From Rhodoferax sp. (GTDB lineage: Bacteria > Pseudomonadota > Gammaproteobacteria > Burkholderiales > Burkholderiaceae_C), in contig SSFF01000011.1 of the NCBI GenBank assembly GCA_008015235.1, positions 1 through 64,000 of the forward strand: 64,000 nucleotides of DNA, written 5' to 3'. Below the pieces are notes generated by a model, which had not been told where the DNA came from, did no database searches, and saw only the letters and a program-made list of their open reading frames with translations. Position numbers and translations under genes: made by a program. Position 1 is the stretch's first letter; each line of letters begins with the position of its first letter. Below, one piece after another: positions 1-64,000 of the stretch.

Positions 1-360
1 AGCAGCCTTCTTTGCAGGAGCAGCTTTCTTTGCAGGAGCAGCTTTCTTTGCAGGAGCAGCTTTCTTTGCAGGAGCAGCTTTCTTAGCGGGAGCAGCTTTC
101 TTAGCGGGAGCAGCTTTCTTAGCGGGAGCAGCTTTCTTAGCGGGAGCAGCTTTCTTAGCGGGAGCAGCCTTCTTAGCAGGAGCAGCCTTCTTAGCAGGAG
201 CAGCCTTCTTAGCAGGAGCAGCCTTCTTAGCAGGAGCAGCCTTCTTAGCAGGAGCAGCCTTCTTAGCAGGAGCAGCCTTCTTAGCAGGAGCAGCCTTCTT
301 AGCGGGAGCAGCCTTCTTAGCGGGAGCAGCCTTCTTAGCGGGAGCAGCCTTCTTGGCCGG
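1..360 (-). repeat. 18-bp coding tandem repeat, 20 units
   Basis: Unit AGCAGC[C/T]TTCTT[T/A]GC[A/G]GG repeats head to tail without spacers from 1 to 360 (last unit ...TTGGCCGG diverged). Confidence 0.97.
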
Positions 361-396
361 TGCGGCCTTGGCGGCGGGTTTCTTTGCAGTTGCCAT
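1..396 (-). CDS. Histone H1-like Lys/Ala/Pro-rich DNA-binding protein (N-terminal part; runs off the left edge of the window)
   Basis: Minus-strand ATG at 394-396 gives MATAKKPAAKAAPAKKAAPAKKAAPAKK..., a continuous PAKKAA repeat to position 1; composition typical of bacterial histone H1-like proteins. Confidence 0.85.
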   Translation of the reverse strand, partial: MATAKKPAAKAAPAKKAAPAKKAAPAKKAAPAKKAAPAKKAAPAKKAAPAKKAAPAKKAAPAKKAAPAKKAAPAKKAAPAKKAAPAKKAAPAKKAAPAKKAAPAKKAAPAKKAAPAKKAAPAKKAAPAKKAA

Positions 397-565
397 TGAT
401 ATTCTCCTTGAGTCGATTACAAAGAGCGTTTCCCGCGGATTTTGTGCGAGAAACGATCCATGGGGTTGGGTCGAGTCCCAGCCCCATGAACACGGTGCCA
501 CACCTCGCCCGCAAACCCACTGTGCGGGATGGGGAAGTGTGTTGGTCGGACGAGCATTGGCGCCT

Positions 566-1750
566 TCAATCCCACGACAATGCGCCGCCTGATTGGTATT
601 CAATCACGCGGGTTTCGAAGAAGTTGCGTTCCTTCTTCAGATCGATCATTTCGCTCATCCAGGGGAAGGGGTTCTCTTCGTTGGGGAAGAGGGCTTCCAG
701 TCCGATCTGGGTGGCACGGCGGTTGGCAATGTAGCGCAAGTAGCCTTTGAACATGGATGCGTTCATGCCGAGCACGCCGCGCGGCATGGTGTCTTCGGCG
801 TAGCGGTATTCGAGTTCCACAGCCTTTTCGAACAGGGCCTTGATCTCGGCCTTGAATTCGGCGGTCCACAGCTGCGGGTTTTCCATCTTCAGCTGGTTGA
901 TCAGGTCGATGCCGAAGTTGCAGTGCATGGACTCGTCGCGCAGGATGTACTGGTATTGCTCGGCAGCACCGGTCATCTTGTTCTGGCGGCCCATGGCCAG
1001 GATCTGGGTGAATCCCACGTAGAAGAACAGGCCTTCCATCAGGCAGGCAAATACGATCAGGGACTTGAGCAGGGTGCGGTCGGCTTCGATGGTGCCGGTC
1101 TTGAACTCGGGGTCCATGATCACGTCGATGAACGGAATCAGGAACTCGTCCTTGTCACGGATGGACGCCACCTCGTTGTAGGCGTTAAACACTTCGCCTT
1201 CGTCCAGGCCCAACGACTCCACGATGTACTGGTAGGCGTGGGTGTGGATAGCCTCTTCAAAAGCTTGGCGCAACATGAACTGGCGGCACTCGGGCGCGGT
1301 GATGTGACGGTAGGTGCCCAGAACGATGTTGTTGGCAGCCAGCGAGTCGGCGGTGACGAAGAAACCGAGGTTTCGCTTGATGATGCGACGCTCGTCTTCG
1401 GTAAGTCCCTTGGGGTCTTTCCACAACGCGATGTCGCGGTTCATGTTGACCTCTTGCGGCATCCAGTGATTCGCGCAGGAGGCCAAGTATTTCTCCCAGG
1501 CCCACTTGTACTTGAAAGGTACCAACTGGTTGACGTCGGTCTTGCCGTTGATGATGCGCTTGTCGGCAGCGCGTACGCGGCGTGCTTCTGCATTCATAGC
1601 AGGCTGCGTAGAAGTGGCGGGCGCTGCACGGCTATTGGTGCTTGCAGAAAAAGCGGGGGAGGGAGTCCCATGCGCTGCCAGTTGAGGGGCAGTCGGTTCG
1701 CGCATCACAGGCGCCGGTGTGGGTCTGACTTCTTCGTCCCAGTGCAACAT
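566..1750 (-). CDS. nrdB: Ribonucleoside-diphosphate reductase class Ia, beta subunit
   Basis: ORF 566..1762 with NrdB motifs ([42 protein letters not shown]); start MLHWDEE chosen. Next to nrdA on the same strand. Confidence 0.95.
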
Positions 1751-1884
1751 AGGTGATTCCAATCAGGCGATTATGAGAGTGGTTGGATGAAATGGAAAGC
1801 AAATAAAAATCACACGGGCAACGCAACGCAGGATGTGTTGTGTTCGAACATCGAATGCATGTGTTGCACGTGTGTCATTGCAGC

Positions 1885-4812
1885 TTATTGGCAGGCTTCG
1901 CAGGTCGGGTCGTCGACACCGCAGAAGCGGATGTCGGTGGCTGCGACGGTGGCCGTTTCCATCTGTGCGCGCGCAGCGGCCGCAGCGGCTTCCAGTGCGC
2001 TCATGGGTGCGGCAGATTGCGCGCCACCATCGGTATTGGCCGACACGGCATTGAGGCGGCTCGACGACACCGTGGACTTCTCTGCGTGGGTGGCCGATGT
2101 GGTGCGCAGGTAGTAGGTGGTCTTGAGTCCGCGCAGCCAGGCCAGCTTGTAGGTTTCGTCGAGTTTCTTGCCCGAAGCGCCGGCCATGTAGATGTTGAGC
2201 GATTGGGCCTGGTCAATCCACTTCTGGCGCCGTGCAGCCGCTTCGACCAACCACTTGGCATCGACTTCGAATGCGGTGGCGTACAGCGCCTTCACCTCTT
2301 GCGGCACGCGGTCGATGGGTGCCAGCGAGCCGTCGAAGTGTTTGAGGTCCATGACCATGACTTCATCCCACAGTCCCAGGCGCTTGAGATCACGCACCAG
2401 GGAACCGTTGATGATGGTGAATTCACCCGACAGGTTGGATTTCACCGACAGGTTGCCGAAGCAGGGCTCGATCGAGGCATCCACGCCGATGATGTTGGAG
2501 ATGGTGGCGGTGGGGGCAATGGCCACGCAGTTGGAGTTGCGCATGCCGTCCTGTGCAATCTTCTTGCGCAGGGCATCCCAGTCCAGGCGCGAGGAGCGGT
2601 CGACTTCCACATAGCCGCCGCGGGCCTGGGCCAGCAGGTCCAGGCTGTCCATGGGTAGGATGCCCTTGTCCCACAGCGAACCCTTGTAGCTGGAGTAGCG
2701 ACCACGCTCCTTGGCCAGTTCGGTCGAGGCCCAGTAGGCGTAGTAGCAGATGGCTTCCATCGACTCGTCGGCAAACTCCAGTGCCGCGTCGCTGGCATAA
2801 GGGGTGCGCAGTGCGTACAGGCTGTCCTGGAAGGCCATGACACCCAGGCCCACGGGGCGATGGCGCAGGTTCGAATCGCGTGCCTTCTTGACGGCGTAGT
2901 AGTTGATGTCGACCACGTTGTCGAGCATGCGCATGGCCGTGGCGATGGTGCGTTGCAGCTTGGCGTGGTCGAGCTTGCCTTCTTTCAGGTGGTGCAGCAG
3001 ATTCACCGAACCGAGGTTGCACACCGCGGTTTCGTCGTCGGAGGTGTTGAGCGTGATTTCCGTGCACAGGTTGGACGAGTGCACCACGCCTACGTGCTGC
3101 TGGGGCGACCGCACATTGCAGGCGTCCTTGAAGGTGATCCAAGGGTGACCGGTTTCGAACAGCATGGTCAGCATCTTGCGCCACAGGTCGGTGGCCTGCA
3201 CCGTCTTGAAGGGCTTGATCTCGCCGCGGGCGGCGCGTGCTTCGTAGGCGGTGTAGGCGGCTTCGAACTCGGGACCGAACTTGTCGTGCAGGTCGGGCGT
3301 TTCGGATGGCGAGAACAGGGTCCATTCACCCTTTTCCATCACCCGGCGCATGAACAGGTCGGGAATCCAGTTGGCCGTGTTCATGTCGTGGGTGCGGCGG
3401 CGGTCGTCGCCGGTGTTCTTGCGCAGCTCCAGGAATTCTTCGATGTCCAGGTGCCAGGTTTCCAGGTAGGTACACACGGCACCCTTGCGCTTGCCACCCT
3501 GGTTCACGGCCACGGCGGTGTCGTTCACCACCTTGAGGAAGGGCACCACACCTTGGGATTCGCCGTTGGTGCCCTTGATGTGGCTGCCCAATGCGCGTAC
3601 GCGGGTCCAGTCATTGCCCAGGCCGCCGGCGAACTTGGACAGCAAGGCGTTTTCCTTGATGGAGTCGTAGATGCCGTTGAGATCGTCGGGAACCGTGGTC
3701 AGGTAGCACGAGGACAGCTGCGGGCGCAGCGTGGCCGAGTTGAATAGTGTCGGTGTGCTCGACATGAAGTCGAAGCTGGAGAGCACTTCGTAGAACTCGA
3801 TGGCACGGGCTTCGCGGTCGATTTCGTTCAGCGCCAGGCCCATGGCCACGCGCATGAAGAAGGCCTGCGGCATCTCGATGCGGCGCTTGCCCTTGTGCAG
3901 GAAATAGCGGTCGTACAGGGTTTGCAGGCCGAGATAGTCGAACTGCATGTCGCGCTCGGCCTTGAGGGCCTGGCCCAGACGCTCCAGGTCGAACTGCGCC
4001 AGACGCGGGTCCAGCAATTCATACTGGATGCCCTTCTGGATAAAGATGGGGAAATATTCGGCGTAGGCGGCCTGCATGTCCTGCGGTGCAATCGAGCGGC
4101 CAAGGATTTCACGGGTGATGGTGCCGAACAGCAGGCGCGCGGTGGCGTAGGTGTAGTCCGGGTCTTTTTCGATCAGCGTACGCGCGGCCAGGATGGCGGC
4201 CTTGTAGACCTCGTCCAGTGGCACGCCGTCGTACAGGTTGCGCATGGTTTCCGCCACGATGGGCTGCGCCTTGACGTCGACGCTCAGGCCCTGGCAAGCC
4301 GCCTCGATTTCCGCCTGCAGCTTGCCCAGGTCCAGCGCTACGCGCTCACCCTTGTCCAGCACATGGATCACGGGCGCTGCGGGAGCTTCGGGGGTAGCCT
4401 GTTTGGCGCGCTCCTGGGTGCGGCGTTCGCGGTACAGCACGTAGGCGCGGGCCACCTCATGGTTGGAGCTGCGCATCAGGCACAGCTCGACTTGGTCCTG
4501 CACGTCTTCGATGTGGAAGGTGCCGCCATTGGGGCGCGAGCGCATCAGGGCACGGATGACCTGCTGGGTCAGCTCTTCCACGGTTTCGCGCACGCTGGCC
4601 GATGCGGCGCCCTGGGTGCCATGGACGGCCAGGAAGGCCTTCATCATGGCCACGGCGATCTTGTTGGGTTCGAACGGAACGACCGCGCCATTGCGGCGGA
4701 TGATCTGGTAATGGTTGAGCATCTGGGGCGCGGTGGCACTTTCCTCGGTGCCGGGGTGTACCAGATTGAATGCGTGGCCGGCAGGCGCATTGACAGGGAC
4801 GGATGTTTGCAT
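1885..4812 (-). CDS. nrdA: Ribonucleoside-diphosphate reductase class Ia, alpha subunit
   Basis: 975 aa from ATG at 4812 (MQTSVPVNAP); contains NLCTEI..., MRNSNCVAIAPTATISNI, and a C-terminal CGVDDPTCEACQ cysteine tail. A GTG start at 4875 is the alternative. Confidence 0.95.
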   Translation of the reverse strand: MQTSVPVNAPAGHAFNLVHPGTEESATAPQMLNHYQIIRRNGAVVPFEPNKIAVAMMKAFLAVHGTQGAASASVRETVEELTQQVIRALMRSRPNGGTFHIEDVQDQVELCLMRSSNHEVARAYVLYRERRTQERAKQATPEAPAAPVIHVLDKGERVALDLGKLQAEIEAACQGLSVDVKAQPIVAETMRNLYDGVPLDEVYKAAILAARTLIEKDPDYTYATARLLFGTITREILGRSIAPQDMQAAYAEYFPIFIQKGIQYELLDPRLAQFDLERLGQALKAERDMQFDYLGLQTLYDRYFLHKGKRRIEMPQAFFMRVAMGLALNEIDREARAIEFYEVLSSFDFMSSTPTLFNSATLRPQLSSCYLTTVPDDLNGIYDSIKENALLSKFAGGLGNDWTRVRALGSHIKGTNGESQGVVPFLKVVNDTAVAVNQGGKRKGAVCTYLETWHLDIEEFLELRKNTGDDRRRTHDMNTANWIPDLFMRRVMEKGEWTLFSPSETPDLHDKFGPEFEAAYTAYEARAARGEIKPFKTVQATDLWRKMLTMLFETGHPWITFKDACNVRSPQQHVGVVHSSNLCTEITLNTSDDETAVCNLGSVNLLHHLKEGKLDHAKLQRTIATAMRMLDNVVDINYYAVKKARDSNLRHRPVGLGVMAFQDSLYALRTPYASDAALEFADESMEAICYYAYWASTELAKERGRYSSYKGSLWDKGILPMDSLDLLAQARGGYVEVDRSSRLDWDALRKKIAQDGMRNSNCVAIAPTATISNIIGVDASIEPCFGNLSVKSNLSGEFTIINGSLVRDLKRLGLWDEVMVMDLKHFDGSLAPIDRVPQEVKALYATAFEVDAKWLVEAAARRQKWIDQAQSLNIYMAGASGKKLDETYKLAWLRGLKTTYYLRTTSATHAEKSTVSSSRLNAVSANTDGGAQSAAPMSALEAAAAAARAQMETATVAATDIRFCGVDDPTCEACQ

Positions 4813-4887
4813 GAAATCCTCTAATGGGGTGGGAAGTTTGGGGCTGTCTCGGGCGGGTGCAGTCTCTTGATCCACGACATGGAAGCT

Positions 4888-4903
4888 GCACTACATCTAG
4901 TGT
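4888..4903. promoter_or_regulatory. Candidate NrdR box 1 (GCACTACATCTAGTGT)
   Basis: Close match to the NrdR-box consensus ACACTATATATAGTGT, immediately upstream of nrdA. Confidence 0.75.
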
Positions 4904-4918
4904 CGAAAGTATAACCGA

Positions 4919-4934
4919 CCACTACCAGTAGTGT
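4919..4934. promoter_or_regulatory. Candidate NrdR box 2 (CCACTACCAGTAGTGT)
   Basis: Second NrdR-box-like palindrome, start-to-start distance 31 bp (about three helical turns) from box 1, as usual for tandem NrdR sites. Confidence 0.75.
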
Positions 4935-5050
4935 TTGCTCGGGATTGTGGTGATTGTAAAAAACTGCAAGTTCTGCTAGTTTCTGGTGCGTGGCTTTACC
5001 GCCGCTCTTAATCTGGGAGCGGTTGACGCAGATGCAGCAAGGGCCGGCGC

Positions 5051-5656
5051 CTAAATGGCCGGAAAGTCGGTGGCGCGCAGATTGGCCAGTCCGCGCAATC
5101 GCGGCCAGTCAAAGCCCGGGCCGGGGTCGGCCTTGCGGCCGGGCGCGATGTGTTCGTGCCCGGCAACATGGGCCAGCGGGTACCGTGTGGCCAGGTCGCG
5201 CAGCAGCTGGGCCAGTCGCTGGTATTGCACCGCTTCAAAGCTTGAGCCTTCCAATCCTTCGAGCTCGATGCCCACCGAGTCGTCGTTGCAGTTGTCGCGC
5301 CCGCGGTAGTGCGAGCGCCCGGCATGCCAGGCACGCTCGTCACAGGACACAAACTGCCACAAGCTCCCGTTGCGTTCTATATAGAAGTGGGCCGAAACCT
5401 GCAGGCCGCGAATGCCCGCGTAGTAGGGGTGGGCGTTCCAGTCCAGCACATTGCTGAACAGTGCGTGCACGGCGCCGGTGCCGTACTGGCCGGGTGGCAG
5501 GCTGATGGAGTGGATGACGGCCAGGTCGACCACAGCCTGGGCTGGGCGCGGGCCGAAATTGGGGGAGGGCACGCGGTTGGCCCAGCGATGCCAGCCGCCC
5601 TCCTGCCACACGCAGGACGTTTCGTCGCTAGGAGTCAGCACGGGATTACTCGGCAT
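5051..5656 (-). CDS. ampD: 1,6-anhydro-N-acetylmuramyl-L-alanine amidase AmpD
   Basis: 201 aa from MPSNPVLTPSDETSC; amidase_2 features (VDLAVIHSISLPPGQYGTGAV..., CNDDSVGIELEG, VAGHEHIAPGRKADPGPGFDW). Confidence 0.93.
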   Translation of the reverse strand: MPSNPVLTPSDETSCVWQEGGWHRWANRVPSPNFGPRPAQAVVDLAVIHSISLPPGQYGTGAVHALFSNVLDWNAHPYYAGIRGLQVSAHFYIERNGSLWQFVSCDERAWHAGRSHYRGRDNCNDDSVGIELEGLEGSSFEAVQYQRLAQLLRDLATRYPLAHVAGHEHIAPGRKADPGPGFDWPRLRGLANLRATDFPAI

Positions 5657-7124
5657 CGCCGGCGCCGGGAATATCGATGTGCAGCCGGTCAATGCGGTAG
5701 CGGATCTGGCGCAGGCTGATGCCCAGGCGCTGGGCGGCCAGTGTGCGGTTGTAGCCCGTCGACTGCAGCACATGCACCAGAATCGCACGCTCTTCGTTGT
5801 CCAGGTGGGATTGCAGATCTTGAGGCACTATGGTCACCCGAGGCTCCTCTGGGGTGGCCGCTACAACAGCAGTGGCAATGGGCACCACGTTGTTGGGCAT
5901 CGCGCCTTGCTGCGGCAAGGACAACTCGCACAGGTCGAGAGAGTCACCATCGCTCAAGGCCACGGCCCGGTGCAGTATGTTTTCCAACTCGCGCACATTG
6001 CCCGGTAGGGGGTGCTGTTGCAGGCGCTCTAGCGCCCCGGGCCCCAGATGTTTGGGCGACATGCCGGATTCGCGTGCAATCCGTTCCAGCAGGGCATCGC
6101 ACAACAAGGGCAGGTCTTCGAGCCGCTCGCGCAGGGCTGGTATGGCGATGTCGATCACATTGAGCCGGTAGTACAGGTCCTGGCGGAAGCGCCCGGCCTG
6201 GACTTCGGCCTGCAGGTTCTTGTGCGTGGCACTGACGATGCGCACATCCACTGGTTCCTCCTGCTGCGCACCCAGCGCACGCACCGAGCGTTCCTGGATG
6301 GCGCGCAGCAGTTTCGATTGCATGGCCAAAGGCAGGTCGCCGATCTCGTCCAGAAACAGCGTCCCGCCTTGGGCGGTCTGGAAGAAACCGGGGCGATCCT
6401 GGGTGGCACCGGTGAAAGCGCCCTTGCGGGCACCAAAAAATTCGGCTTCCAGCAGGTGTTCGGGAATGGCGCTGCAGTTGACCGCCACCCAGGGTCCCAG
6501 GGCACGGTGGCTGCAGCGGTGGATGGCCTGGGCCACCAGTTCCTTGCCAGTGCCGGATTCGCCCCACACCATCACCGGCGCCATGCTGCGCGCCACCTTG
6601 ACCAGGCGTTCGCGCACCTGCCGCATCGCAGCAGACTGGCCGACCAGGCGCTGCAGGCGCTCGTCGTTTTGGGTGTCATGGTCAGCCGCTGGACGGCGCG
6701 ACAAGGCTTGCGGTGCGGAGGCGGTCGGAGCGGCCGGCAGCCCTTCGCGGATGGCAGCCGCCACCACGCTACGGAACTGGCGCAGATCGATTGGTTTGGT
6801 CAGGTAGTCAAAGGCCCCGGCCTTGAGCGAGCTCACAGCATTCTCGGCCGAACCATAGGCAGTGATGACAATGCTGCGCTCGGTGCGGCCCTGCGACTTG
6901 AGGAAGGCCAGGACTTCGGTGCCCAGCCCGTCGGGTAGGCGCATGTCGGTGAGTACCACCGCAAAGGACTGTGCCTGCAGGATTTGCAGTGCCTGGGCCA
7001 CCGACTCGGCTGTTTCCACGCGGTAGCCTTCGCGTAGGAGCGTGAGTTCGTACAGGGTGCGCAGGTCCGGCTCGTCGTCCAGCACCAGCACGCGCGGTTC
7101 GGTCAGTACAGCGTGGTTTGCCAT
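5646..7124 (-). CDS. pilR: Sigma-54-dependent response regulator, NtrC family, PilR-like
   Basis: REC domain (VLVLDDEPDLRTLYE), AAA+ with GESGTGKE and GAFTGA, C-terminal HTH; adjacent to a PilS-like kinase. Confidence 0.88.
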   Translation of the reverse strand: MANHAVLTEPRVLVLDDEPDLRTLYELTLLREGYRVETAESVAQALQILQAQSFAVVLTDMRLPDGLGTEVLAFLKSQGRTERSIVITAYGSAENAVSSLKAGAFDYLTKPIDLRQFRSVVAAAIREGLPAAPTASAPQALSRRPAADHDTQNDERLQRLVGQSAAMRQVRERLVKVARSMAPVMVWGESGTGKELVAQAIHRCSHRALGPWVAVNCSAIPEHLLEAEFFGARKGAFTGATQDRPGFFQTAQGGTLFLDEIGDLPLAMQSKLLRAIQERSVRALGAQQEEPVDVRIVSATHKNLQAEVQAGRFRQDLYYRLNVIDIAIPALRERLEDLPLLCDALLERIARESGMSPKHLGPGALERLQQHPLPGNVRELENILHRAVALSDGDSLDLCELSLPQQGAMPNNVVPIATAVVAATPEEPRVTIVPQDLQSHLDNEERAILVHVLQSTGYNRTLAAQRLGISLRQIRYRIDRLHIDIPGAGDAE

Positions 7125-8848
7125 GGTGTCGCAAGTGTATGGCCGGGGGCTGTCTGTGCGTCCGCGCGCAACGGCGTTAGTACAAACGCATTGCCCAGGG
7201 GTTCCGGGTGGGTGCTGCTGGCGGGCATTCGTCGGTAGTGGATGTTGGCGCCATGCTGGGCGCACAGTTCGCGGCAAATGAACAGGCCCAGGCCACTGGA
7301 ACGGCTTTCCGACGAAAAGAAGGGCTCGAACAAGTGCTGCTGCACCGAAGGGTCCAAGGGCGCGCCGTCGCTCCAGATGGCAATGCTAGCCACGCCTGTG
7401 GCGCTGGTGTCGACATGGACCTGGATGCCGTCGGGGCTGCCACTGGCGTAACGCAGCGCATTGTCGAGCAGGTTGAACAGGACGCGGCGCAGGTGATCGG
7501 CCTCAAATTGCACGGCCACCTCGGGGCCTGTGCACTCCACCGGCACCGCCTGGCTGCGCGGGTTTTGCTGCAGCCATTCGGCCACACTTTGGCGCACGCT
7601 GTCCTGCACGGCAATTGTCTCGCCTGTGCCGGGTTCGGCCAGGCCTTGGGGCTGTACACGGCTGACGTTGAGGATGTCGTCGACGATCTTGCCCAGGCGT
7701 TTGGCATTCTGATCGACCATGGTGGTCAGGCGACGCAGGCGCGGGTCGTCCAGGTCTTCACTGAGCAGGGCGTTGGCCTGGCTGATGGCGGCCAGTGGGT
7801 TGCGAATCTCATGGGCCACTGCCGCCGACATGCGCCCCATGCTGGCCAGCTTTTCGGTGCGCAGGCGCGCTTCCAGTTCGCGCAGGTCCTGCAGGAAGAC
7901 CACGCACAGGCTTTCGCCTTCGCTGCCCAGGGGCTGGGCCAGACGGGTGCGGGCCCGCAGGTGGCGTGCACCGCGCTGGGCGCGCTCCAGTCGGACATTC
8001 TCTTCCAGGGGGTGGCCGGTCCCCAGGCTGGTGCGGGCCAGCTGGACCAAGGGCGCCCAGCCCGCATGGGCCTTGAGGTCAATGGAAAGCGGGGTGTTGC
8101 CTTCAAGCCCCAGCATGTCACGCGCTGCCGGGTTGACGGCACGCACCCAGCCGTGCTGATCGACGATCAAGACACCGTCGGGCAGGCTCTCAATGACGAG
8201 TTCGTTGACCCGTTTCTGGACCGTGGCGGCCAGCAAACTGGTGCGCGCGCGTTCGCTTTCCGACACCAGACGCGCTGCGAGTTGCTGTGCCAGGAAGGCC
8301 ACGGCAAAGTAGCCGGCGCCGCTGAGGGCGGCCTGCACCAGGTAGGGCGTGGCATCGGTCAGCGTTTGCAGTGAATTCCAATAGCTTCCGGCCAGCAGCA
8401 GCAAGGTGACGCCGGCAGCGGTTCCCAGCGCCAGCGTCAGTGTGCCCAGCACCGCGGCCAAGAGGATGGGCAGTGCGAAAAGCGGGGTGTAGTTGATACC
8501 GGTGCTCTGCAAGGCCTGCAAGGCTGCAAACACCAGGATGTCGGCCCCCACCAGCAGGCCCCACAGGGGGTTGATGGCGCTGCCCAGGGCCTGAGGCTGC
8601 AGCATGTAGCGCGATACGCCAGTGGCGGCCAGGTACAGGCTGCACAGCAGCAGCAAGGTCAGGCTATGGGTGGGGGCGGTGACAAACAGCATGGCCTGCA
8701 CCGCGAGCAGCACGGCGCCGACAATCAGGCGTGCGGTCATGAAGCCGCGCCACAGCCGGTGGGTTTCGGGCGTGGCAGCCGCGGCTACGGTGTAAAGGCG
8801 CGACTCACCGAACCATGATTGCTCTGCCGCGGGTTCGCTGACCGGCAT
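7103..8848 (-). CDS. pilS: Membrane sensor histidine kinase, PilS-like
   Basis: N-terminal TM helices, PAS-like region, H-box AVAHEIRNPLAAI, N-box LLDNALRYA, G-box SSGLGLFICRELC; overlaps pilR. Confidence 0.87.
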   Translation of the reverse strand: MPVSEPAAEQSWFGESRLYTVAAAATPETHRLWRGFMTARLIVGAVLLAVQAMLFVTAPTHSLTLLLLCSLYLAATGVSRYMLQPQALGSAINPLWGLLVGADILVFAALQALQSTGINYTPLFALPILLAAVLGTLTLALGTAAGVTLLLLAGSYWNSLQTLTDATPYLVQAALSGAGYFAVAFLAQQLAARLVSESERARTSLLAATVQKRVNELVIESLPDGVLIVDQHGWVRAVNPAARDMLGLEGNTPLSIDLKAHAGWAPLVQLARTSLGTGHPLEENVRLERAQRGARHLRARTRLAQPLGSEGESLCVVFLQDLRELEARLRTEKLASMGRMSAAVAHEIRNPLAAISQANALLSEDLDDPRLRRLTTMVDQNAKRLGKIVDDILNVSRVQPQGLAEPGTGETIAVQDSVRQSVAEWLQQNPRSQAVPVECTGPEVAVQFEADHLRRVLFNLLDNALRYASGSPDGIQVHVDTSATGVASIAIWSDGAPLDPSVQQHLFEPFFSSESRSSGLGLFICRELCAQHGANIHYRRMPASSTHPEPLGNAFVLTPLRADAQTAPGHTLATPWQTTLY

Positions 8849-9082
8849 TCACGGCTCCGCGCGTTGGCGATGGGCTTCGCAGCAGTACCAGCCTTTGTGC
8901 CCTTGCAGGCTTTCCGGCTGTGGCACATTGAGCCCACACAGCGCGCACGCCTGCATGGGGGTGCTAGCGCCCGTGCCAGGCATCTGCGGTGGCGGTTTGC
9001 GCTGTTGCAAACGGCCATTGCGCTGGCTTTGCCATTTCCAGCACAGCAGCCCCACCAGCGCTAGGACGATCAGGTATTTCAC
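8849..9082 (-). CDS. Small PP0621-like membrane-anchored protein with a Cys-pair motif
   Basis: GTG start at 9082: one TM helix then CALCGLNVPQPESLQGHKGWYCCEAHR. Confidence 0.65.
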   Translation of the reverse strand: MKYLIVLALVGLLCWKWQSQRNGRLQQRKPPPQMPGTGASTPMQACALCGLNVPQPESLQGHKGWYCCEAHRQRAEP

Positions 9083-9882
9083 GCGCCACGCCCCAGAATC
9101 ACTTCCAGCACGAAACGCGAACCCACGTAGGCCAGCAGCAGCAGGGCGGAACCGGCATACAGGAAGCGTGTGGCGCGCTTGCCACGCCAGCCGGCGAACT
9201 GGCGCCCGGCCAGCAGCACGGCAAACACCAGCCAGGCAAGCAGACCAAACACGGTCTTGTGGTTCCACACCCAGGCGTGGCCGTGGCCGTAGAGCACGTC
9301 ACCGAACAGCCAGCCTGCAGCCAGCGTGAGCGTCAGCAAGGCAAAGCCGGCCGTGGCCAGGCGGTAGGTGAGCCGCTCGAGTGTGAGCAGCGGAATGCCG
9401 GTGTGCGGGTCTTCGGCCAGGCGGATGCGCGATTCGGCCCGGGTCATCAAGAAGGCATGGACCACTGCAGCGGCAAACAGGCCGTAGCAGGCGACGCCCA
9501 GCGCCAGGTGCAGGGCCAGCCAGCCCGAGGGGTTGCTGGAGAGGTGGCTGCCCGGAAACACCTCGGCCAGGGCCACGGCCGCCACACCGATGGCGCTGAG
9601 GGCCCAGCGGGTCTGGATCTGGGGGAAGAATTGCGCCTCGACGGCGTAGACCGCAGCCACCAGCCATACCGTCATGGACAGGGCCGGGGCGAATCCAAAG
9701 CGTGCCTCGCTGCCGGTAATGCCCACGCCCAGCGCCAACGCATGGAACAGCCAGGCCACCAGCACCCAGCGCTTGGCGGCCTGCTGGGCCGTGCGTTCGC
9801 CCATGACAGCGGGCCAGGCGTAACAAACTGCGGCCAGGACAGTGGCCGCGAGACTGACGGGGGAGGCGCTGGCTAAAATCAT
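9079..9882 (-). CDS. CcsA/YpjD-like inner-membrane cytochrome c assembly protein
   Basis: Multi-TM 267 aa protein with GDVLYGHGHAWVWNHKTVFGLLAW (CcsA-like). Confidence 0.75.
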   Translation of the reverse strand: MILASASPVSLAATVLAAVCYAWPAVMGERTAQQAAKRWVLVAWLFHALALGVGITGSEARFGFAPALSMTVWLVAAVYAVEAQFFPQIQTRWALSAIGVAAVALAEVFPGSHLSSNPSGWLALHLALGVACYGLFAAAVVHAFLMTRAESRIRLAEDPHTGIPLLTLERLTYRLATAGFALLTLTLAAGWLFGDVLYGHGHAWVWNHKTVFGLLAWLVFAVLLAGRQFAGWRGKRATRFLYAGSALLLLAYVGSRFVLEVILGRGA

Positions 9883-9985
9883 GCACTGAGTTTAGCGCCT
9901 TGCCCGCCCCGGCCGGGCCCTATGCCTCCCTAATTTGTCCCCCTAATCCGGAAGCCCAGGCTTTCGCTTCCCCGGAAAAATTGCT

Positions 9986-11350
9986 ATGGCTTCCGCCCTC
10001 TCCGACAAACTTTCCCGACTGGTCAAAGAACTGCGTGGCCAGGCCCGCATCACCGAGGCCAATGTGTCCGACATGCTGCGCGAGGTGCGCATGGCCTTGT
10101 TGGAGGCCGATGTGGCGCTGCCGGTGGTGCGCGACTTCGTGGCGCGGGTGAAGGAGAAGGCCCTGGGTGAAGAGGTCATGGGTTCGCTGCAGCCGGGCCA
10201 GGTGCTGGTGAGCATCGTCAGCAAGGAGCTGGCCGCCACCATGGGCGAGGGTGTGAGCGACATCAACCTCGCCACCCAGCCGCCCGCGGTCATCCTGATG
10301 GCCGGTCTGCAAGGTGCGGGTAAAACCACCACCACGGCCAAGCTGGCCAAGCACCTGATCGAAAAGCGCAAGAAAAAGGTGCTGACGGTGTCTGGTGACG
10401 TGTACCGCCCGGCGGCCATCGAGCAGCTCAAGACGGTGACGGCCCAGGCCGGGGCCGAGTGGTTCCCGTCCAGCCCGGACCAGAAGCCCGTGGACATTGG
10501 CCGCGCTGCGCTCGACTATGCCAAGAAGCACTTCTTCGACGTGCTGCTTGTCGACACCGCCGGCCGCCTGGCCATCGACGAAGCGCTGATGCTGGAGATC
10601 AAGAACCTGCACGCGGCCTTGAATCCGGTGGAAACCCTGTTCGTGGTCGATGCCATGCAGGGCCAGGATGCGGCCAACACCGCCCGGGCCTTCAAGGAAG
10701 CGCTGCCGCTGACCGGCATTGTGCTGACCAAGCTCGACGGTGATTCGCGCGGCGGTGCGGCCTTGTCGGTGCGCCAGATCACCGGTGCTCCGATCAAGTT
10801 TGCCGGTGTCAGCGAAAAGATCGACGGCCTGGAGGTGTTCGACGCCGAGCGCCACGCTGGGCGCATCCTGGGCATGGGCGATATCGTGGCGCTGGTGGAG
10901 CAGGTCACGGCCGGGGTCGACATCGAGGCTGCCAAGAAACTGGCCGAAAAGGTCAAGGGCGGTGGCGGCTTTGACCTCAACGATTTCCTGGCCCAGCTGC
11001 AGCAGATGAAGCAGATGGGGGGCTTGTCCAGCCTGATGGACAAGCTGCCGTCGCAGCTGGCGGCCAAGGCCGGCCAGGTGGACATGGACAAGGCCGAGCG
11101 CGACATCAAGCGCAAGGAAGGCATCATCTGCTCCATGACCAAACTGGAGCGTCGCAAGCCCGAACTCATCAAGGCCACGCGCAAGCGCCGCATCGCGGCT
11201 GGTGCTGGTGTGCAGGTGCAGGAAGTCAACCGCCTGCTCAAGGAATTCGAGCAGATGCAGGAGATGATGAAGAAGATGAAGGGCGGCGGTCTGATGAAGA
11301 TGATGAAGCGCATGGGCGGCATGAAGGGCATGCCCAAGATGCCGTTCTGA
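9986..11350 (+). CDS. ffh: Signal recognition particle protein Ffh
   Basis: GLQGAGKTTTTAKLAKHL G1, DTAGRLAIDE, TKLDGDSRGGAALS, Met-rich C-terminus (MQEMMKKMKGGGLMKMMKRMGGMKGMPKMPF). Confidence 0.98.
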   Translation: MASALSDKLSRLVKELRGQARITEANVSDMLREVRMALLEADVALPVVRDFVARVKEKALGEEVMGSLQPGQVLVSIVSKELAATMGEGVSDINLATQPPAVILMAGLQGAGKTTTTAKLAKHLIEKRKKKVLTVSGDVYRPAAIEQLKTVTAQAGAEWFPSSPDQKPVDIGRAALDYAKKHFFDVLLVDTAGRLAIDEALMLEIKNLHAALNPVETLFVVDAMQGQDAANTARAFKEALPLTGIVLTKLDGDSRGGAALSVRQITGAPIKFAGVSEKIDGLEVFDAERHAGRILGMGDIVALVEQVTAGVDIEAAKKLAEKVKGGGGFDLNDFLAQLQQMKQMGGLSSLMDKLPSQLAAKAGQVDMDKAERDIKRKEGIICSMTKLERRKPELIKATRKRRIAAGAGVQVQEVNRLLKEFEQMQEMMKKMKGGGLMKMMKRMGGMKGMPKMPF

Positions 11351-11417
11351 CGCTTGTTGTCGGTCCTGGGCTGTGGCCGGGAAGTCGTTTAAAAAATAGA
11401 ATGGACTGGCTGCTGCA

Positions 11418-12227
11418 GTGCACTGCGGCAGTTTTATTCAACCCATGATGCGGCCTGGGAGGGCAGCGATGAAACCGAGGTGGGGGCTGTTCGCGGTGGT
11501 GTTTGCCGTGCTGCTGGGCGGCAGCTTGGCCGCGTGTGCGCGCGAGCTGCGCATCGTGACCATCGAGTCTGCTCCGTTTGGCTTTGTCGGCGAGGACGGC
11601 AAACCCACCGGCATGATGTTTGAGATCGGCAACCTGATTGCTGCCGAGGCCGGGTTCACTGCGTCGAACCAGATAGAGCCCTACCAGCGCACGGCGCTTT
11701 CGGTGGTGCGCGGCGAGGCTGATTTCGTGCTGCGCTATGGCAACCCGGAACTGGCCCAGGGCGCCATTGCTGTGACCCGGGTGCTGGGCTTGCCGACCAT
11801 CATCGTCAGCAAGGCCCCGACCACCTGGCGCTCGTTGTCCGAGTTGTCAGGCAAAACCGTGGCCGTGCCGCGTGGCGGGCGTTTCGATGCCACGTTTGAT
11901 GCCGATACATCGATCCACAGGTACGAGGTCAACGACTATGCCCAGAGCCTGCGCATGCTGCTGCAGAACAGGCTGGACGCCGGCATTGGCTCGTCTGTCG
12001 GTCTGTACTACAACGCCAGCAAGCTCGGTATCCGCAAGGAGCAGTTGGGTACGCCCCTGGTGCTCAGCACCCAGTATTTCGAACTATTCTTCTCGAAAGC
12101 CAACGCCGACCCTGCCATCCTGGCGGCCTTGAAGGAGGCGGTAGCGCGGCTGGAGAAGCGCAATGCCCTGCAGAAAATCGTCGACAAGTACGTCAAGGAC
12201 TTCAACTGGGCGCTGACACCCAAATAA
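11418..12227 (+). CDS. Periplasmic substrate-binding protein (SBP family 3-like)
   Basis: Signal peptide then ELRIVTIESAPFGFVGEDGKPTGMMFEIGNLIA; start may be 11469 (MKPRWG). Confidence 0.8.
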   Translation: MHCGSFIQPMMRPGRAAMKPRWGLFAVVFAVLLGGSLAACARELRIVTIESAPFGFVGEDGKPTGMMFEIGNLIAAEAGFTASNQIEPYQRTALSVVRGEADFVLRYGNPELAQGAIAVTRVLGLPTIIVSKAPTTWRSLSELSGKTVAVPRGGRFDATFDADTSIHRYEVNDYAQSLRMLLQNRLDAGIGSSVGLYYNASKLGIRKEQLGTPLVLSTQYFELFFSKANADPAILAALKEAVARLEKRNALQKIVDKYVKDFNWALTPK

Positions 12228-12279
12228 GGCAGGTCCGAAAATCGGCCCGCAGGTGCCTGGTTTATGGGTGTTTTGGGTT

Positions 12280-12324
12280 GCTGGCCCGCACAGGATATGC
12301 GTAAACAGCTAGTAAATTCATAGC
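12280..12324 (+). repeat. Dispersed ~45-bp repeat, copy 1
   Basis: GCTGGCCCGCACAGGATATGCGTAAACAGCTAGTAAATTCATAGC. Confidence 0.8.
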
Positions 12325-12327
12325 GAC

Positions 12328-13842
12328 TCAGAGCATGCGCCCGGTCTTCACAAAGCGGTCGTGCCAGGACAGGGCCTCGCTCAGGATGTGCGGGGTGTGG
12401 CGTCCGGGGGCTTCTTTCATGGCCCGGTCAAAGTAGTCGCGCAGGGCTGGGCGGAAGTCGGGGTGGGCGCAGTTGTCGATGACCAGTTGTGCCCGCTGCG
12501 TCGGCGATTTGCCGCGCAGGTCGGCCAGGCCCTGTTCGGTGACGATGATTTCCACATCGTGCTCGGTGTGGTCGGTGTGCGAGACCATGGGCACGATGCA
12601 GGAAATGGCCCCATCCTTGGCGGTGGACGGCGTCATGAAGAAGGACAGGTAGGCATTGCGCGCAAAGTCACCCGAGCCGCCAATGCCGTTCATGATGCCC
12701 GAGCCCATGATGTGGGTGGAGTTCACGTTGCCGTAGATGTCGGCCTCGATCATCGCGTTCATGGCGATCAGCCCCAGGCGCCGGATGACTTCGGGGTGGT
12801 TGCTCATTTCCTGCGGGCGCAGCACGATGCGTTCGCGGTAGAAGCCGATGTTGGTGTTGAAGTCTTCGAGTGCTGCCGGGCTGAAGGACAGCGCCGTGGC
12901 CGAAGCCATGGTCAGCTTGCCCGACTTCAGCATTTCCAGCATGCCGTCCTGCAGCACCTCGGTGTAGGCCGTCATGTTGTTGAAGGGGCCCTTGTTCAGG
13001 CCAATCAGCACGGCGTTGGCGATATTGCCGACGCCGCTTTGCAGCGGCAGCAGGTCGGGCGGCAGGCGCCCGGCGTCTACTTCCTGTTGCAGGAAACGGA
13101 TGATGTGGCCGGCAATGCGCTCGGAGTTGTCGTCGGGTGCCGCAAACGGCGAGTTGCGGTCGTGTTCGCTGGTTTCCACCACGGCAATCACCTTGGCCGG
13201 GTCGCAGTGCAGGTAGTGGTTGCCAATGCGGTCGCCCGCGGCCACCAGCGGAATCGGGCGGCGCTGCGGCGGAATGCGCGTGCCGTAGTAGATGTCGTGC
13301 ATGCCCTCCAGCCCGGGGTTTTGCTGGTGGTTCACCTCCAGGATGATGTGGTCGGCCAGATCGAGCCAGGTCTTGTTGTTGCCGACCGAGGACGAGGGGA
13401 TCAGCATGCCGTCTTCGCGGATGCCGGCCACTTCGACCACCGCCACCTTGAGCTGGCCGAGGAAACCGAACCAAGCCAGCTGCGCCACGTGCGAGAGGTG
13501 GATGTCGGTGTACTGCATCTGCCCGGCGTTGATCTGCTTGCGCACCGTCGGGTCGGACTGGTAGGGCAGGCGCATGGCAATGCCCTGGGCCTTGGCCAGC
13601 ACGCCATCGAGTTCGGGCGCGGTGGATGCGCCGGTCCACAGGCCAATCTGGAAGTCTTCACCGGCAGCATGGAGCTGTTCCATGCGTTTGGCCAGCGCCT
13701 GGGGCACCGCCTTGGGATGCCCGGACCCGGTAAAGCCGCTCATGCCGACGTTGGCCCCCGCGGGAATCAGCGCGGCCGCTGCTTCGGCCGACATGACTTT
13801 GGCCAGGTAATCCGGGTGTTGAATGCGCGACGCTGTGGTCAT
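12328..13842 (-). CDS. Acetyl-CoA hydrolase/succinate CoA-transferase family protein
   Basis: 504 aa with GMSGFTGSGHPKAVPQAL and VSHTDHTEHDVEIIVTEQGLADLRGKSPTQRA. Confidence 0.9.
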   Translation of the reverse strand: MTTASRIQHPDYLAKVMSAEAAAALIPAGANVGMSGFTGSGHPKAVPQALAKRMEQLHAAGEDFQIGLWTGASTAPELDGVLAKAQGIAMRLPYQSDPTVRKQINAGQMQYTDIHLSHVAQLAWFGFLGQLKVAVVEVAGIREDGMLIPSSSVGNNKTWLDLADHIILEVNHQQNPGLEGMHDIYYGTRIPPQRRPIPLVAAGDRIGNHYLHCDPAKVIAVVETSEHDRNSPFAAPDDNSERIAGHIIRFLQQEVDAGRLPPDLLPLQSGVGNIANAVLIGLNKGPFNNMTAYTEVLQDGMLEMLKSGKLTMASATALSFSPAALEDFNTNIGFYRERIVLRPQEMSNHPEVIRRLGLIAMNAMIEADIYGNVNSTHIMGSGIMNGIGGSGDFARNAYLSFFMTPSTAKDGAISCIVPMVSHTDHTEHDVEIIVTEQGLADLRGKSPTQRAQLVIDNCAHPDFRPALRDYFDRAMKEAPGRHTPHILSEALSWHDRFVKTGRML

Positions 13843-13952
13843 TGGTTTGCATGCTCCTGTGTGGGGCGGAGTCCAACGCCCGCCCAGCTTTCAGGCTGCC
13901 ATCATACGATGCGAACTAGGGTTTACCCTTATGTCTGGGCAAAAACCCCGTA

Positions 13953-15293
13953 TCAGACTCCGGCAGTTTCCGCCGTCAGCACTTCACCGCGAAGGGTGTA
14001 GGTCCGGGTGTCGGTGATCTTGACGTCCACCATCTGGCCGATCAGGCGTTCGGGTGCAGCGAAGTTGACCACGCGGTTGCACTCGGTGCGCCCCATCAGC
14101 TCCCCGGCGTCGCGCTTGGAGCGGCCTTCCACCAGCAGGCGCTGGGTGCTGCCACGCAGGCTTTCGCTGATGCGGCTGATGTTGGCGTTGATGTTGGCCT
14201 GCACTTCCTGCAGGCGGCGCAGCTTGACCTCGTGCGGGGTGTCGTCTTGCAGGTTGGCCGCCGGCGTGCCGGGGCGCGGGCTGAAGATGAAGCTGAAGCT
14301 GTTGTCGAACACCACGTCGTCCATCAGCTTCATGAGCTTGGCGTGGTCCTCTTCGGTTTCGCCGGGGAATCCGACGATGAAGTCCGAGCTCATGCGCAGG
14401 TCGGGGCGGATGGCGCGCAGCTTGCGCACGGTGCTCTTGTATTCCATGGCGGTGTAGCCGCGCTTCATGGCCATCAGAATCTTGTCGCTGCCGTGCTGCA
14501 CCGGCAGGTGCAGGTGGCTCACCAGTTTGGGCAGTTTGTCGTAGGCGGCAATCAGGCTGGGCGTGAACTCGTTGGGGTGGCTGGTGGTGAAGCGCAGGCG
14601 CTCGATGCCGGGAATGTCGCTCACATATTCCAGCAGGGTGGCAAAGTCGGCCATCTCGGCGGTATCGCCCATGGTGCCGCGCCAGGCGTTGACGTTCTGG
14701 CCCAGCAGGGTGATTTCTTTCACGCCCTGGTCGGCCAGGCCCGCCACTTCCACCAACACGTCCTCGAACGGGCGATTGATTTCGGTGCCGCGGGTGTAGG
14801 GCACCACGCAGTAGCTGCAGTACTTGTTGCAGCCTTCCATGATGCTCACAAACGCGGATGCGCCTTCGACCTTGGCCGGGGGCAGGTGGTCGAACTTCTC
14901 GATCTCGGGGAAGCTGATGTCCACCTGGGAGCGGTCTTGTACCCGGCGCGCTTCCAGCAACTCGGGCAGGCGGTGCAGGGTCTGCGGGCCGAACACCACG
15001 TCCACATAGGGCGCACGCTTGATGATTTCTTCGCCCTCTTGGCTGGCGACGCAGCCGCCGACGCCAATCTGCACGCCTTTGGCCTTGAGGTGCTTGACGC
15101 GGCCGAGGTCGGAAAACACCTTTTCCTGCGCCTTTTCGCGCACCGAGCAGGTGTTGAAGAGGATGAGATCGGCCTCGTCCACGTTGTCGGTGGGCTCATA
15201 ACCTTGGGCCGCGCCCAGCACGTCGGCCATCTTGTCCGAGTCGTATTCGTTCATCTGGCAGCCGAAGGTTTTGATGAATACTTTTTTCGACAT
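13953..15293 (-). CDS. miaB: tRNA-2-methylthio-N6-dimethylallyladenosine synthase MiaB
   Basis: [15 protein letters not shown], radical-SAM [16 protein letters not shown]-terminal TRAM-like region. Confidence 0.96.
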
Positions 15294-15302
15294 GGTATTG
15301 CA

Positions 15303-15350
15303 GTCGCTATGAAAATGGGAGCTACACCCGCAATTTTTGTGCGGGATGGG
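15303..15350 (-). repeat. Dispersed ~45-bp repeat, copy 2 (reverse orientation)
   Basis: Reverse complement ...CCCGCACAAAAATTGCGGGTGTAGCTCCCATTTTCATAGCGAC. Confidence 0.65.
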
Positions 15351-15384
15351 ACAGGATTTCCCCCCTGAATGGGGCGATTGGGCC

Positions 15385-15759
15385 TCAGTTGCCGGAGGCC
15401 GGGGGTGCCGCAGGGGTGCCGGTTTGCTGCTTTTTCAGCACGGCGGCCCGTTCGGCCGCATTGAGGATCCACACTTCGTGCAGCATGCCTTGGGGCTCAC
15501 GCACATAGGCCACCAGCAGCGACTGACCTGACAGTGCGCCAGACATCACCATCATGTTGTTTTCGGCCCGGATGCGGGCGCCGGGCGAGAGCCGGTCCAC
15601 CTTGCCGTCCATCAGCACCTCGGGGGGCAGGGTCACTCGCATGACGCCCAGCTTTGCGTTGCCGGGAATGGTCTGGCGGATGATGTCCTGTGCCTGGGCA
15701 GCGCCCAGGGCCAGGACGAAGGCCACAGGGGCCAGGAAGGTACGGAGGCAGCGGTTCAT
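15385..15759 (-). CDS. Hypothetical periplasmic protein
   Basis: 124 aa with a clear signal peptide ([24 protein letters not shown]); no family recognised. Confidence 0.65.
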
Positions 15760-15859
15760 GGTGACTATCCAGAGGCTGAAAAGGGCGTAATTTTAGCGGC
15801 TGGGGGATCGGCGACAATCCGAGCCCAACGCGGTCCCACCGTAACCGAGCTGTAACTCC

Positions 15860-17302
15860 ATGACGAATCCTGTTTCCAATGCTTCCATTACCAGTGTTGT
15901 CCTGTGCGGCGGTAGCGGCACGCGCCTGTGGCCGCTGTCGCGCAAGAGCCTGCCCAAGCAGTTTGTGCCGCTGGTGGGTGGCAGGAGCCTGCTGGCACTG
16001 ACGCTGGAGCGCGCCGCCCTGGTCGGCCCCCACGCGCTGGTGGTGGCCAGCGAAGACCACCGCTTTTTGGTGCAGGAGTGCGTGGAGCATGCCGGTGTGG
16101 ATGCCGCCAGCACCATCCTGTTGGAGCCCGTGGCACGCAACACCGCCGCGGCCATGGCCTGGGCTGCGTTGAATGCTCAGCCGCAGGACCTGCTGCTGTT
16201 TCTGCCCGCTGACCACCACATCCCCGACGCCCAGGCCTTTGCCGACACCGTGCGCCGCGGGGCCGCTGCGGCTGCGGCCGGCGCCATCGTCACCTTTGGC
16301 GTTCAGCCCAGCTTTCCGAGCACGGCCTACGGCTACATCCAGCAGGGCGATGCGTTGGGGGCCGACCCGCATGCTCGCGCTGTGCGCCGCTTCATTGAAA
16401 AGCCCAATGCCGAGCGTGCTCAGGCCCTGTTGCTTGAAGGCGGCCATTTCTGGAATGCGGGCGTGTTCCTGTGCCGTGCCGACGTGCTGCTGGCCGGGCT
16501 GAACAGGCATGCGAGCGACATTGCCCAGGCCTGCCGTGCTGCCTATGCCACGCAGAGCGCCGACGGCGACTTCCGCCGCATCGACGTCACTGCCTTTGCC
16601 ACCTGCCGCAGCGAAAGCATCGACTACGCGCTCATGGAGCACGCCGCGCAAACGGCAGGTGCCGTGGCCGTGGTGCCCTTTACCGGTGCCTGGAGCGACG
16701 TCGGCAGCTGGAATGCCGTGGCCGATCTGAGCCCCGCCGATGCCCAGGGCAACCGCATCCACGGTCAGGGTTTTGCCGTGAACGCCAGCAACACCTACGT
16801 GCACGCTCCCCACCGCCCGGTGGTGGCGCTGGGCACCGAGAACCTGCTGATCGTGGACACGGCCGACGCCTTGTTGGTGGCATCGAGTGCGCAGGCCGAA
16901 AAAGTGAAAGACGTGGTGGCGCTGTTGGAGAAAGAGGGCATTGCCCAGGCCCAGCACCACCGCCGCGTGGCCCGGCCCTGGGGCGCTTACGACAGCATCG
17001 ACGCGGGGGAGCGCTTCCAGGTCAAGCGCATCGTGGTCAAGCCCGGAGCCTCCCTGAGCCTGCAGAAGCACCACCACCGTGCCGAGCACTGGATTGTGGT
17101 GCGCGGCACCGCCCAGGTCACCAACGGTGACGAAACCTTGCTACTCACCGAAAACCAGAGCACTTACATCCCCGTCGGCCAGGTGCACCGTCTGGCCAAT
17201 CCCGGCAAGGTGCCACTGGAAATCATCGAAGTCCAGTCCGGCGCCTACCTGGGCGAAGACGACATCGTGCGCCTGCAGGACAACTACGGGCGCGGCGCCT
17301 GA
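15860..17302 (+). CDS. Mannose-1-phosphate guanylyltransferase / mannose-6-phosphate isomerase (bifunctional)
   Basis: VVLCGGSGTRLWPLSRKSLPKQF nucleotidyltransferase signature; C-terminal cupin RPWGAYDSIDAGERFQVKRIVVKPGASLSLQKHHHRAEHW. Confidence 0.93.
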   Translation: MTNPVSNASITSVVLCGGSGTRLWPLSRKSLPKQFVPLVGGRSLLALTLERAALVGPHALVVASEDHRFLVQECVEHAGVDAASTILLEPVARNTAAAMAWAALNAQPQDLLLFLPADHHIPDAQAFADTVRRGAAAAAAGAIVTFGVQPSFPSTAYGYIQQGDALGADPHARAVRRFIEKPNAERAQALLLEGGHFWNAGVFLCRADVLLAGLNRHASDIAQACRAAYATQSADGDFRRIDVTAFATCRSESIDYALMEHAAQTAGAVAVVPFTGAWSDVGSWNAVADLSPADAQGNRIHGQGFAVNASNTYVHAPHRPVVALGTENLLIVDTADALLVASSAQAEKVKDVVALLEKEGIAQAQHHRRVARPWGAYDSIDAGERFQVKRIVVKPGASLSLQKHHHRAEHWIVVRGTAQVTNGDETLLLTENQSTYIPVGQVHRLANPGKVPLEIIEVQSGAYLGEDDIVRLQDNYGRGA

Positions 17303-17352
17303 GCCTGAGGGTGGAGGGCGTGCGCTGCGCACGCTCATTGCGAGCCCGCAAG

Positions 17353-17389
17353 AAAAAACCCGCTGCCAGTTTCCTGGCAGCGGGTTTTT
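17353..17389. terminator. Strong intrinsic terminator, bidirectional
   Basis: AAAAACCCGCTGCCA gtttcc TGGCAGCGGGTTTTT perfect stem with A and T tracts, after the guanylyltransferase gene. Confidence 0.9.
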
Positions 17390-17396
17390 CGGTATT

Positions 17397-17473
17397 TGGT
17401 GGTCGTACCGGGACTTGAACCTGGGACATCAGCATTATGAATGCTGCGCTCTAACCAACTGAGCTATACGACC
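17397..17473 (-). tRNA. tRNA-Met (CAT)
   Basis: Reverse complement GGTCGTATAGCTCAGTTGGTTAGAGC GCAGCATTCATAATGCTG ATGTCCCAGGTTCAAGTCCCGGTACGACCACCA folds as a cloverleaf; loop TTCATAA; CCA encoded. Confidence 0.95.
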
Positions 17474-17538
17474 TAGCAAAGACCGAGATTATAGCCAAAA
17501 AATGGCGGGGTACGTCAACCCCGCCCGGCTGGCCCGGT

Positions 17539-18318
17539 TCAGCGGTGCTTGAACTCGGCCTTGCGCTTGGCGACGAAGGCGTCCATGCCTTCTTTCTGGT
17601 CTTCGGTGGCAAACAAGGCGTGGAACATGCGGCGCTCGAAGGCAATGCCGTCGGAGAGGCTGCCTTCAAACGCCTTGTTCACGGCTTCCTTGGCCGCCAT
17701 GGTGGCCATCTGCGAGAAGTCGCAGATGCTGAGGGCGGCGCCCAGGGCTTCGTCCTGCAGCTTGTCGGCCGCCACCACGCGCGCCACCAGCCCGGCACGT
17801 TCGGCTTCTTCGGCGCCCATCATGCGGCCGGTCAGGGCCAGGTCCATGGCCTTGGCCTTGCCCACGGCGCGCGGCAGGCGCTGGGTGCCACCGGCGCCGG
17901 GGATGATGCCCAGCTTGATTTCGGGCTGGCCGAATTTGGCGGTATCAGAAGCAATGATGAAGTCGCACATCATGGCCAGCTCGCAGCCGCCGCCCAGCGC
18001 AAAGCCGCTGACGGCAGCGATGACGGGTTTGCGGATGGTGAGGATGGTTTCCCAGTTGCGCGTGATGAAGTTGCCGCGGTAGGCGTCGGCAAACGTGAAC
18101 TTGGCCATGGCGGTGATGTCGGCACCGGCGGCAAAGGCCTTTTCGCTGCCGGTGATCACCATGCAGCCGATGGCCGGGTTGGCGTCAAAGGCCTTGAGTG
18201 CGTGGCCCAGCTCGTCCATGAGCTGGTCGTTCAGGGCGTTGAGCGCCTTGGGACGGTTGAGCGTGATGATGCCGACCTTTTCGGCTTCGACACGGGTGAG
18301 GATGCATTCGTAGTTCAT
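17539..18318 (-). CDS. Enoyl-CoA hydratase (crotonase family)
   Basis: [53 protein letters not shown]. Confidence 0.93.
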
Positions 18319-18342
18319 GGGGTCTCCTGGCGAAAAAAGGGA

Positions 18343-20223
18343 TTACGGATTCTTGGGCTTGCGGGTCTTGGGCGTGGGCTCCGCGGCGGGGACAGGCTGC
18401 AGCCAGCGGTGCAGCAATTCGGACTGCTCCACGGCCAGCTTGGGCTGGGTGTCGCCGGTCGGCAGGCGCAGGTTCAGCTTCAGCACGCGCCGGTCGCGGT
18501 GCACCAATGCGATGAGGCTGCGCTCGCTGGCGTACAGAGGCAGGTCTGCCAGGCTGGCCAGGCGCCATAGTTCATCGGGTTGTGACGCTGGCGCTACGGC
18601 CAGCCATTCGTCGCCGGCACAGAAGCCCGCCGCTTCGGCCGCGCTACCGCGCAGCACTTGGCGCACCATCACGCCGGCAGCCGGCTTGGTGCGCAGGCCC
18701 AGGCGTTGCTCCAGCGACACGGCTTCGGGCTTGTTGGCGACGCCAAACGCTTCCAGCAGGGTCAGGCAGGGCAGTGCGCGCGTGCCGTGCACCCATTGGC
18801 GCAGTTCCTTGGCAAAGCTGCGTCCGCCCAGCTGCTGCAGCACGGCGGCCACGTCGGCCTCGGTCAGCGGGCCGCCGCCAGTGCGCTCCCACAGGGCGCG
18901 CATCACGTCGTCCAGGGTGCTGCGACCTTCCTTGCGCAGGGTCAGGTCCAGACACAGGGCCACCAGCGAGCCCTTGGTGTAGTAGCTGATGGTGGCGTTG
19001 GGCGTGTTTTCGTCCTGGCGGTAGTACTTGACCCAGGCGTCGAAGCTGGCCTGGGCCACGCTTTGCACCTGCTGGCCCGGCGTTTGCTCCACCTGCTGCA
19101 GGGTTTTGGTCAGCAGCTTGAGGTAGGTGGTGTCGTCGATGAGGCCAGCGCGGCGCAGAAACAGGTCGTCGTAGTAGCTGGTGAAGCCTTCAAAGAACCA
19201 CAGCAGCGCGGTGTAGTTCTCCTGCTGGTAGTCGAAGCGGGCGAATTCGGCCGGGCGCAGCTGCTTGACGTTCCAACTGTGGAAATACTCGTGACTGATG
19301 AGCCCCAGCAGCGTGGTGTAGCCCTCGCTCTTGGCGGGCGTGGCGGCCTTGGCGTCGAGCACCGAGGCCTTGCGCGGCAGGTCGGCGCGCTGGCAGATCA
19401 GGGCCGTGGAGTTGCGGTGTTCCAAGCCACCATAGCCATCGCCCACGGCATTCAGCAGGAAGGTGTAGCTTTGGAATGGAATTGGGCGGTAGCCCGCGTC
19501 AAACTTGCGCAGTGCGCTACTCTTTTCAGAGCGATCGGCGTGCCAGAAGTCGATCTGGGCTTCGCAGATTTTCTGGGCATCGGCCAGCAGCTGGCTGCCG
19601 TCAAAAGTTGGGGGAGCACCGGCCACGACAAAGCGGTGCGGCACGCCGCGGGCTGTGAAGCTGCCGCTCCAGAAGTCCCCCGTTTCCACCGGGCAGTCGA
19701 TCAGCGCGTGGTAGTCGGGGGCGCGGTAGGTGCCAAAGCCCTCGCGGTCCACTTTCACGGGCTCCAGGCCGGTGGCCAGCTTCCAGCGCGGAGCCACATC
19801 GGGTGCCGCCACTTCCAGTTCGTGCAGCTGGTCCTCGAAGCCTTCGCAGCGCAGCAGCAGGCTGGTTCCGTTGAAGAAGCCACGGGCGCTGTCGAGCCAG
19901 GCGGTGCGTACCGAATTGTCAAAGGCGTAGACGCGGTAGCGCAGGGTCAGCGGCGCGTCGGCCTGGTTGTCGAGCTGCCAGCTGCACTTGTCGAGCTGTT
20001 GCAGCGCCACGGCCTTGCCGCCTTGGCTGGCCTGCAGCTCCTGCAGGTGCTTGGAGAACTCGCGCACCATGTAGCTGCCGGGAATCCACACCGGCAGGCG
20101 CACGGTTTGCTGCGCTTGCGGGCGCTGCAGCGTCAGGGTCACGCTGAAGAGGTGGGCGTGCAGGTCGGCGCATTCCACACGGTAGTGCACGGCGGCTGCG
20201 TTGGATGTCTTTTTGGTGGTCAA
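18343..20223 (-). CDS. M61-family peptidase (glycyl aminopeptidase-like) with PDZ domain
   Basis: HEYFHSWNVKQLRPAEFA (HExxH-like), WFFEGFTSYYDDL, C-terminal PDZ-like region. Confidence 0.88.
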   Translation of the reverse strand: MTTKKTSNAAAVHYRVECADLHAHLFSVTLTLQRPQAQQTVRLPVWIPGSYMVREFSKHLQELQASQGGKAVALQQLDKCSWQLDNQADAPLTLRYRVYAFDNSVRTAWLDSARGFFNGTSLLLRCEGFEDQLHELEVAAPDVAPRWKLATGLEPVKVDREGFGTYRAPDYHALIDCPVETGDFWSGSFTARGVPHRFVVAGAPPTFDGSQLLADAQKICEAQIDFWHADRSEKSSALRKFDAGYRPIPFQSYTFLLNAVGDGYGGLEHRNSTALICQRADLPRKASVLDAKAATPAKSEGYTTLLGLISHEYFHSWNVKQLRPAEFARFDYQQENYTALLWFFEGFTSYYDDLFLRRAGLIDDTTYLKLLTKTLQQVEQTPGQQVQSVAQASFDAWVKYYRQDENTPNATISYYTKGSLVALCLDLTLRKEGRSTLDDVMRALWERTGGGPLTEADVAAVLQQLGGRSFAKELRQWVHGTRALPCLTLLEAFGVANKPEAVSLEQRLGLRTKPAAGVMVRQVLRGSAAEAAGFCAGDEWLAVAPASQPDELWRLASLADLPLYASERSLIALVHRDRRVLKLNLRLPTGDTQPKLAVEQSELLHRWLQPVPAAEPTPKTRKPKNP

Positions 20224-20228
20224 ATCAG

Positions 20229-20274
20229 GCTCCAGCCCGCGTATGGATTGCGTAGATAGCTATAAAAACAGAAG
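20229..20274 (+). repeat. Dispersed ~45-bp repeat, copy 3
   Basis: GCTCCAGCCCGCGTATGGATTGCGTAGATAGCTATAAAAACAGAAGC. Confidence 0.78.
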
Positions 20275-20282
20275 CAAACTGG

Positions 20283-21005
20283 TTACTTCTTGAGACTGGC
20301 GAACTTTTGCTCCAGCTCTTCCAGGGAGATGGCGCCGGCCTGGCGCGAACCGTCTTCGAACAGCAGCGTGGGGCTGCTGTTGATCTTGGATTTCTTGGCA
20401 AAGGCTTCGTTGCGGGTGATGGCACTGGCGTCGCACATGGCCGCCGCTTCGGGCGCGGGGGTGCTGCGCACCATCCAGTCCAGCCAGGCCTGGCCCTTGT
20501 CGCGTGCGCACCAGATGGCGCGGTTCTTGGCCTTGGAGTCGGGGCCCAGAATGCCGATCTGGAATACGTGCACGGTCACGTTGTCCACCTTGAGCAGGTC
20601 GCGCTCGAACTTCTTGCAGTAGCCGCAGTTCGGGTCGGCAAACACCGCCAGCTTGCGGCTGCCATTGCCACGCGTGAGGGTGATGGCATCCTGCGTCGGC
20701 AGCCGGTCCCATTTCACGGCAGTCAGGGCATCCTCACGTTCCTTGGTCAGATTGCGGCGTTCCTTGAGGTCGTAGATCTCCCCCTGGATCAGAAAGCGGC
20801 CCTGGGCGTCGGTGTAGAAGATGTCGGCATCGCTGGTGCGCACCTCGAACAGCCCAGGAATCGGCGTTTTGCGAACTTCCTGGATGCCTGGGAGCTGGGG
20901 CAGTTGGGCTTCGATGTTTTTCTTGATCTGGGCATCCTGGGCGCTGGCGCCCAGGCTGGTGAGCAGCAGAATGGCGCACAGGGCCAGGGGACGAATCGAT
21001 GGCAT
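20283..21005 (-). CDS. dsbC: Thiol:disulfide interchange protein DsbC
   Basis: Signal peptide; active site VFADPNCGYCKKFERDL. Confidence 0.92.
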   Translation of the reverse strand: MPSIRPLALCAILLLTSLGASAQDAQIKKNIEAQLPQLPGIQEVRKTPIPGLFEVRTSDADIFYTDAQGRFLIQGEIYDLKERRNLTKEREDALTAVKWDRLPTQDAITLTRGNGSRKLAVFADPNCGYCKKFERDLLKVDNVTVHVFQIGILGPDSKAKNRAIWCARDKGQAWLDWMVRSTPAPEAAAMCDASAITRNEAFAKKSKINSSPTLLFEDGSRQAGAISLEELEQKFASLKK

Positions 21006-21023
21006 GGACTTCCTTGGAAAAGA

Positions 21024-22163
21024 TCAGGGCCGGCCAGGCAGGCCCATGGCACGCTGGGTCACCCACTTCTTCAGGGGCGAGAGGCTGTTGAAGCCCTGCA
21101 TGCCGGCATTGCGCAGGGCCTGCGCGGCCGGGTGGGCGTGGGAAAACAGGCGCTGGATGCCGTCGCCGGCACCGCCGACCAGGGCGAATTCGGCCTTGCG
21201 GGCGCGTTCGTAGGCCCGCAGCAGCTTGGGGTCGCCGACACTGCGCCAGTAGGGGCGGGTGTCGAGCACCTGCACCAGCTCGGCCACGTCGCCCAGGCCT
21301 AGGTTCAGCCCCTGTCCGGCAAGCGGGTGCACGTTGTGGGCGGCGTCACCGGCCAGCACCCAGGCGCCTTGGGGGGACTGTCCGCTCCAACGCTCGGCCA
21401 GCGCGTGCTGCAGCATCCAGCTGGCGCGGGGGCCACTGAGTTGCACGGTGCCCATTTCGTTGTGGCTGGCGGCTTGCAGTGCTTCGCAGAAGGCGGGCGC
21501 ATCCAGTGCTTGCAGGGCCTGCACGCGTTGTGGCGACACCGACCAGACGATGGCGCATTCGCGTCCCTGGGCACCCCCTAGCGGCAACAAAGCCAGGATT
21601 TCCCCCTCGGCACCGAACCATTGGCGTGCCACCTGGCCATGGGGCTTTTCGCACAGCACGCGGGTGGCCAGGGCATGCTGGCCATAGGCAGCGGCTTCGA
21701 AGTGGACGCCGAATTCGTCGCGCGTGGCGCTGTGGCGGCCTTCGCACACCACGGTAAGCAGGGCCGGAGCCGGGGCGTTGACCAGTTCAATCTGGGGTTG
21801 GAAGCGCACGGCCTCCGCCAGAAGATTTTCCAGGGCAGGTACGTCGACGATCCAGTTCAGTGCCGTGACGCCCTGCTCGGCGGCGGAAAACTGCACCGTG
21901 GCGCCGTCATCCCCGTGCACCTGCATGGCAGTGACCGGCGTGGCATGGGCCTCGTCGGGCCAGCAGCGCAGGGCTTCGAGCAGGCCGCGCGAAGCGGTGT
22001 TGAGCGCATAGGCGCGGACATCGGGGGCTGCATCGGCGCTCTGGGGTGCTTGGGGTGCGGGGGCGTAGAGCGCCACCCGCAGGCGTTTGGCGGCCAGGTG
22101 CAGGGCCAGGGTGCGACCGACGATACCGCCGCCGCGGATACAGATGTCAAAGGAGGAAGCCAT
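21024..22163 (-). CDS. FAD-dependent ubiquinone biosynthesis hydroxylase (UbiH/UbiF/VisC family)
   Basis: DICIRGGGIVGRTLALHLA FAD motif and GAWVLAGDAAHNVHPLAGQGLNLGLGD. Confidence 0.88.
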   Translation of the reverse strand: MASSFDICIRGGGIVGRTLALHLAAKRLRVALYAPAPQAPQSADAAPDVRAYALNTASRGLLEALRCWPDEAHATPVTAMQVHGDDGATVQFSAAEQGVTALNWIVDVPALENLLAEAVRFQPQIELVNAPAPALLTVVCEGRHSATRDEFGVHFEAAAYGQHALATRVLCEKPHGQVARQWFGAEGEILALLPLGGAQGRECAIVWSVSPQRVQALQALDAPAFCEALQAASHNEMGTVQLSGPRASWMLQHALAERWSGQSPQGAWVLAGDAAHNVHPLAGQGLNLGLGDVAELVQVLDTRPYWRSVGDPKLLRAYERARKAEFALVGGAGDGIQRLFSHAHPAAQALRNAGMQGFNSLSPLKKWVTQRAMGLPGRP

Positions 22164-22194
22164 GGGGCCATTGTAGGAGCCCCGGCACCTGGCC

Positions 22195-24132
22195 TCATTG
22201 CCCGGGGCCCAGTGCACCCGGAACGGTGTCCTGGAATTGGGTGAGGGGTGCGCCTGTCTGCCTGGCCGTCATGGGCATGGGCTGTGGGATGCGCTGGCTT
22301 GGTACGTGTGAAGGTTGTGCCGGGGGTGTTTCCTCGGCCGCTTCAGGCTCGGAGCTGAAGCCGGAATCGGGCTCCAGGGGTGCGGGCATAGTGTGGGTGG
22401 GTTCCATGAAACGGATCGGCCGGCGGCTGCGCGGCGCAATGCCTTCGAGCAGCTCCCCCAGTTCGTCGAGTACGGTGTCCGGGTTGGGGTGGACTTCGTC
22501 GAGCACCACCGCAGCAATATGGAAGTGCAGGGTGATCTCGGGGTGCAGGCCGGGCAGCGGAATGAGTCCGGAGGCAATCAGGCCGACCATGCGCTCGTTG
22601 AAGGCTTCGCGGCTGGCCACGCCGTCCAGCACAACGCCAAAACGGGCGATGTCCAGGCGCCCGGCCGGGTCCACGTCGCGCAGCACGCGGTGCAGTTTGA
22701 CCACGGCGCGCAGCAGGCACTGTTCGGCCACCGTCAGCCCCAGCTGCTGCTGGATGTGCTGGTAGTTGGCGACTTCAATGATGGCCACGGCGCTGGGGCT
22801 GCGCTCGTGGGCGGCGCGCGCGATGGCGTGGTGCAGATGCGCCAGGAAACGGTCGCGCACCAGCAGGCCGGTGAGTGCGTCCTGGGTGTCGGAGGCGCGG
22901 GCGCGTCCGCTCACGCTCAGGCGCTGCTGGCTGCGCAGCGTCAGGGCGTGCAGCAGCAGTGGAATCGACAAAGTGACGGCAAAGATCATGTAGTAGCGCG
23001 ATTGCCAGGCCACGGGAAACAGCTGCAGCATCTGCCCGGCCATGAAGAGTACGGCCAGGCCTTGGGGCGCGTAGGCGGCGAACAGCCAGGCGCCCAGCGG
23101 CCCGCCTTCGCGCCACAGGTGCACGGTGGTGAACAGGGCGAGCAGCGGTCCCGCCAGGAAGTAGATGCCGTGCAAGGTCGCCGCCACCTCGCGGCTGACG
23201 ACCCATTCCATCATGACCAGTGCGCCGCAACCGATGCCAAACCACAGTAGGACACGGTCCAGCAGGGGGTAGCGGACTTCGGTGGCGCTGATGTGGCGCA
23301 GGAACAGGGTGCTGGTGCCCACGCCCAGCAGCGGCAGCACCACGGAGGCGTAGTCGGCCCACCCTGGCGTATAGGGCCAGAACCACAGGTTGGCCAGGCC
23401 CATGGCCTGGGCGCTCACCAGCATCATCAGCAGGGTGTAGACCATGTACCAGCCCTGGGCCGCGTCGTGTGATTCCCAGTAGCGAAGCGCGCACCACAGC
23501 AGCAGCATGACCAGGCTGCCCAGCAGGGTGCCGCAGAACACGAGTTCGAGCGTGCGCTGCTGCTCGCGCTCGGTCACCGTGGCCAGGCGCAGCGGCACTT
23601 CGATGCCGCGGTAGTTGCCGATCTTGAGGTAAATGTCCACCGGGCGGGTATCGCGCAGGACGAAGCGGAAGTCCGGATACACCGAAGGCAGGCTCCAGCG
23701 GCTCAGCGCCACGGTGTCTCCGGCCTTTTGCGCGCTGACATTGCCGTGGCTGTCCACGGCATAGAAATCCACGGCATCAATATACGGAATGGGAACGTTG
23801 AGCACCCAGTCGGGCGAGGTTTCTGCGCTGCGTTGTACGCGCAGATGCAGCCATACCGCGCGATCCCGCCCCAGCGCCAGGCGCTGGTTCAGGTCGTGGG
23901 CACTGAAGGCACCGCGCGCGCCCTTGATGACCGGAATCACCCCGGCCCCTGGCCCGGTTTCGGCCAGGGACTCCACGCCCTCGGTCACGGTAAAGGCGGG
24001 CGTGTCCGGACCGAGTTCCTGCACTTTGAGTGGGCTGGCGGCATGGGCCAGTACCGGGCCGATGCAGAGTCCCAATGCAACGGCGCAGACCAGTCTGCGC
24101 AATCCGTGCACCATGTGCGCCCATCGGCTCAT
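22195..24132 (-). CDS. 7TMR-DISM-type membrane receptor with degenerate GGDEF domain (paralogue 1)
   Basis: Signal peptide, extracellular domain, seven-TM-like region, then TQDALTGLLVRDRFLAHL...; the GGDEF position reads RLDIARFG. Confidence 0.8.
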   Translation of the reverse strand: MSRWAHMVHGLRRLVCAVALGLCIGPVLAHAASPLKVQELGPDTPAFTVTEGVESLAETGPGAGVIPVIKGARGAFSAHDLNQRLALGRDRAVWLHLRVQRSAETSPDWVLNVPIPYIDAVDFYAVDSHGNVSAQKAGDTVALSRWSLPSVYPDFRFVLRDTRPVDIYLKIGNYRGIEVPLRLATVTEREQQRTLELVFCGTLLGSLVMLLLWCALRYWESHDAAQGWYMVYTLLMMLVSAQAMGLANLWFWPYTPGWADYASVVLPLLGVGTSTLFLRHISATEVRYPLLDRVLLWFGIGCGALVMMEWVVSREVAATLHGIYFLAGPLLALFTTVHLWREGGPLGAWLFAAYAPQGLAVLFMAGQMLQLFPVAWQSRYYMIFAVTLSIPLLLHALTLRSQQRLSVSGRARASDTQDALTGLLVRDRFLAHLHHAIARAAHERSPSAVAIIEVANYQHIQQQLGLTVAEQCLLRAVVKLHRVLRDVDPAGRLDIARFGVVLDGVASREAFNERMVGLIASGLIPLPGLHPEITLHFHIAAVVLDEVHPNPDTVLDELGELLEGIAPRSRRPIRFMEPTHTMPAPLEPDSGFSSEPEAAEETPPAQPSHVPSQRIPQPMPMTARQTGAPLTQFQDTVPGALGPGQ

Positions 24133-25883
24133 GGCAACGAGCTTTCACCTGCCAAGGGGACAGGCATGGTCTGCGGCGCTTCGAGGAAGCGGATCGGGCG
24201 GCGGGTGTGGTTGGACATGCCCGCCAGCAGTGCCTGCAAGCCCTGGATGGCCTCCTGCGGCGCCAGTGGATGTTCGTGGAGCAGAAGGCAGGCGGCATGG
24301 AACTGCAGGGTGATCGGGGGGTGCAGGCCCGGCAACGGTATGAGGCCGGAGCCGATGAGCTGCACCATGCGTTCGGTCAAGGCCTGTCGGGTCATCATGC
24401 CGTCCAGAATCAGGCCGAACTCGCCGGCACCCACACGCCCCGCCGGGTCCACGTCCCGCAGGATGCGGTGCAGCTTGACCACGGCCCGCAGCAGGCTGTT
24501 CTCGGCTACCTGGTCGCCCAGTCCCTTGCGGATGTGCTCGTAATTGACCACCCGCACCACGACCAGTGCCACGGCCTCGCGCTGGTCGATGACGCGGTCA
24601 TAGGCACTTTCCAGTTCCTTCACAAAGGCTTCACGGGTCAGCAGGCCTGTCAGGGCATCCTGGGTTGGCAGATGGCGTGCGCGCATCTCCAGCTCCTTGC
24701 GGTCGCGGGTGATGCGGCTCAGCGCATAGACCAGGACCGGAACCGACAGGGCCACGCTCAGGGTCATGAGGTAGCGCATTTCCCACCAGATCGGCAGCCA
24801 GCCCAGGGCTTCGAACATCATGCGCAGCAGGCACAGGTACTGCGGTATGTAGGCCGCCATGAGCCAGTACCAGACGCGCGAGTTGCCGCGCCAGCTCAGG
24901 AAGGTGGCGATCAGCCCGGTGGTGGTGGCCACGAGCAGCACCAGGGCACCCACCCTGTCGGCCGCACTGCGGTCGATGGCATAGGTCAGTGAAGACACCA
25001 GGGTGAGTACACCGATTCCTCGCAGGAACCGGTCGTAGCGCGAAAAATGGGTCGAGATCGCATAGAGCATGCGCACGAACAGCAACGAGGCGCCCACCGC
25101 CAGCACCGGCAGGACGCTGTAGGCGTAGTTGCCCAGCCCCGGCCACTGGGGCCACACCAGCATGTTGAGCACCCCATTGATCTGGGCCGTGGTCAGCAAG
25201 ACCAGGCTGCTGAAGGCGGCGGCCCCCAGGTCCGAGCGGTTGCGGTGTTCGGCGTAACGCAGCAGAGACAGCAGCACCAGCACCACCAGCACGCCCAGCA
25301 GCAGCCCCAGCACTACGAATTCCTGCAGGCGCTGGAAGGCCCGCGCGTCCCAGCTGGCCAGGCGGATCGGAATGCTCAGGTGCTTGAAATTGCGCACTCG
25401 CAGGAACACTTCATGTTCCTGGGTGTCCGGCAGGTTGAGGATGAAATCCGGGTAGGGGCCGCGCAGGCTCCAGTCCGACTGGGGCAGGGTGTCGCCAGCC
25501 TGCTGGCGCTGCCATTGGCCGCTGCCATCGCGCTGGAACAGCTGAACTTCGTCGACAAAGGGCAGCGGAATGTTCAAGGTCCACTGCACAGGCGCATCGG
25601 CTTGTCGCACCAGGCGCAGTCGCAGCCACAAGGTGGTGGTGCTCTGCAAGTCATGGCGTTGCAGGGCCGGTTGCGCCAGGAATACGCCGGGTTGTGCGGC
25701 CACCTGTTCCACGCTGGCACCATTGCCACCTTCCATCCAGCTGAGCACCTCCCCCTGAAGCTCCAAGGACGGCGCCTGTGCCGTCAGCACCAGGGGTGCG
25801 GGTGGCGTGGCGCCTGCACTGGCAGCAACCCCGCCCAGAAGGCAGAGGGTGGCGATGCACAGGCGTGCCAGGAAAGATGTCAT
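24129..25883 (-). CDS. 7TMR-DISM-type membrane receptor with degenerate GGDEF domain (paralogue 2)
   Basis: Same architecture as the neighbour, TQDALTGLLTREAFVKEL...; the GGDEF position reads RVGAGEFG; 4-bp overlap with paralogue 1. Confidence 0.8.
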   Translation of the reverse strand: MTSFLARLCIATLCLLGGVAASAGATPPAPLVLTAQAPSLELQGEVLSWMEGGNGASVEQVAAQPGVFLAQPALQRHDLQSTTTLWLRLRLVRQADAPVQWTLNIPLPFVDEVQLFQRDGSGQWQRQQAGDTLPQSDWSLRGPYPDFILNLPDTQEHEVFLRVRNFKHLSIPIRLASWDARAFQRLQEFVVLGLLLGVLVVLVLLSLLRYAEHRNRSDLGAAAFSSLVLLTTAQINGVLNMLVWPQWPGLGNYAYSVLPVLAVGASLLFVRMLYAISTHFSRYDRFLRGIGVLTLVSSLTYAIDRSAADRVGALVLLVATTTGLIATFLSWRGNSRVWYWLMAAYIPQYLCLLRMMFEALGWLPIWWEMRYLMTLSVALSVPVLVYALSRITRDRKELEMRARHLPTQDALTGLLTREAFVKELESAYDRVIDQREAVALVVVRVVNYEHIRKGLGDQVAENSLLRAVVKLHRILRDVDPAGRVGAGEFGLILDGMMTRQALTERMVQLIGSGLIPLPGLHPPITLQFHAACLLLHEHPLAPQEAIQGLQALLAGMSNHTRRPIRFLEAPQTMPVPLAGESSLP

Positions 25884-26128
25884 CAGAGTCTGGGGTCGGG
25901 TTGGGTTGCTACAACGTGATTGGCGCATTGTAGGCATGGTGCTCTGCGGGCTATTGCCTATTGACGGCGTGATTCTCTCGGGGCGAGAAATGGCAGGTCG
26001 GTACAATTGGAGCCGTTTTTCAGGTTCCACGAGGGCGATGCCACTGTCTGGCGGGTCCGGGCCTGTTTTCCCCTTCGGTGCCTAACTCGGGCACGCAACG
26101 CAAGGGGCTTGATTCCAAAGGAAATTTC

Positions 26129-27220
26129 ATGTCTCTCAAGTGCGGCATCGTCGGCCTGCCCAATGTCGGTAAATCCACCCTGTTCAACGCCCTGACCAAG
26201 GCTGGCATCGCAGCGGAGAATTATCCTTTCTGCACCATCGAACCCAATGTGGGCATCGTCGAGGTGCCCGATCCACGCATGGCGCAGCTGGCCGAGATCG
26301 TGAAGCCCGAGCGCTGCGTGCCCGCGGTGGTGGAGTTCGTGGACATCGCCGGGCTGGTGGCCGGTGCCAGCACCGGCGAAGGCCTGGGCAACAAGTTCCT
26401 CTCGCACATCCGCGAGACCGACGCCACCGTGAACGTGGTGCGTTGCTTCGAGGACGACAACGTGATCCACGTGGCTGGCAAGGTCGATCCGATTGCCGAC
26501 ATCGAAGTCATCCAGACCGAACTGTGCCTGGCCGACTTGGCTGCGGTCGAGAAAGCCCATGCCCGCGTTTCCAAGCCGGCCCGTGCCGGTGACAAGGAAG
26601 CCATCAAGCAAGTGGCCCTGCTCGATAAGTGCCTGGCCGCGCTCAACGAAAGCAAGCCGGTGCGCACCATCGACTTCAGCAAGGAAGAGCTGGCCCAGCT
26701 CAAGCAGTTTTTCCTGATCACTGCCAAGCCCGCCATGTTCGTGGCCAACGTGTCCGAAGACGGTTTCGAGAACAACCCACTGCTGGACCGCCTGACCGCG
26801 TTCGCCAAGGCGCAGAATGCGCCCGTGGTGGCCATCTGCGCCAAGATCGAAGCCGAGCTGTCGGAAATGGACGATGCCGACCGCCTGGAATTCCTGAAGG
26901 AGCTGGGCCAGGAAGAGCCCGGCCTGAACCGCCTGATCCGCAGCGCCTACAACCTGCTGGGCCTGCAGACCTACTTCACCGCCGGTGTGAAGGAAGTGCG
27001 CGCCTGGACCATCCACGTGGGAGACACCGGTCCCCAGGCCGCTGGCGTGATCCACACCGACTTCGAGAAGGGCTACATCCGCGCCCAGACCATTTCCTTT
27101 GACGACTTCATCGCCTACAAGGGCGAGCAGGGCGCCAAGGACGCGGGCAAGATGCGCGCCGAAGGCAAGGACTACGTCGTCAAGGACGGCGACGTGATGA
27201 ACTTCCTGTTCAGCTCCTGA
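26129..27220 (+). CDS. ychF: Redox-regulated ATPase YchF (Obg-related GTPase family)
   Basis: [43 protein letters not shown]-terminal TGS domain ([23 protein letters not shown]). Confidence 0.97.
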
Positions 27221-27236
27221 TCGGTCGGGCAGGAGC

Positions 27237-28145
27237 GTGGTGACACTCTCCTACGACTGGCTGGCGCTGGGCGCGGCCGCTTGCTGGGCGGTCACCGGCC
27301 TGCTGTCGGCACCCCAGGCGCGCCACCTGGGTGCCTTTGCCTTCACGCGCTGGCGCATGGGGCTGGTGTTCCTGTCGCTGGTGCCCGTGGCCTGGTGGTC
27401 GGGCGGGCTCCAGACCCTGGATGCCGGGCAGCTGGCCATCCTGACCGTGAGCGGCCTGGTGGGCATCTTCGTGGGCGACACGGCGCTGTTTGCCTCCATG
27501 AATCGGCTCGGACCGCGGCGTACCGGGGTGTTGTTTGCCACCCACGCCTTCTTCAGCGCTGTGCTGGGCTTCCTGTTTCTGGACGAACGCATGGGCGTGC
27601 AGGCCATGCTGGGCGGTGTGCTGATCGTGGCCGGGGTCATGACCGCCATAGCCTGGGGCACACGCAAGGACGAATCGCACGCTTTCGAGGCCCTGCAGGG
27701 CCACTGGCCCACGGGCGTGGCCCTGGGGTTGCTGGCGGCCTTGTGCCAGGCAGGAGGCTCCTTCATTGCCAAACCGGTAATGGCCGCCGGCGTCGACCCA
27801 GTGGCGGCCACGGTGGTGCGTGTGGGTGTGACCTGCCTGGCGCACCTGGTGCTGCTGTGGTCGGGAGCTGGGGTGGCCCGTGCCCAAGGTGGGCTGACGC
27901 TGCGCGTGCTTGGCTGGGTATTGCTCAGTGGCGCCATTGGCATGGGCTTGGGCATGAGCCTTATCTTGCTGGCCTTGCGCCATGGCGAGGTCGGCATGGT
28001 CGGCATCTTGTCGTCGGTGTCACCGGTGCTGGTGCTGCCCCTGTTGTGGCTGGTCATGGGGCGGGCGCCGGCACGCGGGGCCTGGCTCGGTGCCGCCATC
28101 ACGGTGGGGGGCACGGTGCTGGTGTTGTCTCGGCATTCGGGTTGA
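27237..28145 (+). CDS. EamA/DMT-family transporter
   Basis: About 10 TM helices, duplicated EamA architecture; GTG start. Confidence 0.85.
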   Translation: MVTLSYDWLALGAAACWAVTGLLSAPQARHLGAFAFTRWRMGLVFLSLVPVAWWSGGLQTLDAGQLAILTVSGLVGIFVGDTALFASMNRLGPRRTGVLFATHAFFSAVLGFLFLDERMGVQAMLGGVLIVAGVMTAIAWGTRKDESHAFEALQGHWPTGVALGLLAALCQAGGSFIAKPVMAAGVDPVAATVVRVGVTCLAHLVLLWSGAGVARAQGGLTLRVLGWVLLSGAIGMGLGMSLILLALRHGEVGMVGILSSVSPVLVLPLLWLVMGRAPARGAWLGAAITVGGTVLVLSRHSG

Positions 28146-28152
28146 TGTATAT

Positions 28153-28175
28153 CAAATGCGAATTACTCGCATTTG
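28153..28175. promoter_or_regulatory. Candidate Fur box / operator
   Basis: Perfect 9-bp inverted repeat CAAATGCGA-attac-TCGCATTTG, about 40 bp upstream of the iron-binding protein gene; 7-1-7 core TGCGAAT-T-ACTCGCA resembles Fur sites. Confidence 0.6.
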
Positions 28176-28215
28176 CTGTAAGATCGGGCTTTTGCACCTT
28201 CCCGGAGATTCCTGT

Positions 28216-29259
28216 ATGCGACTTTCAGTCCTCGTCACCACCCTCGCGGCCACGCTGTGCCTGTCCGGCGCAGCCCTGGCCCAGAGCAAGGAGCTCAACC
28301 TCTACTCGGCGCGCCATTACCCCACCGACGAAGCGCTGTACAGCGGCTTTACCCAGGCCACCGGCATCAAGATCAACCGCGTGGACGCCGACGATGCCGG
28401 TATCCTGGCACGCCTGAAGGCCGAAGGCAGCGCCTCGCCCGCCGACCTGATCCTGCTGGTGGATGCTGCGCGCCTGTGGCGAGCGGAAGTCGACGGCCTG
28501 TTCCAGCCGGTCAAGTCCAAGGTGCTGGACGACGCCATTCCCGAGCACCTGCGCGCGAAGGCTTCCCCGGAAGGCAGTGCCTGGTTCGGTCTGTCCACCC
28601 GTGCCCGCATCGTGGTGTACGACAAGCTCAAGGTGGCGCGCTCCGATGTGGATACGTATGAGAAGCTGGCCGCCCCCCAGAACAAGGGCAAACTGTGCAT
28701 CCGCAGTGGCTCGCACCCCTACAACCTGAGCCTGTTCGGCGCCATGATGGAGCACTGGGGCGCGGAAAAGACACAGACCTGGCTGGCCGGTCTGGTGACC
28801 AACATGGCACGCTCGCCCAAAGGGGGCGACACCGACCAGATCAAGGGCGTGGCCAGTGGTGAATGCGGCATTGCCGTGACCAACAGCTACTACATGGCGC
28901 GCCTGCTGCGTTCCAGCAACCCCGAAGACCGTGCCGTGGCGGAAAAGGTGGGCGTGGTGTTTCCCGACCAGGCCGGTGCCGGTACCCACATGAACGTGGC
29001 CGGTGGCGGCGTGGCGCGCTACGCCAAGAACCGCGACAACGCCGTCAAGTTCCTGGAGTACCTGGTCAGCAGCCAGGCCCAGAACCACTTCGCCAACGGC
29101 AACAACGAATGGCCCGTGGCCAAGGGTGTCAAGATTGACAACGCGGCCCTGCAATCCATGAGCGGTGGCAGCTTCAAGAGCGAACTGATTCCGGTGAGTG
29201 CCGTCGGCATGAACCAGGTCAAGGTACAGCGCATGCTCGACCAGGTGGGTTTCAAGTAA
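28216..29259 (+). CDS. Fe(III) ABC transporter periplasmic binding protein (FbpA/FutA-like)
   Basis: Signal peptide, LNLYSARHYPTDEALYSGFTQATGIKINRVDAD, VTNSYYMARLL (iron-binding Tyr pair). Confidence 0.9.
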   Translation: MRLSVLVTTLAATLCLSGAALAQSKELNLYSARHYPTDEALYSGFTQATGIKINRVDADDAGILARLKAEGSASPADLILLVDAARLWRAEVDGLFQPVKSKVLDDAIPEHLRAKASPEGSAWFGLSTRARIVVYDKLKVARSDVDTYEKLAAPQNKGKLCIRSGSHPYNLSLFGAMMEHWGAEKTQTWLAGLVTNMARSPKGGDTDQIKGVASGECGIAVTNSYYMARLLRSSNPEDRAVAEKVGVVFPDQAGAGTHMNVAGGGVARYAKNRDNAVKFLEYLVSSQAQNHFANGNNEWPVAKGVKIDNAALQSMSGGSFKSELIPVSAVGMNQVKVQRMLDQVGFK

Positions 29260-29285
29260 GCCCTGCGTCGGCGCCAGCCGTCCAA

Positions 29286-29319
29286 CCCGGCCCGGAGTTT
29301 CCGGTGCCGGGTTTTTTTA
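29286..29319 (+). terminator. Intrinsic terminator after the iron-binding protein gene
   Basis: CCCGGC...GCCGGG stem followed by TTTTTTT. Confidence 0.8.
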
Positions 29320-29331
29320 TGCCAAATCAGG

Positions 29332-29378
29332 TGTTGGCCCGCATGAAATATGCGCAAGTAGCTATCGAAATAGAAGCG
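29332..29378 (+). repeat. Dispersed ~45-bp repeat, copy 4
   Basis: TGTTGGCCCGCATGAAATATGCGCAAGTAGCTATCGAAATAGAAGCG. Confidence 0.82.
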
Positions 29379-29404
29379 CGTGAGGCGGGTTCCCACCCGC
29401 CTCT

Positions 29405-31057
29405 TCAGCGGCCGCTGCGCAGGGTGCGGCTCAGCAGGATGACGGGGACCAAGCCCACCAGCACCAGCGCCAGTGCGGGCAGGGCGGCTTCGCCCAGGCG
29501 TTCGTCGCGCGCCAGCTGGTAGGCCATCACGGCCAGGGTGTCGCTGTTGAAGGGGCGCAGCACCAAGGTGGCGGGCAGCTCCTTCATCACGTCCACAAAG
29601 ACCAGCAAGGCAGCGGCGGCCACCGGGCGGCGCAAGAGCGGCCAGTGCACCCGCGCCAGAAGCGCCCAGCCGCGGCAGCCCAGCAGCTGGGACGACTCAT
29701 CCAGGCTGCGCGGAATCCGGCTGTAGCCGCTTTGTACCGACTGCAGCGCCACGGATGTAAATCGCACCAGGTAGGCCCACACCAGGCCCAGGCTGGTGGC
29801 GGTCATGAGGGCCCCCAGCGGGCTTTCAGGCCATATCTGCCGCACCCAGTCCAAGGGAAGCAGCAAGCCGACCACCACCACCGCACCGGGGACGGCATAG
29901 CCCAGGCCGATTGAACGCGCCAGCCACTGCGTGGGGCCCTGGGGGCGGATGCGCACCAGCAGCCCCAGGGCAAGCGCCACGGCACTGGCCAGCACCGCGG
30001 TCAGCAGCCCGAGGCGCAGGCTGTTGAAGGCCCATTGCCCGAACGGTGCCAGCTGCAGCTGCGTCCACTCGCCCAGCAGCGGGCGCAGCATGAACAGCAC
30101 GGGCAGCACAAACCCGGCCATCAAGGGAATGGTGCAGGCCAGCCAGGCCAGCGCCAGGCCGCGTCCGTGCAGCCGCACAGGCTTCGGTGCCTGGGTCAGG
30201 GTGGCGGTCTGGCGGCTACTGAAGCGCAGGCGCTTCTGGGCGCTTTGCTCGATGTGCAGGAACAGTGCCACCAGTGCCAGCAGCACCGTGGCCAGCTGGG
30301 CGGCTGCATAGCGGTCGTCCAGGGCCAGCCAGGCCTTGTAGATGCCGGCGGTAAAGCTTTGCACGCCAAAGTAGCTCACCACGCCGAAGTCGGCCAGGGT
30401 TTCCATCAGTGCCAGCGCCACGCCGGCGGCAATGGCCGGGCGCGCCATGGGCAGGGCCACTTGCCACAGGCGTCGCCACCAGGGTGCTCCCAGCAGGGCC
30501 GCGGCGTCCAGTAGGTTGCTGGCGCGCTCGGCCAGCGCGGTCCGTGTGAGCAGGTACACATACGGGTAGAGCGTGAAGCTCAGCACCCAGATGGCGCCGC
30601 CCAGGTTGCGCACTTCGGGGAACATGCGCCCCTCCAGACCGAACGCGGCGCGCAGGGCGTTCTGCAAGGGGCCCGCGAACTGCAGGAAGTCGGTGTAGCC
30701 ATAGGCCACCACGTAAGGCGGCACCGCCAGTGGAAGCAGCAGAGCCCACTCGAAGAAGCGTCGGCCCGGGAAGTCGAAAATTGTCACGGCCAGCGCGGCT
30801 CCGGTGCCGATCATGGCCACGCCCACGCCCACCCCCAGGCACAGCCACAGCGAGGTCGCAGCGTAACGGGGCAATACCGTGTCGGCCATGTCGCGCAGGG
30901 TCTGCCAGCCTGCGGCATCGAGGTGGAACCAGGTGGCCGCGATCGCCAGCAGCGGCCACACCAGAAACAGCCCCAGCAGCCACAGCGCACCGGAGGTGGT
31001 GCGCAAGGCCGATCCGGGTTCGGGATGGGGCAGGGGAGTAGGCTGGGACGCTGGCAT
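29405..31057 (-). CDS. Fe(III) ABC transporter permease (FbpB-like, duplicated permease domains)
   Basis: ~550 aa, 12 TM-like segments, EAA-loop-like AALLGAPWWRRLWQVALPMARPAI and SQLLGCRGWALLARVHWPLLRRPV. Confidence 0.88.
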   Translation of the reverse strand: MPASQPTPLPHPEPGSALRTTSGALWLLGLFLVWPLLAIAATWFHLDAAGWQTLRDMADTVLPRYAATSLWLCLGVGVGVAMIGTGAALAVTIFDFPGRRFFEWALLLPLAVPPYVVAYGYTDFLQFAGPLQNALRAAFGLEGRMFPEVRNLGGAIWVLSFTLYPYVYLLTRTALAERASNLLDAAALLGAPWWRRLWQVALPMARPAIAAGVALALMETLADFGVVSYFGVQSFTAGIYKAWLALDDRYAAAQLATVLLALVALFLHIEQSAQKRLRFSSRQTATLTQAPKPVRLHGRGLALAWLACTIPLMAGFVLPVLFMLRPLLGEWTQLQLAPFGQWAFNSLRLGLLTAVLASAVALALGLLVRIRPQGPTQWLARSIGLGYAVPGAVVVVGLLLPLDWVRQIWPESPLGALMTATSLGLVWAYLVRFTSVALQSVQSGYSRIPRSLDESSQLLGCRGWALLARVHWPLLRRPVAAAALLVFVDVMKELPATLVLRPFNSDTLAVMAYQLARDERLGEAALPALALVLVGLVPVILLSRTLRSGR

Positions 31058-31092
31058 GGGGGGGGTGGAGGGCGCGCGCCGGAGGTGCGCTG

Positions 31093-31112
31093 AATGAGAA
31101 TTGTAGGCAATT
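31093..31112. promoter_or_regulatory. Possible Fur half-site region between divergent permease and ATPase genes
   Basis: AATGAGAATTGTAGGCAATT; left half matches AATGAGAAT-type Fur sites, right half degenerate. Confidence 0.35.
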
Positions 31113-31123
31113 AGAATCCCTGC

Positions 31124-32188
31124 ATGTCTTTGCAAGTTCGCCAACTCTCGGTCCGCTATGCCGGCACATCCCGCGCCGCCGTGCAGGGGGTCTCACTGAC
31201 GTTGCAGGCCGGGGACATCGGGGTTCTCATCGGTCCCTCGGGCTGTGGCAAGACCACCCTGCTGCGCGCTATCGCTGGGCTCGAACCCGTGGCCGAGGGC
31301 AGCGTGGTGCTCAATGGCCGCGTGCTGGCACAGGCAGGCAGCCACAACGATACGGCCCAGGGGCGTGTGGGCATGGTGTTCCAGGACTATGCGCTGTTCC
31401 CGCACCTGAGCGTGGCCACCAATGTGGCCTTTGGACTCCATGGACAGGCCACTGCCACCGTCAAGGCGCGGGTCGACGAGTGCCTAGAGCGTGTCGGACT
31501 GGCCGACTTGCGGAGCCGCATGCCGCACGAACTCTCGGGCGGGCAGCAGCAGCGCGTGGCCTTGGCGCGTGCCCTGGCGCCGGCGCCGGAGTTGCTGCTG
31601 CTGGACGAGCCGTTTTCCAATCTCGACGTCGACCTGCGCGAGCGCCTGGCGTTTGAGGTGCGCGACATCCTGAAGGCCGCCGGTGCCACGGCCTTGTTCG
31701 TGACCCACGACCAGCTCGAGGCCTTCGCTATAGGCGATGCCATCGGCGTCATGCACGAAGGGGTGCTGCACCAGTGGGACGATGCCTTTTCGCTGTACCA
31801 CCGCCCGGCCAGCCGCTTTGTGGCCGAGTTCATCGGGCATGGGGTGTTCCTGCCGGGACGCATTGCACGCGAAGGCAGTGCCGTGGTGGTGGAAACGCCG
31901 CTGGGGCGGCTGCTCGACCCGCGCGAGTGCCCGCTACCCGACGCTTACCCGCAAGGCGTCTGCGAACTGCTGTTGCGGGCCGATGACATCGTCCATGACG
32001 ACCATTCGCCGGTACAGGCCCGCATCCTGCGCCGGGCTTTCCGCGGGGCCGAATTTCTCTATACCCTGCAACTCGACACCGGCCACCAGGTGCTGGCCCT
32101 GGTGCCCTCGCACCACGACCATGCGGTGGGTGACCGCATCGGCATCCGTGCCGAGGTGGACCACGTGGTGACGTTCGCTGCCTCCTAG
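31124..32188 (+). CDS. Fe(III) ABC transporter ATP-binding protein (FbpC-like)
   Basis: Walker A GPSGCGKTTLLRAIAGLE, LSGGQQQRVALARAL, Walker B LLLLDEPFSNLD. Confidence 0.92.
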   Translation: MSLQVRQLSVRYAGTSRAAVQGVSLTLQAGDIGVLIGPSGCGKTTLLRAIAGLEPVAEGSVVLNGRVLAQAGSHNDTAQGRVGMVFQDYALFPHLSVATNVAFGLHGQATATVKARVDECLERVGLADLRSRMPHELSGGQQQRVALARALAPAPELLLLDEPFSNLDVDLRERLAFEVRDILKAAGATALFVTHDQLEAFAIGDAIGVMHEGVLHQWDDAFSLYHRPASRFVAEFIGHGVFLPGRIAREGSAVVVETPLGRLLDPRECPLPDAYPQGVCELLLRADDIVHDDHSPVQARILRRAFRGAEFLYTLQLDTGHQVLALVPSHHDHAVGDRIGIRAEVDHVVTFAAS

Positions 32189-32455
32189 GGCCTGTTCTCA
32201 CTAATTTCCGAAGATGCGTTGCAATCCAAAAGTCCGTGCGAAAGGCGCAAAACGCAGCCGGGGTTGCCCCCCGGCAAGGCTTTGCAACGCCGCGCAAGGA
32301 CTTTTTGGTTGCAACCCGAAGGGATAGTGGTGAAAACAGCGCCACTCGGCGTTGCATTCCTCGCCCAGACGCCCAGTCTGGGCTTCGTCGTGCGCCTTGA
32401 TTGGCGCTTTTTTCACCGCTTTCGCACTTTGGAAATTAGTGTGAACAGGCCCTAG
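32185..32455. mobile_element. ~270 bp MITE-like/structured non-coding element with 25-bp terminal inverted repeats
   Basis: CTAGGGCCTGTTCTCACTAATTTCC (32185-32209) pairs with 32431-32455 (reverse complement CTAGGGCCTGTTCACACTAATTTCC), one mismatch; further nested inverted repeats inside. Confidence 0.8.
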
Positions 32456-32928
32456 CTCCACCAGCGCAGCATACCGGTGAGTGCGGCCGTCATCAGCACG
32501 TAGCGCAGGAACTTGCCGATGGCCATGTAGGCCAGGCAAGGCCAGAACGGCAGTCGCAGCCAGCCGGCCACTGCACACAGCGGATCGCCCACCAGAGGCA
32601 GCCATGCCAGCAGGCAGGCCTTGGGGCCGAGTTTGCGCAGCCAGTCCAGCGCGCGGGCATGGAAGCGCTGGTGTTCAAAACGGTCGGCCACGCGGTGGGC
32701 GCCGTAGCCTAGCCACCAGTCCAGCGCGCCCCCCAGGGTGTTGCCGAGCGTGGCCACCAGGATGGCACTCCAGAACATGTCGGGATTGAGCTGCACCACG
32801 CCAAACACCACCGGCTCCGACCCCATGGGAAGCAGGGTGGCAGAAAGGAAGGCCACCACAAAAATGGCGCTCAGGCTCAATTGCGGCAAGGCCAGCAGTT
32901 CGAGCAGCGGGGCAATCCAGGAGTCCAT
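32452..32928 (-). CDS. YqaA/DedA-like small membrane protein
   Basis: LEL...SAIFVVAFLSATLLPMGSEPVVFGV, TLGNTLGGALDWWLGYG; ~158 aa, multi-TM. Confidence 0.8.
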   Translation of the reverse strand: MDSWIAPLLELLALPQLSLSAIFVVAFLSATLLPMGSEPVVFGVVQLNPDMFWSAILVATLGNTLGGALDWWLGYGAHRVADRFEHQRFHARALDWLRKLGPKACLLAWLPLVGDPLCAVAGWLRLPFWPCLAYMAIGKFLRYVLMTAALTGMLRWWS

Positions 32929-33032
32929 GGCGCGCACTGTATCGGAAGGCGGCAGCCCCAGCCTGCGCGGGTTATTTACATTTGCTTGCCTTGCATTTCA
33001 ATTGCTGAAATTTTGGGCAGGTAAAATCGGGC

Positions 33033-33060
33033 AGCCCCAGCCTCCTTGGGGCTTTTTATT
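33033..33060 (+). terminator. Terminator-like hairpin plus U-tract in the dusB leader
   Basis: AGCCCC-agcctcctt-GGGGCT followed by TTTTATT, 23 bp before the dusB ATG and just after a possible -10 (TAAAAT). Confidence 0.5.
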
Positions 33061-33082
33061 CCCCCACCTTTCCTCAGTACCC

Positions 33083-34135
33083 ATGCACATTGGTCCGTTC
33101 GCACTGGCGAATCCGTTCTTTGTTGCGCCCATGGCCGGCGTGACGGATCGGCCGTTCCGCCAGCTGTGCAAACAGCTCGGTGCCGGGTATGCGGTGAGCG
33201 AAATGGTGACCTCGCGCCCCGACCTGCAGGCCTCGCTCAAGACCTCGCGCCGCGCCAACCACGACGGCGAGCCCGGCCCCATTGCCGTGCAGATTGCCGG
33301 GACCGATGGCCCCATGATGGCCGACGCGGCGCGCTACAACATCGACCGCGGCGCCCAGATCATTGACATCAACATGGGCTGTCCGGCCAAGAAGGTGTGC
33401 AACAAGTGGGCCGGTTCGGCGCTGATGCAGAACGAGCCGCTGGCGCTGGAAATCGTCGATGCCGTGGTGGCAGCCTGCGCCCCGCACGGGGTGCCGGTGA
33501 CCCTGAAGATGCGCACCGGTTGGTGCGAAACCGAAAAGAACGCAGTGGCTTTGGCGCGCGCCGCCGAATCCGCCGGTGTGCAGATGGTGACGGTGCACGG
33601 CCGCACCCGCGACCAGGGCTATCGCGGCCAGGCCGAATACGACACCATTGCCGCCGTCAAGGCGGCGCTGCGCATTCCGGTGGTGGCCAATGGCGACATC
33701 GACTCCCCCGAAAAGGCCCGCGCCGTGCTGCAACGCACGGGAGCCGATGCCGTGATGATCGGCCGTGCGGCCCAGGGGCGTCCCTGGATATTCCGCGAAA
33801 TTGCCCACTATCTCGCCACGGGCTCCGAGCTTGCGCCACCCCTGGTGCTGGAGGTGAAGCGCTGGCTGATTGAACACCTGCACGACCACTACGCGCTGTA
33901 CGGCGAGTACACGGGCGTGCGATCGGCACGCAAACACATTGGCTGGTATGTGCATGCGCTGCCCGGGGGCGATGTTTTTCGCGCCCACATGAACACCCTG
34001 GAAAGCGCCGAGCAGCAGCTCGGCGCCGTGGGGGAATTTTTCGACCAGTTGAATGCGATGTCCGATCGGCTGCCGGCCCTGCATGGCGCGACGGAACCCC
34101 AGGAGAGAGACGATATGAAGGAATGCACCGTATGA
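33083..34135 (+). CDS. dusB: tRNA-dihydrouridine synthase DusB
   Basis: VAPMAGVTDRPFRQLCKQLGAGYAVSEM, DINMGCPAKKVCNKWAGSALM; followed by fis. Confidence 0.96.
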   Translation: MHIGPFALANPFFVAPMAGVTDRPFRQLCKQLGAGYAVSEMVTSRPDLQASLKTSRRANHDGEPGPIAVQIAGTDGPMMADAARYNIDRGAQIIDINMGCPAKKVCNKWAGSALMQNEPLALEIVDAVVAACAPHGVPVTLKMRTGWCETEKNAVALARAAESAGVQMVTVHGRTRDQGYRGQAEYDTIAAVKAALRIPVVANGDIDSPEKARAVLQRTGADAVMIGRAAQGRPWIFREIAHYLATGSELAPPLVLEVKRWLIEHLHDHYALYGEYTGVRSARKHIGWYVHALPGGDVFRAHMNTLESAEQQLGAVGEFFDQLNAMSDRLPALHGATEPQERDDMKECTV

Positions 34136-34365
34136 GCAAGCAGCACCTCGAAGACTGCGTGCGGTCCAGCCTGGAGACCTACTTCCGCGACCTCGGTGGC
34201 ACTGAGCCCAATGGCATGCACGACATGCTGGTGCGCGCCGTGGAGCGCCCGCTGCTGCAGTTCGTGATGCACCAGGCCGACAACAACCAGAGCAAGGCCG
34301 CCCAGTGGCTGGGCCTGAACCGCAATACCCTGCGCAAGAAGCTGGTTGAGCACGAATTGCTCTGA
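34132..34365 (+). CDS. fis: Fis-family DNA-binding protein
   Basis: 77 aa; C-terminal HTH NNQSKAAQWLGLNRNTLRKKL; overlaps dusB by ATGA. Confidence 0.95.
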   Translation: MSKQHLEDCVRSSLETYFRDLGGTEPNGMHDMLVRAVERPLLQFVMHQADNNQSKAAQWLGLNRNTLRKKLVEHELL

Positions 34366-34416
34366 CCCCGCGAGTCCTGCGCCACCACCGATTTTTAAAC
34401 TCTGAAGCCTCCCACC

Positions 34417-36015
34417 ATGCAAGCACTGCTCTCCGTCTCGGACAAATCCGGCATCGTCGAACTCGCCCAACAACTGCACGCCCAGGGCGTCAAGCTCCTG
34501 TCCACCGGCGGCACCGCCAAACTGCTGGCCGAGAAGGGCCTCCCGGTCACCGAGGTGGCCGAGATGACGGGCTTCCCCGAAATGCTGGACGGCCGCGTCA
34601 AGACCCTGCACCCGCGCGTGCACGGCGGCCTGCTGGCCCGCCGGGACGTGCCCGCGCACATGGCGGCTTTGAAAGAGCACAGCATCGACACCATCGACTT
34701 CCTGGTGGTGAACCTGTACCCGTTCGAAGCCACCGTGGCCAAGGCCGGTTGCACGCTGGAGGACGCCATCGAGAACATCGACATCGGCGGTCCCGCCATG
34801 GTGCGCAGCGCCGCCAAGAACTGGAAGGACGTGGCGGTGCTGACCGATGCCTCGCAATACGCCTCCGTCATCGCCGAACTGAAAGCCACCGGCCAGGTCT
34901 CGCGCAAGACCAAGTTCGCGCTGGGTGTGGCCGCGTTCAACCGCATCAGCCAGTACGACGGCGCCATCAGCGACTACCTCTCCGCCGTGCAGGTGGGTGA
35001 GGACGCCCCGGCGGACGCCGCTGCCCCCACGCTGGACCTGTTCCCCGGCCAGAGCAACGGCCGCTTCATCAAGGTGCAGGACCTGCGCTACGGTGAGAAC
35101 AGCCACCAGAGCGCCGCCCTGTACCGCGACCTGTACCCTGCACCCGGCTCGCTGGTCACCGCCAAGCAGTTGCAGGGCAAGGAATTGAGCTACAACAACA
35201 TCGCCGACGCCGATGCGGCCTGGGAGTGCGTGAAGAGCTTCAACACCCCGGCGTGTGTCATCGTCAAGCACGCCAACCCCTGCGGTGTGGCCGTGGGCGC
35301 CAATGCGCTGGAGGTCTACAGCAAGGCCTTCCAGACCGATCCCACCAGCGCATTCGGCGGCATCATCGCCCTGAACTGCGAACTGGACGAGGCAGCCGCC
35401 CAGCAGATTTCCAAGCAGTTTGTCGAAGTGCTGATGGCGCCCAGCTTCACCGCGGCAGCACTGGAAGTGTTCAAGAGCAAGGTCAATGTGCGCATCCTGC
35501 AGATCGACCTGCCCAAGGGCGGTAGCACAGCGTGGGACCAAGGCCGCAATGCCATGGACATGAAGCGCATCGGTTCCGGCATCCTGCTGCAGACTGCCGA
35601 CAACCACGAACTGACCCTGGCCGACCTGAAGGTGGTCACCACCAAGCAGCCCTCGCAGGACGAGCTGAACGATCTGCTGTTTGCCTGGAACGTGGCCAAG
35701 TTCGTCAAGAGCAATGCCATCGTCTTCTGCAAGGGTGGTATGACCATGGGTGTGGGTGCAGGCCAGATGAGCCGCCTGGACTCGGCCCGCATTGCCAGCA
35801 TCAAGGCCGGCCACGCCAACCTGTCCCTGGCTGGCACGGTGGTGGCGAGCGACGCCTTCTTCCCGTTCCGCGATGGCCTGGACGTGGTGGTGGACCACGG
35901 TGCCACCTGCATCATCCAGCCCGGCGGCTCCATGCGCGACCAGGAGGTGATTGACGCCGCCAACGAGCGTGGCGTGTCCATGGTGTTCTCTGGCGTGCGC
36001 CACTTCCGCCATTAA
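34417..36015 (+). CDS. purH: Bifunctional AICAR formyltransferase/IMP cyclohydrolase
   Basis: [53 protein letters not shown]. Confidence 0.98.
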
Positions 36016-36039
36016 GCTGAAGTTGAGGGTGTTTTAGCC

Positions 36040-36086
36040 CTCTGGCCCGCATAGAACCTGCGCAAGAAGCTACTGAATTGGTAGCG
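36040..36086 (+). repeat. Dispersed ~45-bp repeat, copy 5
   Basis: CTCTGGCCCGCATAGAACCTGCGCAAGAAGCTACTGAATTGGTAGC. Confidence 0.82.
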
Positions 36087-36126
36087 GCTGCGCGGGTTTT
36101 TTTATGCGCGCTTGCCGGTGCGGGGC

Positions 36127-36861
36127 TTACCAGCTGGTGCGCGCCAGGGCCTGCACACTGGTGGCTGTATCGGTGCTGAACAGGGTGTCGATGAGGATGC
36201 CTTCGCGCTGCTGGATGAAGCCCAGGAACTCCTGCGCCGCATTGCCTTCCTGGGTCATGGCGCCGAAGGTGTCGAACCCTGCTTCGAGAAAGCTCTGCAA
36301 GGCGCCCAGACCGCTGGCGCGGGCGGCAGGGCGCATCATGCGCAACAAGGTACGCAGGCCGCGCTTGCGCGTGAACTGGGTCAGGTCCTGGCCCACGCGC
36401 AGCACGGTGGCGAGCTGGAATTCGCGGTACTCGGGGTGGCCCACACTCTGCCAGGCCTGCACGTAGCGCGCGGTGTCCAGCGCGGTGTCCGTCCCCATGG
36501 CCAGTACGGCGCGCGCCATGGCGGCATCCAGTCGCTCGGTGATGGCATGCAGCTCGGCCATGCTGACGGCGGTGTCCACCACCGATTCCGGAAACAGTCG
36601 CTCCAATGGGCCGGCAATGCGCACGAACTGGGCGTCGCGTTGGGTGTAGTCCTTGTCGCTGTAAAGCTCGTTCAGGAAAAAAAGCACCGCAGGGCGAAAG
36701 CGCTCGGTCGACATCAAGTCGGTGTAGGTGGTGCGAAAACGCGCCGCCTGAAAGGCCTTGATGGCGGCGACGGCTGCACGCAGCGGCGGCTCCTGGGCTG
36801 CCTGCGCGCGCAGCTGGTTGACCTCGGCCACGGCGGTGCGTATCGACTCGGAAGCGCTCAT
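36127..36861 (-). CDS. Conserved hypothetical protein (FFLNELY motif)
   Basis: 244 aa ORF, FRPAVLFFLNELYSDKDYTQRDAQFVRI; coding-like, family not confidently named. Confidence 0.7.
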   Translation of the reverse strand: MSASESIRTAVAEVNQLRAQAAQEPPLRAAVAAIKAFQAARFRTTYTDLMSTERFRPAVLFFLNELYSDKDYTQRDAQFVRIAGPLERLFPESVVDTAVSMAELHAITERLDAAMARAVLAMGTDTALDTARYVQAWQSVGHPEYREFQLATVLRVGQDLTQFTRKRGLRTLLRMMRPAARASGLGALQSFLEAGFDTFGAMTQEGNAAQEFLGFIQQREGILIDTLFSTDTATSVQALARTSW

Positions 36862-36883
36862 GGTCCGAATTTATAGGTCAAAT

Positions 36884-36933
36884 TGGCCGCTGGTCCGCAT
36901 AAAACAAGCGCAGACAGCTCCTGTTTCTATAGC
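36884..36933 (+). repeat. Dispersed ~45-bp repeat, copy 6
   Basis: GGCCGCTGGTCCGCATAAAACAAGCGCAGACAGCTCCTGTTTCTATAGCG. Confidence 0.75.
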
Positions 36934-38228
36934 GACTGGAATACTTCCGCGGCCGCCGCCACCGAGGCAGCGATGTCGGCGTCGGTGTGGGCAGCGCTCA
37001 TGAAGCCGGCTTCGTACAGGGCCGGGGCAATGTAGACGCCGCGATCCAGCAGACCGTGGAACAGGGTATTGAAGGTCTTGTTGTCGGTGGTCATGACCTT
37101 GGCGTAGTTCTGCGGCAGTTGCGGGAACAGGAAGAAGCCGAACATGCCGCCCTCGCTGTCGGTGCTGAAAGGCACACCGGCCTTGTCGGCCGCGGCTTGC
37201 AGCCCGGACATGAAGGCTTGGGTCTTGCGGGTCAGGTCTTCGTAGAAGCCGGGTTTGCCGATTTCCTTGAGCGTGGCCAGACCGCAGGCCGTGGCCACGG
37301 GGTTGCCCGACAAGGTACCGGCCTGGTAGACCGTGCCCAGCGGGGCGAGGTGCTGCATGGTGGCGCGCTTGCCGCCAAAGGCCGCCAGCGGCATGCCGCC
37401 GCCAATGACCTTGCCCATGACAGTGAGGTCGGGCTCGAAGCCGGGGATGGACTTGGCGTACACGCTCTGCGCGCTGCCCTTGGCCACGCGGAAACCCGTC
37501 ATCACCTCGTCCATGATCAGCAGCGCGCCGTGCTGGCTGCAGAGCTCGCGGCAGCGCTTCATGAAGGGGACCGAGGCGCGCACGAAGTTCATGTTGCCGG
37601 CAATCGGCTCGATGATCAGGCAGGCCAGGTCGGCGCCGTGCAGGGCAAAGGCTTCTTCCAGCTGCTCGATGTTGTTGTACTCCAGCACCAGGGTGTGCTG
37701 CACCACTTCGGGCGGCACGCCGGCGCTGGTGGCGCTGCCGAAGGTGGCCAGGCCCGAACCCGCCTTCACCAGCAGGGCGTCGGCGTGGCCGTGGTAGCAA
37801 CCTTCGAACTTGATGAGCTTGCTGCGGCCGGTGGCGCCGCGTGCCAGGCGGATCGCACTCATGCCGGCTTCGGTGCCGCTGCTGACCAGGCGCACCATGT
37901 CCATGCTGGGGATGCGTTCGAGGATGGCTTCGGCGAGCTCGACCTCGCGCTCGGTGGGGGCACCGAATGAGAAGCCGTCGACGGCCGCCTTTTGCACGGC
38001 TTCGAGCACGGCCGGGTGGCCGTGGCCCAGGATCATGGGGCCCCAGGAGCCGATGTAGTCGATGTACTGCTTGCCGTTGGCGTCCCAGAAGTAGGCGCCT
38101 TGGGCACGTTGCACAAAACGGGGTGTGCCACCCACGGCCTTGAAGGCGCGCACGGGGGAGTTGACGCCGCCGGGAATGACCTTGGCGGCACGTTCAAAAA
38201 GCTGTTGGTTGCGGTCGGTGGTTTGCAT
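36927..38228 (-). CDS. hemL: Glutamate-1-semialdehyde 2,1-aminomutase
   Basis: [23 protein letters not shown] lysine [16 protein letters not shown]. Confidence 0.97.
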
Positions 38229-38236
38229 GGTGTTTC

Positions 38237-39151
38237 TCAATGCCGGGTGGCGTTGGGGGGAAGTTCAATGGAAAGTTGTTCGCTGGTTTCGCTGTCGTCC
38301 TCGGCTTCGGGCTGGGCCCAGAACATGCGGTCGGGCAGTACATGGCCCATGCCGGGGCGAAAGCCGTTGCCCAGGCACTGGTCGAGGTAGCCCAGGGCTT
38401 CTGCCACGGCTTCGGTCAGCTCGGTGCCACTGGCAATCAGGGCGGTGAGTGCGGCCGACAGGGTTTCGCCCGCACCGGTGAAGTGGGCATCGAATCGTTC
38501 GTATTTGTGGCTGCACAGCGCGGCGTGCGGCGCGGCCAGGATGTTGTCGATGTACTGGTCGGGCAAGGCGATGCCGGTGACCAAGGTATAGGCCACGCCG
38601 AATTCTCCGGCGGCCTTGGCCAGGTCTTTGGCCGAGGGTGGTTTGGCGTCGCTCCACTCCGGCAGCAGCCAGCGTGTCAGCGTGGTGTGGCTTGCGACCA
38701 ACACCGTGGTCTGCGGCAGCAGCAATTCGGTACATGCCTCTAAGTAAGTCTCGGCCAGACTGTCGTCCCACCAGGACAGGTCGGGCATGTAGGTGACCAG
38801 GGCCACGTCGGCATAGTCCGAGGCCAGTGCGCTGACGGCGGCCAGATTCTCCGGCGAGCCGACGAAACCGACCTTGATGGCCTGCACCGGTACGTCTTCG
38901 AGGATAGTGCGTGCCTGCGCAGTGACCACCTCGTCGTCGAAGGTGACATGGTCGATGACTTCTGCTGTGTCGCGCACATAGGCGCCGGTGACCACGGGCA
39001 GCGCATGCACACCGACCGAGGCAATGCTGCTGACGTCGGCTGCCAGCCCGGCCGCGGCACTGGGGTCGTTGGCGTTGAAGCTCAGTACGCAGGCGCCCGG
39101 GCCCTCGTCGAGTTCGGGGTCAATGTCACTGGGTGGAAGGGGGGCCTGCAT
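38237..39151 (-). CDS. thiD: Hydroxymethylpyrimidine/phosphomethylpyrimidine kinase-like
   Basis: [35 protein letters not shown]-terminal [16 protein letters not shown]. Confidence 0.82.
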
Positions 39152-39378
39152 GCGTTTCCCGTCTAGGGTTAACCCTCGGGCAAATGTGTCAAAAATGGAG
39201 CTTTGCGCAGTGGTTGCGGGCTATAGGCCTCTATACAATGATTGCATTCTATGCGAAGGGCCTTTAAGCTCATTCGTTGCTGGGGGCGGGGTGTTGGCAC
39301 AAGGGGTGCGCACTTCACGTTACCGTGTGCAATGGCAGGTTGATCGATTTTCAAGCGCCACTTCAGGAGCCATCATTT

Positions 39379-39777
39379 GTGAGTACACCTGCATCAACCT
39401 ACAAGGTTCTGGTGATCGATGACAGCAATACGATTCGCCGCAGTGCGGAAATCTTCCTCAAGCAGGGGGGGCATGAGGTGTTGCTGGCCGAGGATGGTTT
39501 TGACGCCCTGGCCAAGGTCAACGACTACGCCCCGCAACTGATTTTCTGTGACATCCTGATGCCGCGGCTCGACGGCTACCAGACCTGCGCCATCATCAAG
39601 CGTAACGCCAAGTTCGCGCAGGTGCCGGTGGTCATGCTGTCCTCCAAGGACGGCGTTTTCGACAAGGCACGCGGACGCATGGTCGGCGCCCAGGATTACC
39701 TCACCAAACCATTTACCAAGGATCAATTGCTGCAGGCCGTGCAGCAATTCGGGGCAGTTTTGCAAGGAGCGACTTAA
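39379..39777 (+). CDS. pilG: Twitching motility response regulator PilG-like
   Basis: GTG start; single REC domain; first gene of the pilGHIJ-chpA cluster. Confidence 0.88.
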   Translation: MSTPASTYKVLVIDDSNTIRRSAEIFLKQGGHEVLLAEDGFDALAKVNDYAPQLIFCDILMPRLDGYQTCAIIKRNAKFAQVPVVMLSSKDGVFDKARGRMVGAQDYLTKPFTKDQLLQAVQQFGAVLQGAT

Positions 39778-40142
39778 TGGCCATTCATACCGTATTGATT
39801 GTTGACGATTCGAAAACCGAAATCCTGTACCTGACTGAACTGCTGCAAAAGGCCGGCTACGTGGTGCGTTCGGCCGAAAATGCCGATGACGCCTTCAAGC
39901 GCCTGGCCGAGCAAAAGCCTGACCTGATCCTCATGGACGTGGTGATGCCCGGCCAGAACGGTTTCCAGCTGACCCGTTCGATCAATCGCACCCCCGAATA
40001 CACCGATGTGCCCATCATCATGTGCACCAGCAAGAACCTGGAGACCGACCGGGTCTGGGGCATGCGCCAGGGCGCCAAGGACTACATCACCAAGCCGGTC
40101 GATCCGGCCGAGCTGCTGGGCAAGATCAAAGCCTTGGGTTGA
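39777..40142 (+). CDS. pilH: Twitching motility response regulator PilH-like
   Basis: Single REC domain (VLIVDDSKTEILYLTELL...LILMDVVMPGQNGFQLTR). Confidence 0.9.
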   Translation: MAIHTVLIVDDSKTEILYLTELLQKAGYVVRSAENADDAFKRLAEQKPDLILMDVVMPGQNGFQLTRSINRTPEYTDVPIIMCTSKNLETDRVWGMRQGAKDYITKPVDPAELLGKIKALG

Positions 40143-40153
40143 TGCGCTGATTC

Positions 40154-40684
40154 ATGGCTAACCGCGACGCAATCCGCGAACTTCAAACCCGGCTGGCAAG
40201 CCGCCTGCAAGCCGCCCGATCCGAGGGCGTGGCTGTGGCGTGGCTGGCTGTCAAGGCCGGTGGTGCCAACTACCTGTTTCCCCTGGGGCAATCGGGGGAG
40301 ATCTTTCCGGTCAATGGTGTCCAGACCGTGCCCTATGCCAAACCCTGGTTTCCGGGCGTGATCAATATCCGCGGCGGTCTCTACGGCATCGTCGATTTTG
40401 CAGGCTTCCTGCAGGACGTCTGCCAGCGCCCGCGCACCCAGCCAGCGGCCCAGGACCTCAGTGTTGTCACCCTCAATCCCGCACTGGAGGTCAACTGCGC
40501 CGTGCAGGTGGATGCCTTGGCGGGCTTGCGTGGTCCCGAGGACTTCGTGTCCTACGAGCCGGCTGCGGCCGATGCGCCGGAGTTCTTCGGCAACCAGTTT
40601 CTCGACTCGGCCGGTGTGCATTGGCAGGAAATCAACCTGCGCACACTGTCACTCTTTCCTCAGTTTTTGAGCATCAGCGTTTAG
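40154..40684 (+). CDS. pilI: CheW-like protein PilI
   Basis: CheW fold features (PWFPGVINIRGGLYGIVDFAGFL), cluster position. Confidence 0.87.
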   Translation: MANRDAIRELQTRLASRLQAARSEGVAVAWLAVKAGGANYLFPLGQSGEIFPVNGVQTVPYAKPWFPGVINIRGGLYGIVDFAGFLQDVCQRPRTQPAAQDLSVVTLNPALEVNCAVQVDALAGLRGPEDFVSYEPAAADAPEFFGNQFLDSAGVHWQEINLRTLSLFPQFLSISV

Positions 40685-40705
40685 TTTCCTAGCAAAGGCT
40701 GCACC

Positions 40706-42970
40706 ATGTCAGTTGTAGATCAGATCAAGAAGTTGTTTTCCAAGAAGCCTGCAGAGTCGCAGATGGATTCAGGCCTGAGCTTGGCAACACCGGACGGTAA
40801 CCCGGATGCAACCGGCAGCATGACGGTGCAGACCCAGGAGGTGGATGCGCCAGCATCCGTTCTGGCGCCGGAAGCCCCGACTTCGGAGTTGGTAGACACC
40901 AGCGACCTGATCGCCTTGCCTGTTCTCGGTGCCAAGACCGTGGTGCAGCACCAGCGTGTGCTGTTCTCGCTCTTGGGTGTCGCCTTGGCTGTCCTGGGGG
41001 GCGCGGTGGTCTACACCGTGACCCAGTCCAACAAGGTGGCCCAGCAGCAGGGCTCCTTGGGCCAGGCCCTGATGCAGTCTCAGCGTCTGGCAAAAGCGGT
41101 GTCGCAAGCCGTTCTGGGCAGTGCCCAGGCCTTCCCTGACGTGTCTGACAGTGCTGGTGTCTTGTCGAAGACCGCGCATGGACTGCAGTCGGGCGACGAT
41201 GAGTTGCGTTTGGATCCGCTGGGCGAAGACTATGCCGCGGGCTTGGACAAGATCATCCCGCTGGTAGACCGTGCCGAGAAGAGTGCCAAGGTCGTGATGA
41301 GCCAGCAAAAGATCCTGACGCAGATCGGCTCCGCCCTGCGTTTGATCAACCGCCAGTCGTCGGACTTGCTGGAAATTGCTGAAACCATCTCGTCCCTCAA
41401 GCTGCAGCAAAACGCCCCCACCGTGGAGATTTCGGCCGTGGGCCAGCTGGTGATGCTGACCCAGCGTATCGGCAAGTCCTCGAACGAATTCTTGACCTCC
41501 GAAGGCGTGAGCCCTGAGGCCGTGTTCCTGCTTGGTAAGGACCTCAATACCTTCAAGGAAATCGCCGAGGGCCTGCTTTCGGGTAACGCCGAACTTCGCT
41601 TGAGCGCCGCCAAGGACAGTGCGACCAAGGAGCAGCTGCAGGCCTTGCTGGAAATGTATGGCGAGACCAAGGTACAGGCCGGAGCCATTCTGGGCAACTT
41701 GCAAGGCTTGGTTTCCGCACGTGAAGCCCAAGGCCAGATCATCGAAGACAGCGAGCCCTTGCGTCGCAGTCTGGAAGAACTGCAAACCCAGTTGTCGGAC
41801 CAGGCAGGTATCAGTGGTGGTTTGTTGTTGGTGCTGATTGTCTCTGCAGCGTTTGCGCTGGTGTGTGCCGGTGGCCTGTCCTATGTGCAGCTGCTCGACA
41901 GCCGCAAGCGCCAGGTTGTGGCCGAAGTGCAGAAGCAGGAAGCCGAAGCCCAGGAGCAGGAAGCCAAGCGCGTCAACGACGCCAACCAAGCCGCCATTTT
42001 GCGCTTGATGAACGAACTGCAGACGGTGGCCGAAGGTGATCTGACCCAGGAAGCCACAGTGACCGAAGACATTACCGGCGCCATTGCCGACTCCGTGAAC
42101 TACACGGTGGAAGAACTGCGCTCCCTGGTGACCAACGTGCAGAGCACGGCGGCCAAGGTGGCGCAAACGACGACCGAGGTGGATGCCACCTCGACCGAAC
42201 TGCTGGCGGCTTCCAACGAGCAGCTGCATGAAATTCGCGAAACCGGTCGTGCCGTTGTGGACATGGCCGGACGCATCAACAAGGTGTCGGCCGAAGCGCA
42301 GGAGTCCGCCGAAGTGGCGCGCCAATCGCTGCGTGCCGCTGAAACAGGCCTGCAGGCCGTGCAGAACGCCATCGGCGGTATGAACGCCATCCGCGACCAG
42401 ATCCAGGAAACTTCCAAGCGCATCAAGCGCCTGGGTGAATCCTCGCAGGAGATCGGAGAAATCACCGAGCTGATTTCCGACATTACCGAACAGACCAACG
42501 TACTGGCCTTGAACGCAGCCATCCAGGCTGCCTCCGCCGGTGAAGCCGGTCGCGGTTTCTCTGTGGTGGCCGAAGAAGTGCAGCGCCTGGCGGAACGTTC
42601 GGCCGATGCTACGCGCCAGATCTCGGCGCTGGTGAAGGCGATTCAGACCGACACCCAGGACGCCATCGGCGCTATGGAACGTTCCACCCAGGGTGTGGTG
42701 GAAGGGGCCAAGCTGTCCGACAACGCCGGTACCGCACTGTCCGAAATTGACCGCGTCTCGCGCCAGGTGGCCGAGCTGATTGAGCAGATTTCGGCCTCCG
42801 CGTCGAAGGAAGCCGGTCTGGCCAATGAAGTGGCCGACAACATCCAGCACATTTTTGCCGTGACCGAGCAGACCGGTGAAGGTACCCGCGTCACCGCCAA
42901 CCAGGTGCGCGAACTCTCGCGCATGGCCGAAGAGCTGCGCCAATCGGTATCGCGATTCAAGATTGCCTGA
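40706..42970 (+). CDS. pilJ: Methyl-accepting chemotaxis protein PilJ
   Basis: TMs, PilJ sensor-like region, MCP signalling hairpin ISDITEQTNVLALNAAIQAASAGEAGRGFSVVAEEVQRLAERSADATRQI. Confidence 0.93.
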   Translation: MSVVDQIKKLFSKKPAESQMDSGLSLATPDGNPDATGSMTVQTQEVDAPASVLAPEAPTSELVDTSDLIALPVLGAKTVVQHQRVLFSLLGVALAVLGGAVVYTVTQSNKVAQQQGSLGQALMQSQRLAKAVSQAVLGSAQAFPDVSDSAGVLSKTAHGLQSGDDELRLDPLGEDYAAGLDKIIPLVDRAEKSAKVVMSQQKILTQIGSALRLINRQSSDLLEIAETISSLKLQQNAPTVEISAVGQLVMLTQRIGKSSNEFLTSEGVSPEAVFLLGKDLNTFKEIAEGLLSGNAELRLSAAKDSATKEQLQALLEMYGETKVQAGAILGNLQGLVSAREAQGQIIEDSEPLRRSLEELQTQLSDQAGISGGLLLVLIVSAAFALVCAGGLSYVQLLDSRKRQVVAEVQKQEAEAQEQEAKRVNDANQAAILRLMNELQTVAEGDLTQEATVTEDITGAIADSVNYTVEELRSLVTNVQSTAAKVAQTTTEVDATSTELLAASNEQLHEIRETGRAVVDMAGRINKVSAEAQESAEVARQSLRAAETGLQAVQNAIGGMNAIRDQIQETSKRIKRLGESSQEIGEITELISDITEQTNVLALNAAIQAASAGEAGRGFSVVAEEVQRLAERSADATRQISALVKAIQTDTQDAIGAMERSTQGVVEGAKLSDNAGTALSEIDRVSRQVAELIEQISASASKEAGLANEVADNIQHIFAVTEQTGEGTRVTANQVRELSRMAEELRQSVSRFKIA

Positions 42971-42989
42971 CCCCAGGAGTCCCTGACCC

Positions 42990-45900
42990 ATGTCATCGAA
43001 CACTGCCGCCTCCGTCGATTCCGATCTGGCGGCCACCGATTTAGGGCCCCTGGCGTGGGTCTTGGACGAACTGCGCAAGTCGCTGGACGGCGCCACCAAG
43101 GCGACACGGCGTTTCGTGCGCGATGCCGAATTGGCGCTGGGCTCGGACATTGCCAGCCTCGATGCCAGCCAGTTGCGCATTGCGCGCCAGCAGCTGCACC
43201 AGGCTGTGGGGGCACTCGAAATGGTAGGGCTCAGCGTGCCGGCCCAGATGCTGCGCACCATGGAGTCCATGGTGCAGCGCTTCGTACAGCGGCCCGAACT
43301 GTGCAGCGATGAAGCCGCCACGAAGCTCGAGCGTGCCAGCTTCGCGCTGACCGAATTTCTGGAAGGCCTGGTCAAGGGCAAACACGCCTCGGCGGTAGCC
43401 CTGTTTCCCCAGTACCAGGCGGTGGCCGAGCTGGCCGGGGTCGAGCGCGTACACCCGGCCGATTTGTGGTCCTTTGACTGGCGCTGGGTCGAAGTGGCAG
43501 ACCTCCCCATGGTGGAAGCCCTGCACTACACCGTGGCCACGCGCGAAAAGCTGGACTGGGCCATCCTCAACATCGTGAAGTCCGCCAATGCCGCCGCCGC
43601 TTTGCGCCTGGCCGACCTGGCGAACGGGCTGTCCTGTGGCCAGGACCGCTTGCAGCCGCGTACCTTCTGGGCCATCGCAGCGGCCTATTTCGAAGCCTTC
43701 GGTGCCGGAGCCATCCAGACCAATGTGCATACCAAGCGCGCGGCCTCGCGCGTGTTGCAGCAATACGCCACGCTGAGCCGCGGCGACCATGCGGTGTCCG
43801 AACGTCTGGCGCAGGACCTGCTGTTCTTCTGCGCCACGGCGCAGAGCCTGCCTGTCGAGAAGGCGCCCCGGCTGGCGGCCGTGCGTGCTGCCTATGGCCT
43901 GGAGCAGGCCAAGCCGGTGGACTACGAAACCGAGCAGTTCGGCCGCTACGACCCGGCCTTGCTGCAGATGCTGCGCAAGCGCATTGCCTCGGTGTCGGAA
44001 ACTTGGTCGGCCCTGAGCGGGGGCGATACCCACAAGCTCAAGCTGGCCGGCGAGCAATTTGCCGCTGTGACCGACTTGATGGCCAAGCTGCACCCCGAAA
44101 GCCGCGAGCTGGCGGCCGCCTTGGCGCGCACGGCCGACACCACGGTCAAGCGGGCCATGGCGCCGGACCCGGCCGTGGCCATGGAAGTGGCGACCACGGT
44201 GCTGTACCTGGATGCCGTCTACGAAGACTTGGACCCCACCGACTCCGAACTGGCCCACCGCTCGGCGCGGCTGGCACAGCGCCTGGACCAGGTTTCGGCC
44301 GGTGCGGCGCCCGACCCCATGGAAAGCTGGATGGAGGACTTGTACCGCCGTGTCAGCGACCGCCAGACCATGGGCAGCGTGGTGGCCGAACTGCGCGGCG
44401 CCCTCGGCGAGATCGAAAAATCGCTGGATGCCTTCTTCCGCGATCCGTCGGACAAAGGCCCGCTGCGTGAAGTACCGAACCACCTGGCCGCCATGCGCGG
44501 GGTGTTTTCGGTGCTGGGGCTGGACCATCCTTCCACGGCGGCCTTGCGCATGCGTACCAAGGTCGAGCAGCTTCTGATTGATGAAATCCAACAGGGCAGC
44601 TCCAATCCGATCTTCGAGCAACTGGGTAATAACCTGGGGGCCATGGGCTTCCTGATCGACATGCTCAGCTACCAACGCGAGTTGGCCAAGAAGCTGTTCG
44701 TGTTCGACGAGGAGTCGGGCGAGCTCAAACCCCTGATGGGGCGCGAGCAGACACCTGTGGTGCAGGAAGCACCGGCTGCGTCTCCTTCTGTGACGGAACT
44801 GCTGGCCGAACCGGCGCCTGCTGCGGCACTTCCGGCGGCTATGCCCACCGTGCCCGTGGCTGCGGCACCCGCCGCCGTGGCGATCGACGACGAAGACGAT
44901 GACGGTGAGTTGCTGGACATCTTCCTCGAGGAAGCGCGCGAAGTGGTGCAAAACGGCCTGGCGGCTATCGACGCATTGGGCTCTGCACCTTCCGATCTGG
45001 GCGAGCAGACCATCCTGCGCCGCGCTTTTCATACGCTCAAGGGCAGCTCGCGCATGGTCGGGTTGACCGAGTTCGGGGAAGCCGCCTGGTCGTTCGAACA
45101 GATCATGAACAGCCTGTTGGCCGAGCAGCGTGCCGCCAGCGAAGGCCTGCAGCAGCTGACACGCAGCGCCATGCAAGCCTTTGGGCGCTGGATTGAAGAC
45201 ATTGCCCAAGGCACGGCACAAGACTGGCGTTCGGCCGATTTCCGTACCAGTGCCGATGCCATGCGGCTGCAGGGCGAATACCTGGCATTGCCCATGGACG
45301 GCGATGCCGCGGGCAGCGCACCGGTCTCCGTTGAAACCTCGCTGCAAGAGGCTGTGGAGGTGGCACCCGCCATCGACCTGGACCTGGGGCCGGAGCCTGT
45401 GCAGGACGCATCGGCAGAGGTGGCGCCTGCAGCGCCCGCATCGGAAGCAGAAGCGCATGCGCCTGTCGAGATTGACTGGGACAATGCCGAGGTCATCGAG
45501 GCGCAGGACTTTGCCTCGACGCAATTGGGAGACTCCTTGCATACCGGCCTGCCCGAGCGTGCTGCGCCCGAGTCCGAAGGCTTTGCTTCGACCGAATTCG
45601 GCTCTGTTGACGGGCTGGCGGAGCCCGCCGAAGAACCCCGACCTGATTTCGAGTCCACCCAGACACTCGACTTCCATGCCGACCTGCCCGATCCAGCAGC
45701 ACCGCAGGCGGCGCCTGCCGATGAATTCAATCTGGGCAACTTTGATTTTGGCGACATCGCCGCGCCTGCGCCAGAACCTGCGCCTGCCACTGTGGAGCTG
45801 GACGCTGGCACCGAAGCCCTGGCCCCAGATGGCGACGCCGCGTTCCACGCCATGGCCGTGGAAGCTCCGGCCGAGCTGCCTGCGTTCGATTTGAGTTTCC

Positions 45901-48900
45901 CCGAGTCGGCGGCCGCGCCGGTCCCTGCGGACCGGGTGCAAGAGCCGCAGGCCACCGAAATCCCGCCACTGGACAGCGAAGTGCCGGATGCGGCCGAAGA
46001 GGGGTCAACCCAGCTCGCCTCCTTGGATGACTTTGTTTCGGAAGGTGCCCGGGAGTCGTTTGAAACCGCCATGGCCCCGACCCAGATGGCACCGTTGGAC
46101 ATGCCCGAGCTGCGCGCACCGGTGGACGAGGTGCCAGCGTTCGAGCCCGAGCCTGAACCTGAATCTGAACCCGAAGTGGTGGACGACTCGGTCAAGGTCA
46201 TTGGCGACTTGCGCCTGAGCATTCCCCTGTACAACGTCTTCCTCAACGAGGCCGACGAGTGGTCGCGGCGCCTGCAGACCGAGCTCAGCGAGTGGGCCCT
46301 GGGCTGCGAAGCACCAGTGCCGGACATGGCGGTGGTTCTGGCGCATTCGCTGCAAGGCAGCTCGGCCACGGTGGGCTTTGGCGCGCTGTCCGGATTGGGG
46401 CGCACTCTGGAGCATGCCTTGGAGCATGTGCAGCTTCACCGTGCCGGAACCCCCGAAATTGCGGCTGTCTTCATGGAAGCGGCCGAAGACATCCGCCGCC
46501 TGCTGCACCAGTTTGCCGCTGGTTTCCTCAAGGAGCCGACTCCCGGCTTGCAGGAGGCCTTGCAGGCCATCACCGACACCGAATTCACGCCGGTTGGCAT
46601 GGAAGAGAGTGAAGAAGCCCTGGCCCTGGAAGACGAAGATGCCATCGCTTTGCCCGTGGACGCTGTCGCGCCCCAGGCGGAACAGCCAGTGGTGGAGTCG
46701 GCGGAGCCCGAGCCCGCAGTGGTCGAGCCCGCGATGGAACTCGGTCTGGACGATGTCCTGGCCGCACCGGTCATCGCCCATGCGCCCCTGGCGATGGCCG
46801 CCCCGCTGACCGTGGTGGAAGACGAGGATGAAGACCTCGATGCCATCGACAACCTGGATATCGACCTGTTCCCGATCTTCGAGGAAGAGGCGCAGGAGCT
46901 GTTGCCGCAACTGGCTGCTGCATTGCGCCAGTGGATGGCGCACCCCGAGGACATGGCGGCCCGCAACGACGTGTTGCGTGCCCTGCATACCCTCAAAGGC
47001 AGCGCACGCCTGGCCGGTGCGATGCGCCTGGGTGAAATGGCACACAACATGGAGACCAGCATCGAAAACATCGGTGCCGAAAACCTCCAGACGCAGCAGA
47101 TTGAACCCTTGCAGACCCGTCTGGATCGGATCCAGGCTGCGTTTGAAAAACTGGGGGCCACTTCTGCCGCCGGCGTCGAGGATATGGCCGCCAGCCTGGT
47201 CGCCGCCGAAGCCGAAACCGAGGCACCTGCACCAGTAGAGGCCGCGGTAACGTCCGCCATTACCAGCGCACCGGTGCAAATCATGCCGTCGATGCGCGGA
47301 GTGCAGGCGGCAGGCATGGCGCAGCAGCCACGCCAAAGCAACAACCAGACTGTGCGCGTGCGTTCGCGCCTGCTCGACCGTCTGGTCAATCAGGCTGGTG
47401 AGGTGCTGATCAGCCGCTCGCGCATGGACAGCCGTCTGACGCAGATTCGTTCTTCGCTGGAGGATCTGGGTAGCAACCTGGAGCGCCTGCGCCAGCAGTT
47501 GCGCGACGTGGAGTTGCAGTCCGAATCGCAGATGCAGTCGCGCCTGGCCCAGGCCAAGGACACGGCCCAGTCGTTCGACCCACTCGAGTTCGACCGTTTC
47601 ACGCGCGTGCAGGAACTGACCCGCATGATGGCCGAGTCAGTGCACGACGTGGCGACGGTGCAGCGCAACCTGCAGCGCGAGGTTGACGGCACCGAAGACG
47701 ACCTGATCGCCCAGGGCCGCCAAGCCCGCGAACTGCAGCGTGATCTGCTGCGTACCCGCATGGTCGAGTTCGACAGCGTGGCCGAACGACTGTACGGCGT
47801 GGTGCGCCAGGCTGGCAAGGACACGGGCAAGCAGGTCAAGCTCGACATCGTCGGAGGCTCCATTGAAATGGACCGGGGCGTGCTGGAACGCATGGTGCCT
47901 GCCTTCGAGCACATGCTGCGCAATGCGGTCTCGCACGGCATTGAAGATGCCGCCACACGCATTGCGGCCGGCAAACCGGCAGTCGGTACCGTGGTGGTGC
48001 AGGTGGACCAGCACAGCAACGACGTGTCGGTATCGTTCTCGGACGATGGTGGAGGCCTGCACCTTGACCGCATCCGTGCACGTGCCATTGCCAATGGACT
48101 CATTGCCGAAGACCAGGCCCTGTCGACCGCCGAGGCTGCCAACCTGATCTTCATGCCCGGTTTTTCGACTGCCGAGCAGGTGACCGAGCTGTCGGGCCGC
48201 GGCATCGGCATGGATGTGGTGCGCTCCGAAGTGTCGGCCTTGGGTGGCCGCATCGAGACCAGCACCGATGAAGGCCAGGGTAGCCTGTTCAAGCTGATCC
48301 TACCGCTGACCACGGCGGTGACGCAGGTGGTCATGGTGCGCATGGGCGAGTTGACCATCGGCATTCCTTCCAACCTGATCGAGACCGTGCAGCGCAGCGC
48401 CGAGGCGGTGGTGGGCGCAGCCTACGCCAGTGGCGAGTACCTTTATGGTGGTGAGAGTCTGCCGTTCTACTGGGCGGGTGCCCTGCTGCAGGTCTCGTCC
48501 CACAGCAACGAACCTGCGGCCAAGACCCAGCAGGTGGTGATCCTGCGCAGTGCCGGCCAACGCATGGCGCTGCACGTGGACGATGTGCTGGGCAATCGAG
48601 AAGTGGTGGTCAAGAACCTCGGGCCCCAACTGGCGCGCCTGCCGGGCCTGACCGGCATGTCGGTGCTGGCTTCGGGGGCGGTCGTTCTGATCTACAACCC
48701 GGTGGCCTTGTCCAATGTCTATGGTGAACGCGCCCGCGCACTGTCGCGCCAGGTGGCAGAACAGCCGCAGGTTGCGGCCGATGCCGCAGTGGCTGCGTCG
48801 CAGGGGGCTGCCGCCGAAACTGCCGTGCCCCTGGTACTGGTGGTGGACGACTCCATCACTGTGCGCCGGGTCACGCAGCGTCTGCTCAAGCGCGAAGGCT

Positions 48901-49205
48901 ACCGTGTGGCCGTGGCCAATGACGGCTTGCAGGCGCTCGAGCGGCTCATGGAGGAGCGCCCCGCCGTGGTGTTGTCGGACATTGAGATGCCGCGGATGGA
49001 CGGCTTCGACCTGGCCCGCAACATCCGCAACGATGCGCGCCTTAAGGACTTGCCCATCATCATGATCACCTCGCGCATTGCGCAGAAGCACCGCGACCAT
49101 GCCAAGGAACTGGGTGTGGACCATTACCTGGGCAAGCCCTACTCGGAAGAGGAGTTGCTGGCCCTGGTGCAGCGCTACACCCAGGTGCAGGACGCAGAAG
49201 TCTGA
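42990..49205 (+). CDS. chpA: ChpA/PilL-type CheA hybrid histidine kinase with multiple Hpt domains and C-terminal REC
   Basis: 2071 aa; Hpt motifs HTLKGSSRMVG and HTLKGSARLAG, CheA ATPase DRGVLERMVPAFEHMLRNAVSHGIE, CheW-like domain, REC VLVVDDSITVRRVTQRLL. Confidence 0.93.
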   Translation: MSSNTAASVDSDLAATDLGPLAWVLDELRKSLDGATKATRRFVRDAELALGSDIASLDASQLRIARQQLHQAVGALEMVGLSVPAQMLRTMESMVQRFVQRPELCSDEAATKLERASFALTEFLEGLVKGKHASAVALFPQYQAVAELAGVERVHPADLWSFDWRWVEVADLPMVEALHYTVATREKLDWAILNIVKSANAAAALRLADLANGLSCGQDRLQPRTFWAIAAAYFEAFGAGAIQTNVHTKRAASRVLQQYATLSRGDHAVSERLAQDLLFFCATAQSLPVEKAPRLAAVRAAYGLEQAKPVDYETEQFGRYDPALLQMLRKRIASVSETWSALSGGDTHKLKLAGEQFAAVTDLMAKLHPESRELAAALARTADTTVKRAMAPDPAVAMEVATTVLYLDAVYEDLDPTDSELAHRSARLAQRLDQVSAGAAPDPMESWMEDLYRRVSDRQTMGSVVAELRGALGEIEKSLDAFFRDPSDKGPLREVPNHLAAMRGVFSVLGLDHPSTAALRMRTKVEQLLIDEIQQGSSNPIFEQLGNNLGAMGFLIDMLSYQRELAKKLFVFDEESGELKPLMGREQTPVVQEAPAASPSVTELLAEPAPAAALPAAMPTVPVAAAPAAVAIDDEDDDGELLDIFLEEAREVVQNGLAAIDALGSAPSDLGEQTILRRAFHTLKGSSRMVGLTEFGEAAWSFEQIMNSLLAEQRAASEGLQQLTRSAMQAFGRWIEDIAQGTAQDWRSADFRTSADAMRLQGEYLALPMDGDAAGSAPVSVETSLQEAVEVAPAIDLDLGPEPVQDASAEVAPAAPASEAEAHAPVEIDWDNAEVIEAQDFASTQLGDSLHTGLPERAAPESEGFASTEFGSVDGLAEPAEEPRPDFESTQTLDFHADLPDPAAPQAAPADEFNLGNFDFGDIAAPAPEPAPATVELDAGTEALAPDGDAAFHAMAVEAPAELPAFDLSFPESAAAPVPADRVQEPQATEIPPLDSEVPDAAEEGSTQLASLDDFVSEGARESFETAMAPTQMAPLDMPELRAPVDEVPAFEPEPEPESEPEVVDDSVKVIGDLRLSIPLYNVFLNEADEWSRRLQTELSEWALGCEAPVPDMAVVLAHSLQGSSATVGFGALSGLGRTLEHALEHVQLHRAGTPEIAAVFMEAAEDIRRLLHQFAAGFLKEPTPGLQEALQAITDTEFTPVGMEESEEALALEDEDAIALPVDAVAPQAEQPVVESAEPEPAVVEPAMELGLDDVLAAPVIAHAPLAMAAPLTVVEDEDEDLDAIDNLDIDLFPIFEEEAQELLPQLAAALRQWMAHPEDMAARNDVLRALHTLKGSARLAGAMRLGEMAHNMETSIENIGAENLQTQQIEPLQTRLDRIQAAFEKLGATSAAGVEDMAASLVAAEAETEAPAPVEAAVTSAITSAPVQIMPSMRGVQAAGMAQQPRQSNNQTVRVRSRLLDRLVNQAGEVLISRSRMDSRLTQIRSSLEDLGSNLERLRQQLRDVELQSESQMQSRLAQAKDTAQSFDPLEFDRFTRVQELTRMMAESVHDVATVQRNLQREVDGTEDDLIAQGRQARELQRDLLRTRMVEFDSVAERLYGVVRQAGKDTGKQVKLDIVGGSIEMDRGVLERMVPAFEHMLRNAVSHGIEDAATRIAAGKPAVGTVVVQVDQHSNDVSVSFSDDGGGLHLDRIRARAIANGLIAEDQALSTAEAANLIFMPGFSTAEQVTELSGRGIGMDVVRSEVSALGGRIETSTDEGQGSLFKLILPLTTAVTQVVMVRMGELTIGIPSNLIETVQRSAEAVVGAAYASGEYLYGGESLPFYWAGALLQVSSHSNEPAAKTQQVVILRSAGQRMALHVDDVLGNREVVVKNLGPQLARLPGLTGMSVLASGAVVLIYNPVALSNVYGERARALSRQVAEQPQVAADAAVAASQGAAAETAVPLVLVVDDSITVRRVTQRLLKREGYRVAVANDGLQALERLMEERPAVVLSDIEMPRMDGFDLARNIRNDARLKDLPIIMITSRIAQKHRDHAKELGVDHYLGKPYSEEELLALVQRYTQVQDAEV

Positions 49206-49249
49206 AGTTCGCTGCGGTGAAAGCCAACCGCAGCAGGCAACAGGCAAAG

Positions 49250-49282
49250 GCCGGACGGGGCATGCCCCTTCCGGCTTTTTCT
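49250..49282 (+). terminator. Intrinsic terminator after chpA
   Basis: GCCGGACGGGGCATGCCCCTTCCGGC stem followed by TTTTTCT. Confidence 0.8.
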
Positions 49283-50768
49283 ATGGCGCGTCGCTGGCTT
49301 TGGCTGCGGAGCCCACCACGCTGTAGCGTAGCTGGGTCTTGGCCCGCGAGCGGGCGGCGTCAACCACGGGGGCGGGGTAGTCCACGCCCAGCTTCAGCCC
49401 GCACTGCGCCAGCCGCTCGGCCCCGGCTAGCCAGGGGGCGTGGATGTGGCGTGGGCCCAGCGTCGCCAACTGTGGCAAGTAGCGCGCTATGAACTTGCCC
49501 TCGGGGTCAAAGCGCTCGCTCTGGCGCACCGGGTTGAAGATGCGGAAATAGGGTTGGGCATCACAGCCGCTGGATGCCACCCACTGCCAGCCGCCGTTGT
49601 TGGCGGCCAGGTCGAAGTCGTTGAGTTTCTCGGCAAAGTAACGCTCACCCCAGCGCCAGTCGATACCGAGGTTCTTGACCAGGAAACTGCCCACCACCAT
49701 GCGCAGGCGGTTGTGCATGTAGCCGGTCTGGTTCAGCTGCGCCATGGCCGCGTCCACCAGCGGGTAGCCGGTCTGGCCCGTGTACCAGGCCGCAAACAGT
49801 GCTTCAGCCTGCGGGCCTTCTTCCCAGGCAATGGCGTTGTAGACGGGCTTGAAGGCGCCCATAGCGACATGGGGGAAGTTGGCCAGGATCTGGAAATAGA
49901 AGTCGCGCCAGGCCAGTTCGCTGCGCCATACCGCAGCGCCTTCGCTACCGGCCTGGGCGCGCACATGGGCAGCGCTGAGCACTTCGCGGATCGACACCGT
50001 GCCAAAGCGCAGGTGCACGCTCAGGTAGCTGGGGCCCTTGACGGCCGGAAAGTCGCGCCGCTCGCCATAGGCATCGATGCGCCCCAGAAAATCCTCCAGC
50101 AGTGCCAGTGCGGCGCTGCGGCCACCGGCCAGTGCCGGTTGCACCGGTGGAGCTTCAAAGCCGATGTCTGCCAAGGTGGGCACGGGGCGCTGGAATTGCG
50201 CTGGGCGTGGCAGCAAGCGGCCCTGGACCTCGACCGTCCAGGGTTGCCAGGCCTGGGGCTGCTGGCCCAGTGCCTGTAGCCAGGCCCGCAGGAAGGGCGT
50301 GAACACGGTGTAGGGCGTGCCGGTGCGCGTGAGGACTTCCTGCTTTTCAAACACAACGTGGTCCTTGACCGCCACCATGGTGATGCCCTGGGTTGCTAGG
50401 CGATCGCGTACCGCAGCATCGCGTGCCAGCGCGGCGGGTTCATAGTCTTGTGCATGAAATACGGCCTGCGCCCGCGTAGATGTTGCGCAGTTAGCTACTG
50501 AATCCGTAGCAAATCCATGCTCAACCAGCAGGCCGGTTTCGGGGTTGGCGCTGTCGGTGCGCAGGGCGGCATCGAGTTCGGCCAGGCTTTCCAGGATGAA
50601 AGCCACGCGGCGATCCTGCCGCGGCAGCGGGTCCAGGATGCTGCGGTCGAGCACAAAAAGGCAATGCACGTGGCGGCATTGCTGCAAGGCCATGGCCAGG
50701 GCAGCATTGTCCTGCAGGCGCAGGTCGCGGCGCAGCCAGACCAGGCCAGTGTCGTAAAGGTAAGCCAT
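49281..50768 (-). CDS. phr: Deoxyribodipyrimidine photolyase
   Basis: 495 aa, MAYLYDTGLVWLRRDLRLQDNAAL..., FAD-domain YMHNRLRMVVGSFLVKNLGIDWRWGERYFAEKLNDFDLAANNGGWQWVASSGCDAQPYFRIFNP. Confidence 0.95.
   Translation of the reverse strand: MAYLYDTGLVWLRRDLRLQDNAALAMALQQCRHVHCLFVLDRSILDPLPRQDRRVAFILESLAELDAALRTDSANPETGLLVEHGFATDSVANCATSTRAQAVFHAQDYEPAALARDAAVRDRLATQGITMVAVKDHVVFEKQEVLTRTGTPYTVFTPFLRAWLQALGQQPQAWQPWTVEVQGRLLPRPAQFQRPVPTLADIGFEAPPVQPALAGGRSAALALLEDFLGRIDAYGERRDFPAVKGPSYLSVHLRFGTVSIREVLSAAHVRAQAGSEGAAVWRSELAWRDFYFQILANFPHVAMGAFKPVYNAIAWEEGPQAEALFAAWYTGQTGYPLVDAAMAQLNQTGYMHNRLRMVVGSFLVKNLGIDWRWGERYFAEKLNDFDLAANNGGWQWVASSGCDAQPYFRIFNPVRQSERFDPEGKFIARYLPQLATLGPRHIHAPWLAGAERLAQCGLKLGVDYPAPVVDAARSRAKTQLRYSVVGSAAKASDAP
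50463..50512 (+). repeat. Dispersed ~45-bp repeat, copy 7, inside phr
   Basis: GGCCTGCGCCCGCGTAGATGTTGCGCAGTTAGCTACTGAATCCGTAGCAAAT. Confidence 0.78.
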
Positions 50769-50789
50769 GGTGGAAGTTAAAATCAAAGA

Positions 50790-51392
50790 ATGCCCGGCGA
50801 TTCTGCACCTATCAACCTGACCAACCACTTTTTGATAGCGATGCCCGCCCTGGAAGACGGGCTGTTTACCAAAGGCGTGGTCTATGTCTGCGAACACAGC
50901 CCGCAAGGCGCGCTGGGCCTGGTAATCAACAAGCCGGCCGATATTTCCGTGGGCGAACTCTTTGACAAGGTGGAGCTGCCCCTGGGGCGTGCGGACCTCA
51001 AGGACACCCCGGTGTTCCAAGGGGGGCCGCTGCAGCTGGACCGCGGCTTTGTGCTGCACCCCTCCCAATCCGCCGCCGATGGCGATACGGCCGAACAGGT
51101 CTATGCCTCGGGCATGCTGATCCCCGACGCCGGGTTGGAAATGACCACCTCGCGCGATGTGCTCGAAGCCCTGTCCAACGGTGCCGGGCCGCGCAAACTG
51201 CTGCTCACGCTGGGCTATTCGTCCTGGGGCGAAGGCCAGCTCGAGTCCGAACTGGGGGCCAACGCCTGGCTCACCGTGGCTGCCGACAAGGCCATCATCT
51301 TTGACAGTCCCATTGCACAGCGCTGGAACGACGCGCTCGCGCTCCTGGGTCTGCAGCCCTGGATGATCAGTGCGGAAGCGGGGCATGCATGA
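50790..51392 (+). CDS. YqgE/AlgH family protein (UPF0301)
   Basis: LTNHFLIAMPALEDGLFTKGVVYVCEHSPQGALGLVINKP. Confidence 0.93.
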   Translation: MPGDSAPINLTNHFLIAMPALEDGLFTKGVVYVCEHSPQGALGLVINKPADISVGELFDKVELPLGRADLKDTPVFQGGPLQLDRGFVLHPSQSAADGDTAEQVYASGMLIPDAGLEMTTSRDVLEALSNGAGPRKLLLTLGYSSWGEGQLESELGANAWLTVAADKAIIFDSPIAQRWNDALALLGLQPWMISAEAGHA

Positions 51393-51808
51393 GCATAGAG
51401 GCCAAGAACGCAACGGTTCCTGCGTCCTGCGCAAGCTTTCTCGCATTCGATTTCGGCACCAAGCGCACCGGCGTGGCCTATGGCACGCGCATGCTCGGCA
51501 CGGCCCAGCCGCAGTCCACCATCGCTTTGCAGGGCGATGCCCGCTTTGTCGAAATCGGCAAGCGCATCAAGGAGTGGCAACCAGACGCCATCGTAGTCGG
51601 CGTGCCCTTTCACCCCGACGGTGCCGCGCACGAGAACACCGTGCGGGCCCAGAAATTTGCGCGCCAGCTGCGCGGCCGCTTCAATCTGCCCGTGGCCGAG
51701 GTCGATGAGCGCTACAGCACCACCGAAGCCCTGGCCAGCGGCGCCCGCGATGCCGACGCCGCCAGTGCCTGCATCATCCTGGAACAGTTTTTGAGGAGTT
51801 TGACGTGA
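51389..51808 (+). CDS. ruvX: Putative Holliday junction resolvase / pre-16S rRNA nuclease YqgF
   Basis: FLAFDFGTKRTGVAYGT, VVGVPFHPDGAAHEN, VDERYSTTEA. Confidence 0.94.
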   Translation: MSIEAKNATVPASCASFLAFDFGTKRTGVAYGTRMLGTAQPQSTIALQGDARFVEIGKRIKEWQPDAIVVGVPFHPDGAAHENTVRAQKFARQLRGRFNLPVAEVDERYSTTEALASGARDADAASACIILEQFLRSLT

Positions 51809-52302
51809 CCCAATTGGCACTAGATGCCGAAGCCCTGTACGTGGAGCTTCGCAATGGCGTGCAACGCCTGTGCAACCCCACCACCCGCCTGGTCGGCATC
51901 GTGTCGGGCGGCTACTGGCTGGCCCAGCGCCTGCACAAGGATTTGAACCTTCCAGACGCGCCCGGTGCCATTTCCTCGGCCATGCACCGCGACGACTTCG
52001 CCCAGCGCGGCCTGGCCGCGTCGGCTCAGACTTCGCTGCCGTTCGAGATCAACGGTGCCGACATCCTGTTGCTCGACGACGTGCTCTACACCGGCCGCAC
52101 CCTGCGTGCCGTGCTCAACGAGCTGTTCGACTTTGGCCGCCCGGCCAGCGTGCGCCTGGCCGTGCTGGTGGACCGTGGTGGCCGCCAGCTGCCGGTGCAG
52201 GCCGACTTTGCCGCCGCCCGCGTGGCGCTCGGCGCCGATCAGTCGCTGGCGCTGGCCCGCAGTGAGGCCGGTGTGTTCAGTTTTGATGTGAAAGGAGCCT
52301 GA
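51805..52302 (+). CDS. pyrR: PyrR bifunctional regulator/uracil phosphoribosyltransferase
   Basis: PRPP loop [27 protein letters not shown]; upstream of pyrB. Confidence 0.93.
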
Positions 52303-52304
52303 AG

Positions 52305-53270
52305 GTGCTCTACAAACGCAACCCGCAACTCAACAAGCATGGCGAGCTGGTGCACCTGCTGTCTACCGAAGGCCTGCCCAAGGCCATCCTGACGCAGATT
52401 CTGGACACTGCCACCAACTTCGTTTCGGTCAACGACCGCGAAGTGAAGAAGGTGCCGCTGCTGCGTGGCAAAAGCGTGTTCAACCTGTTCTTCGAGAACA
52501 GCACCCGCACCCGCACCACCTTCGAGATTGCCGCCACGCGCCTCTCGGCCGATGTCATCAACCTCGACATTGCGCGCTCCAGTGCCTCCAAGGGCGAGTC
52601 CCTGCTCGACACCATTGCCAACCTGTCGGCCATGGCCGCCGACCTGTTCGTGGTGCGCCACAGCGAATCGGGGGCCCCCTACCTCATTGCCCAGCATGTG
52701 GCGCCGCACGTGCACGTGATCAACGCCGGTGACGGCCGCCATGCGCACCCGACGCAGGGCCTGCTGGACATGTTCACCATCCGCCACTACAAGAAGGACT
52801 TCTCCAGCCTCACAGTGGCCATCGTCGGTGACGTGCTGCACTCGCGCGTGGCGCGCTCCGACATCCATGCGCTCACGACACTGGGCGCTGCCGAGGTGCG
52901 TGTGGTCGGTCCCAAGACCCTGGTGCCGTCCGACATGGCGCAGATGGGCGTGCGCGTGTGCCATTCGCTGGAAGAGGGTATCAAGGACTGCGACGTCATC
53001 ATCATGCTGCGCCTGCAGAACGAACGCATGAGCGGCGCGCTGCTGCCGTCCAGCAACGAATTCTTCAAGAGCTTTGGCCTCACACCCGAACGCCTGCAGT
53101 GGGCCAAGAGCGACGCCATCGTCATGCACCCGGGGCCCATCAACCGCGGTGTGGAAATCGACTCCGAAGTGGTGGACGGGCGTCAGAGCGTCATCTTGCC
53201 GCAGGTAACCTTCGGGATTGCCGTGCGTATGGCCGTGATGAGCATTGTGGCGGGGAACGAAGCATGCTGA
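52305..53270 (+). CDS. pyrB: Aspartate carbamoyltransferase catalytic chain
   Basis: [40 protein letters not shown]. Confidence 0.97.
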
Positions 53271-54559
53271 AAAACCTACTGATCCAGGGTGGCCGCGTCA
53301 TCGACCCGGCCTCCAAATTCGACGGCGTGGCCGATGTCGCCATTGCCAACGGCAAGGTGCTGGCCGTGGGCACGGCACCAAGCGGCTTTGTGGCCGATGA
53401 AACCATCGCAGCCCAGGGCTGCATCGTGGCCCCCGGCCTGGTGGACCTGTGCGCACGCCTGCGCGAACCGGGCCAGGAACACAAGGGCATGCTGGCCAGT
53501 GAATTGGCAGCCGCCGTGGCCGGTGGCGTGACTGCACTGGTATGCCCGCCCGACACCGACCCCGTGCTCGACGAACCCGGTCTTGTGGAAATGCTGCGTT
53601 ACCGTGCACGCAGCCTCAACCATGCCCGGGTGTTCCCTCTGGGCGCGCTGACCCGCAACCTCCAGGGCGAAGTGCTGACCGAGATGCAGGCCCTGACCGA
53701 GGCCGGTTGCGTCGGCTTCTCGCAGGCCGAGGTGACCCTGGCCAACACCCAGGTGCTTCAGCGCGCCCTGCAGTACGCCAGCACCTTCGGTTACACCGTG
53801 TGGTTGCGCCCCCAGGATTACCACTTGGGCAAGGGCGTAGCGGCCAGTGGCCCCTTTGCCACGCGCATGGGCTTGGCCGGGGTACCAGTGGCTGCCGAAA
53901 CCATTGCCCTGCACACTATCTTCGAACTCATGCGTGCCACCAAGGCGCGCGTGCACCTGTGCCGTCTCTCCAGCGCTGCCGGGGTTGACCTGGTACGCCA
54001 GGCCAAGGCCGAAGGGCTGCTCGTGACCTGCGACGTCAGCATCAACTCGCTGCACCTGAGCGACGTGGACATGGGCTACTTCGACAGCCGCACGCGCTTG
54101 ACCCCGCCGCTGCGCCAGACCCGCGACCGCGACGCCCTGCGCACCGCCCTGGCCGACGGCACCATCGACGCGCTGGTGTCCGACCACATGCCCGTGGCCG
54201 AGGACGAAAAGGCCTTGCCCTTTGCCGAAGCCGAACCCGGTGCCACCGGGCTGGAACTGCTGCTGCCGCTGGGCCTGAAATGGGCCAGCGACATGGGCGT
54301 GGCCCTGCCCCAGTTGCTGGCCTTGCTCACCAGCCGTCCGGCGGCCCTGGTGCAATCCACCTCGGCCCAAGGCGGCCCCGGCGGTCTGGCTGTGGGCGGC
54401 GTGGCCGACGTCTGCGTGTTCGACCCGCAAGCCCCCTGGGTGGTGGGTGCCGACACCTTGCAAAGCCGCTCGCACCATACGCCGTTCGAAGGCTACGAGC
54501 TGCTGGGTCGCGTGCGCGCCACCGTGGCCCACGGCCACCTGGCCTACCAGGCGGCGTGA
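53264..54559 (+). CDS. pyrC': Dihydroorotase-like protein (PyrC'-type, probably catalytically inactive)
   Basis: DHOase fold signatures, but HxH metal motif replaced ([11 protein letters not shown] instead of xDxHxHxREPG); overlaps pyrB. Confidence 0.88.
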
Positions 54560-54570
54560 GCGCCCACGCC

Positions 54571-55332
54571 ATGCCGCCGCAGCGCTCGCCGCTGGCTGCG
54601 GCGTGGCGCCTGCTGCGCATTGCTGTGCACGTGCTGCATGGCGCCTGGCTCATACGGCGCAGGCTTCCCAGGCTCGATGAGGCCGGGCGTTACAAGCAAA
54701 TTCAGGCCTGGGCCCGCGAATTCATTGCGTTGCTAGCTATCAAATTGGAAGCGCCTGCATTGCCGCAGCAGTTTGGGCCGGTGCTGCTGGTGGCCAACCA
54801 CATCTCCTTCATCGACATTGTGGTGCTGCTTGCCACCAGCCCGTGCCGCCTGGTGTCCAAGGCCGACGTGCACCACTGGCCGCTGATCGGCCCCATGGCC
54901 GCCGCCATGGGCACGGTGTTCATCGAGCGTGAGTCGCGCCGTGACGCCATGCGCGTGGTGCACCACATGGCCGAGGCCTTCCGCGAGGACGCGGTGCTGG
55001 CCGTGTTTCCCGAAGGCACCACGGGCGACGGCCGTGAGCTTTTGCCCTTTCATGGCAACCTGCTGCAGGCCGCCATTGCCACCGGCACCCCGGTCCAGCC
55101 CCTGGCCCTGCGCTACGAAGACGCTGCCAGCGGCGTGCTCAGCCAGGCACCGGCCTACATCGGTGACGACAGCCTGCTGCAAACCCTGTGGCGCACCCTG
55201 CGCACACCGGGGCTGCAGGTACGCCTGACCGCGGGGGTGTGCGAGCACGCCCAGGGGCGCGAGCGGCGCCAGTGGGCGCAGGACCTGCGCCAGGGCATTG
55301 CCGCCTTGCAGGCGACACCGCGCGGAAGTTGA
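54571..55332 (+). CDS. Lysophospholipid (1-acylglycerol-3-phosphate) acyltransferase, PlsC family
   Basis: LLVANHISFIDIVVL (HX4D-like), VFIERESRRDAMRVV, LAVFPEGTTGDGRELLPF. Confidence 0.88.
   Translation: MPPQRSPLAAAWRLLRIAVHVLHGAWLIRRRLPRLDEAGRYKQIQAWAREFIALLAIKLEAPALPQQFGPVLLVANHISFIDIVVLLATSPCRLVSKADVHHWPLIGPMAAAMGTVFIERESRRDAMRVVHHMAEAFREDAVLAVFPEGTTGDGRELLPFHGNLLQAAIATGTPVQPLALRYEDAASGVLSQAPAYIGDDSLLQTLWRTLRTPGLQVRLTAGVCEHAQGRERRQWAQDLRQGIAALQATPRGS
54705..54752 (+). repeat. Dispersed ~45-bp repeat, copy 8, inside the PlsC-family gene
   Basis: GCCTGGGCCCGCGAATTCATTGCGTTGCTAGCTATCAAATTGGAAGCG. Confidence 0.72.
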
Positions 55333-55333
55333 A

Positions 55334-57571
55334 TCAGGCGGAAGGGGCCACGCCGCGCGAAGGGGCGTGGTAGGGAATACGCAGGATGAACTGGGTGCCG
55401 ACACCGGGGGTGCTGTGCAGCTCGATGCTGCCGCCCAGCACGCCGGTCACGGTGTTGTAGACGATGTTCAGCCCCAGGCCGCTGCCCCCTTGGCCCAGCT
55501 TGGTGGTGAAGAAGGGGTCGAAGGCGCGCCGACGCACTTCGTCGCGCATGCCGATGCCGTTGTCCTCGATGCGCAGTTCTATGGTCTGTTCGTCCAATTC
55601 ACTGGCTGAAATCTGGAGCAGGCCGCTGCTGCGTCCTTCGAATCCATGCAGCAGCGCGTTCTGCAGCAGGTTGGTCAGCACACGGCCCAGGGCGCCTGGA
55701 TAGCTGTCGAGCGCTTTCGGGAGCGCAATGGCGGTACCCACCTGGTAGGGGGTCGATTTCCAGGATGCACGCGACAGGCTCACCACGTCGTCGACCACCG
55801 AGCTGAGCACAAAGCTGCGCCGCTGTTCGCTGGCCTGGTCGACGGACAACTGCTTGAAGTGCTGCACCAGTTCGGCTGCGCTGGAGAGTCCGCGCAACAG
55901 GATGTCCACCCCCTGGTCCACATCCCGCAGGTAGGCATCAAAGGCCGACTTGCGCATGCTGCCGCTGGCCACCGCCTGGTGGATGTCCTGGGTGTGTTCC
56001 TGCAGTGTCGATGCCGTGACCAGGCAATTGCCAATGGGGGTGTTGAGTTCGTGCGCCACCCCGGCGACCAGCGAGCCCAGGGCTGCCAGCTTCTCGGCAC
56101 GTGCCAGGCCTTCCTGTGTCTGCTGCAGTGTCTGCATGGTGGTGCGCAGTTCACGGGTGCGTTCGTTGACACGGTTTTCCAGATCTTCGGCCAGCAGGTG
56201 CAAGTCCGCCTCGGCCTTGCGCTGCGCACTTAGGTCACGCGCCACGCCCAGGTAGCCCATCGACTCGCCTTCGGGCGTGCGCAAGGTGCTCAGGGCCAGG
56301 GACACCGGCACCCGCTTGCCGGCGCGCGTCATGTAGGTCCAGGCCTGCGGCTTGGTGCCCTGGGCCTGTGCCAGGTGGGCGAAAACGGCGAAACCTTCCA
56401 GCAAAGGTTCACTGGGCTGGCGCAGGGTGCGCGCCACGGTGCTGATCTCTTCGGCCACATGCCAGATGGCAGGCGAGTGCCCCAGGACCTCCTGGACGTC
56501 GTACCCAAGCATGCGTTCGGCGCCACGGTTGAAGACCGTTACGTTGCCATCGAGATCGGTGGCAATGATGGCTACCTCAGTGGCCGCATCGAGCACGGCC
56601 TGGAGCCGGTCGCGCATCGCAAGGGACTCCGCCTGGGAGCGCTCCAATGCCGATTGGATTTCCCGCGAGTGGGCCATTTCATCGAACAGTGCGCGGTTGC
56701 CGCGGCGCAGGCTCTGGGTCTGGCCGACCAGCAGCGCAATCAGTATGGCCATGATCGAGCCGCCGGCCCACACTGCCACCGCTTCGGGCGCCAGTCCGGC
56801 GGAGGACCAGCCCGCCTGGGGCCGCACGCGCAAAATCCACTGGGCGCCTGGAAGGTTCACAGGGACTGAACTTCCCGCCATGCCGGTCTCGGGCCATTGC
56901 CCCCAGATCAGTTCCCCACTTTCGGCAAACAGCGCCACCTCCAGCTGCTCGTTCTCGCCCATGCCGGCAGAGGTCATGAAGCGGTCCAGATCGGCGACCA
57001 CCGAAAGAACGCCCCAGTAGGTGTCGGCTACGAATACGGGGGTACGCTGGATCACGGCCAGGCCGCCCTGCACCAGCCGTACCGGCGCAAACAGCAGTGG
57101 CGCCTTTTGTTTTTTTGCCTGCTGCACCTGCTGCCACTGGGCGGGTACGTTGCGGTAGTCCAGATTGAACACCCGCTCGTTGCCGGCAAGGGGGTACACG
57201 TAACGGGCCACGTCATCGGGTGCCGCCACCACACTGCGAATGAAGGGCACAAGGGTCAGGCTGCGTTCGATCAGGCGCTCGAAGCGTTCGCGCGACAGGG
57301 TGCCGTCGACATGGATCAGGGTCGCCAGCCCGGCGGTGGGGCTGAATGCCCGTGCCGCCTCGGCCTGCAGGCGGTCCCGCATGGCGCGGGCCTGCAGCTC
57401 CAGTTGCTGCTGCTGGGTGACCACGCTGCGGGCATGGTGGGCGTTCTGCAGCACGCTTCCCCCCAGCAGGCTCAGGCCCAGGCAGACCCATACCGGCCAG
57501 AGGACGGCAATGTGGTGCAGCAGGCCCGTTCGTGCCTGTTCTGGCACTTCGGAGTGGGCGTTGGGAGTCAT
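55334..57571 (-). CDS. CHASE-PAS sensor histidine kinase
   Basis: N-terminal TM plus CHASE-like domain, PAS (AERMLGYDVQEVLG), H-box GVAHELNTPIGNCL, GQGGSGLGLNIVYNTVTG. Confidence 0.88.
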   Translation of the reverse strand: MTPNAHSEVPEQARTGLLHHIAVLWPVWVCLGLSLLGGSVLQNAHHARSVVTQQQQLELQARAMRDRLQAEAARAFSPTAGLATLIHVDGTLSRERFERLIERSLTLVPFIRSVVAAPDDVARYVYPLAGNERVFNLDYRNVPAQWQQVQQAKKQKAPLLFAPVRLVQGGLAVIQRTPVFVADTYWGVLSVVADLDRFMTSAGMGENEQLEVALFAESGELIWGQWPETGMAGSSVPVNLPGAQWILRVRPQAGWSSAGLAPEAVAVWAGGSIMAILIALLVGQTQSLRRGNRALFDEMAHSREIQSALERSQAESLAMRDRLQAVLDAATEVAIIATDLDGNVTVFNRGAERMLGYDVQEVLGHSPAIWHVAEEISTVARTLRQPSEPLLEGFAVFAHLAQAQGTKPQAWTYMTRAGKRVPVSLALSTLRTPEGESMGYLGVARDLSAQRKAEADLHLLAEDLENRVNERTRELRTTMQTLQQTQEGLARAEKLAALGSLVAGVAHELNTPIGNCLVTASTLQEHTQDIHQAVASGSMRKSAFDAYLRDVDQGVDILLRGLSSAAELVQHFKQLSVDQASEQRRSFVLSSVVDDVVSLSRASWKSTPYQVGTAIALPKALDSYPGALGRVLTNLLQNALLHGFEGRSSGLLQISASELDEQTIELRIEDNGIGMRDEVRRRAFDPFFTTKLGQGGSGLGLNIVYNTVTGVLGGSIELHSTPGVGTQFILRIPYHAPSRGVAPSA

Positions 57572-57685
57572 GGTGTGGCTGGCAACGGTGCAGTGGGCAG
57601 ACCATAGCACAGCGGGGGAGACACGCAAGCCCGCCCGTCAGGAATTCTCCAGTATTGCGGAGCGGTGTAAGCGAGGGGCAGAAGA

Positions 57686-57705
57686 TGGTGTCCCCGACAG
57701 GAATC
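57686..57705. repeat. att-like direct repeat, distal copy
   Basis: TGGTGTCCCCGACAGGAATC, 19/20 identical to the 3' end of tRNA-Arg at 59652-59671. Confidence 0.88.
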
Positions 57706-57817
57706 TGACATCTTCTTGAAACCCGCATGAATGCTAGGTGTCTAGCTCCAGCCGTTTGAAGATACCGTCATAAATACCGTCAACCACAGCGGTTGGCGGT
57801 GTTCGAAGTTTAGCGTG

Positions 57818-58795
57818 CTACTCAGCCTTCCACTTGGGCTTTGCTAAACGTGGCCCGAATACGTGTCGGTGAAAAGTGGCGATGCCCTTGCCGACTTGTA
57901 GCGGCACCGCTTCATGTACTGGGGATACATCGGTGTACTTCGCAATCATTTCCTCATGGCCGATGCTCTGGGCAAGCACGGCCTCGTAGGCAAAGCGACA
58001 GATTTGCGCGTTTATCAATTCAACCCAAGCCTCGTCGGGGACGTCGCTGTGTAGTAGTCCGTGTCGATTGAAGGCATCTTTGTATTCCGTTGCGCCGATA
58101 AGCGCTAACGTTGGACTGACAGGGAAAACGAGAAACACAGGGCCACCGTCTGGATTAATGGTGTACGGTAGTTGCTTGTCAAAAGGTACCGACGGGTCGA
58201 ACCACAGGACCGGGTTGTCACTGGTCAGGAATGGACGCGCGGTTGTATTGTGAACAGCCGCAAACCCGAGCATCGAGTAAAGCTTTCCCATTCCCTGCAA
58301 TATCGCCACCATCGCATGGATGCTCATATGCGGGTCAATGCTCACACGGACCTGGTTTGGCAAATCTTCAAGGCCCTGTGGTGGCGCTGGGAGTTTGCCG
58401 TTTGCAAGCATGACTTGCATCGTGTCCTTGACTGTCTGCGCCAGAGTAGCTTCCACAGCGTCTCGTGCTGCCGGGACACGAGCACGCTGCAATGACATGA
58501 ACTCGAAAATGTTCTGCAGCCTATCGTTTACATCCTCGCGTTTGTGAAGTTTCGCTACGGTCTCGGGCCAGTCCTGTTCAATGGTCGAGAAGAATGCCTC
58601 CAAAGTGTTGTTGTCCTGACTGCCTTCCGGAGTTGGCTGCGAGTAGTAGTAGCCACGGAATTGGGTGGCGTCAGGAACTTGACGGAGCGGTTCACGCGGC
58701 CCGTCTTTGCGATACACGAGGAGACGCCCTTCCGGGTCACAGAAGGCTTTGAGATAGGCCTTGGGGACGAAGTGATGACGTTTTGTTTGCTGCAT
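57818..58795 (-). CDS. DUF4238-like protein (island cargo)
   Basis: 325 aa beginning MQQTKRHHFVPKAYLKAFCDPEGRLLVYRKDG, with NTTARPFLTSDNPVLWFDPS; matches DUF4238 as I recall it. Confidence 0.8.
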   Translation of the reverse strand: MQQTKRHHFVPKAYLKAFCDPEGRLLVYRKDGPREPLRQVPDATQFRGYYYSQPTPEGSQDNNTLEAFFSTIEQDWPETVAKLHKREDVNDRLQNIFEFMSLQRARVPAARDAVEATLAQTVKDTMQVMLANGKLPAPPQGLEDLPNQVRVSIDPHMSIHAMVAILQGMGKLYSMLGFAAVHNTTARPFLTSDNPVLWFDPSVPFDKQLPYTINPDGGPVFLVFPVSPTLALIGATEYKDAFNRHGLLHSDVPDEAWVELINAQICRFAYEAVLAQSIGHEEMIAKYTDVSPVHEAVPLQVGKGIATFHRHVFGPRLAKPKWKAE

Positions 58796-58839
58796 TGCGA
58801 GTAAGGAGCGTAGCCAGATTAACCGTATCTCGGGCGTTC

Positions 58840-59345
58840 CTATAAGCCTAAGGTTGGTTTGTAGTCTTTGAAGTTGGGCGTGCCCAATCTGGGTTCATCA
58901 ACCATCGCGGTGCTTTTTCTCCGGGGGCAAGATACCGAATAAGTTCCATCGCACTTTCGGGGATGACGAATTGGTCCGTGAAAAAGAGCGTTGTCAGCGG
59001 GGTCTGCTCGTGTAGGTTTCCTGCCATTCGAGCCTCGTCGTGTCGTTTGAAGTGAGTAAAGGAGTCTCGAAGATTCTTGAGCATCGAAAAATCGGTCATA
59101 GACCTCTTTTTCTGCAGGAGAGGGAACCCCCATGATGTCAGGAACAATTCGTTTAACTTTTTCGTCCAGTGGAGTAAATCGTACGACGTCCTCGGGCGAG
59201 AGGGTGTCTTTTCCCTTCTTTGCTTTGACTTTCAGTGGGCCAGTTGCATTGTCAATAATGCAGCGAATGCAGAATGCCTCTATTGCGGCACAAGCACCGG
59301 AGACGGTGCTAATCATTTCCTCAAAGAAGTCGAATAGCGGGCCAC
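58840..59345 (-). pseudogene. Frameshifted, 5'-truncated hypothetical gene
   Basis: Coding-like FDFFEEMISTVSGACAAIEAFCIRCIIDNATGPLKVKAKKGKDTLSPEDVVRFTPLDEKVKRIVPDIMGVPSPAEKEVYDRF continues best in another frame as MLKNLRDSFTHFKRHDEARMAGNLHEQTPLTTLFFTDQFVIPESAMELIRYL; likely indel near the A5 run at 59087-59091. Confidence 0.6.
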
Positions 59346-59464
59346 TAGTCCATCCGCCAGTGCTTGCCCGTGTCCACAAGCAGATACATGCCCAAGCCAT
59401 CTGTATATTTTTTAGGCTTACCGCCCGTCTTTAGGTTCTCCACACCGGTCTTGCTCAATCCCAT
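59345..59464 (-). pseudogene. Truncated N-terminus of a tyrosine-type (P4-like) integrase
   Basis: MGLSKTGVENLKTGGKPKKYTDGLGMYLLVDTGKHWRMD, typical integrase N-terminal arm-binding domain opening, ends abruptly. Confidence 0.72.
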
Positions 59465-59531
59465 GCTCGCGCTCCTTTGTTCAAATTTGGCGGTATTGCC
59501 AAATACGTATAGCGTCGATGCCGTCAAAAAG

Positions 59532-59550
59532 TACCGCCAAGTTGGCGGTA
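59532..59550. promoter_or_regulatory. Palindrome upstream of integrase remnant
   Basis: TACCGCCAA-g-TTGGCGGTA perfect 9-bp inverted repeat. Confidence 0.6.
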
Positions 59551-59651
59551 TGTAGTGCGACTGGCTGAGACCTTGCGAGACGTAAAAAAAACCGCAAGCC
59601 TAATAGGTGTGCGGGTTTCTAAGCATTCTTGATGCTGTTTGAGACCATATT

Positions 59652-59726
59652 TGGTGCCCCCGACAGGAATCGAACCTGTATCTGCCCCTTAGGAGGGGGC
59701 CGTTCTATCCATTGAACTACGGAGAC
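59652..59726 (-). tRNA. tRNA-Arg (CCT)
   Basis: Reverse complement GTCTCCGTAGTTCAATGGATAGAAC GGCCCCCTCCTAAGGGGC AGATACAGGTTCGATTCCTGTCGGGGGCACCA folds as a cloverleaf; anticodon CCT; CCA encoded. Confidence 0.95.
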
Positions 59727-59760
59727 AGCAGGGCGCAGATTGTAAGCGCCGCCCTGGTAT

Positions 59761-60975
59761 CTACTTGGTCAGCTGGCGCATGCCTTCTTCCAGGCCCTTG
59801 ATGGTCAGCGGGTACATGCGCTGGCCCATCAGGTCCTGGATGATGCTGATGCTTTGGCGGTACTGCCACACGCCTTGCGGTTCGGGGTTGATCCAGGCGA
59901 ACTTGGGAAAGGCGTGGGTCAGTCGCTGCAGCCATTCGGCACCGGCTTCCTCGTTGTTGTATTCCACGCTGCCGCCGGGCTGCAGGATCTCGTACGGCGA
60001 CATGGTGGCGTCGCCTACGAAGATGAGCTTGTAGTCCTTGTTGTACTTGCGGATGATGTCCCAGGTGTCGAACTTCTCGGCAAAGCGGCGGCGATTGTTC
60101 TTCCACACGAAGTCGTAGACGCAGTTGTGGAAGTAGTAGAACTCCAGGTGCTTGAATTCGCTCTTGGTGGCGCTGAAAAGTTCTTCCACACGCTGGATGT
60201 GCTCGTCCATGGTGCCGCCCACGTCCATCAGCAGCAGCACCTTCACGTTGTTGTGACGCTCGGGGCGCATCTTGATGTCCAGGAAGCCTGCATTGGCCGC
60301 AGTGCGGCTGATGGTTTCGTCCAGGTCCAGCTCGTCTTCGTGGCCTTCGCGTGCGAACTTGCGCAGGCGCCGCAGCGCGACCTTGATGTTGCGCGTGCCC
60401 AGCTCCTGGCTGTCGTCGTAGTCGCGGTAGGCGCGCTGGTCCCACACTTTCACCGCGCTCTTGTTGCGGCCCTTGCCCTGGCCAATGCGCACGCCCTGCG
60501 GGTTCTGCCCGTGGGCACCAAAAGGACTGGTGCCGCCGGTGCCTATCCACTTGTTGCCGCCCTCGTGGCGCTCCTTCTGTTCTTCAAGGCGCTCCTTGAG
60601 CGTCTTCATGAGTTCGTCCCAGCCCATCTTTTCGAGCTTGGCCAGTTCTTCGGGGCTCAGCACCTTTTCCAGGTTCTTGCGCAGCCAGTCTTCGGGAATT
60701 TCCTTCTTGATCTCGGCGATCAGCTCCACGCCCTTGAAGTAGGCGGCAAAGGCGCGGTCGAACTTGTCGTAGTGCTTCTCGTCCTTCACCAACGCGGTAC
60801 GGGCGAGGAAATAGAAGTCGTCGATCTTGTAGCCGCTGGGCTCGTTGTCGGCATCGGGCTGTGGCGTGTTGGGGCCGACCACGCCCTTGTGCAGGGCTTC
60901 CAGCAGGGTCAGGTATTCCTTGACCGAGACCGGGACCTTGGCGGAGCGCAGGGTGTAGAAGAAGTCCAGCAGCAT
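59761..60975 (-). CDS. VWA domain-containing protein (CoxE-like)
   Basis: MIDAS-like LLLMDVGGTMDEHI, VGDATMSPYEIL; next to a MoxR-type ATPase. Confidence 0.88.
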   Translation of the reverse strand: MLLDFFYTLRSAKVPVSVKEYLTLLEALHKGVVGPNTPQPDADNEPSGYKIDDFYFLARTALVKDEKHYDKFDRAFAAYFKGVELIAEIKKEIPEDWLRKNLEKVLSPEELAKLEKMGWDELMKTLKERLEEQKERHEGGNKWIGTGGTSPFGAHGQNPQGVRIGQGKGRNKSAVKVWDQRAYRDYDDSQELGTRNIKVALRRLRKFAREGHEDELDLDETISRTAANAGFLDIKMRPERHNNVKVLLLMDVGGTMDEHIQRVEELFSATKSEFKHLEFYYFHNCVYDFVWKNNRRRFAEKFDTWDIIRKYNKDYKLIFVGDATMSPYEILQPGGSVEYNNEEAGAEWLQRLTHAFPKFAWINPEPQGVWQYRQSISIIQDLMGQRMYPLTIKGLEEGMRQLTK

Positions 60976-60983
60976 GGTTTTGC

Positions 60984-61577
60984 TCAACGGGGTTTGTTCA
61001 GCAGGTACAGCAGTTGCGCCTTGGCCTCGGGCCATTCGCCGGCGCGCATGCTGTACATCACCGTGTCGCGCACCGTGCCGTCGCGGCGCAGGGTGTGGTG
61101 GCGGATCACGCCGTCCTTCTTGGCGCCCAGGCGCTCGATGGCGGCTTGGGATTTGAAATTGAAGTTGTCGGTGCGCCAGCCCACCACAGCACAGCCCAAG
61201 GTTTCGAACGCGTGGGTCAGCAGCAGTAGTTTGCAGGTGGTGTTCACGTGGCTGCGCTGCACGCTCTGGGCATACCAGGTCCAGCCGATCTCCACGCGCT
61301 GCAGCGCCGGGACGATGTCGTGGTAGCTGGTGCAGCCCAGCACCTTGCCGCTGGCATCGTCCGTTACCGCAAACGCAAAACGGTTGCCCGCTTCACGCAT
61401 GGCCAGGGCGTCCTCGATGTACTTGCGGGTGCTCTCCGGTTCAGGTACCGAAGTGATGCGCAGGTTCCACAGCGCGCCATCGGCCGCGGCGGCCTTCAGT
61501 CCTTCCTCGTGCTCCAGCGCCAAGGGGACGAGTGCGACGCCACGGTCGCGCAGGGTGACGGGTTCTACAAAGGCCAT
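60984..61577 (-). CDS. GNAT-family N-acetyltransferase (RimJ/RimL-like)
   Basis: VEPVTLRDRGVALVPLALEHEEGL, VLGCTSYHDIVPALQRVEIGWTWYAQSVQRSHVNTTCKLLLLTHAFE. Confidence 0.88.
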   Translation of the reverse strand: MAFVEPVTLRDRGVALVPLALEHEEGLKAAAADGALWNLRITSVPEPESTRKYIEDALAMREAGNRFAFAVTDDASGKVLGCTSYHDIVPALQRVEIGWTWYAQSVQRSHVNTTCKLLLLTHAFETLGCAVVGWRTDNFNFKSQAAIERLGAKKDGVIRHHTLRRDGTVRDTVMYSMRAGEWPEAKAQLLYLLNKPR

Positions 61578-61578
61578 G

Positions 61579-61803
61579 TCAATCCTTCTTGTCTGCGCTC
61601 TGGGCGGCGCGCCAGCGCCTTGCGATCTGCAGTCCCGCGCCGCCGCCGAGCCCGACCAGCACGATGCCACCGATGGAGGCCGGGCTGTAGCCCTGCGAAA
61701 ATATGTCCCATCCCATCCATTGCCCTGCCCAGAACCCCAGCAGGGCTCCGCCCACAAAGCCTACGGCGTCGGAAATGCCTTCGATCAGCAGTTTGTTGGT
61801 CAT
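61579..61803 (-). CDS. Small Gly-rich membrane protein
   Basis: 74 aa with two hydrophobic Gly-rich segments; in operon-like position. Confidence 0.55.
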   Translation of the reverse strand: MTNKLLIEGISDAVGFVGGALLGFWAGQWMGWDIFSQGYSPASIGGIVLVGLGGGAGLQIARRWRAAQSADKKD

Positions 61804-61817
61804 GGTACCCGTCCGTA

Positions 61818-62672
61818 TCAGCGGTTGCGGCTTTGCATGAACATCAGTTTTTCAAACAGTGTGGCGTCCTGCTCGTTCTTCAGCAGCGCGCCCACCAGTG
61901 GCGGGATGGCCATCTTGTCGTCCTTGGTCTGCAGCACCTCGGGACCGATGTCTTCGGCCATCAGTAGTTTCAGCCAGTCGATCAATTCACTGGTGGACGG
62001 TTTCTTCTTCAGGCCTGGCAAGTTGCGCACCTCGTAGAAGGTCTTCATGGCCGCGGCCAGTAGCTCCTGCTTCAGGTTTGGAAAGTGCACGTTCACGATG
62101 CTCTGCATGGTGGTGGCATCGGGGAACTTGATGTAATGGAAGAAGCAGCGGCGCAGGAAGGCGTCGGGCAGTTCCTTTTCGTTGTTGGATGTGATGAACA
62201 CCAGCGGACGGTGCTTGGCGCGGATGAGTTCACGCGTTTCATAGCAGTAGAACTCCATGCGGTCGAGTTCGCGCAGCAGGTCGTTGGGGAACTCGATGTC
62301 GGCCTTGTCGATTTCGTCGATCAGCAGCGCCACCGGCTTGTCAGCGGTGAAGGCCTGCCACAGTACGCCCTTGACAATGTAGTTGTTGATGTCCTTCACG
62401 CGCGCGCCGCTGTCTAGGTCGGACAGTTGCGAGTCGCGCAGCCGGCTCACGGCGTCGTATTCGTACAGGCCCTGCTGGGCCTTGGTGGTGGACTTGATGT
62501 GCCACTGCAGCAGCTGCATGTCCAGCGCCTGGGCCACTTCCTCGGCCAGCATGGTCTTGCCGGTGCCAGGTTCGCCCTTCACCAGCAGCGGGCGTTGCAG
62601 GGTGATGGCGGCATTGACGGACAGCATCAAATCCTGGGTGGCGACGTAGTTCTGGGTACCGTGAAATTTCAT
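61818..62672 (-). CDS. MoxR-family AAA+ ATPase
   Basis: LVKGEPGTGKTMLAEEVAQAL Walker A, LLIDEIDKAD Walker B, FITSNNEKELPDAFLRRC. Confidence 0.93.
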   Translation of the reverse strand: MKFHGTQNYVATQDLMLSVNAAITLQRPLLVKGEPGTGKTMLAEEVAQALDMQLLQWHIKSTTKAQQGLYEYDAVSRLRDSQLSDLDSGARVKDINNYIVKGVLWQAFTADKPVALLIDEIDKADIEFPNDLLRELDRMEFYCYETRELIRAKHRPLVFITSNNEKELPDAFLRRCFFHYIKFPDATTMQSIVNVHFPNLKQELLAAAMKTFYEVRNLPGLKKKPSTSELIDWLKLLMAEDIGPEVLQTKDDKMAIPPLVGALLKNEQDATLFEKLMFMQSRNR

Positions 62673-62811
62673 AGTCGAATTGCGTGGTGGGTAGAGGGAA
62701 ACCCCTCAAGAGCGAAAAATGGGCATGATCCCTATAATGGTTTTTCTCATATCCCAGGCTGTTGGTAAGCGGCTTGAACCATCTTAATAACCGGTTGATT
62801 GTCCACTCAAA

Positions 62812-63474
62812 ATGAAAATAATACTGCTTTCCCTGTGCGCGGCGCTTGTCGCATCCGTGACCGCTGCCAGTGCTTTCGCCCAAGAAGCAGTGGGTGACCC
62901 CAATGCCGGTGAAAAGAAGAATGCCCTGTGCATCGGCTGCCACGGTATCACGGGCTACCACACCGGCTTCCCCGAAGTGCACAAGGTGCCCAAGATTTCC
63001 GGCCAGAGCCAGAAGTACATCGTCAACGCCCTCAAGGCCTACAAGAGCGGCGAGCGCAAGCACCCCAGCATGCGCGGCGTGGCCGCCAACCTGACCGAGC
63101 AGGACATGGCCGACCTGGCCGCCTACTACGCCAACAACGGTCGCCTGCTGCCTGAGCCCGAGAAGGCAGCCGGTGCCAGCGACAAGGCCCAGGAACTGAT
63201 TACCAAGGGTGGGTGCACCACCTGCCACGGTGACAACTTCAGCAAGCCGATGGACCCGTCCTACCCCAAGATTGCCGGTCAGCATTCTGATTACCTGTAT
63301 TTCGCCCTCAAGGCCTACAAGACCGAAGGCGTGAACCTCATCGGCCGCAACAACGCCATCATGTCGGGTGTGGCCAAACAGTTCACCAATGCCGAACTCA
63401 AGGTTCTGGCCGACTATGTGGGCAAGCTGCCAGGCCAGCTGCAGACCGTGCAGCGCGACCGCATCCGCAAATAA
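62812..63474 (+). CDS. Diheme cytochrome c4-like protein
   Basis: Signal peptide and two CxxCH motifs (CIGCHG, CTTCHG). Confidence 0.92.
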   Translation: MKIILLSLCAALVASVTAASAFAQEAVGDPNAGEKKNALCIGCHGITGYHTGFPEVHKVPKISGQSQKYIVNALKAYKSGERKHPSMRGVAANLTEQDMADLAAYYANNGRLLPEPEKAAGASDKAQELITKGGCTTCHGDNFSKPMDPSYPKIAGQHSDYLYFALKAYKTEGVNLIGRNNAIMSGVAKQFTNAELKVLADYVGKLPGQLQTVQRDRIRK

Positions 63475-63503
63475 GCGCAGTCTGTTCCGCCATACAAAAC
63501 AAA

Positions 63504-63529
63504 AGCCGCTGCATCGCAGCGGCTTTTTG
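63504..63529. terminator. Intrinsic terminator after cytochrome c gene
   Basis: AGCCGCTGC-atc-GCAGCGGCT followed by TTTT, A-tract on the other side. Confidence 0.88.
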
Positions 63530-63532
63530 CAT

Positions 63533-64000
63533 TCAGGCGGCGGGAGGAGCCTGCGGCGGGAGGAAAAAGCGCAAGGGCTGGTGGCGCAACCGGTAGCGGA
63601 TGGTGCGGTACACCGCGCGGCGGTCGTTCACGGCCACGTTGTGGGCGCGCAGCGCCACACGGAAGGCGAGGACAAAACTGGACACGATGTTGAGCGCACC
63701 GATCAGCGGCAGCGCCGCCACGGCCCACCAGAACTCGGCCTGGTACAGCGCGGCGGTCCCCAGGCTGGCCAGCGCCATGCTCAGTTGGCCCGCCGACAGC
63801 GTCACGTGGCGGACATCGAGTCCGATGGCGAAGAACTGCAGCACCACCGGCACGATGCCCAGCATCAGCCCCAGTGAGATATTGGCGGCAAATCCGGACA
63901 CATGGGTGCGCAGGAAGCGTGCCCAGCGCAGTGCTCGCGCAGCACCCAGTGCCGCCGTGATTCGGGGGCTGTAGGCAATGGCACTGTCGAGCCGGTGCAG
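63533..64000 (-). CDS. C-terminal part of a membrane protein, possibly the 'site-specific recombinase' Gcr-like family (truncated by window)
   Basis: FAANISLGLMLGIVPVVLQFFAIGLDVRHVTLSAGQLS...; reads off the right edge. Confidence 0.5.
   Translation of the reverse strand: MHRLDSAIAYSPRITAALGAARALRWARFLRTHVSGFAANISLGLMLGIVPVVLQFFAIGLDVRHVTLSAGQLSMALASLGTAALYQAEFWWAVAALPLIGALNIVSSFVLAFRVALRAHNVAVNDRRAVYRTIRYRLRHQPLRFFLPPQAPPAA

Follow-up and report, generated by a model that had tools for sequence, protein, structure and literature searches.

The 64,000-nucleotide stretch of Rhodoferax sp. DNA analysed here (the window) very probably carries a decayed, integrase-less element of 2.0 kb at a tRNA-Arg(CCT) gene, which is CIME-like, retains attL and attR, and encodes a probable single-gene phage defence. 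The term "CIME-like" is used rather than CIME because an origin from a conjugative element was not shown. The original prediction, a tRNA element left after a large internal deletion, is borne out by an integrase family matching its stub at six loci, the layout of an intact element in a relative, predicted arm-type sites at both ends, and a deletion junction that could be placed. The element illustrates cleanly the decay of mobile DNA housed in a tRNA gene, its ends and a probable defence gene having outlasted the integrase and a neighbouring gene. It is also an ordinary decayed mobile element, which leaves the understanding of such elements unchanged.

Target tRNA and attachment repeats

The integration target, tRNA-Arg(CCT), was placed by ARAGORN at 59652–59726 on the minus strand, in agreement with the tRNA 3′ end predicted at 59652–59671, and in many relatives it has the same VWA/CoxE-like gene as its neighbour. 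The tRNA-proximal attachment repeat, 20 bp within the tRNA gene at its 3′ end (59652–59671, minus strand; TGGTGCCCCCGACAGGAATC), matches the distal attachment repeat (57686–57705, minus strand; TGGTGTCCCCGACAGGAATC) at 19 of 20 positions, exactly as had been written before, and the similarity is confined to these 20 bp. No further site with up to four mismatches to the repeat was found in the 64-kb window. In the 3.65-Mb genome, a near-consensus pattern allowing up to three mismatches occurs at three places, the tRNA and the distal copy being the only ones within two mismatches; the sequence of the third, which has three mismatches, recurs in other genomes and probably belongs to another tRNA gene. 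Att cores of nearly the same sequence as the 20-bp repeat have been described for Variovorax prophages at tRNA-Arg(CCT) (PMC9658991). The distal copy pairs with the 5′ half of the tRNA one base better than the tRNA-side copy does. Acceptor-stem pairing was rejected as a means of identifying the original att copy because the same wobble is present in congeners without this integrase.

The G+C content between the repeats is 0.48–0.56, compared with 0.64 for the 64-kb window. Just 3′ of the tRNA there is a terminator-like inverted repeat (59590–59619, minus strand) that is common to other elements at the site; a terminator-like element of the AAACCCGCA...TGCGGTTT type recurs in the tRNA–integrase intervals of relatives.

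Integrase stub, HEPN-like remnant and the deletion between them

The integrase N-terminal stub predicted next to the tRNA is real. It spans 59345–59464 on the minus strand and contains 39 codons followed by a stop at the deletion junction; it was recognized by tblastn, with 43–55% identity to the N-terminal parts of integrases encoded next to this tRNA at other loci, and by PF13356, with an E-value of 0.0012 that is weaker than the curated cut-off. Full integrases matching the stub are found downstream of tRNA-Arg(CCT) at six Comamonadaceae-type loci (L077, L107, L116, L117, L124 and L125). The distance from the integrase start to the tRNA end is 165–179 bp in all six relatives and 187 bp in the window. 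As these six were found among 67 loci with a detected tRNA-Arg(CCT), a set that includes some duplicates of one genome, the site is usually free of this integrase. The element in the window has no integrase catalytic domain, while its att sites and putative arm sites are present. The genome itself holds other tyrosine recombinases, and no cognate full-length integrase with an arm domain of the same type (PF13356) was found in it. The sole match in the genome past the threshold for Arm-DNA-bind_3 is a partial one, at G000:C5:187331-187447, in a 120-aa open frame on the same contig and outside the window.

The middle gene of the element, described in the original prediction as frameshifted, is a remnant of a HEPN-like gene (58848–59344, minus strand). 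Its two frames match one intact 264-aa protein from another genus of the family (G133) with 46–49% identity, the first frame covering residues 105–191 and the second residues 178–261. These matches indicate that the gene has lost approximately its first 105 residues, a feature that adds to the earlier description, and that it is frameshifted near 59088. The intact relatives of the gene encode 264 and 255 aa, and the remnant also matches phrog_17113 (E = 1.4e-6). An RX4H motif is conserved in the remnant and its relatives as RDSFTH, RDSVTH or RDRIVH, the first being that of the remnant, which suggests a HEPN fold; the Pfam family HEPN_RiboL-PSP was matched in one relative only, at an E-value of 0.014, below the cut-off. 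No relative of the protein was found among viral contigs. Weak matches of one relative to HIV reverse transcriptase structures concerned an unrelated part of the sequence and were set aside.

The two truncated genes meet at an approximate junction at 59337–59350 (minus strand), as delimited by homology. The similarity to integrases stops at ...GKHWRMD and that to the HEPN-like proteins begins a few codons further on, with ...GPLFDFF; in the comparison with the L152 protein it starts at about residue 105 of that protein. A single deletion, joining integrase codon ~39 to HEPN-like codon ~107, explains both truncations.

Predicted arm-type sites at both ends

A position weight matrix (PWM) was built from 15 sites in the tRNA–integrase intervals of six relatives, where the best repeated 9-mer is ATACCGTCA, and was applied blind, the window having been left out of its construction. 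It predicted tRNA-proximal arm-type sites (59486–59554) at 59486–59499 and 59541–59554, with a weaker one at 59515–59528, and two direct copies at the distal end (57759–57784, minus strand), accompanied by a third, weaker one at 57793–57802. Among all positions of the 64 kb on both strands, the distal sites at 57771 and 57759 rank first and third, and the tRNA-proximal sites at 59541 and 59486 rank sixth and seventh. Five sites within the element have 14 bits or more, where 300 shuffles gave 0.03 on average; the one at 58818, between genes, may be a chance match. The presence of two arm-type sites in the 100 bp adjoining the distal repeat, from which they are ~55–80 bp away, was reached by none of 2,000 shuffles of that 100 bp. 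This pattern of predicted sites is what arm-type sites flanking attP should look like once integrated, and their presence at both ends indicates that the two ends belong to one element.

At L077, L107, L116, L117, L124 and L125, a terminator-like AAACCCGC...GCGGGTTT sequence is followed by several ATACCGYCA arm-type sites, all within 180 bp of the tRNA. The core letters of the arm sites differ between elements, L124 having ATACCAACA. The tRNA-Arg(CCT) integrase family in Comamonadaceae is tied to a specific predicted arm-site motif, which could be used to find more remnants.

The locus in relatives and an intact element

In congeners, tRNA-Arg(CCT) adjoins the same VWA/CoxE-like gene. The conserved gene that comes next encodes an acyltransferase and precedes pyrC- and pyrB-like genes; it is separated from the tRNA by as little as 72 bp or as much as several kb, the content of which varies, and the interval is a hotspot. 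No DNA match to the element was found in 103 congeneric genomes. In the comparison for empty sites proposed in the original prediction, none of the sampled genomes shared the far flank, and neither an empty nor a full-length site with the same flanks was found among them. Nearest to an empty site are L047 and L054, where the acyltransferase gene lies within 72 bp of the tRNA with nothing inserted.

Between the distal repeat and the acyltransferase gene, the window has a gene for a histidine kinase with CHASE, PAS and HATPase domains (55334–57628), which was not found at that place in any sampled relative. Its presence there in the window only kept the relatives from providing a strict empty site or the gene order before integration. 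The kinase gene was considered as part of the element and rejected, given its host-like codon G+C and its location outside the distal repeat; it may be a further lineage-specific insertion in the hotspot, or may have locally replaced the pair of ABC transporter genes found there in relatives. At another locus, L045, a large primase-like gene separates tRNA-Arg(CCT) from a related integrase catalytic domain, which lies 8.2–8.7 kb downstream in the opposite orientation; this appears to be another hotspot element of reversed layout.

An intact element of 8.2 kb is present at tRNA-Arg(CCT) in Comamonadaceae bacterium D4_MAG_00044 (L164; G503:C14). Its integrase (404 aa; PF00589, PF13356 and PF22022) lies 179 bp from the tRNA and is followed by a PriCT-2/Toprim/DUF3987 protein gene and then by other small genes, an arrangement that is possibly that of a phage satellite or of a replicating island of small size. 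The attachment repeat is duplicated here as well, the tRNA end recurring with 19 of 20 matches 8,177 bp downstream, with a weaker arm-like site of 10.6 bits ~65 bp before it; past this distal repeat the G+C is at host level and ABC transporter genes are found. This element is therefore like that of the window in its tRNA, the location of its integrase near the tRNA, its 19/20 distal repeat and its distal arm-like site, and the N-terminus of its integrase is 43% identical to the stub. It is unlike it in being full-length, in carrying other cargo and in its arm motif (ATACCAACA instead of ATACCGYCA).

The retained DUF4238 gene

The DUF4238 gene that had been read as intact (57818–58795, minus strand) is indeed so: it encodes 325 aa, matching profile positions 1–278 of the 281 of PF14022 with an E-value of 1.3e-36. 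The PADLOC model DUF4238-Pers (PDLC03000) also matches it (E = 2.1e-6), covering only residues 3–128 of the 325. Its third-position G+C is 0.60, compared with 0.81–0.85 for the flanking genes, and a search of the element for sigma-70 promoters gave no match. DUF4238 is present in 5 of the 103 congeneric genomes; two of these genes (in G009 and G065) were considered and set aside, as they are distant and the regions around them contain neither a tRNA nor anything that matches the rest of the element's genes. No near relative of this version was found in 400 genomes of the family, and no DUF4238 relative in viral contigs and phage records. No solved structure of DUF4238 was found, and an AlphaFold model from one sequence was discarded (mean pLDDT 38).

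The protein is 32–33% identical over 97% to proteins of rhizobial plasmids. Of the closest plasmid relatives found, one lies beside SIR2 and UvrD-helicase genes and another beside HamA/Hachiman and restriction genes. In E. coli, strong resistance to T7 was conferred by a DUF4238 protein encoded in a hotspot of P2 prophages (PMC9122126). By analogy with the family, namely the published T7 resistance and the plasmid relatives beside defence genes, the retained gene would most likely encode a stand-alone anti-phage factor. The usefulness in defence that had been suggested for it is supported at the level of the family.

Proposed history and alternative explanations

In the history that we favour, a tyrosine integrase inserted an element at the tRNA-Arg(CCT) 3′ end, as the att repeats and arm-type sites show; the tRNA was rebuilt on one side and the 20-bp copy was left on the other. 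Judged from its one intact relative, the element would have had roughly the size of a phage satellite or small island. A deletion, shown by the two truncated homologies, then removed the region from integrase codon ~39 through the middle of the HEPN-like gene, the rest of which acquired a frameshift. What is left is a 2.0-kb decay product of the CIME type that keeps attL and attR together with the arm sites of both ends and has no integrase. As the catalytic domain is missing, the element would be unable to excise itself, and the remnant is most likely immobile at present, since no full-length integrase with this type of arm domain was found in its own genome. Excision or transfer in trans by an incoming element with the cognate tRNA-Arg(CCT) integrase, for which both att sites and both sets of arm sites are preserved, seems improbable; were it to occur, the remnant would be a minimal one-gene defence cassette and not a dead relic.

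The failure to find an empty site would fit a reading in which no element exists and the 20-bp repeat is a chance match or a partial tRNA-like sequence, which we regard as extremely unlikely given the naive chance of ~7e-6 that a 19/20 match arises somewhere in the 64 kb, both strands counted, the integrase stub at the right place and the arm-type sites beside the distal repeat. It is also unlikely that the distal repeat stems from an older, separate integration and that the stub, the HEPN-like remnant and the DUF4238 gene derive from more than one element. Such accretion has been described for CIMEs (PMC5704250), the att copies differ by one base, and the content of the tRNA–acyltransferase interval differs in nearly every congener; however, the genome contains just two att copies, with no internal third, and each end carries arm-type sites of one shared motif, at about the spacing of a single intact element.

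For the DUF4238 gene itself, retention by chance, as a frame free of selection or not expressed in a recently acquired junk element, is possible if somewhat doubtful. The gene next to it is broken, no promoter was matched, and a second copy of the gene that would permit a test for selection is lacking. Against this, its frame of 325 codons is intact and covers the Pfam model in full length, whereas the two other genes are broken, and defence activity is known in its family, although neither point proves selection.

Comparison with known systems

CIMEs are decayed ICEs or IMEs that have lost their integration and transfer genes and kept attL and attR (PMC5704250). The decayed element of the window resembles them in its location at a tRNA 3′ end, in the loss of its integrase, and in having kept its cargo and both att sites. 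It may differ in descent, which for CIMEs is from an ICE or IME, whereas its only intact relative seen looks more like a satellite or a small replicating island; the element of the window retains no genes for conjugation or mobilisation and no traces of any. Like the protein of the window, the P2-hotspot anti-phage protein (Rousset et al. 2022, PMC9122126) is a single DUF4238-domain protein on a mobile element, the two being distant by the PADLOC model. The Variovorax prophages PBL-E5_pp_1 and WDL1_pp_1 have the same tRNA, the att core TGGTGCCCTCGACAGGAATC and a tyrosine integrase in common with the window element, but are ~40 kb in size (PMC9658991).
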